A stretch of DNA of 56,129 bases from Nitrospirota bacterium (GTDB taxonomy: Bacteria > Nitrospirota > Nitrospiria > Nitrospirales > Nitrospiraceae): assembly GCA_020027965.1 (NCBI GenBank), contig JAHRHE010000005.1, positions 1 through 56,129 of the forward strand, in the 5' to 3' direction. Below the pieces are notes generated by a model that was given only the letters and a program-made list of their open reading frames with translations, had not been told where the DNA came from and ran no database searches. The position numbers were made by a program, and so were the translations under genes. This document shows, one piece after another, positions 1-56,129 of this stretch (its first letter is position 1; every line of letters begins with the position of its first letter).

Positions 1-15
1 CCCGACCGGACGCGT

Positions 16-372
16 TCATTTGAACTTTTTGACGGCAATCCCGTTGACGACGGTGCAATCTGAAGCCACGATGGGGAGGAAAAATATCGATCTCCGATGC
101 TCCACGGTCACTCCCACCAGTGCGTCCGCACCTTTCTGCCTGATCGCTCGGTGAATGACCTGGTCGGTCGAATCCTTTCCGCCGACAGGCAGAAAGAGCA
201 CTCGGTACCCGCAGGACGATTCTTCGACAATCCCAAGCGCTGTATAACTCGCGGGCATCGGATGTGTGGAACTGGCAATGCCGGCAGGATGACGCATGAT
301 GATGCAGGACGCAAGCGTCAATGCGCAGAAAGCCAGAAATCCAGCGCGGAGGCTCGAAGAGACACCTGGCAT
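16..372 (-). CDS. TRL-like lipoprotein
   Basis: A 118-residue predicted lipoprotein. From the ATG at 372 the protein opens with an N-terminal signal and a lipobox LASC, with the modified Cys at residue 23. The rest of the chain has a Cys-Gly motif (SSCGYR), a conserved acidic Gly stretch and a late SDCTVVNG segment. This is the layout of the TRL (tRNA-associated locus) family of small lipoproteins. The function of that family is unknown. A TTG start at 435 would add 21 residues in front of the signal peptide and is less likely. It reads towards the window edge and no operon partner is visible. Family assignment is from pattern memory, not a search. Confidence 0.65.
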   Translation of the reverse strand: MPGVSSSLRAGFLAFCALTLASCIIMRHPAGIASSTHPMPASYTALGIVEESSCGYRVLFLPVGGKDSTDQVIHRAIRQKGADALVGVTVEHRRSIFFLPIVASDCTVVNGIAVKKFK

Positions 373-499
373 ATTTACGTAGACATAAAGAACCGGCACG
401 AGGCCGTCGTGGGGAGATGCTGCATACGCTAGCAAAACCCTCGCGGCGAGTCAAGCGCGCGGGGGCACGGGTTCTCAGTGCAAGACGGGTGCGGCCCGC

Positions 500-1150
500 T
501 CAGGAGCCGAACAGATCCATCTGAGTTTGCTGAACCTGCTGACCCTGCAGGGTGGGCTGGCTCTCCGAGGGGAGGCCAGAAGGGGATGTCTCAGCAGTGC
601 TGCGCGCGTCCAAGAAGGCTTTGAGCTTTCGAAAATCTTCGCGCAGGGGTTCCTGGAGGTTTCCTTGATGCAATGCCGCCGCCGGATGGAGGAGGGGAAA
701 GATCACGAAGTCTTTCAGGTTGAAGGCCTTGCCCCGTACCTTGGTGATGCCCACCTTTTTCTCGAGCAGGGTCTGGGTGGCCCAGTTCCCGAGCGTGCAG
801 ACCACCTTGGGCTTAATCAGCTCGATCTGCTGGAGTAGGAACGGCTTGCAGGTGTCCACCTCGTCCGGCTCCGGATCGCGGTTGTTCGGCGGACGGCACT
901 TGATGACGTTGGCGATGTAGACCTGAGACCGCGACAGCCCCGCGGACTGGAGCAATTCGTTGAGCAGCTTGCCGGCCGCACCCACGAACGGCTCGCCCTG
1001 CTGGTCCTCGTAGTAGCCGGGCCCTTCGCCCACGAACATGATCTCGGCATGGGGATTACCGACCCCGAACACGACCTGCGTGCGGCCCAGCTTGGCGAGC
1101 TTGCAGCGCTGGCAGTTGTAGAGGGAGGCGCTGAGTTCTTCAAGGGTCAT
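500..1150 (-). CDS. Family 4 uracil-DNA glycosylase
   Basis: Removes uracil from DNA in base-excision repair. The four cysteines that hold the 4Fe-4S cluster in family 4 enzymes are at residues 13, 16, 85 and 101. The uracil-pocket motif GEGPGYYEDQQGEPFVG is near residue 41, NVIKCRPPNNR near 81, and a C-terminal LLHPAA motif stands for the HPS/HPA loop. The frame is open up to a TTG at 1282, but the extra 44 residues are low-complexity and Ser/Pro-rich, so the ATG at 1150 is chosen. The C-terminal tail after the core is Gln-rich. It is monocistronic as far as can be seen. Confidence 0.93.
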   Translation of the reverse strand: MTLEELSASLYNCQRCKLAKLGRTQVVFGVGNPHAEIMFVGEGPGYYEDQQGEPFVGAAGKLLNELLQSAGLSRSQVYIANVIKCRPPNNRDPEPDEVDTCKPFLLQQIELIKPKVVCTLGNWATQTLLEKKVGITKVRGKAFNLKDFVIFPLLHPAAALHQGNLQEPLREDFRKLKAFLDARSTAETSPSGLPSESQPTLQGQQVQQTQMDLFGS

Positions 1151-1600
1151 GGAGGCGTCGGGTCGACTGGGACGGGTTGAGGAATTTGGTGCAATCTTAG
1201 GCGGGGACGAGGAAGAAGTCAACGGCCCAGAAGAGGCAGAACTGACCGGCCCAACCCGCCTGCTCGCGGAGCGCGCATACAAGACCTATCGCTTCGGAAA
1301 GTGGAGGATGTGTGCTCGCTCGACGCGCGCAATTGGGGTTAGGCCGGTCAGCTCTTCAACGGAACTGTCCCGGCGCAACGAGGCGGCCCACGGTCCACGA
1401 CAAGAGAGGGGGAGGGTGACGGGCGAGGGGGCGCCCTGCTGCCCTCTCGCCCTTAGACGTACGTTTCACCTCCGTGGTCTGGCCCCGCCAGGAGACAAGT
1501 CCTTCCCTCGCCCCATGAGGGGAGAGGGCTGGGGTGAGGGGACGCAAACGGGCCTCGCTCGTCGCAATGCAGCGCCGGTGATAGTGCGAAGTCAGGCGGC
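1151..1600. other. Intergenic stretch with GC-rich repeat fragments
   Basis: No convincing gene. The stretch 1370-1550 contains degenerate fragments also seen in the dispersed element at 4850 and 20081 (a CCCTCTCGCCCTT run near 1440-1453). It also contains a CCCTCGCCCCATGAGGGG/GGGGTGAGGGG block near 1505-1540, of a kind common between genes in many GC-rich genomes. Open frames across it are low-complexity. Confidence 0.5.
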
Positions 1601-1601
1601 G

Positions 1602-1688
1602 TTAGTGTTTCTCCGCGTAAGTGACGTAGAGGAGCATTGCGAGGCCGAAGACCACCAGGCCTGCGAGGATGAAGATTACGAACTCCAT
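1602..1688 (-). CDS. 28-residue single-helix membrane peptide
   Basis: A very short gene: ATG at 1686-1688, 28 codons and a TAA stop. A GAGGTG Shine-Dalgarno sits about eight bases before the ATG. The product is almost entirely one transmembrane helix (residues 3-23, rich in Leu, Val, Phe, Gly) followed by a short charged tail ending EKH. Size and shape recall accessory helices such as KdpF or CydX, but no cognate complex is nearby, so no function is assigned. It follows the 80-residue membrane protein at 1701-1940 by about 12 bases and the two probably form a small operon. Confidence 0.55.
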   Translation of the reverse strand: MEFVIFILAGLVVFGLAMLLYVTYAEKH

Positions 1689-1700
1689 CGAGCGCTCACC

Positions 1701-1940
1701 TCAGTCCCTTGGTGTGAGAAACCAACCTATGATGACCAGCCCGACCGCCAGGACAAATGCTGCAAACACCGTCGGCCAGGTGATGACCTCCTTTGTAAAG
1801 AGGCTCGCTGCAGCGACGGCCGTCAGGAGATATTTTGCCAGGTCGAAGAGCACTGCCGCAAGACGCTCTCGGCGCTTGGCTTGTTTCACGGCAATTAAAT
1901 GACATAGGTCAACGACGGTGTCAACTTGTTCGTTACGCAT
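1701..1940 (-). CDS. Small two-helix membrane protein
   Basis: A 79-residue protein (ATG at 1940; a GTG one codon earlier is possible). It has a charged N-terminus with a KQAKRRERL stretch, then two hydrophobic segments (roughly residues 34-52 and 57-76) and a short TPRD tail. The FDLAKYLLTAVAAASLF segment resembles the small DUF6722-type membrane proteins. Function unknown. No clear Shine-Dalgarno is visible. The 28-residue membrane peptide follows directly, so they are likely co-transcribed. Confidence 0.5.
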   Translation of the reverse strand: MRNEQVDTVVDLCHLIAVKQAKRRERLAAVLFDLAKYLLTAVAAASLFTKEVITWPTVFAAFVLAVGLVIIGWFLTPRD

Positions 1941-1980
1941 CACCCGTTACACGCTGAAGAGCAACGGGTGCCAGGCACAT
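1941..1980. repeat. CCCGTT...AACGGG hairpin repeat
   Basis: A short inverted repeat (CACCCGTT, about ten bases, then AAGAGCAACGGGT) followed by a CCaGGCAC tail. The same sequence with a few changes occurs at 55977-56014 near the other end of the window. A shorter variant is at 55890-55917. Confidence 0.6.
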
Positions 1981-2110
1981 CAGCACAGCTCGCCCGCAAT
2001 GCGGCTCCTCCGACTGGCCCGACGCGCGCGCCCTATACTCTACGACAGGGGAGGAGGAGAGGGTAGGCCGAGAGGGTGCCCTTCGGCCCTCTCGCCCTTG
2101 GAGCATAATT
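1975..2110 (+). repeat. Partial copy of dispersed intergenic element
   Basis: Matches the right-hand part of the element at 4850-5160 in the same orientation. Shared words are GCACATCAGCAC, CCCGCAATGCGGCTCC, CTCTACGA, GAGGGTAGG and CCCTCTCGCCCTTGG, in the same order and at similar spacing. It ends shortly before the promoter at 2236. Confidence 0.65.
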
Positions 2111-2235
2111 TCACTCGCCCCTTGAGAGAGAGGGGGGGCTGAGGGGGAGCAAGTCAGCACGGCTTGCCCGCGATGCCGCTATGCCGCCTCTGCCAGGAGC
2201 GTCCTTTCAGAAGCAACACAATGCACCACGTTTTC

Positions 2236-2264
2236 TTGTCAGAAGTATCAGTGGCGCTTATACT
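2236..2264 (+). promoter_or_regulatory. Sigma-70 promoter upstream of the gene at 2326
   Basis: TTGTCA at 2236-2241 and TATACT at 2259-2264 are separated by exactly 17 bases, close to the sigma-70 consensus. The spacer and flanks resemble the promoter at 4223-4251. The transcript would start near 2271 and cover the gene at 2326. Confidence 0.7.
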
Positions 2265-2315
2265 GCAGCAAGAGATAATGCGGGGGCTGATACGGAACAA
2301 CCTGGTCCATACTGA
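2253..2315 (+). repeat. Leader repeat, copy 1
   Basis: From the -10 box onward the sequence matches 5191-5254. TATACTGCAGCAAGAGA is shared, then TACGGAACAA exactly 32 bases after the start of the -10 box in both copies, then a TCCATA word. Each copy ends within about 20 bases of the start codon of a short gene. Confidence 0.65.
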
Positions 2316-2325
2316 TTTCTATCAC

Positions 2326-2856
2326 ATGTTCCAAGTGAAGAATTTCTCACACCTTTTCCTAGCAACCGCTTTTGTTTTTTTAAATACCCTCGACGCAGAC
2401 GGAGCACAGAAGTACACCTTACATGAAAATGGGCTGGGCCCTGTGACGATTGGCATGACGGTCACCCAAGCATCCAAAGCCCTAGGCATAGAGTTGAGAC
2501 CTGCCGGCACCTTGGATGAAGATGAAATTCACTGCCACTATGTCTATCCTGAAGGAAAATTCGGCTCTATTGGCTTCATGGTACTTGACGGACAAATAAC
2601 CAGGGTGGACGTAGATGATAGCTCATATTCCACGGACACAGGAATCACAGTTGGTCAAAGTGAAAGAAAAGTATACGAGAAATATAGAAACAGAATAACT
2701 GAACAAATACACCCTTATATAGGGAAAGAAGGGAAATACCTCATCATTAAACTTAAAAAGGACTATCAACTCATCTTTGAGACGGATCGTGGATCCATAA
2801 CATCGTTCAGAATGGGGAAATTGCCTTCTGTAGCCTATGAAGAAGGATGTTCATAA
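2326..2856 (+). CDS. Secreted hypothetical protein, AT-rich gene
   Basis: A 176-residue protein of unknown function. From the ATG at 2326 the N-terminus is a typical signal peptide (charged start, hydrophobic FLATAFVFL core, cleavage likely near ADGA). The mature part contains a NGLGPVTIGMTVTQASKALG segment, the kind of motif found in small secreted proteins that carry a repeated GIGPVRIGMT-like unit. It ends in EEGCS. The gene is clearly richer in A+T than its neighbours, with many AAA, AAT and ATA codons, which suggests recent acquisition. It lies directly behind a strong promoter and a repeated leader. ATGs further upstream (2278, 2221) would spoil the signal peptide. Confidence 0.75.
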   Translation: MFQVKNFSHLFLATAFVFLNTLDADGAQKYTLHENGLGPVTIGMTVTQASKALGIELRPAGTLDEDEIHCHYVYPEGKFGSIGFMVLDGQITRVDVDDSSYSTDTGITVGQSERKVYEKYRNRITEQIHPYIGKEGKYLIIKLKKDYQLIFETDRGSITSFRMGKLPSVAYEEGCS

Positions 2857-2881
2857 AATCGCGGATTAAGGGGTCCGGATT

Positions 2882-2904
2882 AACGGATCGGGAATCCGTT
2901 TTAT
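2882..2904 (+). terminator. Weak hairpin terminator candidate
   Basis: AACGGAT (2882-2888) pairs with ATCCGTT (2894-2900) around a five-base loop, followed by TTAT. It lies 26 bases after the stop codon of the AT-rich gene. The stem is short and the T-run is poor. Confidence 0.35.
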
Positions 2905-3021
2905 GTGTAGAGGATGAGCTACTAGGAGGAGGCGCGTGCAAGGGCTAGGCATCGCCGAAGCCCATGGAATCTCTTACTCATCCCTGCCGTCGTTCTGCCG
3001 TGGGGTCTGTCTTGGTGGTTT

Positions 3022-3330
3022 TTGGTCGTTCTGCTTGCCAGGTTGCACCTCTTTTTCTATCCGGGCCGGACGTTCGCAATTCTCCCCGACACGGTAGGCG
3101 GTATCCTTATGGCCATCGGCCCGCTCTTTGCCTGGTTGAGGCCGGCCATGATCGTTGGCAACTTGAGTGTGGCCTCCATCCCTTTGGCAAGAACAGCCCT
3201 GGACGAGGAAGCCCAATCCGTTCCCGGTGCCGACCTGACCTCTGCCAATCGCGGGTTCAAGAGGGCCGCTATGGCCCTGCTCCCGTCTGGGCTTGGTCTT
3301 GGCCTGATCGGAGCGTGGATTCCCTGGTGA
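3022..3330 (+). CDS. Hydrophobic protein, 5' end unclear
   Basis: A 102-residue membrane protein of unknown function as read from a TTG at 3022. The same frame stays open upstream to about 2926 and still encodes convincing membrane sequence (a segment reading NLLLIPAVVLPWGLSWWF at about 2968-3021), but that extension contains no ATG or GTG. A well-placed AGGAGG at about 2925-2932 and an ATG at 2964 are in other frames. Removing one A after that ATG would join it to this frame. So there is either a single-base frameshift (mutation or sequencing error) or an unusual start. The visible part has about three hydrophobic stretches. It is the second gene of the short-gene island. Confidence 0.5.
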   Translation: MVVLLARLHLFFYPGRTFAILPDTVGGILMAIGPLFAWLRPAMIVGNLSVASIPLARTALDEEAQSVPGADLTSANRGFKRAAMALLPSGLGLGLIGAWIPW

Positions 3331-3389
3331 GGATCATGTCACCTAATGGTCGGGAGAATCGGGTCCGCGGTCTGTTGTAGATAGGCACC

Positions 3390-3704
3390 ATGCCCGAAGG
3401 TCCTACTTACAACATTCACTGGCAAGATTTCCGTCGCAGAAATCGGCTGGCTATTCTTCTTTTCCTTGGCTATCTGCCCGTGGTGGGCACGCTCGGGTAC
3501 CTCCTTTCCGCTTTTGTTACTTCGGAAATTCCCCTTATTACTATCGCGGTGTTCTGGACGTTGGTCTGGTTGTGGGCGTGCCTACGCGTCTGCACCTTTC
3601 ATTGTCCCCGTTGCGGCAAGCTTTACTGTATTAACAAATACTTTGTCGCCACCCTTGGGCGGAGGTGTCCGCATTGCGGTTTAAGGCGGTATGAGAATGC
3701 CTAA
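3390..3704 (+). CDS. Two-helix membrane protein with C-terminal zinc ribbon
   Basis: A 104-residue protein. The N-terminal 18 residues are polar, two transmembrane helices follow (about 20-42 and 48-66), then a zinc ribbon with two Cys pairs (CPRC and CPHC, the second in RRCPHCGLRRYENA). Similar small TM-plus-zinc-ribbon proteins of unknown function are frequent in integron gene cassettes (established observation, recalled). An RYYYAAC-type heptamer (GCCTAAC, 3699-3705) overlaps the stop codon, as in attC sites. It is tightly placed between the genes at 3022 and 3766 on the same strand. Confidence 0.75.
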   Translation: MPEGPTYNIHWQDFRRRNRLAILLFLGYLPVVGTLGYLLSAFVTSEIPLITIAVFWTLVWLWACLRVCTFHCPRCGKLYCINKYFVATLGRRCPHCGLRRYENA

Positions 3705-3765
3705 CCTCCACGTCAACACGGACGCCATGTAAGTGACGCGTCGGTTAACTTAGAACTTAGGTCGT

Positions 3766-4128
3766 ATGCCCTTAGAGCCTGCATCGATTCTTCACGAGCT
3801 GAGTGCCTTGTTCCCGGAGTTTGCGTCCTATTGGAATCACGGCGACAACTACTTTCTCGAAGATGATGGTAGCTTTTCCTACCACGGTCTGTTTGCCCAC
3901 TTTAGCCACTTCTTTCGTGAGCAATATGTAGGTCTCGCACCTGCTCAAGTTCAGGCCCTCGCAGCGAAGGTCAACTGCTGGTTTGGTGGAGCCGTTCCTG
4001 CCCTCAGCAATGCAGTAGCGACGTGCTTTCTAGAGAACATCGCAGGCGAAGCGTGTGCTTCAGCAGTAAAGCCTCTTCTGACAAGTGACGCGGTTGCCTA
4101 CCTAGCTCGTTGGGAGAGTTCGACTTAA
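3766..4128 (+). CDS. DUF7674-like hypothetical protein
   Basis: A 120-residue soluble protein. It begins with a helix (LHELSALFPEFASYW), continues with a phenylalanine- and histidine-rich centre (YHGLFAHFSHFFREQY) and ends in a helical region with CFLENIAGEA. This order matches small DUF7674-type proteins, often regarded as immunity-like; function unknown. The stop codon TAA is part of an ACTTAAC heptamer at 4123-4129, the left end of the attC-like site described separately. A TTAGG lies before the ATG. Confidence 0.65.
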   Translation: MPLEPASILHELSALFPEFASYWNHGDNYFLEDDGSFSYHGLFAHFSHFFREQYVGLAPAQVQALAAKVNCWFGGAVPALSNAVATCFLENIAGEACASAVKPLLTSDAVAYLARWESST

Positions 4129-4177
4129 CTTCGCCTTCCGCTCAAAGGCGCCGAAACGCGTAGCACGCCGTTCAAGT
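4123..4177 (+). other. attC-like imperfect palindrome
   Basis: ACTTAAC (4123-4129, fits RYYYAAC) pairs with GTTCAAGT (4170-4177) if one C is left unpaired, giving a 55-bp imperfect palindrome that overlaps the stop codon of the gene before it. Inside, TTCGCCTT can pair with AAGGCGCCGAA with a bulge. Length, stop-codon overlap and an extrahelical base are features of integron attC sites, but the right-hand box is not a standard GTTRRRY. Confidence 0.3.
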
Positions 4178-4222
4178 GTATCGTTTTGTCCAGCGTGAAA
4201 CACGGTGCCGTCCCACGCGTTC

Positions 4223-4251
4223 TTGCCAGAAAAATCAGACCCGCTTATACT
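4223..4251 (+). promoter_or_regulatory. Sigma-70 promoter upstream of the PH-domain gene
   Basis: TTGCCA at 4223-4228 and TATACT at 4246-4251 with a 17-base spacer. The spacer shares AGAA, ATCAG and CGCT at the same positions with the promoter at 2236-2264. It is about 90 bases before the ATG at 4345. Confidence 0.7.
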
Positions 4252-4344
4252 GCGGCGACCAAGTACCTGTTGTCTTGTCCGGACAGGTGAATTCGGAGTC
4301 AGGCCGCGACTGTGACAGGACGGGTCGAGTGACGTGAGGGAAGA

Positions 4345-4809
4345 ATGGGATTTGTTGACCAAAGCCTGATGCCAGGTGAGCAGGTCACCTACCGCGCTAC
4401 GCTGCATTGGATCATCTTTGGCCCTCCGATTCTCCTTGGCCTGCTCGCGGTTCTGCTGGTCGCCTTCGGCATGAGCAATAGGGACGCCGCCGTGGTGGCT
4501 GGCTTGGGCGGGTTTCTATTCGGTGCGGCTTGTGTCCTCGCGGTGTCACGCCTGATCACCCTCAAGACATCGGAGTTCGCCGTCACGAACAAGCGTGTCC
4601 TCATCAAGGTCGGGTTCATCCGGCGACACTCGCTGGAGCTGCTTCTGACGAAGGTCGAAGGCATCGGCGTCGATCAGGGCATCCTGGGTCGCATTCTCGG
4701 GTATGGCACAATAGTGGTTGCGGGAACCGGTGGCACGAAAGAGCCGTTCGAGAACATCGCCCAGCCGCTCGAGTTCCGAAAACATGTCCAGGCTGGCGTG
4801 GCAGCATAA
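4345..4809 (+). CDS. Membrane-anchored bacterial PH-domain protein
   Basis: A 154-residue protein. Residues 1-20 carry the SLMPGEQVTYRATLHW start common to bacterial PH (bPH2/YdbT-like) proteins. Two transmembrane helices follow (about 24-44 and 51-73), and then a PH-like beta domain (EFAVTNKRVLIKVGFIRRHSLELLLTKVEGIGVDQGILGRILGYGTIVVAGTGGTKEPF). The function of these domains is unknown. They sit at the membrane and may bind peptides or lipids. GAGGGA precedes the ATG. It has its own promoter at 4223. Such proteins are frequent cargo of gene cassettes. Confidence 0.85.
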   Translation: MGFVDQSLMPGEQVTYRATLHWIIFGPPILLGLLAVLLVAFGMSNRDAAVVAGLGGFLFGAACVLAVSRLITLKTSEFAVTNKRVLIKVGFIRRHSLELLLTKVEGIGVDQGILGRILGYGTIVVAGTGGTKEPFENIAQPLEFRKHVQAGVAA

Positions 4810-4849
4810 CGTGTCGCAATGCAAGACCGGGCACCAATGCGGCAGGAGA

Positions 4850-5160
4850 GGGGCGGTGACGCACGCCGGGGCAGTCACGTCGCCCAAGTGCGTGCTCGCC
4901 GAGCTGCTGTAGCTACCGTCGGAACGGCTGCGGCTCCCCCCATCCCCCACGTCAGAACGCGGGGGTTCTCCGATCCGGCCATGCCTGTTTCTCCAGCCAT
5001 GGCCGGTCGGGCCTCGCTCGTTCCGCCGCCACGCACATCAGCACGGCTCACCCGCAATGCGGCTCCGCCGCCTGCCCCGACGCGCTCGGTCCACGCTCTA
5101 CGAACGAAAGGGGGTAGAGGGTAGGGCGAGAGGGCGCGCTTCTGCCCTCTCGCCCTTGGT
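4850..5160 (+). repeat. Dispersed ~310-bp intergenic element, copy A
   Basis: Near full-length match, in opposite orientation, to 20081-20387. A shorter copy is at 1975-2110. It contains a hairpin with CCCCC (4944-4948) against GGGGG (4961-4965). At the same place in copy B the stem has different bases but still pairs (CCCCAAAT with ATTTGGGG). No transposase is encoded. The open frames inside differ between the copies and look non-coding. Confidence 0.75.
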
Positions 5161-5190
5161 TTTCCGATTGCAACATTAGCTTCGATCCGA

Positions 5191-5254
5191 GGCGCCTATA
5201 CTGCAGCAAGAGAAGAGCCGGAGTGTTATACGGAACAAGCTAATCCATAGTCAG
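5191..5254 (+). repeat. Leader repeat, copy 2, with -10 box
   Basis: TATACT at 5197-5202 with the same downstream words as 2253-2315 (TGCAGCAAGAGA, then TACGGAACAA at the same 32-base distance, then TCCATA). The -35 region here is poor (CATTAG at the 17-base position), so promoter activity is less certain than at the other two sites. The ATG of the zinc-ribbon gene follows at 5259. Confidence 0.55.
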
Positions 5255-5258
5255 ACGC

Positions 5259-5555
5259 ATGAACGAGAGGGGCCACTGTCCTCACTGCGGTGCGATGCTG
5301 AGTGTCCTTCGGGTCCTACGCATCACCCGGTGGAGTCCATACATTTGCCCCGCGTGTGGTGGCAAGTCGAAGGTCCCGTGGCCAGCCGTCATTCGGGTGT
5401 CTCTTGCCTCGGCTGTTGTCGTCGCGGCGCCGTTCGGGGTGCTTTTAGCCATGCTCGATATTGACGTTGTGGTTCTTCTTGCGTTCGTGGTTCCGTTGTC
5501 GCTTGTTGCAGCGCCCGTCGTAATTGCAAAGTTCTGTCGATTCGAGCATCTTTGA
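5259..5555 (+). CDS. Zinc-ribbon membrane protein
   Basis: A 98-residue protein with an N-terminal zinc ribbon (CPHCG at about residue 7 and CPACGGKSKV at about 30) and two hydrophobic helices (about 45-66 and 69-92). Function unknown. Proteins of this type (CPxCG, SVLRVLRITRWSPY, CPxCG) occur repeatedly in cassette arrays of environmental bacteria (recalled, not searched). It lies just behind the repeated leader. The ORF is intact and ends with a short FEHL tail. Confidence 0.75.
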   Translation: MNERGHCPHCGAMLSVLRVLRITRWSPYICPACGGKSKVPWPAVIRVSLASAVVVAAPFGVLLAMLDIDVVVLLAFVVPLSLVAAPVVIAKFCRFEHL

Positions 5556-5732
5556 ATCGTTTCTGCTGAAGAAAGGGTACCGCTGTGGAAAGGGTACCTG
5601 CAGTCGTTTCTGTTTTCGCCCATCCCGTGCCCCGCTTCCTTGCTGGGGGAGTCAGCGAGGATTATTCTGCACGAGGAGCAGAACTGACGTCTGATGGGGG
5701 AGACGCCCATCCAGAGTCAAACGGCGCATTGA

Positions 5733-6005
5733 ATGATGAACACTCGCGTGGAAGACTTTCTCCCTGCGCTTCGTGCCTCGCTGGAGAAGTTGAAGAGGCT
5801 CGGGTTCGCGGAAGAGACCGCCGAGCTTGAACGAATTGTGAACAGCGCGTGGTCCAGCTCATCGGAAATGCTCGGTGAAATTGGCCTCGGTCTGCTCCGC
5901 CTGGAGTCCCGAATCGGCTCCCAATGGCCCGACACAATCAGGGAAGAGTTTGCCAAGTATATGAGGGAGGTCCGCAAGGTCTGGCCAACCATCAGCCTCA
6001 GATGA
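5733..6005 (+). CDS. Small helical hypothetical protein
   Basis: A 90-residue soluble protein predicted to be nearly all alpha-helix (DFLPALRASLEKLKRLG, then EETAELERIV, then a C-terminal helix REEFAKYMREVRKVW). No known motif. Two ATGs in a row start the frame (5733 and 5736). No clear Shine-Dalgarno. It is the last gene of the short-gene island, and the acyltransferase gene follows on the same strand. Confidence 0.55.
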   Translation: MMNTRVEDFLPALRASLEKLKRLGFAEETAELERIVNSAWSSSSEMLGEIGLGLLRLESRIGSQWPDTIREEFAKYMREVRKVWPTISLR

Positions 6006-6065
6006 CGCCGCGTCCCTCGCGCTCAACTACGATACCATCATGGCTCCTCCAGCACTGGTGGGTGC

Positions 6066-6695
6066 ATGCGAAGTCCATCTTCCCCGATTGCCTTCCCACT
6101 GTTGAGTCAATTGAACCGGCTGGTCTGTCGCGTCATGTATCAGGTTTCTCCCCCTCCTCAGTCACCCTTGCCGGAGGCCGGGCCGGTGCTGGTGGTGTCC
6201 GATCACACCTCCCTCAGCGATCCGCTGGTGTTGCTGGCGACAGCCGGGCGTCCGATCAGGTTCCTGATGGCGCGCGAGATTTATCAACGGCCTCACCTGC
6301 GGTGGGTGTTCCGGGCCTTCGACTGCATCCCGGTCACGCGAGGCTCTTACGACGTAGCGGCGGTGCGGACGATGGTACGTGCCTTGCACCAGGGCGAGGT
6401 CGTCGGCCTTTTTCCGGAAGGGGGTATTCACGAATACCGGGAGGAGAGCGGACATCTGGGAATCGGCTATCTCGTGCTCAAGACAGGTGCGCCCGTGGTG
6501 CCGGTTTCAATTTCCTGGGACAAGGTCCGGCCGGTCAGTCTGCTCGGCACGCTCCTGAGGCCCGGGAAGGCCGTCGTCCGGTATGGCGCTCCGATGGTTC
6601 TCCCGCCTGAACCGGATCCGAACCGTGGACGGCTCGGCGAGGTCACCGCAGACGTCATGCGCGCCATTCGGGACCTTGGCCGGTTCACGGGTTAA
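6066..6695 (+). CDS. 1-acyl-glycerol-3-phosphate acyltransferase family protein
   Basis: PlsC/LPLAT family, which transfers an acyl chain to lysophospholipid at the membrane. The catalytic HX4D motif is H47-TSLS-D52. The FPEGG acceptor-binding motif is at 116-120 with E118, preceded by FDCIPVTRG, a third family block. At 209 residues it is a short, soluble-type member without an obvious membrane helix. A later ATG at 6135 (before YQVSPPP) is possible. The gene sits between the short-gene island and convergent msrA. The exact lipid substrate cannot be told. Confidence 0.88.
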   Translation: MRSPSSPIAFPLLSQLNRLVCRVMYQVSPPPQSPLPEAGPVLVVSDHTSLSDPLVLLATAGRPIRFLMAREIYQRPHLRWVFRAFDCIPVTRGSYDVAAVRTMVRALHQGEVVGLFPEGGIHEYREESGHLGIGYLVLKTGAPVVPVSISWDKVRPVSLLGTLLRPGKAVVRYGAPMVLPPEPDPNRGRLGEVTADVMRAIRDLGRFTG

Positions 6696-6762
6696 GTCGG
6701 GTGGGAGAAAAAATGGACATTCCAGATTTCCCGCGCGATCGATCACTCGATCAGCGGGAGCG

Positions 6763-7326
6763 TTACTTCTTCAGCTTCTCGGCGAACTGCTTCCGGAGCT
6801 TGGCGACCTTGGGGGCGACGACACAGGTGCAGTAGGGCTGAGTGGGATTTCGGGCGAAATACTCCTGGTGATAGTCCTCGGCCCTGTAGAACGGCCCGGC
6901 GGGCACGACTTCCGTGACGATCGGGGCGTTAAAGATTTTGTCTTTTGTGAAGTGGGCGATCACGTCCTCGGCGATGGCCTTCTGCTCCGGCGAGTGGTAG
7001 AAGATCGCCGAGCGGTACTGGGTACCGGCATCGTTCCCCTGCCGGTTGAGCGTGGTTGGATCATGGATGACAAAGAATACCTCGAGCAGCTCCCGATAGG
7101 AGACCACCTTGGGGTCGAAGGTGATCCGGACCACTTCGGCATGGCCGGTCCTGCCGGTGCAGACCTGTTCATAGGACGGGTTGGGCCCCTGTCCGCCCAT
7201 GTAGCCGGACTCGACTGACACCACTCCCTTCATCTGGTCATAGACCGCCTCAAGGCACCAGAAGCATCCGCCGGCCAGCGTGGTGATTTCTTTGCCGGCC
7301 GGTGGGGTCTCATGCCGGTCACTCAT
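6763..7326 (-). CDS. msrA: Peptide-methionine (S)-S-oxide reductase
   Basis: Reduces methionine-S-sulfoxide in proteins. The catalytic GCFWC motif is at residues 20-24 with the nucleophile C21. It is followed by the typical [16 protein letters not shown] and [19 protein letters not shown] blocks and a C-terminal CTCVV segment that may supply the recycling cysteine. The 187-residue length is normal. The start ATG overlaps the stop of hpnE by four bases (ATGA), so the two are translationally coupled. No msrB is visible in the window. Confidence 0.96.
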
Positions 7327-8711
7327 TTGCTCTTCTCCTTTTCTTCAATCGCGTCCGCGCACAGATCCCCGCTCCTGATCGCGCTCTCCATCGTACCGGG
7401 AAGGCCGGTGTCGGTCCAGTCGCCGGCCAGGAAGAAATTGGGTAATGGGCTTTGCTGAAGAGGCCGCAACGCGCCCGTCCCCGGTCGCACCGAGAGGAAC
7501 GCATGCGGCTCGCGAACGATGTAGGACTTCAGGGGGCGGGCCTCCGCCCAAGCCGGCCAGGCACGCCCGATCACACCGAGAGCCACATCAATCAGCTCCT
7601 GATCCGATCGTTCCAACTGCGCGGCGGAGCCGGTCGCCACCAACGACACGCGCGTGCCTCCTCTTCCAGCGCCCGCATCGGCTCGGCTGACCAGCCAGTG
7701 ATACGGGCCCTGAGCCAGGAGCAGCAGACGGGCAGGCCATGGCCCGCGCTCAAACCGGAGGTGCACCGCGAGGGCGGGCGCATCACTCAACTTCGTCAGG
7801 TGCTCGAAGTAGGCATACTGCGCCAGGACTCGCTCGGGCAGGAGCGAACAGAGGGAACGGTGCGGCAGCGCGGCGACGTACCAATCCGCCTTGAGCGTCT
7901 CCCCCGTGCGAAGCTGGATTTCTGTGACACCGTGGGAATCGAACTGAATCCGGCGAACGGCCGTCTCCAGCCGGATGGCGGCCCCGGACCTCACGAGTTG
8001 GTCGCGAGCCGGGTTGAGGAGAAGGCGTCCCACGCCCGCAGCGGGAATGGTGATCGCCGAATGATCTCGTGAGGAAAAAAAACAACGACCCAGCATCGCG
8101 ACCAGCATCGCCGCTGAGACCACGCTCAGGTCCTCACCGAGCAGGAACCGAGCAAGCGGGCACCAGATCCGGGCACGCGCCGTCTCCGATTGGCCGACGA
8201 CGGCCAGCCAATCGTCGGCCGTCCGGTGTTCGAGATCAATCGGCAGGTCCGGCTCACCTTCCCATGTCCGCTCGAGCCACGTGAGCGCGCGCCAGCGATC
8301 TCGAATCGGCAGGCCGCGAAAGATCGTCAGTGCCAGCAGGGTATGGAACGGACCAGGGGCCCACAGGTGCCGCCACCGCACCGCGCAGCCGTCCGGAAGG
8401 AGAAACTCAAGGGGCAGCCGATGAAAAGACGAGGCCTCGGCTCCCGGCCCCAGCGTCTTCAGGAACGAAAAGGTCGAGGTGTGCGACCCGAGCATGATCA
8501 GCGGCAGGGTCTCTTGAGGTTCTGAGGAAGATGGGAGCGAAGGGTCTTGCGGTTCCAACGTGTGCGCCGGCTCGACCCTGGGTGCCACCAGACGGCCGCC
8601 CAGCCTACGGCTCTCCTCGAGGAGCGTCACTGCATGGCCGCGAGCGCTTAAGCGGAGGGCCACCGTCAGGCCTGCGAGGCCCCCGCCGATGATCAGCACA
8701 CATCGTGGCAT
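7323..8711 (-). CDS. hpnE: Hydroxysqualene dehydroxylase HpnE (FAD-dependent)
   Basis: FAD enzyme of the amine-oxidase/phytoene-desaturase fold that converts hydroxysqualene to squalene for hopanoid synthesis. The N-terminal dinucleotide-binding motif is [20 protein letters not shown], followed by an RRLGGR motif. The C-terminal FAD motif is [28 protein letters not shown]. At 462 residues from the ATG at 8711 it fits the family. It is coupled to msrA downstream. An AT-rich repeat (8735-8806) separates it from hpnD upstream. Confidence 0.9.
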
Positions 8712-8734
8712 AGGACCGAGACTAAGCAAGTACG

Positions 8735-8806
8735 ATTTTGAGATTTGTGATTTGGTGATTGAAAGACCATGTCAAATCGCCACATTACGAGATCACCACA
8801 TGCGTA
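8735..8806. repeat. AT-rich TTTGGTGATTG repeat
   Basis: A short AT-rich stretch between hpnD and hpnE containing GATTTGTGATTTGGTGATTG and a degenerate complement (TCAAATCGCCAC). The same words occur between genes at 26620-26733. Confidence 0.5.
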
Positions 8807-9673
8807 TCACTCAGGCCTGAGCCTTGAGCGGAGCCAGACCCCGGCGGCAATCGCCAGCCGATAGAAAGATGGAAGACTGATGCGTGGGCCGAAGACCCGG
8901 TACCCGGAACGCTCGATGCGATCGAGGATTCTGGCATACACGCCCCGCATGATCTCGGCGACGGTCAGCGCCCGGCGATCCGCTGCCGGCATCGCCTCGA
9001 CTGCCACGCGCGCTTTGCGGTAATAGTCGCGAGCGCGGTCGCATTCGAATCGCATGAGGTCATCGAAGCCGGGCGAATACCGGCGTGCCAGAAGATCGGC
9101 CTCGTCATAGTGAAAATGTGCGAGATCCTCCTGCGGCAGGTAGATGCGACCTCGTTCCGCGTCCGTTCCCAAGTCCCGTAGAATATTGGTGAGCTGGAAG
9201 GCGAGTCCGAGATTGACGGCATACTCGTTCGCGAGCGGCGAGCGGGTTCCGAACACCTTGAGGCAGATCAACCCGACCACCGAGGCCACTCGGTAGCAGT
9301 ATTGATACAGTTCGTCGAACGTGGCGTAGCGTCTGTGGGTGAGATCCATCTCCACGCCCTTGATCAATTCCTCGAAATAGTCGCGCGGGATCTCCAAGCG
9401 CCGCGCATGTTCCGCCAGGCTGACGGTCACCGGCTCGGTGGGTGTGCCCTGGTAGGCTGCCCCCAATTCAATCCGCCAGCGCCGAAGCTGTTCCTTGGGA
9501 TCGCTCCCAGGGGGTGCGTCATCCACCGCGCTGTCCACTTCTCGGCAGAAGGCGTAGACCGTGTACATGGCCTCGCGGCGGGGCCGCGGTAGGAAGAGGA
9601 AGGAGTAGTAAAAATTGCTCCCGCTCTGCTTGGTCACGTGCGTGCAGTACCGCTGGGCTTCGGCGAGGGTCAT
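8807..9673 (-). CDS. hpnD: Presqualene diphosphate synthase HpnD
   Basis: Joins two farnesyl diphosphates to presqualene diphosphate in the HpnC/HpnD/HpnE squalene route. The squalene/phytoene-synthase motifs are present: SGSNFYYSFLFLP, an Asp-rich DSAVDD at residues 47-52, and a second NILRDLGTDAERGRIYLPQEDL. At 288 residues from the ATG at 9673 the length is typical. The start overlaps the stop of the BtuF-like gene (ATGA). No hpnC is seen in the window. HpnC and HpnD are similar, so the exact letter carries some doubt. Confidence 0.9.
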   Translation of the reverse strand: MTLAEAQRYCTHVTKQSGSNFYYSFLFLPRPRREAMYTVYAFCREVDSAVDDAPPGSDPKEQLRRWRIELGAAYQGTPTEPVTVSLAEHARRLEIPRDYFEELIKGVEMDLTHRRYATFDELYQYCYRVASVVGLICLKVFGTRSPLANEYAVNLGLAFQLTNILRDLGTDAERGRIYLPQEDLAHFHYDEADLLARRYSPGFDDLMRFECDRARDYYRKARVAVEAMPAADRRALTVAEIMRGVYARILDRIERSGYRVFGPRISLPSFYRLAIAAGVWLRSRLRPE

Positions 9674-10626
9674 GAGCGGTGTGCGGGCCTCGGTCGAGCG
9701 AGCGGGTCGACCCGCCGGACACCGGGCGGGAGGGCGCAGCCGAACGCGGCAGGATGGCACAGCGCGGCCAGTATGGCCACGCCGTCCACGAGGCGTGGGC
9801 CTGGCCGGCTGAAGTAGGCGGAGGCATCTACGACGAAGACCCTCCCGTTCTGCACCGAGGGGAGGCTGTGCCATCCCGGATGGTGGGTCAGGCACTCCCA
9901 CTCACGCAAGGTTCGGTTCACGGAGAAGCCGCAGGGCATGAGCACCAGCACATCGGGCGCTGTGTTGCGCACTTGCTCCCAGGTGACCTGCTGCGAAGGG
10001 ACTCGGGCCCTGCCCAGGACATCCACACCACCCGCAACAGACACCATCTCCGGGACCCAATGTCCCGCCGCGTAGAGCGGATCGAGCCACTCCAGACACG
10101 CGACCGTCGGGTGCCCTACTCCCCAGTCCCCAGCGTGAGAGGTCCGCTCACGGATTCCCTCCAGCCGGGCGCGGAGGTCCGCGGTCAAGGCGTGGGCTTC
10201 GGCTTCCTTTCCGGTTGCATGACCGATCCGCTCTACGTCGGTCAGAATCTGGTCAAGCGTCGTGGGATTGAGGGTCAGCAGCGTCGGGGCCTTGCGCATG
10301 GTGGCGATGGCACACTGCAGGCGGCTGGGAGTAATGGCACAGACATGGCACAGGTCCTGGGCAATCACGAGATCCGGCTCGGCGCGGGCAAACAGCGCTT
10401 CATCCAACTCGTACAGGTCCTGACCGGCCTGCATGGCCGTTCTGACCTGCTGGTCGATCTCAGGGCTAGCCGTGCACTCGGCATCGATGGCCGCGCGGAC
10501 CACCACGGGCTTCCGTTGTACCTCGGGTGGGTAGTCACACTCGTGACTGATTCCGACCAGATCGTCAGCCAGTCCCAGCGCAGCGACCACTTCAGTCGCG
10601 CCCGGCAGCAAGGAGCAGATTCGCAT
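9670..10626 (-). CDS. BtuF-like cobalamin/iron-chelate binding protein
   Basis: Periplasmic-binding-protein fold of the TroA/BtuF type (PF01497). It starts directly at RICSLLPGATEVVAALGL with no signal peptide and contains the SHECDYP, QDLCHVCA, EWLDPLYAAGHWVPEMVSVAGG and YFSRPGPRLVDG blocks. Signal-less members exist and are annotated as cobalamin-binding proteins. Whether this one acts in transport or in the cytoplasm is open. The ATG at 10626 is preferred to the TTG at 10632. It is coupled to hpnD by a four-base overlap. The nearby B12-dependent nrdJ makes a cobalamin role plausible (inference). Confidence 0.85.
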   Translation of the reverse strand: MRICSLLPGATEVVAALGLADDLVGISHECDYPPEVQRKPVVVRAAIDAECTASPEIDQQVRTAMQAGQDLYELDEALFARAEPDLVIAQDLCHVCAITPSRLQCAIATMRKAPTLLTLNPTTLDQILTDVERIGHATGKEAEAHALTADLRARLEGIRERTSHAGDWGVGHPTVACLEWLDPLYAAGHWVPEMVSVAGGVDVLGRARVPSQQVTWEQVRNTAPDVLVLMPCGFSVNRTLREWECLTHHPGWHSLPSVQNGRVFVVDASAYFSRPGPRLVDGVAILAALCHPAAFGCALPPGVRRVDPLARPRPAHRS

Positions 10627-10692
10627 GAGCAAGCCGCAATGGTGAATGATTGATGGTTGGCAGTTATGGTCCTTATTCCATTCTCCTGACCT

Positions 10693-11382
10693 TCACCGCC
10701 ACAGCCGCTGTGCAAGTTCCGGCAGGTTGATCTCCTGCAGGGAGTGGCAAACGGCCTCGGCCTCGTGCAGGTCCTGAATCGTGTGGGTGTTGGCCACGGC
10801 CAATACTTTCATGCCCGCGGCATGGGCGGCGCGGATGCCGGGGATCGAGTCCTCGATCACCAAGCAGTCTTCAGCCTCAAGACCAGGTTGGTCGGCGAAC
10901 GTCTTCCGGTTGAGTGCGGCCAGCGCGTGCAGATAGGCCTCCGGATCGGGCTTTCCGCGTGTGACATCCTCCGCGCTGGTGATGTGCTCGAACTCTTTCC
11001 GGATGCCGGCTTCCTGCAGGATGAACTCGATCTCCTGGCGGAGCGCCCCCGAGGCAATCGCCAGACGACAGCGGCCGGCTGCCTCGCGAACGAATTCGCG
11101 CACGCCCGGGAAGATGACCAGATGGCGCTTGATATGCTCCAGATAGGCCCGGGCCTTCCGGGCCACCAGCGCATCAATTGTGTCTTTCGGCGCAGGCTTT
11201 GCGTGCGCGGAGAGGACGGCGGCGAAGCACCCCTTGTCATCGAAGCCCACATACCGGGTGTAATACTGCTCTTCCGTGAGGGGCACGCCGATCTCACTCA
11301 GCACACGCTGGAACATGGTGAAATGGATCGGCTCATTGTCCGCCACGACACCGTCGAAATCAAACACGATGGCTCTTAACAT
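10693..11382 (-). CDS. HAD-superfamily phosphatase (beta-phosphoglucomutase/Gph-like)
   Basis: A 229-residue subfamily IA HAD hydrolase. Motif I is FDFDGVVADNEP with the nucleophile D8 and acid/base D10. Motif II is IASGAL and motif III is the K in GKPDPEAYLHAL. Motif IV is VIEDSIPGIRAAHAAGMKVLAV. An alpha-helical cap lies between motifs I and II. The fold is certain; the substrate (phosphoglycolate, a sugar phosphate or another) cannot be read from sequence. It is the first gene of the minus-strand run leading into the BtuF-like gene and hpnD, 66 bases upstream of the former. Confidence 0.88.
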   Translation of the reverse strand: MLRAIVFDFDGVVADNEPIHFTMFQRVLSEIGVPLTEEQYYTRYVGFDDKGCFAAVLSAHAKPAPKDTIDALVARKARAYLEHIKRHLVIFPGVREFVREAAGRCRLAIASGALRQEIEFILQEAGIRKEFEHITSAEDVTRGKPDPEAYLHALAALNRKTFADQPGLEAEDCLVIEDSIPGIRAAHAAGMKVLAVANTHTIQDLHEAEAVCHSLQEINLPELAQRLWR

Positions 11383-11612
11383 GGGGTTCGAATAGTCGTC
11401 ATGTCCAAGGTCTTACAGCCATGAAGCCTCATGACGTTTGGACGGTTGAACTGCAGACTTTCAGACTCAGAGAGAAGAGAAGGGCGGTATTATAACACAG
11501 GCGCGGCGAGGCGACCGGCATGCGTGTGCAGGGCGGCGTGACCCGGGCAAGCGGAGCAGATCCGGCGAGAAGCTGGGACCGGGAGCAGCGGGAAGAGGAA
11601 TCCGGAACACCG

Positions 11613-12410
11613 CTAGGGTTTGGCCTTGAGGCGATGTTCAGCCGCCCAGCCCTTCGCACCGTCCTCCGTCCGGACCGCATAGGTCCACGCGTTGTTCCGA
11701 ACTTCCCCGTCCATCACCGTGAGGCTGGAGCCGGGGCGAACCGCAGGACCGGGCCGCGTGCCTGTGGCATCTGCGGTCAGAGACAGGGGCCGGGTCGGGA
11801 GTGACGGGTCGGGCAGAAGCGTCACGCGCTGTCCTTCACTGAACAGGGGAAGCGGAATGACGGGTTGGGCCACCGCCGGTCTAGGCGCCTGAGAGGGGAC
11901 CGGGTTGGGGGCTGGCGGAGGCGGGACCGGTGCGGAGGCCACCGGCGCAGGCGGAACAGAAGCCGTCGGGGCCGGAGCTGGTGGAACCGGAACAGGTGGG
12001 GTCTGAGTTGGCGCGGCCGGAACCGGCAGGGTCGAAGCTGACGGAGCCGGTGTCTGCGCGGGTGGGGTGGTCTCGGCCGGTGTTGGCGGGGGAACGGGCT
12101 TTCTCGGCCGCGGCGGCATCGGGGGCAACGGGGGTGGGACATCGCCTTCCCCGAGAAGGGTCATCACCACATCGGGATTCATGGCGACATAGCCGCCGCC
12201 AAGCGCCACCACCAAAAGCAACACCCACATGAAAGGGCGAGGCCCGGACGGCTTCGACGGCCTCTTGGAAGGATACACCCGCACCGTGCTCTCAATCGCG
12301 TCCTCAGTGACCTCATCGAGGTCGAGGTCCGGCTCCGGTTCACGGGCAAAGAGAAGGCTCCACCCCGGAACAAGGCCTGCGGAGGCGAAAAAGCCGGACG
12401 GTGCGAACAT
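11613..12410 (-). CDS. Membrane protein with Pro-rich linker and SH3-like domain
   Basis: A 265-residue protein. The cytoplasmic N-terminus has an acidic segment (EPEPDLDLDEVTED), then a single transmembrane helix (PFMWVLLLVVALGGGYVAM, about 78-96), then about 100 residues dominated by Pro, Ala, Val and Thr, a spacer of the kind that crosses the periplasm. The C-terminus (EGQRVTLLPDPS ... GSSLTVMDGEVRNNAWTYAVRTEDGAKGWAAEHRL) reads like a bacterial SH3 domain. AAGGAGG lies seven bases before the ATG at 12410. The frame stays open further upstream but without a better start. The role is probably in the cell envelope (inference). Confidence 0.78.
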   Translation of the reverse strand: MFAPSGFFASAGLVPGWSLLFAREPEPDLDLDEVTEDAIESTVRVYPSKRPSKPSGPRPFMWVLLLVVALGGGYVAMNPDVVMTLLGEGDVPPPLPPMPPRPRKPVPPPTPAETTPPAQTPAPSASTLPVPAAPTQTPPVPVPPAPAPTASVPPAPVASAPVPPPPAPNPVPSQAPRPAVAQPVIPLPLFSEGQRVTLLPDPSLPTRPLSLTADATGTRPGPAVRPGSSLTVMDGEVRNNAWTYAVRTEDGAKGWAAEHRLKAKP

Positions 12411-12524
12411 GAGCGACCTCCTTGTCGGACCTGTGCGGGACCAAGCCACACGTGGATATGTAGATACCATTGTCCGAGTGTCCTGTCAAACAAATCGGGC
12501 GCGGCTACAGTGATCGTCACGCGT

Positions 12525-13346
12525 TCATCGGATGACGAAGCCCGCGTACCCCACCACGCGGCTGCGGTCTCCGCTGATGTCTCCGGATGTGGCGTAGCGC
12601 ACCAGCGACGCGCGGGCGGCTCCCAGGGCGCGGCAAGCATGGAGCACGGTCGTGGTCGGGCGATGCCCGCACATCGTGATCCCATGGGCCCGCACTGCCG
12701 CATCCAGGCGCTCGGGTTCCAGACTCTCGATCGCCTCGATCGCGAAACGATCCTTTGCCCGCGTGACTGCATCGGACTCGTAATGGTTCATGTCTGTGCT
12801 GGCCACCAGGAGGGGAGGGGTGCCGCGCCGAAGTCCCGCGGTATATTCCTGAATGAGCGCGGCCAGGCATACCCCCAGATCCCGATCCACGCCCTGGTGA
12901 ATCATCCCGAGCAGGATTGGAACGATCCGTACGTCCGGCCTCGCACGCCTGAAAAATGGCAGTTGGACTTCCAGTGAATGTTCCGTCCGATGGGCAGCGG
13001 TGTCAGACTTTGCTCTTGGGAATCGCGCGAGGATCTCGGCGGCCAGTTCGCGATCGATCAAGACCTCACCCCCGGGGATTTGCCAGGTCCCCTCGGGGTA
13101 GACCGAGATATCGGGGCCGACTCCGAAGTGGTTGGGTCCGATCAGGATCACGGAAGGCGGAACACTGACACGGGAGTAGGTCGCCCCCGCAACGTGGCCG
13201 GAATACATGAGTCCTGCATGGGGACTGATCACGGCCAGGGAGGGCTGGGGAACGGCGGTCGGGTCGGAGCAGCGGGCGACGTCGGCGTCGAGGGCGTCGG
13301 GCGACGCGCTGTAAAACTGACCGGCGACGGCGGGTGAGCGAATCAT
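12525..13346 (-). CDS. amrB: AmmeMemoRadiSam system protein B (MEMO1 family)
   Basis: A 273-residue MEMO-family protein, homologous to human MEMO1 and to LigB-type dioxygenases. It starts RSPAVAGQFYSASP. The family's metal-binding site is suggested by SPHAGLMYSG near the start, EHSLEVQLPF in the middle, ASTDMNHYESD and CGHRPTT towards the end. In many bacteria it travels with AmmeMemoRadiSam protein A and a radical SAM partner. Neither is adjacent here. Its biochemical role is unknown. A GTGACG-type inverted repeat separates it from nrdJ, upstream on the same strand. Confidence 0.9.
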   Translation of the reverse strand: MIRSPAVAGQFYSASPDALDADVARCSDPTAVPQPSLAVISPHAGLMYSGHVAGATYSRVSVPPSVILIGPNHFGVGPDISVYPEGTWQIPGGEVLIDRELAAEILARFPRAKSDTAAHRTEHSLEVQLPFFRRARPDVRIVPILLGMIHQGVDRDLGVCLAALIQEYTAGLRRGTPPLLVASTDMNHYESDAVTRAKDRFAIEAIESLEPERLDAAVRAHGITMCGHRPTTTVLHACRALGAARASLVRYATSGDISGDRSRVVGYAGFVIR

Positions 13347-13352
13347 AGAAGC

Positions 13353-13440
13353 CGTGATGGGTGACGCGTGAAAAGTGAACTTGCGGAGAAGCTGATCCGA
13401 CTCCCTAGTTACCCGTCACCGGTCACCCGTCACCGGTCAC
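13353..13440. repeat. GTGACGGGTGACG inverted repeat
   Basis: GTGATGGGTGACGCGTGA at 13353-13370 faces TTACCCGTCACCGGTCACCC and a second GTCACCGGTCAC at 13409-13440. The arms can fold into a long hairpin filling the gap between amrB and nrdJ. Related elements are at 21290-21325 and 53040-53130. Confidence 0.65.
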
Positions 13441-13446
13441 GAGTTC

Positions 13447-15195
13447 TCAGCAGTACTGCACATTCGCGCAGGACATCACCTGCCTCTCGCGGCTGCCCGT
13501 GCGAAAGACCGTGAGACCCTTGCAGCCTAGCCGGTAGGCTAACAGAAACGCCTCGGCCACATCGGTCTTGGAGGCGGTCGCCGGGAGATTGATCGTTTTC
13601 GAGACGCCGCTGTCGCTGTAGCGCTGGAAGATCGCCTGCATCCGCACATGCTGCTCGGGGGTCACGTCATGCGCGGTGACAAACAGGCGGCGAAGCGATG
13701 CCGGGATGTCAGCCAAACGCTGAATCGATTCTGCGACTGCGACGCGCTCGACGAGGCGCTCTGAATAGATGCCGGCTGCACGGGCACGTCGGACGAACTC
13801 CGTATGGAGGGAGACGAGACGCACATCCTCCATGACGGTTCTGGCGAAACTGACGCCATACAGCGGCTCGATGCCGGGCGAGCAGTCCGAAATAATGCTG
13901 ATCGTGCCGGTGGGGGCGACCGTGGTGACCGTGGCGTTCCTGAGCCGGAGCCCTTCGGATTCCAACCGGCTGCCTTTGAAGTTGGGGAACACCCCCCGCT
14001 CCTGAGCCAACTCGGCCGAGGCGGCGCGGGCGTGTTGGTAGACGAACCGCATCACGCGCCCGCCGACCGTGAGGGCTGACTGGCTGTCGTACGGGATGTT
14101 CAGCTTGATCAGCAGGTCGGCGAACCCCATGACCCCCAAGCCGATCTTCCGATTGCCTTTCGTAATGGCTTGGATCTCGGGCAGCGGATACTGGTTCATA
14201 TCGATCACGTCGTCGAGGAAGCGGACTGCCGTGCGGACGGTGTCAGCGAGACGGTCGAAGTCGATGCGTGGGCGTCCTCTGGTTCCCGTGACGAAATTCG
14301 ACAAGTTGATGGACCCGAGCGTGCAGGATTCGTAGGGGAGCAATGGCTGTTCGGAACAAGGGTTGGTCGCCTCGATGCGCCCGAGATGGGGCGTGGGATT
14401 CTGCGCGCTGATCGTGTCCAGAAAGACCACGCCCGGCTCGCCGTTGTCCCAGGCGGCTGCCGCCATGCGATCGAAGACATCCGCAGCTTTCAGGCGGCCG
14501 ACAGTCTTGCCGGTGCGCGGGTTCACGAGCGCAAAGTCGCGGCGCTGCGCCAGCGCCCGCATGAAGGCGTCAGTCACCCCGACCGAAAGGTTGAAATTCG
14601 TCAGCTCCTTGGAGTCCCGCTTGACGTCGATGAATTCCAGAATATCGGGGTGATCCACGCGCAGAATCCCCATGTTGGCCCCGCGTCTGGTTCCCCCTTG
14701 TTTGATCACCTCTGTCGCCATGTTGAAGACGCGCATGAAGGAGACCGGACCGGATGCGATGCCGCTGGTCGTTGACACCCGGTCGTTTTTCGGGCGGAGT
14801 CGGCTGAAGGCGAAACCGGTGCCGCCCCCGGACTGATGGATGAGGGCCTGGTGCTTGAGGGTCTCGAAAATCGATTCCAGGGAGTCGTCCACCGGGAGCA
14901 CGAAACAGGCGGCGAGCTGCTGAAGATCACGGCCGGCATTCATCAGGGTAGGGGAGTTCGGCAGAAAATCCAGTCCGCTCATCAGACGATAGAATGCCTC
15001 GGCTACCTGCCGCCGCCGCCGAGGCGTCGCCGAGTATTGCGCTTCCGCCTCTGCGATATTCTCGGCCACGCGCCGAAACATCCGCGTCGCGGTTTCAATC
15101 GGCCGGCCGGTGGCATCTTTGACGAGGTACCGACGTCGGAGCACAGTGAGTGCGTTGGCCGACAGCCCGGTCACTGGCTTGATCTTGCGGCGCAT
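13447..15195 (-). CDS. nrdJ: Adenosylcobalamin-dependent (class II) ribonucleotide reductase
   Basis: Makes deoxyribonucleotides using a radical from adenosylcobalamin, independent of oxygen. A 582-residue chain of the NrdJ type. Family blocks are [16 protein letters not shown], an [11 protein letters not shown] segment carrying the first redox Cys, [50 protein letters not shown] and [19 protein letters not shown]. The C-terminus carries the CANVQYC cysteine pair used for re-reduction. GGAGAGG lies before the ATG. No nrdAB partner is present. Its cobalamin need fits the nearby BtuF-like gene. No B12 riboswitch was recognised upstream. Confidence 0.94.
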
Positions 15196-15344
15196 GCGCG
15201 TCCTCTCCGTACGGGAGCCAATGCATTATATGCTATCTCCGGTGCAGGCACCATGCCCTCCCCGGCGACCAGGGCCCCTCGTCTTCACTTGCATCTGTCC
15301 CGCGGCCTGATGCAGAATGCGCGGAGCACGTTTCACGACCCCCG

Positions 15345-15758
15345 ATGAAAACCTACCGCGAAGAGCTCTGGTTCGAGACGAAGACTCGACGGGCCTACCT
15401 GAACATTACCCCGCAGATTGAAGCCGCGGTCCGGAAGAGCGGAGTCCGCGAGGGCTTCGTGCTGGTCAATGCCATGCACATCACGGCCAGCGTCTACATC
15501 AACGATGACGAGCAGGGCCTGCTCCAGGACTACGATGAGTTTCTGGAGGGCCTGGCACCTCAGAAGGGGACCTACCGGCACAACGAGACGGGCGAGGATA
15601 ACGGCGATGCCCACATTAAACGACAGCTCATGGGCCGCGAAGTCGTGGTGGCCATCACCGATGGCAAACTAGACTTCGGTCCCTGGGAGCAGATTTTCTA
15701 CGGAGAATTCGATGGCCGCCGCCGCAAGCGAGTGTTGGTCAAAGTGATCGGCGAATAG
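15345..15758 (+). CDS. YjbQ family protein (UPF0047)
   Basis: A 137-residue YjbQ/UPF0047 protein with the signatures [41 protein letters not shown] and [26 protein letters not shown]. Some members have thiamine-phosphate synthase activity; the physiological role is not settled. It is divergent from nrdJ and downstream of a 149-base gap in which no site was recognised. Confidence 0.92.
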
Positions 15759-15769
15759 CGCGAGAGCGC

Positions 15770-15848
15770 AATTTAAAATGACAAATGACAAATTAAAAAT
15801 TGAGGGTTCAGTTTACATTTTACATTTTGCACTTTGAATTTGTCCTTG
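15770..15848. repeat. AAATGACAAATG...TTTTACATTTTGC repeat, copy 1
   Basis: AT-rich element directly after yjbQ. A purine-rich left half (AAAATGACAAATGACAAATT) faces a complementary pyrimidine-rich right half (TTTACATTTTACATTTTGC), ending ACTTTGAATTTGTCCTTGG. Copies lie at 22963-23045 and 54796-54890. Confidence 0.65.
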
Positions 15849-16009
15849 GCGTTTTCGTGCCGGGGCTTGCCTCTGGCACGGAAGTTTGGCAACATGGCAG
15901 TTGGTGAATGGCCATTAATCGTCAATCGTTCAGCGTTCATCGAGACGAAGTTCCTGTTATCTCCGGATAACGGTTCACGAATATCGAGTCACGCCCGGAG
16001 GAGGGGTCC

Positions 16010-17023
16010 ATGTCCAGCTGGAATCGCCCAGATCCCTTGACCCGCGATCTGATTCATCTCATCAATGCCCGTCGTCACGACCACGGGGACGCCGATGCAG
16101 CCATCGATACCCTGCAGGCCCTTCTCGAGCAGGACCGTGAGCAGGACCTGCTCACGGTCCTGGCGGCGCTCGATGAAGAGATGGCCGAATGGCTGTTCGA
16201 CCTCCTGGCCGAAGCGGCCTGCTCTGTGGTGATGGATGCGGAACCGGAGGACAAGCCGACGTACGCGGTGATGGGGGCGCTCGAGCTCCCCCTTCAGGCC
16301 AATCTGAGTCAGCCCCTCCGATTGAAGATCGATCCGGTGACCACGGCGAACCTCCTGTACACTCATCTCCACTTGGCGGCAGGGACCGTGGTCCTGGTGG
16401 AGCCACGGCTGCTGACAGATGCGACCTTGGACCTCTTGACCTTGCACGGGCTGAACGAGCACATCGCTGCGTTGGCCGATTCACGTCCCCGGCAGCTCCT
16501 GGCCGCCCGCCTTCACCCACCCGTCGAGTCTACGGCGTTTCTGATCTTCGAACTGATCGGCTCGCCGGACGCCGGATTGCCCGAGTCTCTGGAAGAACAG
16601 GACCGCCAGGCCCTTTTGCAAGGTCTGGTGGCCCAATGCGCCGAGCTGGCCCCCGCGCCGCAGATGCTGGAGGCGGCGGTCTATGCCGCCTACGCGATGT
16701 TCGATGCGCAGAACGCGGTGAGACTACACCGCCTGGCTGATGAGACCATTGCAGTCTGGCGCGATCTGGATCCGACCGTTCGGAGCCGGACCATCGTCCA
16801 TCTCCACACGCAGTGCGGGAACGGCGTCTACATGCCCGTGTGGACCGATCTCTTCGACCCCGAGCTTCCTGAAGATCACGGGCCCGTCTGGACCTCTCCC
16901 GATGTGTGGGTGTTCACGGCGGACCTGCCGATTGAGTGGCCCGGAGAGATGCTCACCAATCGCCTCCTGGCCGAAGGCTGCACCCGGTTCGAAAATCACA
17001 TCGTGGAAGCGCCGGAGAACTGA
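16010..17023 (+). CDS. Hypothetical protein, acidic, helical
   Basis: A 337-residue protein that I do not recognise. The N-terminal third is helical and leucine/acid-rich (DAAIDTLQALLEQDREQDLLTVLAALDEEMAEWLFDLLAEA). The middle includes VTTANLLYTHLHLAAGTVVLVEP, and the C-terminus is rich in Trp, Pro and acidic residues (YMPVWTDLFDPELPEDHGPVWTSPDVWVF). No signal peptide or membrane helix. GGAGGAG precedes the ATG. The gene stands alone, convergent with the secreted protein at 17026. Codon use is normal for the window, so it is a real chromosomal gene. Confidence 0.8.
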   Translation: MSSWNRPDPLTRDLIHLINARRHDHGDADAAIDTLQALLEQDREQDLLTVLAALDEEMAEWLFDLLAEAACSVVMDAEPEDKPTYAVMGALELPLQANLSQPLRLKIDPVTTANLLYTHLHLAAGTVVLVEPRLLTDATLDLLTLHGLNEHIAALADSRPRQLLAARLHPPVESTAFLIFELIGSPDAGLPESLEEQDRQALLQGLVAQCAELAPAPQMLEAAVYAAYAMFDAQNAVRLHRLADETIAVWRDLDPTVRSRTIVHLHTQCGNGVYMPVWTDLFDPELPEDHGPVWTSPDVWVFTADLPIEWPGEMLTNRLLAEGCTRFENHIVEAPEN

Positions 17024-17025
17024 AC

Positions 17026-17466
17026 TTATCGGCCTCCCGCGCTTCCCCAGGTCCCACCGCCTGGATTGCCGAAGCTGGGGCCAGGAGTCATCGGAGCGGC
17101 CGGCGCACTCGGCTGCGACGGTGTGACCAGCGGCCCATAGGGCTTGGAGGGGAGGCTGTAGGGGGACGTAGAATTCTGGGGTGGTACGCTCGGGGTTGAG
17201 CCTGCCGAAGGACCCAGGTTCCAGATGGTTCCGGACTGACCTCGACCCTCCGGGGAAGAGAATTGGTAGGACTGCCTCCCATCGCTCAGGTCCAGAATCG
17301 TCCCTGTGTTGCCGTGGGAATCTGAGTAGACTCGGAATCCATTGCCGAGGTCAGTGACGGTGCCGCTGCTCCCGTCGCTTCCCTGGATGACGCTGATCTG
17401 CGCGCTCACCGGGCTGTCGAACGCCAGTAGGATCGCCACCAGAACCCCCACCATCGAGATTCTCAT
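17026..17466 (-). CDS. Secreted Gly/Pro/Ser-rich hypothetical protein
   Basis: A 146-residue exported protein. From the ATG at 17466 (with AAGGAGGG in front) a signal peptide ends near VSAQIS. The first half of the mature part contains three similar units built round G-(S/T)-G-T-(V/I)-x-(D/N)-L-(G/S) (SSGTVTDLGNGFRVYSD, NTGTILDLSDGRQSYQF, QSGTIWNLG). The second half is disordered, rich in Pro, Ser and Gly. Function unknown. The ATG ten codons upstream would break the signal peptide. Confidence 0.75.
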   Translation of the reverse strand: MRISMVGVLVAILLAFDSPVSAQISVIQGSDGSSGTVTDLGNGFRVYSDSHGNTGTILDLSDGRQSYQFSSPEGRGQSGTIWNLGPSAGSTPSVPPQNSTSPYSLPSKPYGPLVTPSQPSAPAAPMTPGPSFGNPGGGTWGSAGGR

Positions 17467-17670
17467 GGTCTTGCCCTCCTTCGATTGAGAGGACACGCTC
17501 GCCGACGGATGCCACTATGATACCAGACTCGTCCGCCCTTGTGCGCGGCTCTTGTTGCTTCACTGGACATCGCCTACCAGCCTGGCGTAGCATGCGGGGC
17601 TGCATGGCCGGCCGCTGATGCCGGAGCGCGCTCATTGGTGTGATCTTGGTCGGGGACAGGTGAAGAGACC

Positions 17671-18198
17671 ATGTTGAACATGATCGCCAACCTGCTGAAG
17701 GTGCTGAATTCCGAGGCCGAGCCGGGCCAGATCAGTCTGGCCCTGTGCTTCTCGATGATTGCGGGGCTGACCCCGTTCTGGAGCTTGCATAATCTCTTGG
17801 TGGTCCTGCTGGTTTTGTTCCTGCGGGTCAACCTGTCGGCGTTTCTACTGGGGCTGGCCTTGTTCTCCGGCCTGGCGTTCCTGCTGGATCCGCTGTTTCA
17901 TGTGATGGGGTTGGCCGTGCTGACGGCCGGGCCCCTGGAAGGACTCTGGACCACGCTGTACAACTCGACGCTCTGGCGCCTGGAGCGGTTCAACAACTCG
18001 ATCGTGATGGGAAGCCTGCTGTTCTCCCTGCTCATCTTTATTCCTCTCTACTACGGGGCTAATCTGGCAATCCTCCGATACCGCGAACACGTCATGCAAT
18101 GGATCCTGCAGACGCGAGTCATGCAGGCCTTTACGACGAGCCGGCTCTACCGCATGTACCAATCCGTCTCCGGATGGGGATGGGGAGGCGGAGCATGA
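17671..18198 (+). CDS. TIGR03546 family integral membrane protein
   Basis: A 175-residue protein with about four transmembrane helices (roughly 22-50, 52-72, 76-95 and 110-135). It carries the LALCFSMIAGLTPFWSLHNLLVVLLVLFLRVNLSAFLLG segment typical of DUF2062/TIGR03546 proteins. Such genes are nearly always followed by a TIGR03545 gene, as here: its stop overlaps the start codon of the next gene (ATGA at 18195-18198). The joint function is unknown, probably envelope-related. Confidence 0.85.
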   Translation: MLNMIANLLKVLNSEAEPGQISLALCFSMIAGLTPFWSLHNLLVVLLVLFLRVNLSAFLLGLALFSGLAFLLDPLFHVMGLAVLTAGPLEGLWTTLYNSTLWRLERFNNSIVMGSLLFSLLIFIPLYYGANLAILRYREHVMQWILQTRVMQAFTTSRLYRMYQSVSGWGWGGGA

Positions 18199-19958
18199 GC
18201 AAGTGGATCCGTTGGCAGGGTGTGATCGCCTTTGTTGTGGTCGTTCTCCTTGTGGCTGGAGTCTGGTTCCTGGTGGTGGATCGTGTCATCAAGCGGGCGA
18301 TTGAAAAAACCGGGACCATGCTGGTCGGCGCGAAAGTGGAGCTGGGCGAGGCCGATTTTTCTCTGTTTCCGTTGGGCCTCACGCTCTCTCGCCTTCAAGT
18401 TACCAACCCGGATCAGCCGATGACGAACGCCGTCGAGATCGCTCGGATCGCCTTCTCCATGGACGGCCCGAACCTGCTGCGTCGCAAACTCATTGTCGAG
18501 GAAGCGACCGTGGAGGGCGTCCGGCTCACTACGCCTCGCACCGCCTCCGGGGCGATCGTTCGCCGCCCTGCCGAAGCGGAACCGGTCTCCAAGAAGGCCA
18601 TGGGTGATCTGTTCTCACTGCCGTCGTTGTCCGCCATCAACGTGCAGGAGATCCTTAGCAAGGAAGAGCTGGGGTCGCAGACACTCGTGGAGTCGCTCCG
18701 TACCGATCTGCAGGCCGAGCAAGAGCAGTGGCAGAAGCGGCTGGCGGCCTTGCCGGACAAGGCCAAGTTAGATAGTTACAGGAAGCGCCTCGAAGGATTG
18801 AAGTCGGCAGGGAAAGGCGGGTTAGGCGGTGTTGTCGGCGGGGCCAGCGAGGCCCTGGCTATTCAGCAGGACCTGAGTCGTGATCTGGATCAGATCAAGT
18901 CCGCCAAGAACAGTTTCGAGGACCACGTGACGGGACTTCGGAAACGGATGGACGAAGCGGTCAGGGCGCCGCAGGAGGATGCGCGCCGCCTCATGGAGAA
19001 ATATTCTCTGTCGGGGTCCGGTCTGGCGAATGTGACCGGGATGCTGATCGGCGGGACCATCGGGGACTGGACAGCAACCAGCCTCCGCTGGTACGCGAAG
19101 CTGCAACCGCTGCTGCAGCGCAAGGCCGAGCGCAAGCGGGATGTCGAGATTGTCAAACCGGTGCGAGGCAAGGGGGTGGACGTTCGGTTTAAGGAGCGGG
19201 CCCCGCTGCCGGATCTCTTGATTCGGACCACCCATGTGTCGGTCGAGGTGCCCGCCGGCGCGATCAAAGGGCAGGTGAAGAACATCACTCCCGACCAGCC
19301 AATCCTGGGAGTCCCGCTCACGTTTGAGTTCGTCGGCGACAAGCTGAAAGGGCTGCAGTCCGTGAAGCTGGATGGGACGCTGAGCCGCGTGGATCCGGCC
19401 AGGCCGAGCGACCGAGCGAACCTCCGGATGCGTGGCTACCGGGTTGAAGACCTGAGCCTGTCCAAGAGCGAGCAGTGGGCGCTGGCGCTGAAGCAGGCGC
19501 TCGCTGATATGGACCTCCAAGCCACGCTGAGAGGCGAGGCGCTGAACGCGAAGCTGGTGGCCACGCTCCAGTCGGTACAGATAGCCAGCGGGGTGAAAGC
19601 CGGTGCCGGCGTGCTTGCCAATGCGGTCGCGTCGGCGCTGTCCGACGTGAAGGGCTTTACACTGAAAGCGGAGGTGACCGGCACCGTCGAGAATTACGAG
19701 GTGAAGCTCGCGTCGGATCTCGATCGGGTGCTGAAAGACGTGGTCGGTAAGCAGGTCCAGGCGCAAACCGCCCGGCTGGAGACCGAACTGCAGTCGGCGA
19801 TTGCGGAGAAGGTCGCGGGCCCGCTGAATGAGCTCAAGGCCAGCTTCGGCGGATTGGACAGCGTCGGCACCGAACTGGCGAGTCGCCTCAATCTCGGGAC
19901 CGACCTCCTGAAGGGTGTGAAAGGCGGATCTCCGGGTGGATTCAAACTGCCGTTCTAG
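18195..19958 (+). CDS. TIGR03545 family membrane-anchored protein
   Basis: A 587-residue protein. One N-terminal helix (residues 8-30) is followed by a long periplasmic part with AsmA-like features: ALTLSRLQVTNPDQP near 65, a coiled-coil middle (LRTDLQAEQEQWQKRLAALPDKAKLDSYRKRLEG), and a beta-rich C-terminal half with repeated GTLSRVDP and KLVATL units. The TIGR03546/TIGR03545 pair is conserved but uncharacterised. AsmA-like repeats suggest work between the two membranes (inference). The ATG at 18195 follows GGAGGCGGAGC. The frame is open further upstream but that part overlaps the partner gene. Confidence 0.85.
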   Translation: MSKWIRWQGVIAFVVVVLLVAGVWFLVVDRVIKRAIEKTGTMLVGAKVELGEADFSLFPLGLTLSRLQVTNPDQPMTNAVEIARIAFSMDGPNLLRRKLIVEEATVEGVRLTTPRTASGAIVRRPAEAEPVSKKAMGDLFSLPSLSAINVQEILSKEELGSQTLVESLRTDLQAEQEQWQKRLAALPDKAKLDSYRKRLEGLKSAGKGGLGGVVGGASEALAIQQDLSRDLDQIKSAKNSFEDHVTGLRKRMDEAVRAPQEDARRLMEKYSLSGSGLANVTGMLIGGTIGDWTATSLRWYAKLQPLLQRKAERKRDVEIVKPVRGKGVDVRFKERAPLPDLLIRTTHVSVEVPAGAIKGQVKNITPDQPILGVPLTFEFVGDKLKGLQSVKLDGTLSRVDPARPSDRANLRMRGYRVEDLSLSKSEQWALALKQALADMDLQATLRGEALNAKLVATLQSVQIASGVKAGAGVLANAVASALSDVKGFTLKAEVTGTVENYEVKLASDLDRVLKDVVGKQVQAQTARLETELQSAIAEKVAGPLNELKASFGGLDSVGTELASRLNLGTDLLKGVKGGSPGGFKLPF

Positions 19959-20435
19959 CCAGCCTCTGCTGACCTAAGGAAGAATGGCCAGGCTGGGCTG
20001 CTTCCGCTCAGGGTCAGAGCCGTTTTGTCCGGACGTTGCCACGCCTGAGTGGCCCGCTGACCGCTGCATATTGGTCTTCTAAGGGCGAGAGGGCAGAAGG
20101 GCGCCCTCTCGCCCGCCACTTCACCACCCAGGTCGTGGCGCGTTGGCCGAGCGCGTCGGGGCAGTCGACGGAGCCGCATTGCGGGCGAGCCGTGCTGGTG
20201 TGCGTGGCGGCGGAACGAGCGAGGCCCGGCCGGCCATGGCTGGGGAAACAGGTATGGCCGGATCGGAGAACGCCCCAAATTCTTATTTGGGGGATGGGGG
20301 GAGCCGCAGCCGTTCCGCCGGTAGCTACAGCAGCTAGGCGAGCACGCACTTGGGCGACGCGACTGCCCCGGCGTGCGTCACCGCCCGTCTCCAGACCAGT
20401 CCGGCCACCAGGCATTTGTCTGCCAGGCTGGCCTT
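19959..20435. other. Intergenic stretch filled by the dispersed element
   Basis: Nothing coding is seen. Most of it is copy B of the ~310-bp element. The remainder (19959-20080) shows no recognisable site. Confidence 0.5.
20081..20387 (-). repeat. Dispersed ~310-bp intergenic element, copy B (inverted)
   Basis: Reverse-complement match to 4850-5160 over nearly its whole length, with scattered differences. The internal hairpin is CCCCAAAT (20273-20280) and ATTTGGGG (20285-20292) around a TCTT loop. Copy A pairs at the same place with other bases. Confidence 0.75.
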
Positions 20436-21284
20436 CTAGTGCAAGGCGGCGGCTTTTTTGAGCGGCTCCAGGAGCTTTTCGGAGACCTTCAGATTGCCGC
20501 GGCCCACGCCCACCTCGATGTCGGGCTTCGTGAGCCCGTGAAAATCGCTGCCCCCGGTCACGAGCAGGTCCAGACGCCTCGCGAGGTTGAGATACTCGGC
20601 GGTCTGTTGCGGCTTGTGGGTGCTGTAATGGACCTCGATCCCTGCCAATCCCTCGGCTTTTAGTTTTTCACAGAGCTTCAGCAGCCCTGCCCCGTTCGCT
20701 TTGACCCAACTCGGATGAGCCAGGACGGGAATGCCCCGCGCGGCCCGGATCCAGGCCATGGCCTCCGCCGGCTCCGGGAGCTCTCGCGGCACGTAGGCTG
20801 CCGCGCCCTCGGCAAGGTACCGATCGAAGGCTTCCTTGGCGGACGTCACGTAGCCTCTTTCCATCAGGACCCTAGCGATATGGGGACGTCCCACGGAGTC
20901 GGTGCCGGCCAGCGCCTTCACTTCCTCATAGGTGAGGGCCAGGCCCAGTTCGTTCAGTTTTTCAATGATGCGGGGATTGCGCCGGTGACGGCTGGCCCGG
21001 AGTTGCCCCAAGCGATGGCGCAACTCCGGGTCATGGCAATCCAAAAAGTATCCGAGGATGTGCAGCTCGCTCTCCCCGTGGCGGGAACTGATCTCGGTCC
21101 CGGGGATCACTTCGATCCCGAGACGCGCGCCCGCTTCGAGAGCGTCAGGAAGGCCATCCACCGTGTCGTGATCAGTAATAGCGAGGGCGCTCACCCCGGC
21201 GGCCTTGGCCAGGGCCAGGACGTCAGCGGGTGAACGGCTGCCGTCCGAGTAGGTGGTATGCAGGTGGAGGTCAATCCGACTCAT
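20436..21284 (-). CDS. PHP-domain phosphoesterase (YciV/RnaAM-like)
   Basis: A 282-residue PHP-domain metal-dependent phosphoesterase. Metal ligands are visible in DLHLHTTYSDGS (H7, H9), ITDHDTVDG, an EISSRHGESELHILGYF block, LAHPSW and GGSDFHG. The gene resembles YciV, which hydrolyses 3',5'-nucleoside bisphosphates and trims RNA 5' ends. That substrate assignment is by family. The gene is single on the minus strand. A GTGACG-type repeat lies just upstream of its start. Confidence 0.92.
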   Translation of the reverse strand: MSRIDLHLHTTYSDGSRSPADVLALAKAAGVSALAITDHDTVDGLPDALEAGARLGIEVIPGTEISSRHGESELHILGYFLDCHDPELRHRLGQLRASRHRRNPRIIEKLNELGLALTYEEVKALAGTDSVGRPHIARVLMERGYVTSAKEAFDRYLAEGAAAYVPRELPEPAEAMAWIRAARGIPVLAHPSWVKANGAGLLKLCEKLKAEGLAGIEVHYSTHKPQQTAEYLNLARRLDLLVTGGSDFHGLTKPDIEVGVGRGNLKVSEKLLEPLKKAAALH

Positions 21285-21289
21285 CGAAG

Positions 21290-21325
21290 CAGTGATGGGT
21301 CAAACGTGACGCGTGAAGCGCAACT
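21290..21325. repeat. GTGATGGGTNNNNGTGACGCGTGAA element
   Basis: Directly upstream of the PHP gene. GAAGCAGTGATGGGT followed by GTGACGCGTGAAGCG resembles the element upstream of amrB (GAAGCCGTGATGGGT, GACGCGTGAAAAG). The complementary arm is largely missing here. Confidence 0.45.
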
Positions 21326-21366
21326 CCGAGGAAACTGGAGACATGAGGTGCATGAGGCATTACCTA

Positions 21367-22308
21367 TCACGCCGTGCGTTTGGCAAGCAACCGGGCCGTG
21401 AAGACGGTCCCTGTGCCGGGTCTCTCGTGGCTGTTGCTCGTGTGTTCGCCTTCGTCATACTGGAGCACACGCAGCCCGGTGGTTAGACGGAGCAATTCGT
21501 TGTGCGCCAGGCAAAACTCACGTCGGCGAGGGTGCTGGTGCCGCAGATGGTTGTCGATGAGGAAGGTCTCATAGACGAGCATGCCGCCGGGTCTCAGGGC
21601 CTGAAGCAGGTGAGGGAAAAGCGGCCGGAACAGATAGAAGAACACCAGGATGACGTCATATCGTTCCTTCGGGAGCTCCAACGTCCAGTCGGGATCGGCT
21701 TCCAAATCCACCCGACGCACCGTGAGATTGGTCAGATCTCGTTGCCGGGCGGAAGCCACGAGCGTCTCGAGCGCCTGCTCGTCCCGGTCAATGGCTTCGA
21801 CGGTATAGCCGTGAGCGGCCAGATACAGTGCGTTCCGGCCGGTGCCCGCAGCCACATCCAGCGTATGGCCTCGCGGCAGCCGGTGAAGCTGCTCAACGAG
21901 AAAGTGAGTGGGACGCGGCTCGATCCGGGTCAGGTGCGAGGCCCGCGTCCGCTCGACACGCACACCGACTGACCCGTGAACTGCCTCGACGGGCGGGATC
22001 ATTTTCCTGACCCAGAGCCGTACGCCGGAGACGGGGAATTCGGCGAACAACATCCCGGTGAGTCTCTCGGCCAAGGTTTCCAGGAGGCTGTATTCGCGAC
22101 CGCTGCCGATTTCGACGAGGCGCTTCGCCACACGGGCATAATCCACCGCATGGGACAGGTCGTCTTTAGCGGATGCCGCATCGTGGTAGCCAGCCGGGTA
22201 CTCGAGCTCCACGTCCACCGCCATGGGCTGTGTGCGCTGCCGTTCGCCAGCGGTCGTGCCGATATGGCCTTGAAATTCCAGGCGTTCGATTACTACTCGC
22301 TCTGCCAT
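21367..22308 (-). CDS. Dihydroneopterin aldolase-SAM methyltransferase fusion
   Basis: A 313-residue two-domain protein. Residues 1-118 are FolB-like: ERVVIERLEFQGHIGTTAGERQRTQ with the catalytic Glu, a central DDLSHAVDYARVAKRLVE, SLLETLAERL and VRKMIPPVEA with the catalytic Lys. Residues 125-313 are a class I methyltransferase of the TehB/type 11 kind: motif I LDVAAGTGRNALYLAAHGY, then AIDRDEQAL and a later RYDVILVFFYLFRPLFPHLLQALRPGGMLVYE. FolB acts in folate synthesis. The methyltransferase substrate is unknown. The ATG at 22308 starts exactly at the FolB domain; longer starts add an unrelated tail. It is divergent from moaC. Confidence 0.85.
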   Translation of the reverse strand: MAERVVIERLEFQGHIGTTAGERQRTQPMAVDVELEYPAGYHDAASAKDDLSHAVDYARVAKRLVEIGSGREYSLLETLAERLTGMLFAEFPVSGVRLWVRKMIPPVEAVHGSVGVRVERTRASHLTRIEPRPTHFLVEQLHRLPRGHTLDVAAGTGRNALYLAAHGYTVEAIDRDEQALETLVASARQRDLTNLTVRRVDLEADPDWTLELPKERYDVILVFFYLFRPLFPHLLQALRPGGMLVYETFLIDNHLRHQHPRRREFCLAHNELLRLTTGLRVLQYDEGEHTSNSHERPGTGTVFTARLLAKRTA

Positions 22309-22468
22309 GCGGCCATTCTCGATGAACCTGCAGAGGAGTGTCAAGGAGCGGTCCCACTCCGCTCCCACGCGTCCCGGATCTGGCTTGACTTCGTTTCGAG
22401 GCGACTCCTATAATCAAGCACTCTTTGACCTCCGCTCGGTCGTACAAGTTCTCAATTCAGCGTAGGAA

Positions 22469-22960
22469 ATGGCTGATTTCACCCACTTCAACGAATCCGG
22501 ACGGGCGAGGATGGTTGATGTCTCGGCGAAGAGTGCCACCGACCGCGTGGCCACGGCTCAAGGGCGGGTCTTCATGATGCCGGAGACGCTGGAAAAGGTC
22601 CAGCGGGGTAAAATCGCCAAGGGCGATGTCCTCGCGGTCGCCCAGGTCGCCGGGATTATGGGCGCCAAGCGGACCCCCGATCTCATTCCCATGTGCCACC
22701 CCGTCCTCCTCACCAGCATCGATCTCACCTTCAAGGAAGAACCTCAGCCCGATCGGGAGGGCCGATGCTCAATCACAATTACTGCCACCGCCAAGACCAC
22801 CGGCCAGACCGGGGTGGAGATGGAAGCCATGACCGCGGTGTCGGTGGCCGCACTCACGATCTACGACATGTGCAAGGCGGTGGATAAGGGCATGAGCTTC
22901 AGTGACATCGCGCTGCTCTCGAAATCCGGCGGTAAATCCGGAACGTACTCACGTGGGTGA
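22469..22960 (+). CDS. moaC: Cyclic pyranopterin monophosphate synthase MoaC
   Basis: Second step of molybdenum cofactor synthesis, working with MoaA to make cyclic pyranopterin monophosphate. A 163-residue MoaC with the signatures LTHFNESGRARMVDVSAK-like start (here ADFTHFNESGRARMVDVS), GDVLAVAQVAGIMGAKRT, IPMCHP, TGQTGVEMEAMTAVSVAALTIYDMCKAVDK and the C-terminal LLSKSGGKSG. First gene of the moaC, moaDE, moaA run. An AT-rich repeat lies between it and the next gene. Confidence 0.97.
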   Translation: MADFTHFNESGRARMVDVSAKSATDRVATAQGRVFMMPETLEKVQRGKIAKGDVLAVAQVAGIMGAKRTPDLIPMCHPVLLTSIDLTFKEEPQPDREGRCSITITATAKTTGQTGVEMEAMTAVSVAALTIYDMCKAVDKGMSFSDIALLSKSGGKSGTYSRG

Positions 22961-22962
22961 AT

Positions 22963-23045
22963 GGCAAAATTCAAAATGCTAAATGCAAAATGAAGAGAAT
23001 GAATCCGAAGGTTTTTGCATTTTGCCTTTTACATGTTGCATTGGG
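22963..23045. repeat. AAATGCAAAATG...TTTTGCATTTTGC repeat, copy 2
   Basis: Between moaC and the moaDE fusion. A purine-rich left half (AAAATGCTAAATGCAAAATG) faces GTTTTTGCATTTTGCC and ends TTACATGTTGCATTGGG. Same family as 15770-15848 and 54796-54890. A frame open through it (from 22983) runs into the moaDE frame but is probably not translated. Confidence 0.65.
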
Positions 23046-23051
23046 ACGATT

Positions 23052-23771
23052 ATGGTGACCATCAAGCTGTTCGGGCTGCTAAAAACCCTGGCGAGCAACC
23101 AAACCGACCTCTCCGTCGCACTCAACGGGGGGCGTCGGGTCAAGGATCTGGTCGCCGTACTGGACGGCCAATATCCGCGAATCGGCGAGTTGATCCACAA
23201 GAGAAAGGTCCTCGTATCGGTCAATCAGGAGATTGCCCATGAGGAGACCGAGATCAAAGACGGCGATGAGGTTGCGCTGCTGCCGCCGTTCGCCGGAGGG
23301 GCGATGATGGTTCCGTCCCCAAGCCACGATGGTCAGGGGGGCGACGATTCCATGCTGGTGCGCGTTCAACAGGAGAATTTTTCAGTCGATGCCGAGATTG
23401 ACCGGGTCCGCCAGCGGTCCACCCGCATCGGCGGTATTGCGATCTTTCTGGGCACGGCTCGGGACCGGTCTCGCGGCCATGATGTGAGCCGCATCACCTT
23501 CGAGCATTACGAGGGCATGGCGCAGAGAAAACTGCGGGAGATCCGAGAGCGAGCCTTAAAGGATTTTAACGTGATCGAGGCCCTGATCCTCCACCGGTAT
23601 GGGGACATCCAGATCGGCGAGAACATCGTCTTGATCGTGGTCGGGGCGGAGCACCGGGCTGACGCGTTTCGGGCGTGCCAGTGGTGCATTGACGAGCTCA
23701 AGCAGATTACCCCGATCTGGAAACTGGAGCAGACCCCGGAAGGACAAGTCTGGGTCGAGGAGCACCCATGA
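23052..23771 (+). CDS. MoaD-MoaE fusion (molybdopterin synthase, MoaX-like)
   Basis: A 239-residue fusion of both molybdopterin synthase subunits. Residues 1-83 are MoaD (ubiquitin-like) ending in PFAGG, whose Gly82-Gly83 would be the thiocarboxylate site if freed. Residues 84-100 are a Gly/Ser/Asp linker, and 101-239 are MoaE with FEHYEGMA, HRYGDIQIGENIV and ITPIWKLEQ, which contains the likely catalytic lysine. Like mycobacterial MoaX it would need cleavage after GG. Alternatively, internal initiation at the ATG at 23352 (with a GGGGGGCGA upstream) could supply MoaE alone. The stop overlaps moaA (ATGA). Confidence 0.9.
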   Translation: MVTIKLFGLLKTLASNQTDLSVALNGGRRVKDLVAVLDGQYPRIGELIHKRKVLVSVNQEIAHEETEIKDGDEVALLPPFAGGAMMVPSPSHDGQGGDDSMLVRVQQENFSVDAEIDRVRQRSTRIGGIAIFLGTARDRSRGHDVSRITFEHYEGMAQRKLREIRERALKDFNVIEALILHRYGDIQIGENIVLIVVGAEHRADAFRACQWCIDELKQITPIWKLEQTPEGQVWVEEHP

Positions 23772-24829
23772 ATCCGATCCCACCGGTGCCGGCGCGTCGT
23801 CCGGTCGCGGACAGCTTCGGTCGCCCTCTGGGCAGCCTGCGAGTCTCTGTCACGGACCGATGCAACCTGCGTTGCCGGTACTGCATGCCCGAGGAGGAGT
23901 ACGCGTGGTTGCCCCGTGACACGATCCTGTCGTTCGAAGAGATCGACGTCCTGACAGGCTTGTTTACGGAGTGTGGCGTTGAGAAGGTGCGCCTGACCGG
24001 TGGGGAGCCCCTGTTGCGCCGGGATCTTCCGACGTTGATCCGGATGCTCGTGCGGAATCCCCGGATCAAGGACCTCGCCTTGACGACCAACGGGATCCTC
24101 TTAGCCAACCAGGCGCAAGCCCTCCACGATGCGGGGTTGCATCGAGTGACGGTCAGTCTGGACACGCTCAGGCCCGAGCGGTTCAAGGCGTTGACAAGAC
24201 GGGATAGCCATGCCGCGGTGCTGGAGGGGATCGAGGCGGTGGCGCGGGTCGGGTTCAAAGGCCTGAAGTTTGATACTGTGGCCATCCGCGGGTTCAACGA
24301 TGACGAACTCGTTGAGGTGATCGAATTCGGGAAGCAGACGGGCGGTGAGGTGCGTTTCATCGAGTACATGGACGTCGGAGGAGCCACGGACTGGTCGATG
24401 GATCAAGTGCTCTCACAAGCTGCTATCCTTGCGGCAGTGGGCGAACGATATGGGCGGATCGAACCGCTGATTGAGCAAGGTTCCTCGCCGGCGCGGCGAT
24501 TCAGGCTGCCGGACGGAACGACGTTCGGTATCATCGCTTCCACGACCGTCCCCTTCTGTGCCACCTGCGACCGGAGCCGGCTCACGGCGGATGGCATGTG
24601 GTACCTGTGCCTCTACGCGAAGGATGGAATTGATTTGCGCCAACCGCTCCGTGGCGGCGCCTCGTCCGAAGAACTGAAGTCCCTGATCGGCTCGGTCTGG
24701 AGGGCACGCCGCGATCGTGGGGCCGAGGAACGGAAGGAGCTGGAGCAAGTCGGTGTCAGAGCACCGTTGATTGAAGTCGACAAACTCCGAGAAGATCCTC
24801 ACCTGGAGATGCACGCCCGAGGCGGATGA
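23768..24829 (+). CDS. moaA: GTP 3',8-cyclase MoaA
   Basis: Radical SAM enzyme that starts molybdenum cofactor synthesis from GTP. The N-terminal cluster motif is C32-NLR-C36-RY-C39, and a second C-terminal cluster is formed by CATCDRSRL and the later WYLCLYA cysteine. VRLTGGEPLLRRDL and ALTTNGILL are further family blocks. The protein ends in GG, as MoaA needs for GTP cyclisation. 353 residues, slightly longer than usual. It overlaps the moaDE fusion by four bases and is translationally coupled. Confidence 0.97.
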   Translation: MNPIPPVPARRPVADSFGRPLGSLRVSVTDRCNLRCRYCMPEEEYAWLPRDTILSFEEIDVLTGLFTECGVEKVRLTGGEPLLRRDLPTLIRMLVRNPRIKDLALTTNGILLANQAQALHDAGLHRVTVSLDTLRPERFKALTRRDSHAAVLEGIEAVARVGFKGLKFDTVAIRGFNDDELVEVIEFGKQTGGEVRFIEYMDVGGATDWSMDQVLSQAAILAAVGERYGRIEPLIEQGSSPARRFRLPDGTTFGIIASTTVPFCATCDRSRLTADGMWYLCLYAKDGIDLRQPLRGGASSEELKSLIGSVWRARRDRGAEERKELEQVGVRAPLIEVDKLREDPHLEMHARGG

Positions 24830-24856
24830 GCAGCCGATACCACCACACCACGCCAC

Positions 24857-25552
24857 ATGCCTGACGCTCAGTTGCTCACCGTGCTGAGTCTTGGGTTACT
24901 GCTGGGGGCCCGTCATGCCCTGGACGTTGATCATGTGGCCGCCGTCACAACGATCCTCTCCGAGCGTCCAGATTTCCGTTTATCGGGGTTGATCGGGGTC
25001 TGCTGGGGCTTCGGCCACACGGTCATGCTGCTGCTGGTCGGAGTTGCCATCTTGGTGTTCAAGGTCGCCATTCCGGAACGGGTGGCCTCGGGGCTGGAAA
25101 TTCTCGTCGGGCTCATGCTGGTTGCCCTCGGTGCCTCTCTGGGCGTGACCCTGTGGCGTGGGCGCTGGCACCTGCATGCCCATGAGCATGAGGGAGCTAT
25201 GCACAGGCATTTGCATAGCCATCGCCTGCACGTGGGCCATGCGCATGTGCATTGGCTCCGGGTCACCCTGAAGCCCTTTGCCGTCGGCATGGTGCACGGG
25301 CTAGCCGGGTCCGCTGGACTGGCGCTGATGGTCCTGGCGTCCGTCCGGTCCGTGTGGCAGGGTGTGGCCTATATTCTGGTGTTCGGAGTGGGGTCGATCC
25401 TGGGGATGGCCGGGCTCGGTGCGCTCATTAGTCTCCCGTTGGTGGGCTCCATTTCCCTCGGACGCCCTGCTCAGCTAACCTTGCAAGGGCTTGCCAGCCT
25501 AGGGAGTATCGGGCTCGGGCTCAGCATGATGGCCCGGGTAGGCCTGGGCTGA
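24857..25552 (+). CDS. Nickel/cobalt transporter, NiCoT/UreH-like
   Basis: A 231-residue inner-membrane protein with about six helices. The helix-one signature H20-ALDV-D25-H26 fits the HX4DH metal signature of nickel/cobalt permeases. GHTVMLLLVG follows in helix two. A cytoplasmic loop around 110-137 is very rich in His (HLHAHEHEG, HRHLHSHRLHVGHAHVHW) and would bind metal ions. GMVHGLAGSAGLALMVL is the repeat half. Substrate Ni or Co is by family. It is 27 bases after moaA, so perhaps in the same transcript. Confidence 0.85.
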   Translation: MPDAQLLTVLSLGLLLGARHALDVDHVAAVTTILSERPDFRLSGLIGVCWGFGHTVMLLLVGVAILVFKVAIPERVASGLEILVGLMLVALGASLGVTLWRGRWHLHAHEHEGAMHRHLHSHRLHVGHAHVHWLRVTLKPFAVGMVHGLAGSAGLALMVLASVRSVWQGVAYILVFGVGSILGMAGLGALISLPLVGSISLGRPAQLTLQGLASLGSIGLGLSMMARVGLG

Positions 25553-25831
25553 GTCCGAGGTCCGCATGACCACGCGACTGTCCAGTTCTCTCCCCTGACT
25601 AGAATGGGGAAGGATCGCCGCGTGTATCGCGCTCGCCCCCCTTGCGTTCCTGCCAAAGCACCTCGCTCCGCTGGTTCAGCAATTGCCGTGCGACAAAGCC
25701 CACAAATCCTTGATTTGTGGAGATAAAAAAGGTATCCTGCGCAAACCTATCCTGTACGACCCGTTCGGTCCGGTTCGCAGGGAGGCTGAAGCGTCGCCGA
25801 CGAAGACGCCGCCGACCCAAAAGGAATTCCC

Positions 25832-26620
25832 GTGAAGATCCGGGTCTTGGGCTGCCATGGTTCCGATCAGCTCCTGGAGGAGGGGCGCAGACCGAAGCAG
25901 TGCCGCACCTGTGGATTCCTGATCAATGACACGGTGATGGTGGACGCGGGGACCATCGGCCCGGCGTTGCACCTGAGCGAGCAGAAACGCATCCGTCACA
26001 TCCTGCTCTCTCACCTCCACTTTGATCATATCCAGGGTCTCCCGGCGCTGGCCGATAACCTGGTGGACGATGTGATCGATCCGGTGGTGCTCACGAGCAC
26101 CGCGGATGTGCTGAACGGCCTCCAGTCCCACATCTTCAATGACAAGGTGTTTCCCAACTTCCTGAAGTTGCCGAACCCAGAGCACCCGCTCTTCGTCTGC
26201 CGCACCCTGGAGCCGAGGAAGCCGAGCGAGATCTCGGGCATGGAAGTGATCGCTATCCCGGTGAACCATTTGGTGCCGACGGTCGGGTTCTTGATTCGCG
26301 AGGGTCAGTCCACGCTCCTCTACAGCGGGGACACGTGTGAGACCGAGGACATCTGGAAGGTGGCCGCCGGCGAGCGGACGCTCAAGGCCGCCTTTATCGA
26401 AACCTCGTTCCCCGATGATATGGCTGAGTTGGCCACAGCCAGTAAACACCTGACGCCCTCCTCCTTCGCGCGTGAGTTCCGTAAGATCGGCCGGCCGGAC
26501 CTTCCCGTGTATGTCTACCATCTGAAACCGCGGGTCAGAGAGCAGATTCAACGCGAACTCGCTCGCCTCAAGATCAAGAATCTCAACGTATTGGAGGAAG
26601 GCCAGGAGATCACGATCTGA
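25832..26620 (+). CDS. MBL-fold hydrolase, class II cyclic-nucleotide phosphodiesterase-like
   Basis: A 262-residue metallo-beta-lactamase-fold protein with the metal motif H61-L-H63-F-D65-H66, further ligands in PVNHLVPTVGF and YSGDTCETEDIW, and a late VYVYHLKPRV His. The layout matches class II 3',5'-cyclic-nucleotide phosphodiesterases. The N-terminal CRTCGFLINDTV gives a CxxC. Activity on cAMP is a family-level guess. It is preceded by a 279-base gap and followed by an AT-rich repeat and accD. Confidence 0.82.
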   Translation: MKIRVLGCHGSDQLLEEGRRPKQCRTCGFLINDTVMVDAGTIGPALHLSEQKRIRHILLSHLHFDHIQGLPALADNLVDDVIDPVVLTSTADVLNGLQSHIFNDKVFPNFLKLPNPEHPLFVCRTLEPRKPSEISGMEVIAIPVNHLVPTVGFLIREGQSTLLYSGDTCETEDIWKVAAGERTLKAAFIETSFPDDMAELATASKHLTPSSFAREFRKIGRPDLPVYVYHLKPRVREQIQRELARLKIKNLNVLEEGQEITI

Positions 26621-26733
26621 ATTTGTTGATTTGAGAATTTGGTGATTGCGTGATTGATCTGCGGGAACGCCGGACCGAGCCAGTCCGACTCAATCACCAA
26701 ATCACTCAATGAATCAATGAGTCAATTCTGAGC
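26620..26733. repeat. AT-rich TTTGGTGATTG inverted repeat
   Basis: GATTTGAGAATTTGGTGATTG at the left faces CAATCACCAAATCACTCAATG at the right, with a GC-rich centre. It fills the gap before accD. A degenerate relative is at 8735-8806. Confidence 0.6.
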
Positions 26734-26734
26734 G

Positions 26735-27571
26735 ATGGCTTGGTTCCAAAAACAAGACACACCCGACTCCCAGACCCCTCGACGGTCCAAGGCCGTCGAG
26801 GGCATGTGGTTGAAGTGCAACCACTGCCGTGAGATCGTCTATCGCAAGGAAGTGGACCGGAACAACAAGGTCTGCCCGAAGTGTGATTATCATTTTCCCA
26901 TTTCGGTGGCCGAGCGGATCGCGATCCTGGTGGATTTCGGGACGTTTAAGGAGTGGGAGGCTGAGCTCGGACCGGAGGATCCCCTCGACTTCACGGACAC
27001 CCGCTCCTACCGAGACCGGCTGAAGGCGCAACAGGCCAAGACGGGCCGCAAAGATGCCCTGGTGATCGGAGAGGGATTGCTGAACGGGCGCCGGATCGCG
27101 CTCGGGGTGTTCGACTTCAGCTTCATGGGAGGCAGCATGGGGTCGGTGGTGGGGGAGAAGATTTGCCGCGCGGTGGATCGTGCCCGGACTGCGCGCACCC
27201 CGTTTCTGCTCGTGACGACATCCGGAGGAGCGCGCATGCAGGAGGGCATCCTGTCGCTGATGCAAATGGCCAAGACGGCGGCGTCCATCGCGAAGTTGGG
27301 TGAGGCGCGGGTCCCCTTTCTCTCCATCCTGGCCGATCCGACCTTCGGCGGCGTGACGGCGAGCGTCGCGATGCTGGGGGATGTGATCATTGCGGAGCCC
27401 AAGGCGCTCATCGGCTTCGCCGGTCCGCGCGTGATCGAGCAGACCATCAAGCAGCAACTCCCGGATGAATTTCAGCGGGCGGAATTTCTGCTCGAGCACG
27501 GCATGATCGACATGATCGTGCCGCGGAAGTACCAGAAAGAAACCCTCAGCACACTCCTGAGCCACTTTTGA
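26735..27571 (+). CDS. accD: Acetyl-CoA carboxylase carboxyltransferase subunit beta
   Basis: Transfers carboxyl to acetyl-CoA as the first committed step of fatty-acid synthesis, with AccA (not in the window). The N-terminal zinc finger uses C28, C31, C47 and C50. The crotonase-like core has GGSMGSVVGEK, TTSGGARMQEGILSLMQMAKT, LADPTFGGVTAS and IGFAGPRVIEQT. 278 residues, normal. It is followed directly by folC. Confidence 0.97.
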   Translation: MAWFQKQDTPDSQTPRRSKAVEGMWLKCNHCREIVYRKEVDRNNKVCPKCDYHFPISVAERIAILVDFGTFKEWEAELGPEDPLDFTDTRSYRDRLKAQQAKTGRKDALVIGEGLLNGRRIALGVFDFSFMGGSMGSVVGEKICRAVDRARTARTPFLLVTTSGGARMQEGILSLMQMAKTAASIAKLGEARVPFLSILADPTFGGVTASVAMLGDVIIAEPKALIGFAGPRVIEQTIKQQLPDEFQRAEFLLEHGMIDMIVPRKYQKETLSTLLSHF

Positions 27572-27588
27572 GCCGAGCGGCTGCGCGC

Positions 27589-28887
27589 ATGTCTCTGTCC
27601 TACCTCGAGTCCCTCGAGTTCCTCTACGGATTGCAGCAACACGGCATCAAGCTGGACCTGGAGACCAGTCAGGCGATGCTGGCCCGGCTCGGCGGGCCGC
27701 AGGATCACTACCACACGCTTCATGTGGGCGGAACCAACGGCAAGGGCTCCACGGCCGCCATGGTCGCGGCTGTGCTTCGGGCGGCGGGATGGCGGGTGGG
27801 GCTGTATACGTCGCCTCATCTGCTGGATTTCCGGGAGCGCATCTGCGTGAGCGGAGTGCCGATCGCTGAGGACGCCGTCGCGGAGCTGACCGGGCGCCTG
27901 CGGGACGTACAGTCCTCGCTGCGCCCCACCTTTTTTGAGTTCACGACGGCCATGGCGCTGCAGCATTTTTCGGATATGGCCGTGGATGTTGCCGTCGTGG
28001 AAGTGGGGATGGGGGGACGGTTCGACGCCACCAATGTCATCGTTCCGCTGGTCTCTGTGATCACGAATGTCGCGCTGGACCATCAGCAGTATCTGGGACA
28101 GACCGTTGAGGCGATCGCGTTTGAGAAAGCTGGCATCATCAAACCTCGCGTCCCGGTCGTCACCGGCCGACTGTGCCCGGAGGCAGCGGAGGTGGCTGAG
28201 CGGGTGGCAGCCGAGCGGGTGGCGCCGGTCTACCGGCTGAATTCGGCGTTTGCCGTCAAGAGCCAGACCTCGGACGCCTTTCGGTACGACGGCATACGGG
28301 CTTCCTACCGAAGCCTGTCGTGTCCGCTCCTCGGTGTTCATCAGCTCGATAACGCCGCCTGCGCGCTGGCTGTGGTGGAGCTGGCCGCCATGCGGGGCCT
28401 CAGCATGTCGGAGGATACCGTGCGTGCGGGTCTGGCGACGGTTTCGTGGGAGGGTCGTCTTGAGTTCGTGGAGCGACACCCGGCGGTGTTGCTGGATGGG
28501 GCGCACAATCCCGCCGCGGCGCGAGTCGTCGAAGCCTTTGTGTCCTCGTACCGAGCACGCCATCCTGACTGCCGGGTTATTCTGGTGCTGGGGATGATGC
28601 GGGACAAGGACCGCAAAGGATTCCTGCGAATCCTGCTGCCGGTGGCGAATGAGCTGGTCCTCACGCAGGCCCAGGTGCCACGGGCGGCCTCGGTCGAGGA
28701 ACTCAGCGCCTCGCTCGAGGCGGGGGAGATGCCGGTGCACCTGGCACCTCTCCCGGCCGAGGCGCTGGCGTTGGCCAGACGGTTGGCGTCCTCCCAGGAT
28801 CTTATCTGTGTGACCGGATCGCTAATGCTGGTGGGTGAGGTCAAGGCCCTCCTGCGCGGGTGCGGACTGTCTCCCATCAGAGGGTGA
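27589..28887 (+). CDS. folC: Folylpolyglutamate/dihydrofolate synthase
   Basis: Adds glutamate to folates and joins dihydropteroate with glutamate. The P-loop is GGTNGKGSTAAMVA, followed by YTSPHLLDFRERI, VEVGMGGRFDATNV, VALDHQQYLG and EKAGIIKP, and a C-terminal LLDGAHNPAAARVV. 432 residues from the ATG at 27589. A TTG at 27568 that overlaps the accD stop would add seven residues. accD-folC adjacency is widespread. Confidence 0.95.
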   Translation: MSLSYLESLEFLYGLQQHGIKLDLETSQAMLARLGGPQDHYHTLHVGGTNGKGSTAAMVAAVLRAAGWRVGLYTSPHLLDFRERICVSGVPIAEDAVAELTGRLRDVQSSLRPTFFEFTTAMALQHFSDMAVDVAVVEVGMGGRFDATNVIVPLVSVITNVALDHQQYLGQTVEAIAFEKAGIIKPRVPVVTGRLCPEAAEVAERVAAERVAPVYRLNSAFAVKSQTSDAFRYDGIRASYRSLSCPLLGVHQLDNAACALAVVELAAMRGLSMSEDTVRAGLATVSWEGRLEFVERHPAVLLDGAHNPAAARVVEAFVSSYRARHPDCRVILVLGMMRDKDRKGFLRILLPVANELVLTQAQVPRAASVEELSASLEAGEMPVHLAPLPAEALALARRLASSQDLICVTGSLMLVGEVKALLRGCGLSPIRG

Positions 28888-28888
28888 G

Positions 28889-31276
28889 ATGGGCCATCGC
28901 CGCTGGTCGGTGCTCTGCCTATCTCTTCTGGTCCTTCTGTCGGTTCCCACGCGGCCGCTCGCGTCGTCGCCTGCCGCTCCGGGCGAGACTCCCCGGACCG
29001 TCTCAGCCAAACCCGCATCGGAACAACCGATCAACATCACTGCCGAACGCATCGAGTATGTCAAAGAGACCGACGCGTACGAGGCCGCCGGCTCGGTCGT
29101 GATCACGCAGGGCACTCTCCGGCTGACCGCAGACCGTGTGACGATCTACATGTTATCGGGCCTTCTGATCGCCACCGGCAAGGCCCATCTTTCGGATCCA
29201 GCCTCCGACCTCCGCGCGGAGCGACTGGAGATGGACGTGAACACGAACACCGGCGTAGTCACGAACGGCACGCTGTTCGTCCGGGACTCGAACACGCTTG
29301 TGGCCGGTCGCTTGCTGCAGCGATTCTCGGAGGATCACTTTCGGGCCAAGGACGGGTCCTTCACGAATTGCGACGCGCAGGAGGGAAAGGTCCCGGCCTG
29401 GCGTTTTACGTTCAAGGACCTGGATCTCGATGTCGGCGAGGCCCTCTACGCCAAAGATCTGTGGCTCTGCGTGAACGACGTTCCACTCGTGCGGATCCCG
29501 ATCCTGGTCTTTCCCGTTCAGAGTGATCGCAAGAGCGGGTTCCTGACCCCGACGGCCGGGTACGACAACCGATTCGGTGCCCATTACCGCCAAGGGTACT
29601 TCTGGGCCCCGACCCCCAGCCAGGACGTGATGATCACGCCCGACTACCTGAGCGACCGCGGGTATGGCGGGGATCTGGAGTATCGCTACGCGCTCAACCG
29701 GCAGTCGAAGGGGCAGTGGCTCGTGACCACCATCCAGGACAATGTGGCCGATAAATTCCGTGCCACCTTCACCGGTTCGCATGTTCAGGCGGTGAATCCG
29801 GATCTGGCGATCCGGGCGAAGGCCAACTATTTGACCGACCGCACCATCTATAACAACCTCAGCAATTCGGGTGTCCTGCGAGCGTTGCCGAGTGCGGAGT
29901 CGATCCTGAACATCAACCAGCGATTCACGACCGGCAATCTGTATTTGACGGGCATGTACCTCCAGCCGGTCGGAGTGGGAGGCGAGGACACCTTTCAGCG
30001 TCTCCCGGAGATCGGCCACAGTTTTGCCGATGTGGCGCCGTTCGGCGGCCCCTTGCTCCTTGGAATGGACACGGCCCTCGTGAATTGGTATCGTGAGCAG
30101 GGGTTCACGCTCAACCGCGCGGATGTGATGCCTTCCCTCTCCACCGATGCCATCAATCTCGGGCATGTGCTCAGCCTCAAGCCGCACCTCCGTCTGCGGG
30201 GAGTCTATTACACGAGGGGGGTCACCACGGAGCAGTTCGTCAACCGTGAGACCTTGTGGGCCAGCCTGACCGCAACTTCGCGGCTGACTCGTCGGTTTAG
30301 CCTGGACGGAGGCGGGAGCCTCCTCCACAGCATCGAGCCGCAGGTAATCTATGAGTTTGTTCCCCCGAGCGATCAGTCCCAAATCGTGCAGGTCGACGCG
30401 GTGGATGACCTGCCCAAGAAAAACCTGATTACCTATGGAATTGTCAGCAAGCACCTGAGACAGGGTCCGGCCGGAACCATCAGTAATTGGCTCGATCTGA
30501 GGATTGCCCAGAGCTACCATGTCGGCAGCGTGCAAACCTCTGCCGCGCAGTTCAACACGTCCGTTCCCCCACTGGCGGGCACGATCACGCAGCCCCTTCA
30601 GCCCGCGACCACCCCCGTGGACGGGAAAAAGTTTTCCGACATCTGGACTCGAGCGACCGTCGGGAGTCCCCCCACGCAGATCGGGCCGATTCCAGCGGTG
30701 AACTCGAGTCTCACGATCGACTCCTTCTTCGACGTGTACCGCGGGACGTTTAGCCAATGGAACACCGATCTTCGCTTCCAGCATGAGAACTTGTGGTATG
30801 TGGAAGTGGGACAGCGGTACACGAACGGCGGGAATCGAGTCCGCCGGGGCGATATCTGGAATCCAATGTCGTTCGGGGAGGTCTTCGCTCCGACTCCCGA
30901 GGTCCTGTTCATGAACGTGTCAGCGGCCTTCAGGACCCCCCTTGGGTGGACGATCGGGGCCAAGTCCTACTACGACGTCCACGACGGCAGCGCGCCGGAA
31001 CTCGATCTGGTGGCCCTGTATCAGAATCCCTGCCGGTGCTGGTCGCTCGGCCTGTACTTTCTTCGATTTCCTGACCGGCAGCAGTACAACTTTCTGCTCA
31101 GTTTGACCGGGCTGGGAGCAAGCGAGGGGATCGGGGGTCAAGTGATCAAAACCATCCTCGGGCCGCTCCTGATCGGGGAGCGGGGATTGCCCTGGTCTAC
31201 GCCGCTCATCAAACGCGCGGCCATGTCGCAGGCGCCGGCGGCACCCACCGCGCCCGAAGGTACGACGAAGCCCTAA
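28889..31276 (+). CDS. lptD: LPS-assembly protein LptD
   Basis: Outer-membrane protein that inserts lipopolysaccharide, which marks the host as diderm. A signal peptide (MGHRRWSVLCLSLLVLLSV) is followed by a periplasmic OstA/LptA-like domain (ITAERIEYVKETDAYEAAGSVVITQGTLRLTADRV, residues about 50-170) and a beta-barrel domain to the end, with a Tyr/Trp-rich strand pattern. 795 residues from the ATG at 28889, one base after the folC stop. The family's disulfide-forming cysteines are reduced: C in FTNCDAQ, LWLC and PCRC are visible. The long minus-strand frame through it is a shadow. Confidence 0.92.
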   Translation: MGHRRWSVLCLSLLVLLSVPTRPLASSPAAPGETPRTVSAKPASEQPINITAERIEYVKETDAYEAAGSVVITQGTLRLTADRVTIYMLSGLLIATGKAHLSDPASDLRAERLEMDVNTNTGVVTNGTLFVRDSNTLVAGRLLQRFSEDHFRAKDGSFTNCDAQEGKVPAWRFTFKDLDLDVGEALYAKDLWLCVNDVPLVRIPILVFPVQSDRKSGFLTPTAGYDNRFGAHYRQGYFWAPTPSQDVMITPDYLSDRGYGGDLEYRYALNRQSKGQWLVTTIQDNVADKFRATFTGSHVQAVNPDLAIRAKANYLTDRTIYNNLSNSGVLRALPSAESILNINQRFTTGNLYLTGMYLQPVGVGGEDTFQRLPEIGHSFADVAPFGGPLLLGMDTALVNWYREQGFTLNRADVMPSLSTDAINLGHVLSLKPHLRLRGVYYTRGVTTEQFVNRETLWASLTATSRLTRRFSLDGGGSLLHSIEPQVIYEFVPPSDQSQIVQVDAVDDLPKKNLITYGIVSKHLRQGPAGTISNWLDLRIAQSYHVGSVQTSAAQFNTSVPPLAGTITQPLQPATTPVDGKKFSDIWTRATVGSPPTQIGPIPAVNSSLTIDSFFDVYRGTFSQWNTDLRFQHENLWYVEVGQRYTNGGNRVRRGDIWNPMSFGEVFAPTPEVLFMNVSAAFRTPLGWTIGAKSYYDVHDGSAPELDLVALYQNPCRCWSLGLYFLRFPDRQQYNFLLSLTGLGASEGIGGQVIKTILGPLLIGERGLPWSTPLIKRAAMSQAPAAPTAPEGTTKP

Positions 31277-31407
31277 AGGAGGCCGGCTGAGGAAGCAGGC
31301 CCATCTCGGCCCGTGGCATCGGCCGAGGTGCCTCAGGAGATCTGGGAGACACTCGGCAGGGCCGGCGGGGTCCTCGGTCAGGATGTGGTGAAACCCGGAG
31401 GTGACCT

Positions 31408-31965
31408 ATGCATGCTGACCTACGGCGTGCGAGTGGAGTGCGCGACTGCCTCGCCCTGTCCCTCATCGTTGGGCTATTCGTGTTGCCGGCGCTGCTTCAG
31501 GCTCCTGGAGCTCATGCGTCCTCCGAAGGCGTCCGTGATCACCTGAAGCGAGCAAAGATCTTTCTCGCCGCCGGAGATTACCATCGCGCGTTGGAAGCCT
31601 GCCAGCGGGAAGTGGAGGCGTCACCTTCAGCCGAAAGCTATGTCTATCTCACGTACGTGTACCACGCAATCGACGGATATCTGGATTATGCATCCAAGGC
31701 AGATCGGTGGGTGCTCGTGGAGCAGCTCTATGTGAATTTGGCCACGGGTGGTCCTCAGGACCTCGTGGATCCGCCGGATGTGTTGGCCAGAATCGCAAAA
31801 GAAATTATCCAGGGCAGTGTCCGACAGCAGTCCGACGTGACAGCGGCGATGGCGGCGCGACTCGATGAAGCCGTGGTCGCTCGGCTCTGGAAGCAGCAGG
31901 CTGCGTGGCGGGCCGCCCGCCCCGACAGTTGGTGGTGGGGTGTTCCTGAGGCCTGGGGCTGGTAG
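31408..31965 (+). CDS. Secreted TPR-like protein
   Basis: A 185-residue exported protein. A hydrophobic signal (LALSLIVGLFVLPALLQAPGAHAS) follows a basic N-terminus. Residues 40-75 form one tetratricopeptide-like helix pair (HLKRAKIFLAAGDYHRALEACQREVEASPSAESYVYLTYVYHAI). The rest is helical with a Trp-rich end (WWWGVPEAWGW). GGAGGTGACCT precedes the ATG. It lies between lptD and a cytochrome c gene. Function unknown, perhaps periplasmic scaffolding. Confidence 0.75.
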   Translation: MHADLRRASGVRDCLALSLIVGLFVLPALLQAPGAHASSEGVRDHLKRAKIFLAAGDYHRALEACQREVEASPSAESYVYLTYVYHAIDGYLDYASKADRWVLVEQLYVNLATGGPQDLVDPPDVLARIAKEIIQGSVRQQSDVTAAMAARLDEAVVARLWKQQAAWRAARPDSWWWGVPEAWGW

Positions 31966-32003
31966 GATGGGATGAGCAAGTCGCTGGGAGAGGGAGGTGC
32001 GAG

Positions 32004-32507
32004 ATGAAGCATTCACGTGTATTGACGACAAGCGCCTGCCTCCTGATCGTGGTCTGGGTCGATAGCGGAGGGTCGCCAGGAGCCTCCGGTTCCTGGCGGA
32101 TATCGCACCTGGAGAATGGGCAACGGATCTACATGTCTGGCATGACGGCACAGGGCCGGGTGATCCAGAACAGTCACGGCATGGAGGGAGTTGGCTGTGC
32201 CATGTGTCACGGTCCTGACGGGCGGGGCGGGACCATGCATGGGATTCCCGTGCCGAACATCACCATGCGCGCGCTGACCGACCCAAGTGGCTACGAACAT
32301 CCGACCGGGCGCAAGCGCCCGCCCTATACTGAGGAGAGCATCAAGGCGGCGATCGTGGCCGGGATTGATTCGGGAGGAAACAGTCTCCATCCTGAGATGC
32401 CCCGCTGGACCGGGGTGACTGCCGGCGATCTGGAGGATCTCATCGGGTTCCTGAAAACCTTGGGCATGGGGCCTCCCGGATCCCAGGGAGGGTCTCAGGG
32501 CCTGTAA
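32004..32507 (+). CDS. Exported c-type cytochrome
   Basis: A 167-residue protein with an N-terminal export signal and one haem-c site, C65-AM-C68-H69. After it come GPDGRGG, VPNITMRALTD and an ESIKAAIVAGIDSGGNSLHPEMPRW segment whose Met is the likely sixth haem ligand, then a C-terminal helix DLEDLIGFLKTLG. This is the monohaem cytochrome c fold of the kind that serves as electron carrier or oxidase subunit. GAGGGAGGTG lies before the ATG. Its partner is not apparent. Confidence 0.88.
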   Translation: MKHSRVLTTSACLLIVVWVDSGGSPGASGSWRISHLENGQRIYMSGMTAQGRVIQNSHGMEGVGCAMCHGPDGRGGTMHGIPVPNITMRALTDPSGYEHPTGRKRPPYTEESIKAAIVAGIDSGGNSLHPEMPRWTGVTAGDLEDLIGFLKTLGMGPPGSQGGSQGL

Positions 32508-32675
32508 TCAGTGAACGGTCCTGGGCACGCGTCCGGACCGCGACTGACGGTGGGCAGGCGACCAGCGGCTCGGTTGACACTCTCGCAGCGGGTAGGATAC
32601 GATGACCGGGCTTCGCAGGCTTCGCCGAGCGACGCGACGCAAGGCATGGGCACTTTATTGCAAGGAGGCAGTCGA

Positions 32676-33023
32676 GTGGGAGGACAGGCGATCAAGGTGG
32701 ATGAGGCCGGTTGGGATATCGAGGTAATGAAGGCACCGGAACTCGTCATGGTCGATTTCTGGGCGGTGTGGTGCGGGCCCTGCCAGATGGTCGCGCCGAT
32801 CGTCGAGGAGTTGGCCGGTGAGTATGCCGGGAAACTCAAAGTCATGAAGCTCAATACGGACGATAACCCTGAGATTGCGGGCCGCTACCAAGTGATGAGT
32901 ATTCCGACGATCCTGTTCTTCAAGGATGGCCAACCCGTCGAGAAGCTCGTCGGCGCTCGGCCAAAGCGGCAGTTCAAAGAAGTCATCGAATCCCTGCTCG
33001 CGCAGCATTCCCGCACCGTATAG
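32676..33023 (+). CDS. trxA: Thioredoxin
   Basis: Thiol-disulfide oxidoreductase of the cytoplasm. The WCGPC active site is at C33 and C36. YQVMSIPTILFFKDGQPVEKLVGARPK supplies the cis-Pro block. A GTG start at 32676 is chosen because AAGGAGG (32662-32668) lies seven bases before it and gives the usual ~115 residues. The ATG at 32646 would add ten residues without a Shine-Dalgarno. It is followed by recN after 17 bases. Confidence 0.93.
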   Translation: MGGQAIKVDEAGWDIEVMKAPELVMVDFWAVWCGPCQMVAPIVEELAGEYAGKLKVMKLNTDDNPEIAGRYQVMSIPTILFFKDGQPVEKLVGARPKRQFKEVIESLLAQHSRTV

Positions 33024-33040
33024 GACGGTGCTCGGCTCGT

Positions 33041-34726
33041 ATGCTTACCGAGCTGCGCATTTCGAACTTTGCTGTCATCGAACATCTGAGCCTGACGATC
33101 GAATCCGGCTTCCAGGTGTTCACGGGCGAGACTGGAGCGGGGAAATCCATTCTGGTTGATGCCCTCACGCTGCTGGTCGGGGGACGTGCCTCCGTCGACC
33201 TGGTCAGGTCGGATGCCGAGGAGGCGGTCGTCGAAGCGGCGTTCTCCCTTTCCGCCACCACGCCGGTCATCGAACGGTTACGCGAGACTGGCAGCCTGGG
33301 TCCCCGCGAGACCGAGCTGATTATCCGCCGCGTCGTCTCCCGCACCGGTCGCAACCGGATCTATGTGAACAGCAATCTCACCGCGCTCCACGTGCTGCAG
33401 AGCCTCGGCGGAACTCTGATCGATATCCACGGCCAGCATGAACAGCAGTCGCTCCTCTCGGCGCATGCCCAGCTTGATGTCCTGGACGCGTTCGGGCATC
33501 TCAAAGATCTGCGGCGCGAGTACGCGAGCCAGTATGAGCAGTGGCGCGCGAGCCAGCGTGCGCTGGAAGAGGCCGTCCGGGCAGCGGCCGAGCGTGCGCA
33601 GAACGAAGAGGTGATCCGATTTCAGTATCGAGAACTGGTGGACGCGGACGTGCGTCAGGGAGAAGAAGAAGCCTTGACCGCGGAACATCACCGGCTGTCT
33701 CACGCCCAGCGGTTGGGCGAGCTGGTTCGCGAGGCCTATGAGTTGCTCTATGGGGGCGACGCGTCCATCTTGAGCGGCCTGGGAGCGGTACGCGAGCGTC
33801 TGCGCGAGCTCTCCTCGATCGATCCCGGCGCCGGAGACTGGGCCGCATTCTGCGATGGGGCGACGGTCCAGCTTCGCGAACTGGCCCAACGGTGTCGTGA
33901 TTACCAGCGAGGCTTGGAATCGGACCCCGCCCGACTCGGGGTGGTGGAGGAACGGCTCGACCGGCTGCAACGGCTCAAGAAAAAACATGGCGGCAGCGTG
34001 GATTCGCTGTTGACCCGGGTCGAGGAATTGAAGAAGCAGATCCAGGAGCTCGAGGGGTCCGAAACGAGGACAGCGGAGCTGGGTCAGCAGGTGGTCGAGG
34101 ACCACGCCCTCATGGAGGCGCTGGCGAACCGGCTGTCTGATGACCGGGCGCGGGCGGCCCGGAACCTGGAAACGAGGGTCAAAGAGGAGCTGACCGCTCT
34201 CCGTATGGACCAGACCCGCCTCCAGATCGGCGTCGAGCAAGACCGAGGTGAGTCCGCCTTTGGACCGACCGGACGTGACCGGGTAGAATACCTCATGTCG
34301 GCCAACCCGGGAGAACCGCTGCAGCCACTGGCCCGTGTGGCCTCAGGAGGAGAGCTGTCGCGGGTCATGCTGGCGATCAAGACGGTGCTGGCCGAGACCG
34401 ACGGGGTGCCCGTGTTGGTCTTCGACGAGGTAGATGCGGGGATCGGAGGCGCCGTCGCCGCGGTGATGGGGCAGCGGCTGAGGGCGCTGGCGGACTACCA
34501 TCAAGTCTTCTGCATCACGCATCTGCCGCAGATCGCGTCCCAGGCGGGCACTCATTTCCTCGTCGAGAAGGGTGTGGTGAAGAAGCGAACCGTGACCAGG
34601 GTCCGGCGGCTCGATGAACGGGAACGTCGGGAGGAAGTCGCCAGGATGCTGGGAGGCTTGGCCATTACGCAGGCGGCCCGTGACACGGCGGCCGAGATGA
34701 TTGGCGAGGCCAAACGTGAGCTGTAG
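33041..34726 (+). CDS. recN: DNA repair protein RecN
   Basis: SMC-like ATPase of double-strand break repair. The Walker A motif GETGAGKS is at residues 29-36, QHEQQSLLSAHAQLDVLD follows, then a coiled-coil middle (150-370). The ABC signature is VASGGELSRVMLAIK, Walker B is VLVFDEVDAGIGG and the last block is CITHLPQIAS. 561 residues, full length. It converges with the HD-GYP regulator gene, leaving only four bases between the stops. Confidence 0.96.
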   Translation: MLTELRISNFAVIEHLSLTIESGFQVFTGETGAGKSILVDALTLLVGGRASVDLVRSDAEEAVVEAAFSLSATTPVIERLRETGSLGPRETELIIRRVVSRTGRNRIYVNSNLTALHVLQSLGGTLIDIHGQHEQQSLLSAHAQLDVLDAFGHLKDLRREYASQYEQWRASQRALEEAVRAAAERAQNEEVIRFQYRELVDADVRQGEEEALTAEHHRLSHAQRLGELVREAYELLYGGDASILSGLGAVRERLRELSSIDPGAGDWAAFCDGATVQLRELAQRCRDYQRGLESDPARLGVVEERLDRLQRLKKKHGGSVDSLLTRVEELKKQIQELEGSETRTAELGQQVVEDHALMEALANRLSDDRARAARNLETRVKEELTALRMDQTRLQIGVEQDRGESAFGPTGRDRVEYLMSANPGEPLQPLARVASGGELSRVMLAIKTVLAETDGVPVLVFDEVDAGIGGAVAAVMGQRLRALADYHQVFCITHLPQIASQAGTHFLVEKGVVKKRTVTRVRRLDERERREEVARMLGGLAITQAARDTAAEMIGEAKREL

Positions 34727-34730
34727 GGCG

Positions 34731-35888
34731 TCAGGATTCAGGGACCGCGGCTTGGCCGGATGATGCGGCCAGCGCGGGTAGGGAGGCCTTGCACTTGGTC
34801 GCCACACGGGCGAAGAGGCTGGCGAGGGTGGGGTCGAAGGAAGTACCTGCCTGGCGCTGGATTTCTTCAATGGCCTCCTCAATCGACGCGGCCTCTTCCG
34901 ACACGAGGTGGTCAAAGACCTCGGCGATGCAGACGACCCGAGCCAGTAAGGGAATCCCTTCGCCCTGGAGCCCGTTGGGATAGCCGGCGCCGTCCCAGCG
35001 CTCATGATGGTACGAGATGATCTGTCCCACCTCTGCCGGGAACTGGAGCGGAAGGATTATCCGCGCGCCGATTTCCGGATGCCGCTTGAACCCCTCTGAG
35101 TCCCTCTGACCGGGTACTCCGCTCTGAGAGACCAGATGATCCGGGAGGGCGATCTTCCCGATATCGTGCAAAAAGGAGCCGAGGGCCAGCGCCTTCCGCT
35201 CGGACGCACTCAGGTTCATGTGATCAGCCAGGAGAGCGGCATAGCCGCTCACGCGGGTGGAATGATTCAGCAATTCCCGATCCTTCGCTTCGAGCAGTTC
35301 GGACAGGAGTGAAGCGAGGTCAGACTGGTCGCCGGCGGGGAAATCGGCCCTCCGCTTTCCCTGCGCAAGGGAGAGATACTGCTCGCGGAGGTGGTTCCAC
35401 GCGAGCGTGGCGCTCTGTTCGGTTTCCCATCCGCTTCGAGAACTGGCCAGCATGTCACGTAACCGGTCGAGGCGTTGCTTCTTCTCGAGCGTTTGCTGGA
35501 TCAGCGCAATCAATTCAGCCACGTTGAACGGCTTGAGGAGGTACCCGGCCGCTCCGTATCGGATCCCGTCCATCGCCGACTTCAAGCTGCCGTAGCCGGT
35601 GATGATGATCACTTCCACCTCGTTACGCTCCAGTTTGATCTCCTGCAACAGATCCATCCCTTGACAGTCTGGCAACTTGAGATCCAGCGTGACGAGGTCG
35701 ATGCGTTGCTCCCCGAGTACGCGTCGCGCGGCGTGAGCGTTGTCCACCACATGGAGATGGTAAAATGGCCGCAGGATCATGGTGAGGGAGTTCCGAGGGC
35801 CCGGCTCATCTTCCACGATCAAGATGGTCGCCTTCGAAGGCTCGGCAGAGGCCGGGATGTTCTCTTCGCGAGGATCTGTGTGAATCAT
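34731..35888 (-). CDS. Receiver-HD-GYP response regulator (RpfG-like)
   Basis: A 385-residue two-component regulator. The receiver (20-135) has acidic EDE at 26-28, phospho-acceptor D69 and K119. After a helical linker, the HD-GYP domain (195-350) carries HSTR, H241-D242-IGK, HHERWDGAGYPNG with GYP at 302-304 and a later EVFDHLV. Intact HD-GYP domains hydrolyse c-di-GMP (established), so this protein should lower c-di-GMP when its receiver is active. The same arrangement is found in RpfG of the DSF system. It follows the NtrC-type regulator by 263 bases on the same strand. That gap holds direct repeats and a palindrome, so it probably has its own regulated promoter. Confidence 0.93.
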   Translation of the reverse strand: MIHTDPREENIPASAEPSKATILIVEDEPGPRNSLTMILRPFYHLHVVDNAHAARRVLGEQRIDLVTLDLKLPDCQGMDLLQEIKLERNEVEVIIITGYGSLKSAMDGIRYGAAGYLLKPFNVAELIALIQQTLEKKQRLDRLRDMLASSRSGWETEQSATLAWNHLREQYLSLAQGKRRADFPAGDQSDLASLLSELLEAKDRELLNHSTRVSGYAALLADHMNLSASERKALALGSFLHDIGKIALPDHLVSQSGVPGQRDSEGFKRHPEIGARIILPLQFPAEVGQIISYHHERWDGAGYPNGLQGEGIPLLARVVCIAEVFDHLVSEEAASIEEAIEEIQRQAGTSFDPTLASLFARVATKCKASLPALAASSGQAAVPES

Positions 35889-35935
35889 GTGAGTGAACTG
35901 TGTGGACGGCGTGGATAATACCTGTATAAGTGAGT

Positions 35936-35983
35936 AATTGCAATGCCCATCATCACATAACTAAGCAATTGCAATGCCCATCA
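35936..35983. promoter_or_regulatory. Direct repeats upstream of the HD-GYP gene
   Basis: AATTGCAATGCCCATCA occurs at 35936-35952 and again at 35967-35983, 31 bases (about three helical turns) apart, about 50-95 bases before the start codon at 35888. Placement suits a regulator binding as two units on one face of the DNA. Confidence 0.5.
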
Positions 35984-36117
35984 CCGGTTGGTGAGACCTG
36001 CTGGGACGAACCATGCCGCCATGCCAAGGTATATGGGTGACCCCAAGAGGAGGCCCAACCGCTAGGGAGACGGGCCCGGCTGACGAGGAGAGGACCACCA
36101 GTGCCAAGGGCAATTCC

Positions 36118-36133
36118 TGTACAAGATTGTACA
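36118..36133. promoter_or_regulatory. Palindrome TGTACAA-N2-TTGTACA
   Basis: A perfect 7+7 inverted repeat with a GA centre in the gap between the NtrC-type and HD-GYP genes, 19 bases past the former's stop. The same arms (GTACAA-N2-TTGTAC) recur at 45038-45051 upstream of the large effector gene. Operator role inferred. Confidence 0.45.
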
Positions 36134-36151
36134 ATGCGGCGCCCAGACGTG

Positions 36152-37564
36152 TCATTCCAACAACATGTCTGCCTGTGGAGTTGACGCTTGGCCTTCCACC
36201 CGCGTGATCCCCAGCAGGTCCATTCGGTACTTGAGCATGCGTCGGCTGATCCCGAGCAGTGCTGCGGCGTGGGTCTGGACATAGTCCGTTCGCTTCAGCG
36301 CATCCAGGATGATTTCCTTCTCGAACTCCAACACCGCCTTCTCAAGGGACATGCGACCCGACAGGGTGTCGTCACGCAGGGAGTCGGATGAGGTCTCCGT
36401 CCGGAGCGCGGTGGGGAGATGCTCCGGGGTGATCAGGTTGCCGCGGCACCAGACGCTTGACTGTTCGACGACGTTCTCAAGCTCACGGATGTTCCCCGGC
36501 CAGTGGTATTTGCCCAGAATCTCCAAGGCCTCCTTCGTGAACTCCTGCGGGCTTCTGGGGTTGTCCTCAAGGCGTCTCGCGAGAAAGTACTTGGCCAGCA
36601 AAGGAATATCCTCCCGGCGTTCCCGCAAAGGGGGTAGGCACAGCGATACCACGTTGATCCGGTAATAGAGGTCTTCCCGAAACTCCCTCCGGCGCAGCAG
36701 CTCCTCCAGGTGCTTGTTCGTAGCCGCGATGATTCGCACGTCCACTCGGACGGGCTGAGTGCCTCCGATGCGGGTAAATTCCCGCTCTTGGAGCACGCGA
36801 AGCAGTTTGGCTTGTGTGGCGGCGCTGAGATCGCCGATCTCGTCAAGGAACAAGGTTCCGTCATGAGCGAGTTCGAACTGACCCAGGCGGCGAGTCAGGG
36901 CATCCGTAAATGCCCCCTTCTCATGGCCGAACAGTTCGCTCTCGATCAAGGTTTCAGGCAAGGCCGCGCAGTTGATGGCCACGAACGCACGGTCCCGTCG
37001 AGCACTGTTATAGTGAATCGCGCGCGCCACAAGTTCCTTGCCGGTTCCGCTCTCACCGGTGATGAGAACGGTGGTGCGCGTGTCGGCGACCTGTTCGATC
37101 TTGGCGTAGATCTCCTGCATCGCCGGGCTCTTGCCGACGAGGTTGTGGAACGCGTATCGGCTGACCACTTGGGCGCGGAGATTGCGAACCTCCTGTATCA
37201 GTTCCTGCGCCGCCAGCGTCTTAGCGGCGATGAGGCGAAGCTCCTCGATGTCAAAGGGCTTGGTTAGATAATCAGCCGCTCCCAACTTCATCGCGTCCAC
37301 GGCCGTCTTCACCGTCTGAGTTGCTGTCAGCATGATCACCGGGATGCTGTGGTCCTCCGACCGGAGGGTCTGCAGGAGTTCCATGCCATCCATACCCGGC
37401 AGGACGAGGTCGAGCAGAACAAGGTTCGGCGACTCTCGCCGGAATAGCTCCAGGCCCTCCTTCGCATCCGAGGCGCAGATCACCTCGTAGGTCGACTCCA
37501 GGACCATCTTGAGCGAAACCCGAATCCCGGGTTCGTCATCGACCAATAGGATCCGTTTCTTCAC
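36152..37564 (-). CDS. Sigma-54-dependent NtrC-family response regulator
   Basis: A 470-residue activator of sigma-54 promoters. The receiver (1-120) has D9-D10 and phospho-acceptor D52. The AAA+ domain (about 140-375) has Walker A GESGTGKE (170-177), the sigma-54 contact loop as GAFTDA (217-222) instead of GAFTGA, and Walker B GTLFLDEIGD. The Fis-type helix-turn-helix is near the C-terminus (THAAALLGISRRMLKYRMDLLGI). GAFTDA is a known minor variant and need not abolish activity. Its start lies inside the end of the histidine kinase gene (29-base overlap), so the two form a cognate pair. The architecture resembles PrsR of the PEP-CTERM systems. Confidence 0.93.
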   Translation of the reverse strand: MKKRILLVDDEPGIRVSLKMVLESTYEVICASDAKEGLELFRRESPNLVLLDLVLPGMDGMELLQTLRSEDHSIPVIMLTATQTVKTAVDAMKLGAADYLTKPFDIEELRLIAAKTLAAQELIQEVRNLRAQVVSRYAFHNLVGKSPAMQEIYAKIEQVADTRTTVLITGESGTGKELVARAIHYNSARRDRAFVAINCAALPETLIESELFGHEKGAFTDALTRRLGQFELAHDGTLFLDEIGDLSAATQAKLLRVLQEREFTRIGGTQPVRVDVRIIAATNKHLEELLRRREFREDLYYRINVVSLCLPPLRERREDIPLLAKYFLARRLEDNPRSPQEFTKEALEILGKYHWPGNIRELENVVEQSSVWCRGNLITPEHLPTALRTETSSDSLRDDTLSGRMSLEKAVLEFEKEIILDALKRTDYVQTHAAALLGISRRMLKYRMDLLGITRVEGQASTPQADMLLE

Positions 37565-40469
37565 GGGCCTCCTGCTTTTTCTGAACTTCAGAGTGCCGAG
37601 GATTTACCGGCAGATTCACGAAGAAGCTGGTCCCCCTCCCGAGCTCACTCTCGACCTCGATATAACCCCGGTGCTCCTGCACGATCTGGTGGACGATCGT
37701 GAGGCCGAGACCTGTGCCTTCGCGTTCCCCACTCTCATGCTTGCTGGTATAAAATGGATCGAAGATGTGCTGCAAGTTGGCTTCCGAGATGCCGATTCCG
37801 GTGTCGGTGACCTCGGCCTGGACCCAGGTGCCTCCAGCCGTTTTGAGCAGTTTCTGGGTCCTGACCGTCAACCGGCCCCCTGCATCACCGATCGCGTCCA
37901 TGGCATTCAGGAACAAGTTCAAGAGAACCTGTTTGATCTGCTGGCGGTCAAGCATGACCCGAGGCAAGTCCGGCGCGAATTCCTTTTCAATCGTGATGGA
38001 CTTGCCGTCCGCCTTCACCTCGACGAAGTAGAGGCAGGACGCCACCACCTCGTTGAGGTCCTCCTCCATGAACCTGGGCTCCATGTACCGCGCATAGTCC
38101 AAAATCTCCTGGATCAGGCGCTCGATTCGCGCCACGTCATCCGACACGACTTGGCTGAAATGGCCGACGAATTCAGGATCATCCTTCCGTTCCGGGGCGA
38201 GCTGAACAAACGTCTTGATGGAGGTTAGGGGGTTTCGGATCTCGTGCGCAAACCCGCCCGCGATGGTCTCCAGGGAGCGGAGGCGATCCGTGCGCCGCAT
38301 CAGGATTTGGGAACGCTTGAGATCCTCGTACAGCATCGCGTTATCGAGCGCGATGGCAGCATTCTGTGCCAGCATGGTCAACAGATTCAGGTCCTCCCCG
38401 GAATACATGGCGTCGCCGATGCGCCGGCCGAGGTTGCAGAACCCAAGCAGACGATCCTTGTTGACCAGTGGAATGCAGACTTCGGCCTCCATCATGCGCA
38501 GGGCGCCGATGATGGAGGACGTCGCAGGCGGGCGGATCTGATGTTCAAACTCTTCGCGAACCAGGATGGATTGATAGTACAACAAATGATTGGCCAGTCC
38601 CTCGCCGGCCCTCAGCCTGAGAGAGTTGGTGCCATTCGAGAGAGCACCGTACGAGGAGGACTGGATGTAGAGGTTCTTTTCCTTGTCCAGCAGGTAGAGC
38701 GAGGCGGTCTCGATGCCGATCACCTTCACGAGGGTGTGGACGATCTCCTCAGTCAGTGATCGCAGATCGAGGTTCTCGACCAGCCTTTTGGAGAAATTGG
38801 TCAGCGTCTCATAGGCATCGTAGCGTTTCCTGAAGAGAGCCCTTTCGACCGCCTTTTCCATGCGTTTTTGCAGGGTGGCGAGGACTTCAGCCAGGACCAA
38901 CGATGTGGCAACCACGATGCCTGCGAGCAGATACTGCATCGTATCCGTGAAGGCACGGACCAGGAGCAGAATGACCAGATAGAAGCCGAGCGTGAAGGCC
39001 AGCGCCTTCACATAGGGGAGCACACGCTGCTTGGTCAACAATGGTACCTGCGAGAGCGGGTACTTCAGTAGACCATAGGTCGCTACGAGGGCCCACAAAC
39101 TCACAAAGACAGAACCGACCGGGTAGTAGGATGCCCCGTAGTTCTGTGCGAAGTCGATCGCCGCAATGTACCCGATCGCGAAGGCCCCAAAGACAAATCC
39201 GATACGGGTCCCCTCCATCTGCGGGGTCGGCTTGAGTCGCTGATACCCCAGCCAGAGCTGTCTCAGCGTCAGGACGCTGGCGAGGAAGAAATACATGAGG
39301 AACGCGGGATGCAGAGGACCGGCTTTCGTGTAATACGCCCAGGCATACCGGTACTGGCCGTCGATAAGATAGTCCGTCGGGAGCAGGAGGCTGAACGCAG
39401 TGCTCACCACGTACAAGGCAGGCACGACCTTGTTCATAGCCTGACTCGGCAGCAGGCTGACGCTGAAGTGGTACGCGAGGGCCGGAATGAACACCACTCC
39501 CGCATGCGACACCTTCCCCCAGACGAGGGCTTCTTGGGCATCCGAGGTGGAATACTGCAAGAAGACCCCGAACAGCCACACGCAGGCGCCGGAGCACAGC
39601 AGGCCGAAGGTGACGTTGGCCGCCGCCCTCGGGTTCTTCAGGACGATCCGAAGACCGAGTGCGAACAGGAGCGTGGCGGCCAGCAGCGGCGGGATCGAGT
39701 ACAGCGTTGCGCGCTCGGTCACCATCACGCCCACGTAAATGGGCACAACGATCGCGCTCAGGAACAGGCTGTAGGCGAGGCCCTTGTGAATCACGAGTGT
39801 GATATCCATCAGCCGGTGCTTGACGATGGCATAGGCTACGAGGGACGTGTAGACGGAGACCAGGATGATGCCGTCCGGCGGAATCTGAATGCCGTACCAG
39901 AGGAAGAAGTTGGTCGACCCACCGCCGTACCCGATTACGGATGCGGCGATCAGGTAAAGGTATTGATTGCGGCGGGTTCCTTTCGTATTCCGGTACGCGA
40001 CCCCTAGCAGGTAGATTGCGTACAAGGCGTAGCTGGTAAACCAGAGCAGAAAAAGATGAAACATGAGGCCGGGTTTGGGCCAGTAGGCGAACGAGAGCTC
40101 CGGCTTCAGGTCGGCGATGAACCACGGCGTCACGTCGCTGACCAGAAACAGCCCGCTCAGGACGTACCCGATTGTCAGGACGGCCCGCCGCCTCTCCACC
40201 ATGTCGAGGAGGGTCAGGACGTGGTGCAGGTAGAAGATCGGGATGAGAATCGCGCCGACCATCAGAAGGCGGATGAACATCAGCGCCAGGTCTGGGGATT
40301 CAGTCAATTGCCATGCGCAGTAGAAATAGCTCCAGATCGCGATGCCCAGACAGTGGAGTCCGTAGGTGCGATTTCGGGGATCGCGCGGGCCTCGCACGTA
40401 CACGAGGATCCCAAGCATGGTGGCGGTGAGCCCGTTTAGAAGGCCGCTCAGCGCGTAGAAGTTCATCAT
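37536..40469 (-). CDS. Histidine kinase with duplicated 7TM sensor, GAF domain
   Basis: A 977-residue membrane sensor kinase. Residues 3-225 and 250-475 are two copies of a seven-helix histidine-kinase sensor region: each begins with a helix ending in Arg-x-Pro-Arg or Lys-Asn-Pro-Arg, followed by a similar series of helices, and ends with a basic stretch (KHRLMDI, LLKYPLS). Two more helices (485-535) are followed by a GAF domain (570-715), the H-box with H742 in GGFAHEIRNPLTSIK, the N-box NLFLNAMDAIG, and the G-boxes DTGIGIS and GTGLGLTIV. The layout resembles PrsK kinases. The ATG overlaps the stop of the large effector gene (ATGA), so they are translated together. Confidence 0.93.
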   Translation of the reverse strand: MMNFYALSGLLNGLTATMLGILVYVRGPRDPRNRTYGLHCLGIAIWSYFYCAWQLTESPDLALMFIRLLMVGAILIPIFYLHHVLTLLDMVERRRAVLTIGYVLSGLFLVSDVTPWFIADLKPELSFAYWPKPGLMFHLFLLWFTSYALYAIYLLGVAYRNTKGTRRNQYLYLIAASVIGYGGGSTNFFLWYGIQIPPDGIILVSVYTSLVAYAIVKHRLMDITLVIHKGLAYSLFLSAIVVPIYVGVMVTERATLYSIPPLLAATLLFALGLRIVLKNPRAAANVTFGLLCSGACVWLFGVFLQYSTSDAQEALVWGKVSHAGVVFIPALAYHFSVSLLPSQAMNKVVPALYVVSTAFSLLLPTDYLIDGQYRYAWAYYTKAGPLHPAFLMYFFLASVLTLRQLWLGYQRLKPTPQMEGTRIGFVFGAFAIGYIAAIDFAQNYGASYYPVGSVFVSLWALVATYGLLKYPLSQVPLLTKQRVLPYVKALAFTLGFYLVILLLVRAFTDTMQYLLAGIVVATSLVLAEVLATLQKRMEKAVERALFRKRYDAYETLTNFSKRLVENLDLRSLTEEIVHTLVKVIGIETASLYLLDKEKNLYIQSSSYGALSNGTNSLRLRAGEGLANHLLYYQSILVREEFEHQIRPPATSSIIGALRMMEAEVCIPLVNKDRLLGFCNLGRRIGDAMYSGEDLNLLTMLAQNAAIALDNAMLYEDLKRSQILMRRTDRLRSLETIAGGFAHEIRNPLTSIKTFVQLAPERKDDPEFVGHFSQVVSDDVARIERLIQEILDYARYMEPRFMEEDLNEVVASCLYFVEVKADGKSITIEKEFAPDLPRVMLDRQQIKQVLLNLFLNAMDAIGDAGGRLTVRTQKLLKTAGGTWVQAEVTDTGIGISEANLQHIFDPFYTSKHESGEREGTGLGLTIVHQIVQEHRGYIEVESELGRGTSFFVNLPVNPRHSEVQKKQEAREETDPIGR

Positions 40470-43400
40470 GAGGAGGGGGACTCCGACCGAACCTGGTCCC
40501 AGTCGCTGGCGTGATCATACACCCCGGCGGGTTTTTGGGCTACTGCCAAGTAGGCTTGATTGGCCATTGCAGAATAGATCCGTGGCTGGGAGGTGCCGCT
40601 GGAGAGAAGTAGCATGGCCAGTTCCTGCTTGTCAAAGAAGTGGAAGATCCCATTCGCCTCGGCGTGTCGGATCTTTCCCGAATTGTTCAGGAGCTGTCTG
40701 GCCTCGTCGATCTCGACCTGGTCGGTGGTCGTCTGGAGAAAGTTGCGGTAGATCTGGGAAAGATCGGCCTGGGGTTTGAGGTTCGTCAAGGCCAGGCGGC
40801 CCCCCGGAGCCAGGACCCGCACGAGTTCCTGTAGTGTCAGCAAGGGGTTCTGCAGGTAGCCGATGACCAGGTTGCAGACGATCCGATCGAATTGGTTATC
40901 GCGGAACGGGAGAGGCATGTTGAGGTCAACCCGGCTAAGATCCACGTTCAGAAACGGCTGCGGTCGGATAGCCTCCGGGATCTTGCCACGGAGATCCGTG
41001 ACCAACTTTTTGAAGTTGAAGCAGGCCTGCCTCAGCGCATGTGGCACAAAGTCAATCCCTACGTAATGTGGCGGGCGCCAGTCATCCCGAAGGCTGTCGC
41101 GCCGCTGATAGGCCTGGTTAAGCAGCAAGAACATACCAAAGTTCCCGTTCCCGCAACCCGCGTCCAGGATGATTTCACCCCGGTTAAGCCCTCCCAGGAA
41201 CCCATAGATCATATCCAGGAGGCGCCAGAAGTCAGAAACGTTCACGACGTAATGAAAATGATCGAGATAGTCCCGCCAGAACTCGAGGTTTTCAAACTGG
41301 GACATCTGGTGCCTGGCACGGGCACGCTCTCGCTCCACTCGACTCTGGAGGCCGATGTCTCGCTGGGAGGGTTCGCGCACCTCTGCCGGGCGCGACGGAA
41401 GATCGAGCGCATCCGAACAGCAGGTCACGATCTGACGGAACACCGCTCGGGCTTTTCGCGGGTTCTCGTTCAGGCGGTGGAGCGCTTCTGGAATCAGATA
41501 GAACCGTCTCAGGTTGGTCCCGAGGGCGTCCTGGACCGCTCTGACAGAGTCCGCGTCAACCCAGAGGTCGTGCTCCGCCATGAAGAGGACAACGGGAACG
41601 CGGATCTCTCGGGCGTCGCGGATCGTAGACTGGAGGTCGGCAAAGCCCTGGGTGATGGCATCCTCCAACCACGGCTCCGCGCTGATGTTGAAGCCGAGCA
41701 TATTGACCGCTCCGCGCCGGACACCGCGCAAGTAGGCACCGATGTAGTCCTCCTGATGGACCGCTGATAAGGTGGCCTGCACGTCCACCACCCCCGTCAG
41801 GACCACAAGGAGCGCGGCCCTTCGATCATTCGCCATCTGCTTGAGTGCCACCCGTCCAGCTAAACTCGTGCTGACCACCGCGATTCGACTGTCTGGCCAG
41901 GTGCGTTCCGCGTAGCTCAACACCTCAGAGAGGTCCTGTCTCAGACCGGTTAGGGTAAATTGCAGGATATCGCCTTCGCTTTCCCCGACGTGGTCGGTAT
42001 GGTCATAGCGGAGGACGTGGAATCCGTTGTTGGCCAGGAAGTAGGCTAGGGTCAGGTACTCTTTCTTGGTCTCCCCGTAGCCTGGCGAGATGATCACGAC
42101 CGGAGACCCGGGTGGCAGGCCCTGCTTGGGATGGTCATAGTACGCGGCGATGCGCTTTTCTGTCTCCGTCTTCCACTCGATCAATTCGCTCGCCAGGCTG
42201 GCATCCTCGTCGCACGGCTTGACGTCGGCCGGCTCAGTGAGAAGGCGTGCAGCCAATTCGGCTACCCTTCGCCGCGCCTCCTCATTGCGGTGCAGAAATC
42301 GAAGACCGACGAGATGGGTGCCGAGGCTGTCCGTGAATTTCGGATCGGCTTGGGTGTTCGTTTGTATCCAGACGACCTCGCTGTGGATGGCGTAGTCGTC
42401 TGCCGCCCCCTGTTCCTCCTGCCCTTCACGTGCGAGCGCACTGGGTGGAGCCAGGTGCAGCACCACGCGTTGCCTTAGAAGATCAGGAGAAGACCGCACT
42501 CGCAGGCAGGCCCCGTCCATACTCAGGTTCAGAGTGAGCGCGGCGTACTGGGCGGTCTCCTGCGGTTCAGCAGACGTCGGCACGTTCACATGGGCGGGTA
42601 GTGAGAGGCTCACTCGGGTCGCCAGGCGCTGCTCCGATGAGGAACTCGTTTTCGGCTCGGAGGTGGGACGGTGAAGCAAGCCGCCCTGCGGGGGATCGCT
42701 GCCCGACAACCCGACTTCCACCAGCAGGTCTCCAGTATCCTGGGGCTCCAGCAGGCCGGTGATCGTCATCTGGACCGCACCCTCGCGGAGTGCCTCGAGG
42801 TAGGAGCTCAGGATCAACTCCTCCGTGGTGCCAAGCGCCGCAAATCCGACGGCCACGCCGAAACGCGGGGTGGCTCCAGGCCTCGGAAGGTAGCCTCCAG
42901 GGTTCGCTTGCTCACGGATGCCGAGCACGGTGCCTCGGATTTCGAGCACTCCTCCCCCATTCACGATACCCAACTGTATCGGTTGACCTTCAGTGCACGG
43001 AATGGCCTCCGGGAAGGTCATGTAGAGCCCGCCGCGGCTGAGGTTGACTGTCGTACCTTCCCAGGCGCTGCCGTTCAGGCTCAGTCGGGTGTCGAGCTGC
43101 CGAGCGAGGCGTGGCGAGCGCCGGCGTTCGAACGCCGACTGCGTCCCTCCCGTCTGTAAGAGCGCAGCAGTGCCCAGTGGTCCCGCAAGACAGGCCTCAG
43201 GCAGAGCCGGTTCGGCCGATTGGGTTTCAGTTTGCCCGACCCGTACTCCGGCTGAAGAGGCTTCGGTCAACGGGGACTGGCCGGCACTATGGCCCATGCT
43301 GGCCAGGGGATCCAACTCAGTGACGGCGGCATCTTCGGAAGGAGTCTGCCACGGACTTCCGATCTCCAGGCGTTGGATCTTCTCTCGGAGTCGTTGGATC

Positions 43401-44299
43401 TCTTCCACAATTCCGGGCAGTCGGTCCGCCAGGTCTGGGTCCAATTGACGGAAAGGCGTCCAGTCGGGGAATTTCTGGTCCCGGAGGGGCTGCCCCCACC
43501 GCGGTACTGAGACACGTGTAGTGAGGTCACGCAGCACACCGACGGTGCCCAGGAACTCCCGCTGCGGGCCGTAGAGGCCGGCCGCGTTGAGTTCGATGGC
43601 GATGGGATTCCCACGATGGGTGCCGAGGTGTCTTGGCAACAACAGCAACTGAAAGTTGCGTGTCGCCCTCGCTCCTGTCCGCCGTTCGTTGAATCGTCGT
43701 GCCGCCAGGGGTTGCTCACGCGAGTCCAGGAGCGCCGCATAGTGGGCTCCGATCAACTCCTGAGGTTTGTATCCCAGCAGGGGACCGATGCTTGGGGTCA
43801 CAAAGGAAAATCTTGCGTTGGCATCCAGTTCATAGACCACGTCGGAGATGTGTTCTATCAGACGTCGGTACTGCTCGCTGCGCCTCAGACGCAGCCGCAA
43901 CTCACGTTTTTCGAGCAGTTCCAGCGTGACCAGCGGCAACTCCGATAAAAACGCAGGGGTCTTCTTGTAGAGATAGTAATCGGCTCCCGCCTTTATCACG
44001 CTGACGGCTGTGAGCAAATCCTGGCGGTCGGCCTGGACGATGATGGCTGCATCGGGAGCTCGTCGCCTGAGTTCCGGTAGGATCTCGAAGCCGTTTCGAC
44101 CGTGGAGGCGCTCGTCCAGCACGATGACGTGCCAATCCTGTGTGGACGCCCGTTCCAATGCCTCTTCGCCCGATTGGACGGCCTCCGCCTTGCAGCCAGG
44201 GAATACCCCTTCCATGCTGATCACCGTCAGGCGGCTATCCTCGGCCTGCCCATTCACCACGAGCAAACTGACCGGGCCAACTGGTTGCAAGGAATCCAT
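40466..44299 (-). CDS. REC-PAS-PilZ-PilZ-LuxD-like hydrolase-methyltransferase protein
   Basis: A 1277-residue soluble multidomain protein. Receiver 9-130: phospho-acceptor D62 and K112 are present, although the usual acidic pair at the start is weak. PAS 140-262 (VYELDANARFSFVTPSIGPLLGY). Coiled stretch 295-313. PilZ 1, 390-505: RRRSPR then NLSRGG. PilZ 2, 555-690: RLATR then NLSMDG. These are the RxxxR and N/DxSxxG c-di-GMP-binding motifs. LuxD-like acyl-ACP thioesterase/acyltransferase 730-960: NGFHVLRYDHTDHVG, nucleophile S812 in STSLAGR, D911, H941. Class I SAM methyltransferase 1003-1260: ILDAGCGNGNFG, GIDFVPHAL, RVLAPGGRLALTNLK. GGAGAG precedes the ATG. First gene of the operon with the kinase. 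I know of no described protein with this order of domains. Confidence 0.9.
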   Translation of the reverse strand: MDSLQPVGPVSLLVVNGQAEDSRLTVISMEGVFPGCKAEAVQSGEEALERASTQDWHVIVLDERLHGRNGFEILPELRRRAPDAAIIVQADRQDLLTAVSVIKAGADYYLYKKTPAFLSELPLVTLELLEKRELRLRLRRSEQYRRLIEHISDVVYELDANARFSFVTPSIGPLLGYKPQELIGAHYAALLDSREQPLAARRFNERRTGARATRNFQLLLLPRHLGTHRGNPIAIELNAAGLYGPQREFLGTVGVLRDLTTRVSVPRWGQPLRDQKFPDWTPFRQLDPDLADRLPGIVEEIQRLREKIQRLEIGSPWQTPSEDAAVTELDPLASMGHSAGQSPLTEASSAGVRVGQTETQSAEPALPEACLAGPLGTAALLQTGGTQSAFERRRSPRLARQLDTRLSLNGSAWEGTTVNLSRGGLYMTFPEAIPCTEGQPIQLGIVNGGGVLEIRGTVLGIREQANPGGYLPRPGATPRFGVAVGFAALGTTEELILSSYLEALREGAVQMTITGLLEPQDTGDLLVEVGLSGSDPPQGGLLHRPTSEPKTSSSSEQRLATRVSLSLPAHVNVPTSAEPQETAQYAALTLNLSMDGACLRVRSSPDLLRQRVVLHLAPPSALAREGQEEQGAADDYAIHSEVVWIQTNTQADPKFTDSLGTHLVGLRFLHRNEEARRRVAELAARLLTEPADVKPCDEDASLASELIEWKTETEKRIAAYYDHPKQGLPPGSPVVIISPGYGETKKEYLTLAYFLANNGFHVLRYDHTDHVGESEGDILQFTLTGLRQDLSEVLSYAERTWPDSRIAVVSTSLAGRVALKQMANDRRAALLVVLTGVVDVQATLSAVHQEDYIGAYLRGVRRGAVNMLGFNISAEPWLEDAITQGFADLQSTIRDAREIRVPVVLFMAEHDLWVDADSVRAVQDALGTNLRRFYLIPEALHRLNENPRKARAVFRQIVTCCSDALDLPSRPAEVREPSQRDIGLQSRVERERARARHQMSQFENLEFWRDYLDHFHYVVNVSDFWRLLDMIYGFLGGLNRGEIILDAGCGNGNFGMFLLLNQAYQRRDSLRDDWRPPHYVGIDFVPHALRQACFNFKKLVTDLRGKIPEAIRPQPFLNVDLSRVDLNMPLPFRDNQFDRIVCNLVIGYLQNPLLTLQELVRVLAPGGRLALTNLKPQADLSQIYRNFLQTTTDQVEIDEARQLLNNSGKIRHAEANGIFHFFDKQELAMLLLSSGTSQPRIYSAMANQAYLAVAQKPAGVYDHASDWDQVRSESPSS

Positions 44300-45354
44300 T
44301 CAAGCACTCTCCGAATCGTCGCTCTGCCTCATGGTCTTGTCATGTCGCCACAGCCGCCTCAGTGGTGTGGCGTTCGTTCGCGACGGGACAACTGCAAGGT
44401 CGGCCTCGCGTCTGGGTGGGAGAACGAAGAGGTGCGGAGGAAAAGGGATGGGTGGGAGTATGTCCCTGCTGGAGAGCGACTCTGCTAAACCATCCATATG
44501 GCGACATGGTATTCCGAGCGGGACCTCCAGGGGCCCAGCCTGCGTGCGCGCCGCCAACGATTCCAAGGCTTATACGCAGCAAATCCGCAGCTTTTGTATG
44601 CATGTGTATGCATGATCCAAACCATTCTCCGGCACGGAGCAAGCCAGCAAGTAGAGTCCACCGAGCAGCTAACAGGCGCGACGGTCTACGAAGCTCGAGA
44701 AATCCACTGGCAAGACGGAGGGTTGGGGGAGAGCGGTGACGGAAAAAGGCAAGTGAGCGAGAACAGGAACCATTCTCTCCGAGTGGTCGCCTTGACAGGT
44801 GGGGGATAGGAAGGCTCGACACAAGAGAAAGGAGAGAATTTATAAAATTACATAAATCCAACATGTTATGGTTGTCAACCTGGAACGAGACCACAGGAAG
44901 CCTTGTGCAACAGTTTTCCCAAGTTTTCCTCAAGGTTCGAGTAATGACGAGGGCGTGTGAACAAAATTGACCGACTTGCGGGCTGGTAGTGCTATGGCCA
45001 TGTCTATCTCATTGTTAATGAAAGTATCTCACGATGAGTACAATTTTGTACAGAAAAAACGCTTCTCCGCGTCGTATGCCCAATTGGTAGGCACTCGACG
45101 CAGAAGCCACTGATTCAGCAACGGAAGCGGTCTGCCCAGGCTTGGGAAAACCCACGTCACTCTTTCAGGCTGCACCCCGCTCAGCTTCCTGCTGCTTCTG
45201 CGCTGAGTTCTGTGGAGAGCTCTGTGGAAAGGGCGGGCTTGTCCGGGAGGCAGAAGGAAAGGCTGCCGTGGGGGCTGCCTGCGCAGATGCCCCATCCTGA
45301 CAGGTGGAGGAGCGCAGCCCCGAGGAGGTGTGCCCGCGACAATAGGTCGAGCCG
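44300..45354. other. Long non-coding upstream region of the effector operon
   Basis: About 1 kb with no convincing gene; open frames are low-complexity. It has an AT-rich island at 44835-44880, where the minus strand reads TTGACA (44878-44873), a 17-base spacer and TTATGT, a possible promoter with a poor -10, roughly 550 bases before the effector start. The GTACAA palindrome lies at 45038. Confidence 0.4.
45038..45051. promoter_or_regulatory. Palindrome GTACAA-N2-TTGTAC
   Basis: Arms identical to those of 36118-36133 with a TT centre. It lies in the long region upstream of the effector operon. Confidence 0.4.
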
Positions 45355-46350
45355 TCACGGGGCTAGGGCTGCGCGTTCCGTCGGGCACACTCCAGGGGTC
45401 ATGTAGAGCAAGTAGTTGCCCATCCCGTGTTGGACGCGGGAGTCATGCAGCGGGTGGTGATAGACCATGACCATTTCGTATTCATCCTTCATGGTCACTG
45501 AGAACCCGCGCGCATCCCGGTAGACCTGGTGGGGCTGGAACGCGATGAATGTTCCATCCTGCGCCACGTCGGGAACGGTGCGCAGCAAGGTTTGATTGGT
45601 CGTCTTGTTCTCAAGGGCGATGAGGAGCAACTCGTCGTGACCGTGGGGATAGGCGAATTTGACGCATCCGTCCATTCGGAATTTGAGCGGCGCCGACAGG
45701 ACGTGCACACCGGGTGTGATCTCAATCCCCTCGTCCGTCTGTTCTTTACCCCGCTCGCCGAACTTGCTGAAGCAGACGATGTTCACCCCTACCTGGTACA
45801 CGTCCATTGCCTTCATCGGGACGCCTTCGGGGGCCATCTCCATCGTAAAGGTGGCCATGACGTCCTTGGTCGGCGGCGCCTTATGGTAGAAGGCCACGAC
45901 CGACATGAGATTCTGGCCCTTTCCCAGCTTCACGCCGTAGCCTTCTGGAAAGCGCGCCTCCGTCATCTCCAGGCCGGCGCCCGAGAAGAAGAGCGGCTCT
46001 CCAGGGCAGGACACACTAGGGCTGTCGTTGTTGACCATGAGGATGTGGTGCAGATACTGTTGCGGGAGCGGCTTGCCCTCCTTGGTGAACACTGCCGATT
46101 TGTAGGCGATGAGGTACATGTCTCTGGGAAGCTGGAAGTTATGCTTGGGCATGCTGGCCGCCAGGTCACCGTCATGCGGGGATGGGAGATCGATCGGCCC
46201 GAACGTCAGCGTGACGGTGTTCCCTTCGATCGTCACTTTGGTGGTCGTTTGGCCTTTGAGAGTAGGCACAGCGTGATCATGATTGCCGGCCCCGAATGCC
46301 GGTCCAACCCACGCGAGCACCAACAGTGCAGCCAACAGCACCCGGTTCAT
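45355..46350 (-). CDS. Secreted protein resembling SURNod19/PHM-type beta-sandwich proteins
   Basis: A 331-residue exported protein. A clean signal peptide (MNRVLLAALLVLAWVGPAFGA) is followed by an all-beta chain. Several His motifs are spaced along it: YLHHILM (about 100), FYHK (about 155), YPHGHDE (about 235) and VYHHPLHD (about 300). The YLHH segment and a GLEMTEARFPEGYG region recall SURNod19 and copper type II monooxygenase-like proteins. Copper binding is only a suggestion. GGAGGAG stands six bases before the ATG. Downstream of the SnoaL-like secreted gene, 70 bases apart on the same strand, so perhaps one operon. Confidence 0.6.
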   Translation of the reverse strand: MNRVLLAALLVLAWVGPAFGAGNHDHAVPTLKGQTTTKVTIEGNTVTLTFGPIDLPSPHDGDLAASMPKHNFQLPRDMYLIAYKSAVFTKEGKPLPQQYLHHILMVNNDSPSVSCPGEPLFFSGAGLEMTEARFPEGYGVKLGKGQNLMSVVAFYHKAPPTKDVMATFTMEMAPEGVPMKAMDVYQVGVNIVCFSKFGERGKEQTDEGIEITPGVHVLSAPLKFRMDGCVKFAYPHGHDELLLIALENKTTNQTLLRTVPDVAQDGTFIAFQPHQVYRDARGFSVTMKDEYEMVMVYHHPLHDSRVQHGMGNYLLYMTPGVCPTERAALAP

Positions 46351-46419
46351 AACTCCTCCGTTCTCATGTGAAAAACGATCTCGAAAACTCGGCCGTCTGT
46401 GCGCTGGGAGCCCCCTCCC

Positions 46420-47313
46420 TTACGGCGAGGGAACCGGTATACGCGATTCGGACTGAAGGCGCTTCCAGACATACTTGCCGCCCCATTGGCGGGGGGGAAT
46501 ATTTTTCCTATCCCCGACCCTCGTGTACCACCAGACGCCCTCTGCCTCGGTTCGATCGTCCGAGAGCAGAATTTCGAATCCGCCCTCCCGGTCATTGCCG
46601 GGTTGATGCCAGGTCCCCTGCCACAGGCGATCGGTGAATCCGGTGGTGGAAATCCTTCCGCCCTGCCAGGGATAGGTTCCATTCCCGCTCCGGTCCAGTG
46701 TGGCGACGTAGGATTTGTCCTCTTCCTGAATTTCCCATGTGCCGCTCAGGTCCGGCCTCTCCGTCCCAGTTCCGGCAATTGCCGCTGCCTGCGCCCCAGA
46801 TCCCGCATCAACGGCAACCGAGGGTCCGGGTCCGGTGCTTCGGGACGATTCGTGCCAGGCGACCAGCAGCCACCGACCATCGCGTCGCTCCAGGACACCC
46901 GTTTCCCGGAGGGGAAGCACGGTGCGCCGCGGATCCTGCGAGCTTCCGACGTATCGGATATAGTCCAGTTCCATCGCGAACCAGGCGGTCTCACCGCGGG
47001 TCCATATCCTCAGGTCGATGATCGGAATCTCCAGCCGCGCCACTGAGTCGAACTCTTGCTTCATCTCTTGAGCGAAGTCGTTCCACCCCACATACTTCCT
47101 GCCCCCAATGGAATAACTGATGATGTCGGGATCTTGCGCCATGAGCTTCTGCATAGTGGCCAGGTCCTTCGAAGCATTCGCCCGGACGAGGGCCCGCACC
47201 ACCTCTTCGGGGCCGCTGGGCCCTGCTGCACGTCCGTTTGTCGTCGCGCACAGCAGCAACGCAGCGACAGAGAGCACAAGGGGCCAGAGCCGATCGCTTC
47301 GCAAGGCGCACAC
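46420..47313 (-). CDS. Secreted SnoaL/NTF2-like protein
   Basis: A 297-residue exported protein starting at GTG 47313 with a signal peptide ending near GRAAG. Residues 33-155 form a SnoaL/DUF4440 (NTF2-like) domain: EEVVRALVRANASKDLATMQKLMAQDPDIISYSIGGRKYVGWNDF and, later, ETGVLERRDGRWLLVAWHES. Residues 185-297 are a second, beta-rich part with several Trp (LSGTWEIQEEDKSYVATLDRSGNGTYPWQGG, GTWHQPGN, GVWWYTR). Function unknown. It precedes the SURNod19-like gene on the same strand. Confidence 0.75.
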   Translation of the reverse strand: MCALRSDRLWPLVLSVAALLLCATTNGRAAGPSGPEEVVRALVRANASKDLATMQKLMAQDPDIISYSIGGRKYVGWNDFAQEMKQEFDSVARLEIPIIDLRIWTRGETAWFAMELDYIRYVGSSQDPRRTVLPLRETGVLERRDGRWLLVAWHESSRSTGPGPSVAVDAGSGAQAAAIAGTGTERPDLSGTWEIQEEDKSYVATLDRSGNGTYPWQGGRISTTGFTDRLWQGTWHQPGNDREGGFEILLSDDRTEAEGVWWYTRVGDRKNIPPRQWGGKYVWKRLQSESRIPVPSP

Positions 47314-47546
47314 TCATTCTGCAGTGACGAGACCGATGCACCGCTGTGTTCTGTTCTCTCTTCTTGGAGGGAATCGGTGGAATGTTAGCGTGGTAGGCTA
47401 CACGGCTCCGGCAATCCTTGTCAAATGTTTTTCCCGGGAAGACGGATCTGGCGTACGAAACGACACGTTTCCTTCACAGAAGCAACCGAACTCAGCGACC
47501 CGCAGAACCGCCGCTATCAATCAGGCGCGGCAGGTGCACGAGAGGA

Positions 47547-48335
47547 CTACCCCGCGCGTTCGGACGCCAGGGCGCCGGGGGTCACAACCACGACCGTTGT
47601 ATTATCAACTCCGCCATGGTCGTTCGCTGCCTGAATGAGCGCGCGGCAAGCGAGTTCCGGCGACCGAGTGGCTCCGAGAAGGATCTCGACGATATTGGCG
47701 TCGTCGAGCATCTTGGTCAATCCGTCCGAACACAGCAGGAACCTATCGGAGGGTTTGAGTCTGAAAGTGTACAGGTCGGCCTCGACCTGGGGGTCGGTTC
47801 CCAGGGCGCGGGTTAACACATGGCGCAGCGGATGGACCAACGCCTCCTCAGGCGAAAGGAGCCCGACCCTGACGTGGTCCTCCACCAGTGAGTGATCTCT
47901 CGTCACAGGGGTCAGGGTCCGCCCCCGAAGCAGGTAGGCGCGGCTATCGCCGATGTGAGCGACGGTGGCGTGCGCAATCGGGCCACAGGCAATACGGAGC
48001 GCCACAACAGTCGTACCCATGCCGGCGAGCTCGGAGCGCTGGAGAGCGAGTTGACGAATGGTCCGATTCGACGCGGCAATGGCTCTGCGCAATTCCGTCT
48101 CCCTCTGAGCCGGGTCTGTCGCATTGAGCCCTGGTTGGGCGTTCATGTGCGCCTCGGCTCTGATCGATGCCGTGAGGACTTCCACAGCCGACCGGCTCGC
48201 CACGTCGCCGCCAGGATGCCCACCCATGCCATCGGCGACGATCCAGAGCTGGAGGTCGTTTTCGACGGCGTAGGCATCCTGGTTGGACGGCCGGACCTGC
48301 CCCACATTCGTCAACCCGGCGCCGTGCCAACTCAT
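47547..48335 (-). CDS. PP2C-family Ser/Thr protein phosphatase
   Basis: A 262-residue PP2C/PPM phosphatase (Stp/PrpC type). Metal-binding motifs run in order: TNVGQVRPSNQDA, ADGMGGHPGGDVAS, GTTVVAL, HIGDSRAYL, LTRALGTD, CSDGLTKML and GGVDNTTVVVV. The ATG at 48335 overlaps the stop of the nuclease gene upstream (ATGA); a GTG at 48353 is an alternative. No Ser/Thr kinase is seen in the window. Confidence 0.93.
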   Translation of the reverse strand: MSWHGAGLTNVGQVRPSNQDAYAVENDLQLWIVADGMGGHPGGDVASRSAVEVLTASIRAEAHMNAQPGLNATDPAQRETELRRAIAASNRTIRQLALQRSELAGMGTTVVALRIACGPIAHATVAHIGDSRAYLLRGRTLTPVTRDHSLVEDHVRVGLLSPEEALVHPLRHVLTRALGTDPQVEADLYTFRLKPSDRFLLCSDGLTKMLDDANIVEILLGATRSPELACRALIQAANDHGGVDNTTVVVVTPGALASERAG

Positions 48336-49144
48336 AGCGCAGTGCGTGTCCACCCGGGTGAATCACCCTCACTGAAGGGGGTTAGGGCTGGGGCAGGTCC
48401 ATGGCGTTCGGCCAGCTGGGAGTAGATCCGTTCGGCCAGCGGCTCGAGGTTTCGAGTGTCCGACTCGTTGTAGCGCAACAGAACGTCGAGCGCACGGGCA
48501 TCTCCTGCGCGCCAGGCATGCCAGAGCCGGACCGCATCCCACCCGTCCAGACCACGGACCTCTGATTGGCGTTCGATACCCGCGAGTGTTTCGATGTGCT
48601 TGAGCCCTCCGCGCAATCCCAGGCGTCTGGCCGCAAAACACAGGTCGATGTGGGGCTGATCCAGCACCAGCCCAGGATACTTTGCCCGCAGGAACGGAAG
48701 ATCAAACACGCTTCCGAAGAAGGACACCAGCAGATCGTACCGGGACAGCTCCTGGTTGAGCCGTTCCTCGGTCAAGGATTCGCCGCGTACCAAGCTCGTC
48801 ATTCGGCCATTGCCGTAGAGTCCGACCACGGTGACCTCCCCATGATCAGGGGTGCCCCCGGTGGTCTCGAGGTCCAGGTAGACGGTTCGAGATTTGAACG
48901 CGTCATACAAGCGCCAGTGGTCACGCGGTTTTAGGCGTCTGGCGAAGAAGCGCGACTGCCGGTCCTCCAGGTGCCGGATGGCCGAAGCGATGTCCACATC
49001 ATACGTGCTCTTGCGCTCCGCGGAGATGCCGTACAGCGAGCGACAGGCGAGAAAGGTCAGCCAGTTTTGAACACCGTTGTGCCAGAGCCGGCGCTCCGTG
49101 GATTCGCCGATGCCCTTGAGGAGGATGAAGGTGGACTCGATCAT
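48332..49144 (-). CDS. YprB-like 3'-5' exonuclease (RNase H fold)
   Basis: A 270-residue protein. The N-terminal helix-hairpin-helix-like segment (KGIGESTERRLWHNGVQNWLTFL) is followed by a DEDD-type exonuclease core: D91 and E93 in YLDLETTG, DLLVSFFGSVFDLPFL, a GGLKHIE block and YNESDTRNL. This is the YprB/PF13482 family. The substrate is not known. The frame stays open to 49522, but only the ATG at 49144 gives the family N-terminus. Coupled to the PP2C gene by a four-base overlap. Confidence 0.87.
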   Translation of the reverse strand: MIESTFILLKGIGESTERRLWHNGVQNWLTFLACRSLYGISAERKSTYDVDIASAIRHLEDRQSRFFARRLKPRDHWRLYDAFKSRTVYLDLETTGGTPDHGEVTVVGLYGNGRMTSLVRGESLTEERLNQELSRYDLLVSFFGSVFDLPFLRAKYPGLVLDQPHIDLCFAARRLGLRGGLKHIETLAGIERQSEVRGLDGWDAVRLWHAWRAGDARALDVLLRYNESDTRNLEPLAERIYSQLAERHGPAPALTPFSEGDSPGWTRTAL

Positions 49145-49351
49145 AATGGCGGTGAGCGAAGCAGGAAGTCCTGCTCGGATTCTAACCTTGATTTCGAAAG
49201 GGAAACAAGATAAATTCCGCGTTGGACACAGTCGCTGCCCGATCGTGAGCACGGGTCCGTGCCCGTTGGACAGAGCGTATTGGACCCACACCGGAAGATC
49301 GTAAGGGCAGGGCAACCGCTTCATCAACCTGGAGTAGGACCGAGTCGCCGC

Positions 49352-49735
49352 ATGGGAGACCAAGCACGGCGGATCAGGATCTCCGTCGGATCGGTTAGCC
49401 TCGAAGCCGAGCTGAAGACCAGCAAGACCGCCGAGGCCATTTACGCTGCATTGCCCGTCGAGACCGCGCTCAACACGTGGGGCGAGGAGTTCTACTTCAG
49501 GATCCCCGGAGTGCAGGATCACCGCGAGACAGCGACCACGCAGGTGACGGTGGGCGACCTTGCCTACTGGGGGGCTGGTGGGGTGCTGGCGATCTTCTTC
49601 GGGCGGACACCGATGAGTGTTGGTCCGGATCCCGTACCGGCCGACCGTGTCAATGTGGTGGGACGTATCGTGGGCGATGCGTCCCTCCTGCGGCAGGCTA
49701 TGGAGGCGAAGAGAATTCGGGTCGAGAAGGTCTGA
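49352..49735 (+). CDS. Cyclophilin-like fold protein
   Basis: A 127-residue protein of the Cyclophil_like (PF04126) group: IRISVGSVSLEAELKTSKTAEAIYAALP, WGEEFYFRIPG, VTVGDLAYWGAGGVLAIFFGRTP and VVGRIVGDASLL. These small beta-barrel proteins resemble TM1367 from Thermotoga. Peptidyl-prolyl isomerase activity is not established for them. The ATG at 49352 starts just before the first strand. It precedes the first DUF507 gene by 41 bases. Confidence 0.85.
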   Translation: MGDQARRIRISVGSVSLEAELKTSKTAEAIYAALPVETALNTWGEEFYFRIPGVQDHRETATTQVTVGDLAYWGAGGVLAIFFGRTPMSVGPDPVPADRVNVVGRIVGDASLLRQAMEAKRIRVEKV

Positions 49736-49776
49736 TTCCGTTCGCCTCGAGCCCCGAGCCGGTTCACGAGGGATGC

Positions 49777-50058
49777 GTGAAGCTTTCGAGGGAACAGATC
49801 ACCCATATGGCCGAGTCGCTGGCGTTGCACTTGCTGGGGGAGGGACAGCTCGAGTTGGTTGGAGCGAGGCAAGCGCTGGTCGAGACGTTGGGCCAGGCGA
49901 TCACGGACGAACTGCAGGTCGAAGACCGGCTCAACGACGAAGTGCGCCAGCTCATGAAACGCTACGAGGCGGAGATCGAACGAGACCATGCCGATTACCA
50001 GAAAATGTTTACGATGATCAAGAGCCGATTGGTCAAGGAACGGGGACTCATCCTGTAA
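49777..50058 (+). CDS. DUF507 family protein, first of a pair
   Basis: A 93-residue DUF507 protein. It begins at GTG 49777 (GAGGG upstream) with KLSREQITHMAESL and continues with the helix-rich core ELQVEDRLNDEVRQLMKRYEAEIERDHADYQKMFTMIKSRLVKERGLIL. The frame is open upstream, but the family start is KLSRE. Function unknown. A second DUF507 gene follows. Confidence 0.85.
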   Translation: MKLSREQITHMAESLALHLLGEGQLELVGARQALVETLGQAITDELQVEDRLNDEVRQLMKRYEAEIERDHADYQKMFTMIKSRLVKERGLIL

Positions 50059-50221
50059 AGCGTGCTTCGTGAAGCGCACCTCGTGACCAGCCGTCGCCGC
50101 TCGCTTTGGCTGGTCCCCCGAAGCCCTGGGCGAAGGGGGAAGCGTCTCTCGTCCGAAACGTAATACGAGATGCGAGCAACGAACGACGTTTCTCGGATGT
50201 GCCTCACGGCACTAAGGCGTG

Positions 50222-50491
50222 ATGCTTACCGACGACAAAGTCACACACCTTGCGCATGTGCTGCTCGACTGTCTCAAGAAGACTCCAGTAGGCCGTCTGA
50301 GAGGTGATGAAACACAGGTGCTGCGAGGGATCAAGCGGGTGCTGGCCGGGGAGTTGCAACAGGGGGAGGAAGTGGATCGCGCGGTGCGCGCTCGCCTGGC
50401 TTCCTATTCGCGCCAGATTGTGGAGGGCAGCCCGGAGTGGGAGGTTCTCTACCGGAAAGCCTTTGCAGAGGAACGACGAAAACGAAAGTAG
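50222..50491 (+). CDS. DUF507 family protein, second of a pair
   Basis: An 89-residue, more basic DUF507 relative. It runs MLTDDKVTHLAHVLLDCLKKT through EEVDRAVRARLASYSRQIVEGSPEWEVLYRKAFAEERRKRK. It is shorter at the C-terminus, ending in a KRK tail, than the protein at 49777. A GTG one codon earlier could also start it. Tandem DUF507 pairs suggest a hetero-oligomer (inference). Confidence 0.82.
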   Translation: MLTDDKVTHLAHVLLDCLKKTPVGRLRGDETQVLRGIKRVLAGELQQGEEVDRAVRARLASYSRQIVEGSPEWEVLYRKAFAEERRKRK

Positions 50492-50509
50492 CCCTAGTCG
50501 AGGCGCTCG

Positions 50510-50725
50510 GCGGTCGGTCTGTGTCGGCCCTTCGACAAAGCTCCCTTCGACAGGGCTCAGGGCTAGCAGGACAGGCCCTTCGACCCCTCGACGAAGCTCT
50601 GGGTGGTGAGCCTGTCCCTCGATCCTCCTCGGGACCCTGAGGGTGTCGAAGGGTCGAACCACGAAGCTCAGCCTGCGATCGCTCGACCCAGAGGCTCTCG
50701 ACGGGCGAGCTCGGTCGAGTCGGGC
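50510..50725. repeat. CCCTTCGACARGCTCAGGG-type intergenic repeats
   Basis: Several overlapping copies of the word CCTTCGAC, and of AGCTC and GGGTCGAA in the complement (for example CCCTTCGACAGGGCTCAGGG near 50540 and GGTGTCGAAGGGTCGAACC near 50642), form inverted repeats across the gap. Elements of this kind are widespread between genes in many bacteria. Confidence 0.65.
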
Positions 50726-50784
50726 AGGCCATGAGGGCCGAGTGCAGACTACTTTTGAATTGAGCTGTTGCATGTGGAGGTCCC

Positions 50785-51234
50785 ATGAACGTCAACGGCG
50801 CACTGGTCATTGGCTTCCTGCTGCTGTGCCTAGCGGCCTGTTCCAGTACCGAAAAAGTGAAACCGCGGGCGCCGTTGGCGCTTAGTCCGGGCCTCCCGGC
50901 GGCGGCGGTTCAGCACACTGAGCAAGGGACGCAGGCGTATCTGCAGGGTCGTTATGATGAGGCCAAAGTTCACTTTGAGCAGGCGGTCGCCCTTGCCCCA
51001 ACTTCCGGCGAAGCGCACTACAATCTAGGTCTGGCCTTGTTTGCCCTCGGGGCCAGCGAGCAGGCCCGGGAGGAATTCATCCAGGCTGCCAATCTTGCGC
51101 CAGGCAACAGGGTCATTTGGGACTCGCCGGCGCTGCGACCCTTCGGCACGCCAGACCCGAACATTAAGAAAGAGACCAAGGCGCAGGAGTTCTCGACTCA
51201 AAAGCCCAGCTTCGGCGGTATCGGCCGACGCTGA
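50785..51234 (+). CDS. TPR lipoprotein
   Basis: A 149-residue lipoprotein. The lipobox LAAC has its Cys at residue 19. Two tetratricopeptide repeats (about 45-112) read HTEQGTQAYLQGRYDEAKVHFEQAVALAPTSGEAHYNLGLALFALGASEQAREEFIQAANLAPGN, followed by a basic, disordered tail. It probably acts as an envelope-bound scaffold (inference). GGAGG precedes the ATG. Confidence 0.88.
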   Translation: MNVNGALVIGFLLLCLAACSSTEKVKPRAPLALSPGLPAAAVQHTEQGTQAYLQGRYDEAKVHFEQAVALAPTSGEAHYNLGLALFALGASEQAREEFIQAANLAPGNRVIWDSPALRPFGTPDPNIKKETKAQEFSTQKPSFGGIGRR

Positions 51235-51386
51235 CGGGCTTCCCGCCTGGGTGGCATCGCTGTCTGCCATCCGGCGTCATGCCTGGATGGGTTCGCCGAT
51301 CGGTCCAGTGAGGCGACCGTGGGCCGTCAGATCATGTCGATCCTCTCCACTGCGAGATAGGGCGCGCGCCAGAGGCGGGTACCGGC

Positions 51387-52517
51387 ATGGCATTGCATGA
51401 TGGACCGCGGACAGACTCGTCCGGCATGCCGACTATGACTTCGCTGGAACAGATCGAGGCTGACGGCCATGAGCGGGTGACCATCTGCTGCGATTCTCGT
51501 ACCGGCCTGCACGCCATCATCGCCATTCACAGCACCAGGCGCGGGCCCGCCCTCGGTGGAGTGCGGATGTGGCCTTACTCGTCCATGGAGGATGCCTTGC
51601 GGGACGCGTTGCGCCTGTCCAAGGCCATGACCTTCAAGGCCGCCGTCAGCCGGCTCCCATTCGGCGGCGGGAAGGCGGTGATCATGGGCGACCCGGCACG
51701 GCAGAAGCGGCCTGCGCTGCTGACCGCGTTCGGACGCGTGCTCGACAGCCTGGGTGGGCGGTATATCACAGCCCAAGATGTGGGAATGACCGTCGCGGAC
51801 ATGGAACGGATCCGTCGGGTGACGCCCTACGTCACCGGAACTGCGGTGGGACGGGGTGGGAGCGGGGACCCATCCGAGATGACCGCGATCGGCGTGGTGC
51901 ATGGGATGCGCGCGGTGGTCGAGGAGCTGGACGGCGCCTCGGGGGGACCAGCCCGCCTGCAGGGCGTTCGCGTCGCGATTCAGGGATTGGGGAAAGTCGG
52001 CTATCGTCTGGCCGCGCTCCTGCATCAGGAGGGCGCCGACCTGATCCTGACGGATCTTGATCACGAACTGGCAGACCGGGCTGGACGGGAACTCGGAGCG
52101 AAGGTCGTGGGGGAGGATGAGATCTTCGAAGCGACCTGTGATCTCCTGGCTCCCTGCGCGCTGGGCGGCATTCTCAACAGCAAGACTATTCCCTGCTTGC
52201 GCTGCCGGGCTGTGGCGGGTTCCGCGAATAATCAACTGGCTGAGCCGGAGGACGGTGAGCGCCTGCAGGGACGCGGGATCCTGTATGCCCCCGACTTCGT
52301 CATCAATGCCGGAGGGCTCATCAACATTGCCGTAGGGTTCGGACGGGGTGGCTACGATCGGGCCAAAGCCGAACGGCGTACCCAAACGATCTCTTCGAGG
52401 CTGAAGGAGGTCTTCAGGATCGCCAAAGCCCGAGGGTGCTCGACTGCGACGGCGGCCGAGCGACTTGGTGAAGCCCGGCTGCGGAGCAGTCCGCGCAGGC
52501 GGGCGGCGGAACGGTAA
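51387..52517 (+). CDS. Glu/Leu/Phe/Val dehydrogenase (leucine-dehydrogenase-like)
   Basis: NAD-dependent amino-acid dehydrogenase. The N-terminal catalytic domain has RGPALGGVRMWPY, MTFKAAVSRLPFGGGKAVI with the catalytic lysines K84 and K96, and YITAQDVGM. The Rossmann domain has VAIQGLGKVGYRLAALL and LTDLD. VAGSANNQLAE and YAPDFVINAGGLI close the fold. Similar to leucine dehydrogenase. 376 residues; ATGs at residues 14 and 17 are alternative starts. The C-terminus is Arg-rich. Confidence 0.9.
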   Translation: MALHDGPRTDSSGMPTMTSLEQIEADGHERVTICCDSRTGLHAIIAIHSTRRGPALGGVRMWPYSSMEDALRDALRLSKAMTFKAAVSRLPFGGGKAVIMGDPARQKRPALLTAFGRVLDSLGGRYITAQDVGMTVADMERIRRVTPYVTGTAVGRGGSGDPSEMTAIGVVHGMRAVVEELDGASGGPARLQGVRVAIQGLGKVGYRLAALLHQEGADLILTDLDHELADRAGRELGAKVVGEDEIFEATCDLLAPCALGGILNSKTIPCLRCRAVAGSANNQLAEPEDGERLQGRGILYAPDFVINAGGLINIAVGFGRGGYDRAKAERRTQTISSRLKEVFRIAKARGCSTATAAERLGEARLRSSPRRRAAER

Positions 52518-52576
52518 GGCTGTCCACCGGCGCAGTCAGTCCTGGATCCTTCAGGACATGAGAGGGGAGCGGAAGC

Positions 52577-53050
52577 ATGGAGAAAGAATTGAAGGCGGGC
52601 GATCAGGCGCCGGACTTTTCCTTGCCGAACGAAAGCGGGAAGCCGATCAGCCTCACAAACCTCCGCGGGAAGCAAGTGATCCTGTACTTCTACCCCAAGG
52701 ATGATACCCCAGGCTGTACCAAGGAAGCCTGTAGTTTCCGAGATTCCCTGAAGCGGGTCGAGAAAGCGGGCTCGGTGGTCTTGGGCGTGAGTCTGGACGA
52801 CGGGGAATCTCACCGGAAGTTTATCGTGAAACATCGGTTGCCGTTTCCCCTGTTGTGCGATGTGAATGCCACGGTGTCGAAAGCCTATGGGGTGTACAAG
52901 CAGAAGCACATGTACGGCAAGAAGTTCTGGGGCATCGAACGAAGCACATTCCTGATCGGCGAGGCCGGCATCATCAAGGCGGTGTTCCGCAAAGTGAAGG
53001 TGGACGGACATGTGGACGAAGTCTTAGCAGCCCTGAAGGGTGACGGGTGA
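52577..53050 (+). CDS. bcp: Thioredoxin-dependent thiol peroxidase (Bcp/PrxQ)
   Basis: Reduces peroxides with electrons from thioredoxin. A 157-residue peroxiredoxin of the PrxQ type with the peroxidatic C47 in TPGCTKEAC and the resolving C52 five residues later. YFYPKDDTPGCT and GIERSTFLI are the diagnostic blocks. The last residues (KGDG) and the stop codon lie inside the GTGACG inverted repeat that starts at 53040. GGAGCGG lies ahead of the ATG. Confidence 0.95.
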   Translation: MEKELKAGDQAPDFSLPNESGKPISLTNLRGKQVILYFYPKDDTPGCTKEACSFRDSLKRVEKAGSVVLGVSLDDGESHRKFIVKHRLPFPLLCDVNATVSKAYGVYKQKHMYGKKFWGIERSTFLIGEAGIIKAVFRKVKVDGHVDEVLAALKGDG

Positions 53051-53130
53051 CGCGTGACGAGCGAGGCGTGCCGAGGCTCAGGCGGTCCGGTGTGCTCTCC
53101 CCGTCACGCGTCACGGGTCACGCGTCACGG
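53040..53130. repeat. GTGACGCGTGACG inverted repeat overlapping the bcp stop
   Basis: GTGACGGGTGACGCGTGACG (53040-53059) faces a 30-base array of CGTCAC words (53101-53130). At least 13 consecutive bases pair perfectly, and most of 20. It contains the end of bcp and stops six bases before the next ATG. Confidence 0.7.
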
Positions 53131-53135
53131 TCTTT

Positions 53136-53375
53136 ATGGATGATCGTGAAAAAACCTGGCATGGACTGCGGGCGGCCTCGCTCTCGATCATGGCCGGTGT
53201 TGGCCATCTTTATCTTGGAGACAAGCGAGGGTATGCCGTTTTCGCGTTTGGGGCAATCCTGGTGGTCATTTCCAAGCTGGTGTGGCAGCCGGCCGAACTC
53301 CTGTACCTGAGCCTGGCGATCTTTTCCGCCGTGGACGCGTACTCGATCGCCAAGCGCGGGCATGGGCTCATGTGA
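53136..53375 (+). CDS. TM2-like small membrane protein
   Basis: A 79-residue protein with two or three hydrophobic segments (about 12-26, 32-48 and 54-68). The GVGHLYLGDKRG segment and a later SAVDAYSIAKRG match the GxGxxYxG and DAYxxA features of TM2-type proteins. The function of these is unknown. It starts right after the GTGACG repeat. Confidence 0.7.
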   Translation: MDDREKTWHGLRAASLSIMAGVGHLYLGDKRGYAVFAFGAILVVISKLVWQPAELLYLSLAIFSAVDAYSIAKRGHGLM

Positions 53376-53425
53376 GTCTGGCGAGAGGCAGGAGAAGGGT
53401 GGTTCGTTATAAAAAAAGGAGAACG

Positions 53426-54793
53426 GTGCCGAAACGAAAGTCAGGAAATCGAGGCCCGGTTCGCTCCAGGGTCCCATACATCAAAATAGTTCCGCCGGGT
53501 CCAAAGGCCCGCGCGTGGGTCAACCGTGATGAGCAAGTGCTCTCGCAGTCCGTGACTCGAATCTATCCGCTTGTGATCGAAAAGGCGCGCGGCGCAATGG
53601 TGGAGGACGTAGATGGGAACCGCTATCTGGACTTTACGGCCGGCATCGCCGTGGTCGCGACCGGCCATTCGCATCCAGAGGTGGTGAAAGCGATCTGCGA
53701 GCAGGCAGCGCGCTTCGTGCACATGTCCGGTACCGACTTTTATTATCCGGCCCAGGTCAAGCTAGCCGAGATTATGGACCGCATCACTCCGGGCAAAAGT
53801 CCCAAGCGCACGTTCTTCAGCAACTCCGGCACCGAGGCGGTAGAAGCAGCCTTCAAGCTCGCCCGCTACCAAACTCGCCGCCCACTCATGATTGCCTTCC
53901 AGGGAGCTTTTCACGGCCGCACGATGGGCGCCCTCTCCCTCACAGCGAGCAAAGCCGTCCAGCGCCGGCACTTCTCCCCGCTGGTTCCAGGAGTGACGCA
54001 CGTTCCCTATGCGTCCTGCTACCGTTGCCCGTACGGGTTGACCTATCCCTCCTGCAAAATGCATTGCGTGAATATCATCCGGGACTGGTACTTCAAGAGT
54101 CTTGTGCCCCCGGAGGATGTCGCCGCCATCGTGGTGGAACCCATTCAAGGAGAAGGGGGTGTCATCGTGCCCCCGCCTGAGTTCCTTCCGATGCTGGCTG
54201 ACATGGCCAAGGAGTTCGGCATCCTGCTGATTGCCGACGAGGTGCAGACGGGGATGGGCCGCACGGGAAAGATGTTTGCGGTCGAGCACTGGAACGTGCA
54301 ACCGGATATCATCGCCGTCGGAAAGGGAATTGCGTCCGGCCTGCCGATGGGTGCCACGGTAGCGTCGACGGATGTGATGAGCTGGCAGGCCGGATCGCAT
54401 GCCAACACATTCGGCGGAAATCCCGTTGCCTGCGAGTCGGCGCTGGTCACGATTGAGTTACTGCAGCGGAATTTGGTGGCCAATGCCGCGAAGCTGGGGG
54501 CGTATCTCCTGCAAGAATTGGCCAAGCTGAAGGACCGGCACCGGCTGATCGGGGATGTCCGCGGCAAGGGCCTGCTGATCGGAATCGAATGCGTGCGCGA
54601 TCGCGAGACAAAGGAGATGGCGATCCAGGAGCGGAACGATATTATCCAGCGGTGCTTTCGCAAGGGGCTGCTCCTCCTCGGCTGCGGCCAGAACGTGATC
54701 AGAATCGTGCCCCCGCTCCTGATCACGAGACGCGAGGCCGACACGGCCCTGGAGATACTGGATGCGGTGTTCACCGATGTCGAGGGCGGCTAG
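53426..54793 (+). CDS. Class III aminotransferase (acetylornithine/4-aminobutyrate type)
   Basis: PLP-dependent aminotransferase of 455 residues. Blocks are FSNSGTEAVEAAFKLARY, AFQGAFHGRTMGALSLTASK, EPIQGEGG, IADEVQTGMGRTG and AVGKGIASGLPMG with the PLP lysine, then HANTFGGNPVAC. The YASCYRCPYGLTYPSCKMHC cysteine cluster is a feature of the archaeal/GABA-type branch. The GTG at 53426 has AAGGAG just ahead, and the N-terminus PKRKSGNRG is basic. Earlier codons overlap the TM2-like gene. The exact substrate (GABA, acetylornithine or another) is open. Confidence 0.9.
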   Translation: MPKRKSGNRGPVRSRVPYIKIVPPGPKARAWVNRDEQVLSQSVTRIYPLVIEKARGAMVEDVDGNRYLDFTAGIAVVATGHSHPEVVKAICEQAARFVHMSGTDFYYPAQVKLAEIMDRITPGKSPKRTFFSNSGTEAVEAAFKLARYQTRRPLMIAFQGAFHGRTMGALSLTASKAVQRRHFSPLVPGVTHVPYASCYRCPYGLTYPSCKMHCVNIIRDWYFKSLVPPEDVAAIVVEPIQGEGGVIVPPPEFLPMLADMAKEFGILLIADEVQTGMGRTGKMFAVEHWNVQPDIIAVGKGIASGLPMGATVASTDVMSWQAGSHANTFGGNPVACESALVTIELLQRNLVANAAKLGAYLLQELAKLKDRHRLIGDVRGKGLLIGIECVRDRETKEMAIQERNDIIQRCFRKGLLLLGCGQNVIRIVPPLLITRREADTALEILDAVFTDVEGG

Positions 54794-54795
54794 GA

Positions 54796-54890
54796 AATGC
54801 AAAATGTAAAATGACAAATGAAGAAAGCAAAACGAAAAATGCGGACCTGAAATTTGCACTTTTTGCATTTTGCATTTTGAATTGTTCATT
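54796..54890. repeat. AAATGCAAAATG...TTTTGCATTTTG repeat, copy 3
   Basis: GAAATGCAAAATG on the left and a TTTGCACTTTTTGCATTTTG block on the right, ending GAATTGTTCATTGGG. Same family as 15770-15848 and 22963-23045. Here it contains the start codon and the leader of the gene at 54811. Confidence 0.7.
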
Positions 54891-55716
54891 GGGCGTGTCG
54901 GAGACAGTGCTGGCGGCTGCAAAGCTTTCCGGCACGCTCACCATCCGTGATGCCTTGGCCATGCCGGGTCGCCCGGTCAGGATCGAGGCCAGGCTTGTCC
55001 ACAGTGCTCTTTTCGCTCAGACCGGCTTGGGCGGTGAGCAGCTCGAATTCTTCGCGGGGGAGCGGCGAATCGGGCAGGCGATGACTGGAGGCGACGGCCG
55101 TGCGTTTCTCGAATGGACGCCGCGCATGCGCGGGAACCATGCCGTCACGGTCAAAGTCGCGCCCGGACAGCGAGTGGAGAGCGTACCAGCTAGCGCGATC
55201 GTGGCCTGTTGGGAACGCCGCCGCCCTATCCTTCTGGTGGAGATAGGGGCTCTCGCCGAGGAGACCAAATCCCCGGTCGTGCCGCTCCCGCGCTCGCCGG
55301 CCTCAGTCGGCCGCCAGGAAGACCCCGAGCCCGCTCGGGATGCCGTCGCGGTTCTGAAACAACTGAGCCAATTCTTCTACAATGTGATCTATCTCTCCCA
55401 CGGCGAGACTGGCCCGGGAAGCAGCATGGGCGACACTGGGGACGTGCGCGAGTGGCTGCGGCGGCACGAGTTTCCACCCGGGCTGTCGCTGACGGTGAAG
55501 GCTGGCAGGACCGCTCTCGAAGAGAAGCTTGACGAGCTGAAGGCTGAGGGGTGGGATAACGTTCAGGCTGGCGTCGGTCGGACCGTGGAGTTTGCCGAAG
55601 TCCTCCTCGCCCATCGGATGAAAGTGGTGATTCTGGAGGGGGCCAACCAGCTCGACAAGCTCCCCAAGAAAGCGCAGGCAGTGAAGGACTGGAAAGAGGT
55701 TCGAAAGAAACTGTGA
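54811..55716 (+). CDS. Hypothetical protein with repeat-derived signal peptide and Ig-like domain
   Basis: A 301-residue protein as read from the ATG at 54811. The first 27 codons lie inside repeat copy 3 and encode a signal-peptide-like stretch (FALFAFCILNCSLGVSETVLAAA). Residues about 38-130 look like an Ig-like or carboxypeptidase-regulatory beta domain (GTLTIRDALAMPGRPVRIEARLVH and GNHAVTVKVAPGQRV). The rest (150-301) has VAVLKQLSQFFYNVIYLSH, WLRRHEFPPGLSLTVKAG and a KVVILEGANQLDKLP end. It resembles HAD-like phosphatidate-phosphatase-type folds only loosely, and I do not assign a function. Without the repeat the protein would have no obvious export signal. Confidence 0.7.
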   Translation: MTNEESKTKNADLKFALFAFCILNCSLGVSETVLAAAKLSGTLTIRDALAMPGRPVRIEARLVHSALFAQTGLGGEQLEFFAGERRIGQAMTGGDGRAFLEWTPRMRGNHAVTVKVAPGQRVESVPASAIVACWERRRPILLVEIGALAEETKSPVVPLPRSPASVGRQEDPEPARDAVAVLKQLSQFFYNVIYLSHGETGPGSSMGDTGDVREWLRRHEFPPGLSLTVKAGRTALEEKLDELKAEGWDNVQAGVGRTVEFAEVLLAHRMKVVILEGANQLDKLPKKAQAVKDWKEVRKKL

Positions 55717-56129
55717 GCGAGTGCTGGCCTCAAGGGCGCGGACGAGTGCCTCCATTCTCCATCCATAGCTCACTCTAAGTGGGTGATTGGGTTGCCCCGC
55801 ATGGCGCGCGTCCGGCGAACCCAGTAACCGCTATACCAAAGACCCGGTGGCTTGGCTGACCCCTAGTGCGCGCGTCACGACCCGTTGCAACGAAGGGCAA
55901 CGGGTCCCCCGGCACTCCATCCTCCATTTATTTTCAGAGGACGGGCGGCTGGGCTGGCCTTCACTGCGCGCGTCATCACCCGTTGCAATTCTGAAGAGCA
56001 ACGGGTACCCGGCACACCTCCACCCCTGGCTTTCTCCGGCGGCGAGTGGCCGGGTGGCCTCAGACTGCGCGCGTCGAGCGAGCACTCTATCCTCCAGGGC
56101 CTCTACGAACAATCCTGAGTGCGCGCTCC
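55717..56129. other. Intergenic stretch with tandem ~100-bp units
   Basis: No gene is supported. The stretch consists mostly of the tandem units described at 55867. Confidence 0.5.
55867..56100. repeat. Three tandem ~100-bp units
   Basis: TGCGCGCGTC recurs at 55867, 55965 and 56066 (98 and 101 bases apart). The first two units contain an ACCCGTTGCAA...GCAACGGGT hairpin and a CCCGGCAC word; the third lacks the hairpin. A GGCTGGCCT/GGGTGGCCT word precedes units two and three. The hairpin matches that at 1941-1980. Confidence 0.65.

Follow-up and report, generated by a model that had tools for sequence, protein, structure and literature searches.

A heptamer palindromic repeat as a probable source of a signal peptide in a Nitrospirota bacterium

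Genes and heptamer repeats of the window

The window, the whole 56,129-nt stretch of DNA analyzed here, has a G+C content of 61% and constitutes contig C154 of a 3.6 Mb genome in 263 contigs. The gene names moaD, nuoF and rimM were assigned by reading translations and do not come from databases. Near the end of the window, a class-III aminotransferase ORF (53282..54793, + strand) ends with the stop codon TAG at 54791-54793; its true start is probably further in. It is followed by an ORF encoding 301 amino acids (54811..55716, + strand), which has family matches in relatives. A repeat, designated copy 3 (54794..54890, no strand assigned), begins directly 3' of the aminotransferase stop codon and extends into this second ORF. 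It is an imperfect palindrome of 7-nt units, with an A-rich arm of AAAATGC-like units at about 54794-54842 (GAAATGC, AAAATGT, AAAATGA, CAAATGA) and a T-rich arm of TTTTGCA-like units at about 54852-54890, ending in TGCATTT, TGCATTT and TGAATTG. The predicted hairpin of copy 3 has a free energy of -26.9 kcal/mol, with a z-score of -2.7 against shuffles.

A scan of the window for lag-7 identity of at least 50% over 90 nt detected four tracts, located at 15741-15880, 22951-23050, 53031-53130 and 54751-54910. At the control lags 4, 5, 10, 11 and 13 no tract was found in the window, with one at lag 8 and three at the harmonic lag 14. Three of the lag-7 tracts are the repeat copies listed in an earlier note on this DNA, and the repeat is real, as shown by the lag-7 tract, the hairpin and the genome-wide excess of pattern matches described below. 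Copy 1 (15768..15850, ends approximate, no strand assigned) is intergenic, and no frame of at least 110 codons passes through its T-arm on that strand; an early stop had been noted there. Copy 2 (22962..23046, ends approximate, no strand assigned) has a frame that is open into the ORF at 22983-23771 and reads ...EGFCILPFTCCIGTI into MVTIKLFG, as had also been stated; the likely true start of this ORF is ATG 23052 (MVTIKLFG, MoaD-like by reading). The remaining tract is a palindrome of another 7-nt unit, of GTGACGC/GTCACGC type (53031..53130, no strand assigned), and sits between an AhpC/TSA-family gene and an ORF at 53136. The sole match in an Rfam scan of 52000-56129 was a microRNA family far below the cut-off, over 53029-53132, and was taken as spurious.

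Two further repetitive stretches were observed in the window. At 8720-8765, the units ATTTTGA, GATTTGT, GATTTGG and TGATTGA resemble another 7-nt array, below the threshold of the lag-7 scan. At 55781-56075, after the 54811 gene, a GC-rich direct repeat of 32 nt ending in GCGCGCGTC occurs four times, with a start-to-start spacing of 64-101 nt.

Start codon and leader of the 54811 protein

The earlier note had proposed that the 54811 gene starts inside copy 3, and this was borne out. ATG 54811 lies inside the A-rich arm and opens a frame of 301 codons to the stop at 55714-55716, in which the T-rich arm reads as the hydrophobic stretch FALFAFCILNCSLG. The proposed signal peptide, MTNEESKTKNADLKFALFAFCILNCSLGVSETVLAAA (54811..54921, + strand), takes its h-region from the T-arm and would be cleaved after A37. 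The mature part (54922..55713, + strand) aligns with orthologues from KLSGTLTIRDAL on. The h-region FALFAFCILN has a mean Kyte-Doolittle hydropathy of 2.31, as expected of the hydrophobic core of a Sec signal peptide of the SPase I type. By reading, small residues occupy positions -3 and -1 of the putative cleavage site (VLAAA followed by KLSG), which is where conservation begins. The proposed n-region is weakly charged, with K7, K9 and K14 offset by E4, E5 and D12 to give a net charge of zero apart from the amino end.

The 54811 frame is open further upstream, and two possible starts there (ATG 54589 and GTG 54652) overlap the aminotransferase gene. The only ATG between these and the T-arm is 54811. 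It was chosen as the start for two reasons: no in-frame start precedes it after the aminotransferase stop, and it brings the hydrophobic stretch close to the N-terminus. A start downstream of the repeat, which the earlier note had named as evidence against its proposal, was looked for and not found: from the in-frame alternatives past the T-arm core (TTG 54889, GTG 54895 and GTG 54907) no hydrophobic stretch remains, and the protein would have no leader. The start codon is paired within the predicted hairpin stem, and the only ribosome-binding-like sequence is an AGGA at 54792-54795, about 15 nt before the ATG; initiation may therefore rely on coupling with the gene upstream.

The Ig-like domain attributed to the 54811 protein is weakly supported. 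Among 30 aligned members of the family, one matches Pfam Big_3_5 (E 0.004), while the window protein has no match at E 0.01. Six of the 30 match LNS2 (best E 1.7e-5), again with no match of the window protein at E 0.01; at a laxer limit, residues 169-243 of the window protein give an LNS2 match of 15.9 bits, which is less than the cut-off (27.7), and its C-terminal half is weakly LNS2-like. A PDB profile search with 30 orthologues gave weak matches only, the best being PITPNM1 (E 0.008).

Orthologues of the 54811 protein in related genomes

The 54811 protein was matched in 92 of the 99 genomes searched, its own included. After omission of six genomes with short or contig-edge best matches (G006, G021, G068, G074, G076 and G088), 86 orthologous loci were retained, one per genome and including that of the window. 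One of the relatives belongs to the genus of the window. The array is absent from all 85 other loci in the region from -300 (or the locus end, at least 120 nt) to +60 of the mature start. A hydrophobic leader, defined as a 10-residue stretch with mean hydropathy of at least 1.6 in the 40 residues that precede the mature part, is present in 85 of the 86 loci, the single exception by this rule being L113. An alignment of 30 members shows unrelated leaders, with conservation setting in at about residue 38. The 301-codon frame contains no stop and aligns over the full mature length. The comparison of orthologues thus revealed different leaders, and no repeat, elsewhere. Orthologues with the same leader but without the repeat, which the earlier note had named as the other observation that would count against it, were sought among the 85 other loci and not found.

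The distance between the aminotransferase stop and the mature start also bears on the history of this leader. It is 125 nt in the window and 73-140 nt (median 88 nt) in the ten other loci that have the aminotransferase just upstream. Had a 97-nt repeat simply been added to such a gap, a distance of about 185 nt would be expected, which suggests that the repeat replaced most of the old leader.

Other copies in the genome

A 19-nt T-arm pattern with up to three mismatches has 31 matches in the genome, against one for a reversed-pattern control. A looser pattern gave 38 matches against 8 for the control, among the matches listed. In the looser search the control exceeded the pattern in several genomes (e.g. 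G010, G033 and G004), in part, we think, because the reversed pattern fits a TTTTACC type of repeat.

At least 16 copies were examined in this genome by pattern searches and reading, leaving out a match on C244. These 16 copies comprise five leaders, four copies in frame inside genes, three that precede genes and four intergenic ones. With multiple copies at intergenic and intragenic sites among the 16 examined, the element resembles in this respect a palindromic repeat of the bacterial MITE kind. A stretch on C183 (L024) was initially listed as a copy and was rejected as not being one.

The five leader copies belong to the 54811 gene, three lipoproteins with a lipobox just past the T-arm, and one prepilin. 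The lipoprotein leaders are MRKAKGKLEVRGLFSFFILNFAFIFIAGC (on C194), MKNVEFKMKHCRTSGQAVLHFAFFIFNFSLLAAIAAC (C95) and MERARVWRRPQFFILNFALVIALVASAGC (C127), ending in IAGC, IAAC and SAGC, respectively. In each of the three, the Cys-ending lipobox lies past the h-region and is kept by orthologues. The prepilin leader on C52 reads MKVRSTDGNFSFYILPCLEEAG followed by FSLIEV and is recognized by Pfam N_methyl. The four intragenic copies lie in long open frames with the A-rich strand as the sense strand and comprise the A-arm only; by Pfam, two of these genes encode a leucyl-tRNA synthetase and an RNA uracil methyltransferase. The three copies preceding genes lie just before ones that probably start downstream. 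The proposal of the earlier note can thus be widened, as further copies in this genome and in its relatives appear to supply leaders.

Heptamer leaders in related genomes

All 30 loci examined in each lipoprotein family have a loosely defined lipobox-like motif where one is expected, both with and without a repeat. Leaders built, by reading, from the same heptamer occur in other genera in the C194 family (L178, L179, L189 and L196) and in the C95 family (L209, L216 and L218). Leaders of other heptamer types were likewise identified by reading, namely TTTTACC/TTTTGCC (L176, L177, L181, L206 and L207), TTTCACG (L190, L212, L219 and L224) and TTACGCC (L208 and L211). In the C127 family, a single old insertion seems to be common to the relatives L236 and L237 and this genome. 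Also by reading, the C95 gene junction carries heptamer palindromes of about four sequences across genomes, for example in L205, L206, L208 and L212.

Further families show leaders of the heptamer kind. They include LolA (L325 by Pfam, L316 by resemblance), an FGE-sulfatase protein (L285) and a PKD-domain family with TTTTGCA leaders (L322, L481 and L415). L415 is labelled Armatimonadetes and may be a misbinned relative. Within the PKD-domain family, G038 and G018, which belong to one genus, encode proteins that are about 90% identical from query residue 15 on; the leader is the palindrome in G038 and a different one with a TTCTGCC-like run in G018. L371 looks SurA-like by eye, has no Pfam SurA match and is not claimed here. 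L321 first seemed to be a leader and was rejected, as its continuation resembles an antisense frame.

Statistical association of heptamer repeats with leaders

The association of T-arms with lipoboxes was assessed in 96 loci (16 from this genome and 80 from relatives) containing 132 T-arms and 105 open frames, an open frame being one of at least 60 codons downstream, or at least 40 codons at a contig end. In 12 of the 105 open frames, a lipobox is situated no more than about 22 codons from the T-arm, compared to three in a control interval lying about 27-52 codons beyond. Of these 12, L276 (minus strand), L317 and L329 look spurious; the remaining nine look genuine and represent the two families C194 and C95. 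When genes were filtered more crudely, leaders of lipoprotein type were identified in 7 of the 25 ORFs that have a T-arm close to their start and in 4 of 113 controls (p 0.0006), the seven representing three families. For signal peptides of any kind, the difference (8/25 T-arm ORFs versus 20/113 controls) was not significant (p 0.094).

The most objective of the tests is that of periodicity, in which the 120 nt before the mature start were scored as periodic when lag-7 identity was at least 3.5 sd above codon-phase shuffles, and other heptamer types entered unselected. In the leader DNA of the 54811 gene, this identity is 7.2 sd above the shuffles. Across five families (C127-family L243 omitted), 37 of 207 leader stretches are periodic at lag 7, while the mature control gave 0 of 207 at every lag; lags 4, 5, 8, 10 and 11 combined gave seven leader stretches, five of them at lag 8. 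The counts per family are 1/86, 9/30, 16/30 (C95), 2/29 and 9/32. All five families were chosen for a known repeat in at least one genome and their loci are related, hence not independent, so that 37/207 is no genome-wide estimate. A comparison of gene starts across the window and the 96 loci revealed lag-7 periodicity in 10 of 43 rule-based signal-peptide genes and in 7 of 226 other genes (p 3e-5; one count per family gives p 0.005); both groups are affected by the selection of these loci for the presence of a repeat. Two of the seven periodic starts in the other group, L285 and L325, are leaders overlooked by the rule.

Origin of the leader and alternative explanations

It is quite probable that the 5' end of a gene for an exported protein gave way to a palindrome of 7-nt units, which is now read as the Sec leader. 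In the course of events that we infer, a short palindromic repeat would have taken the place of the original 5' end, and an ATG in its A-rich arm would have become the start codon, followed by a short lysine-containing n-region. The T-rich arm would be read as the hydrophobic core, and SETVLAAA, probably the old c-region, would have been retained before the mature protein. The 54811 protein would then be exported by Sec and cleaved by signal peptidase I. Conservation, leader anatomy and the orthologues point to export, and the exaptation of a repeat as a predicted export signal, as put forward in the earlier note, is supported. A leader function would be easily acquired because a heptamer array encodes one and the same heptapeptide in all three frames.

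The repeat could instead be kept for a role as nucleic acid, as an operon intergenic hairpin or in mRNA stability or attenuation, with the leader reading as a tolerated by-product. We regard this as rather unlikely. The z-score of the hairpin (-2.7) would fit such a role, as would the several copies that lie a few bases past an upstream stop codon, the differing heptamer palindromes that by reading recur at the C95 junction, and the apparently non-exported genes that also follow copies and start downstream of them. However, periodicity is concentrated in signal-peptide leaders (10/43 versus 7/226), and a nucleic-acid role leaves the loss of the old leader unexplained. It is improbable that the repeat destroyed the leader, leaving a protein that starts downstream and is no longer exported, or a decaying gene, since the 301-codon frame is intact and can be aligned along the entire mature part, the T-arm is read in an open frame as a hydrophobic stretch, and the parallel cases have a correctly placed lipobox; the start codon in the hairpin stem, the weak n-region and the in-frame TTG 54889, GTG 54895 and GTG 54907 past the arm would agree with it. 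Signal peptides are Lys-rich and then Phe/Leu-rich, which favors A-rich and then T-rich DNA, and ordinary AT-rich signal-peptide DNA might therefore resemble the repeat by chance, with no insertion at all. This explanation is extremely improbable given a lag-7 identity of 7.2 sd above codon-phase shuffles and 31 genome matches against 1 for the control, and it is contradicted by the multi-copy result, as copies are also intergenic and inside other genes.

Frame independence of heptamer arrays

The replacement of a leader by a heptamer palindrome has a simple possible basis. As 7 is not a multiple of 3, an array shifts frame by one base per unit and encodes an identical heptapeptide in the three frames, which was checked for 12 units. 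TTTTGCA encodes FAFCILH (mean hydropathy 2.14), and its complement encodes MQNAKCK. Under strict limits (one strand uncharged with mean hydropathy of at least 2.0, and the complement open, Met-containing and with a net charge of at least +2), ATTTTGC is the sole one of 2344 heptamer classes to pass; 22 pass when the Met requirement is dropped, and five pass under the loosest limits tried. Since these limits were set after the consensus had been seen, and real copies include the stop-codon variants TTTTGAA and TTTTTAA, this selection is an illustration and not a test. We tentatively suggest that heptamer palindromes may act as frame-independent leader cassettes, with start codons and lysines in one arm and a hydrophobic heptapeptide in the other, on either strand. 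The leader DNA of certain exported genes in this bacterial family could then be a hot spot at which differing palindromes replace one another and signal peptides are renewed repeatedly.

Relation to known repeats

Signal peptides tolerate great sequence change, and to our knowledge the emergence of new ones has rarely been observed directly. In the present case, a family conserved among relatives appears to have had its leader replaced by a repeat, with parallels in lipoproteins, LolA and others. This would show short repeats as a recurrent source of working protein segments, and the alike reading of a 7-nt unit in every frame offers a simple reason for it. The recurrence suggests that dispersed repeats can turn into functional parts of proteins time and again.

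A repeat serving as a signal peptide is already known in kind from Yersinia, where, according to the accessible parts of the reports, the palindromic repeat YPAL/RU-2 forms part of the predicted signal peptide of YPO1552, homologues of which in other genera have unrelated signal sequences (Delihas 2007; PMC2759123, PMC2229807). As described there, YPAL/RU-2 measures 168 bp, has a contiguous ORF and is represented by a few cases, which sets it apart from the 7-nt-unit array reported here, with its several gene families and sequence types and its lipoproteins conserved among relatives. The Rickettsia palindromic elements (RPE) also lie in frame within conserved genes (PMC2229807) and are likewise distinguished by their described length and structure. 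The accessible text of that source does not mention a signal-peptide role for RPE, whereas the leader copies described here are read along the T-arm; the four intragenic copies are read along the A-arm. Heptamer repeats have been described in Beggiatoaceae, cyanobacteria and Xanthomonas, namely TAACTGA (PMC4679880) and GGGAATC (PMC4692102). They share 7-nt units and a mostly intergenic location with the present element, but, in the portions available, they are mainly direct repeats with proposed regulatory or quadruplex roles, and a leader role is not mentioned. Translation of a TAACTGA array into a repeating peptide was already noted (PMC4679880, section 9), and the term 'signal peptide' does not occur in PMC4679880. 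Neither the exact letters of the repeat nor its heptapeptides were found in the open-licence literature, and a description of this element was not found in the titles and abstract openings of that literature. To the extent covered by these searches, four points are new: an element built of heptamers, the fact that it recurs at several genes for exported proteins, the presence of several sequence types at one site, and the argument that links reading frames to leaders.

Distribution in a wider genome collection

The palindrome pattern was detected in at least 120 stretches of a species-genome collection. Eighty loci were analyzed, from cyanobacteria, planctomycetes, Chloroflexota, Acidobacteria, Bacteroidetes, a Nitrospirae record and others. 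Among 69 open frames in these 80 loci, no lipobox excess was observed (three near the arm versus three in the control), and a single record of the relative G028 accounts for two of the three near-arm cases. The leader role is thus supported mainly among relatives of the window. Single leaders are plausible in the Thermoanaerobaculia record L347 (ending in LTSC) and in L415. In an Oscillochloris MAG (L417 and L419), the full palindrome appears, by reading, in frame within permease-like and P-type-ATPase-like genes.
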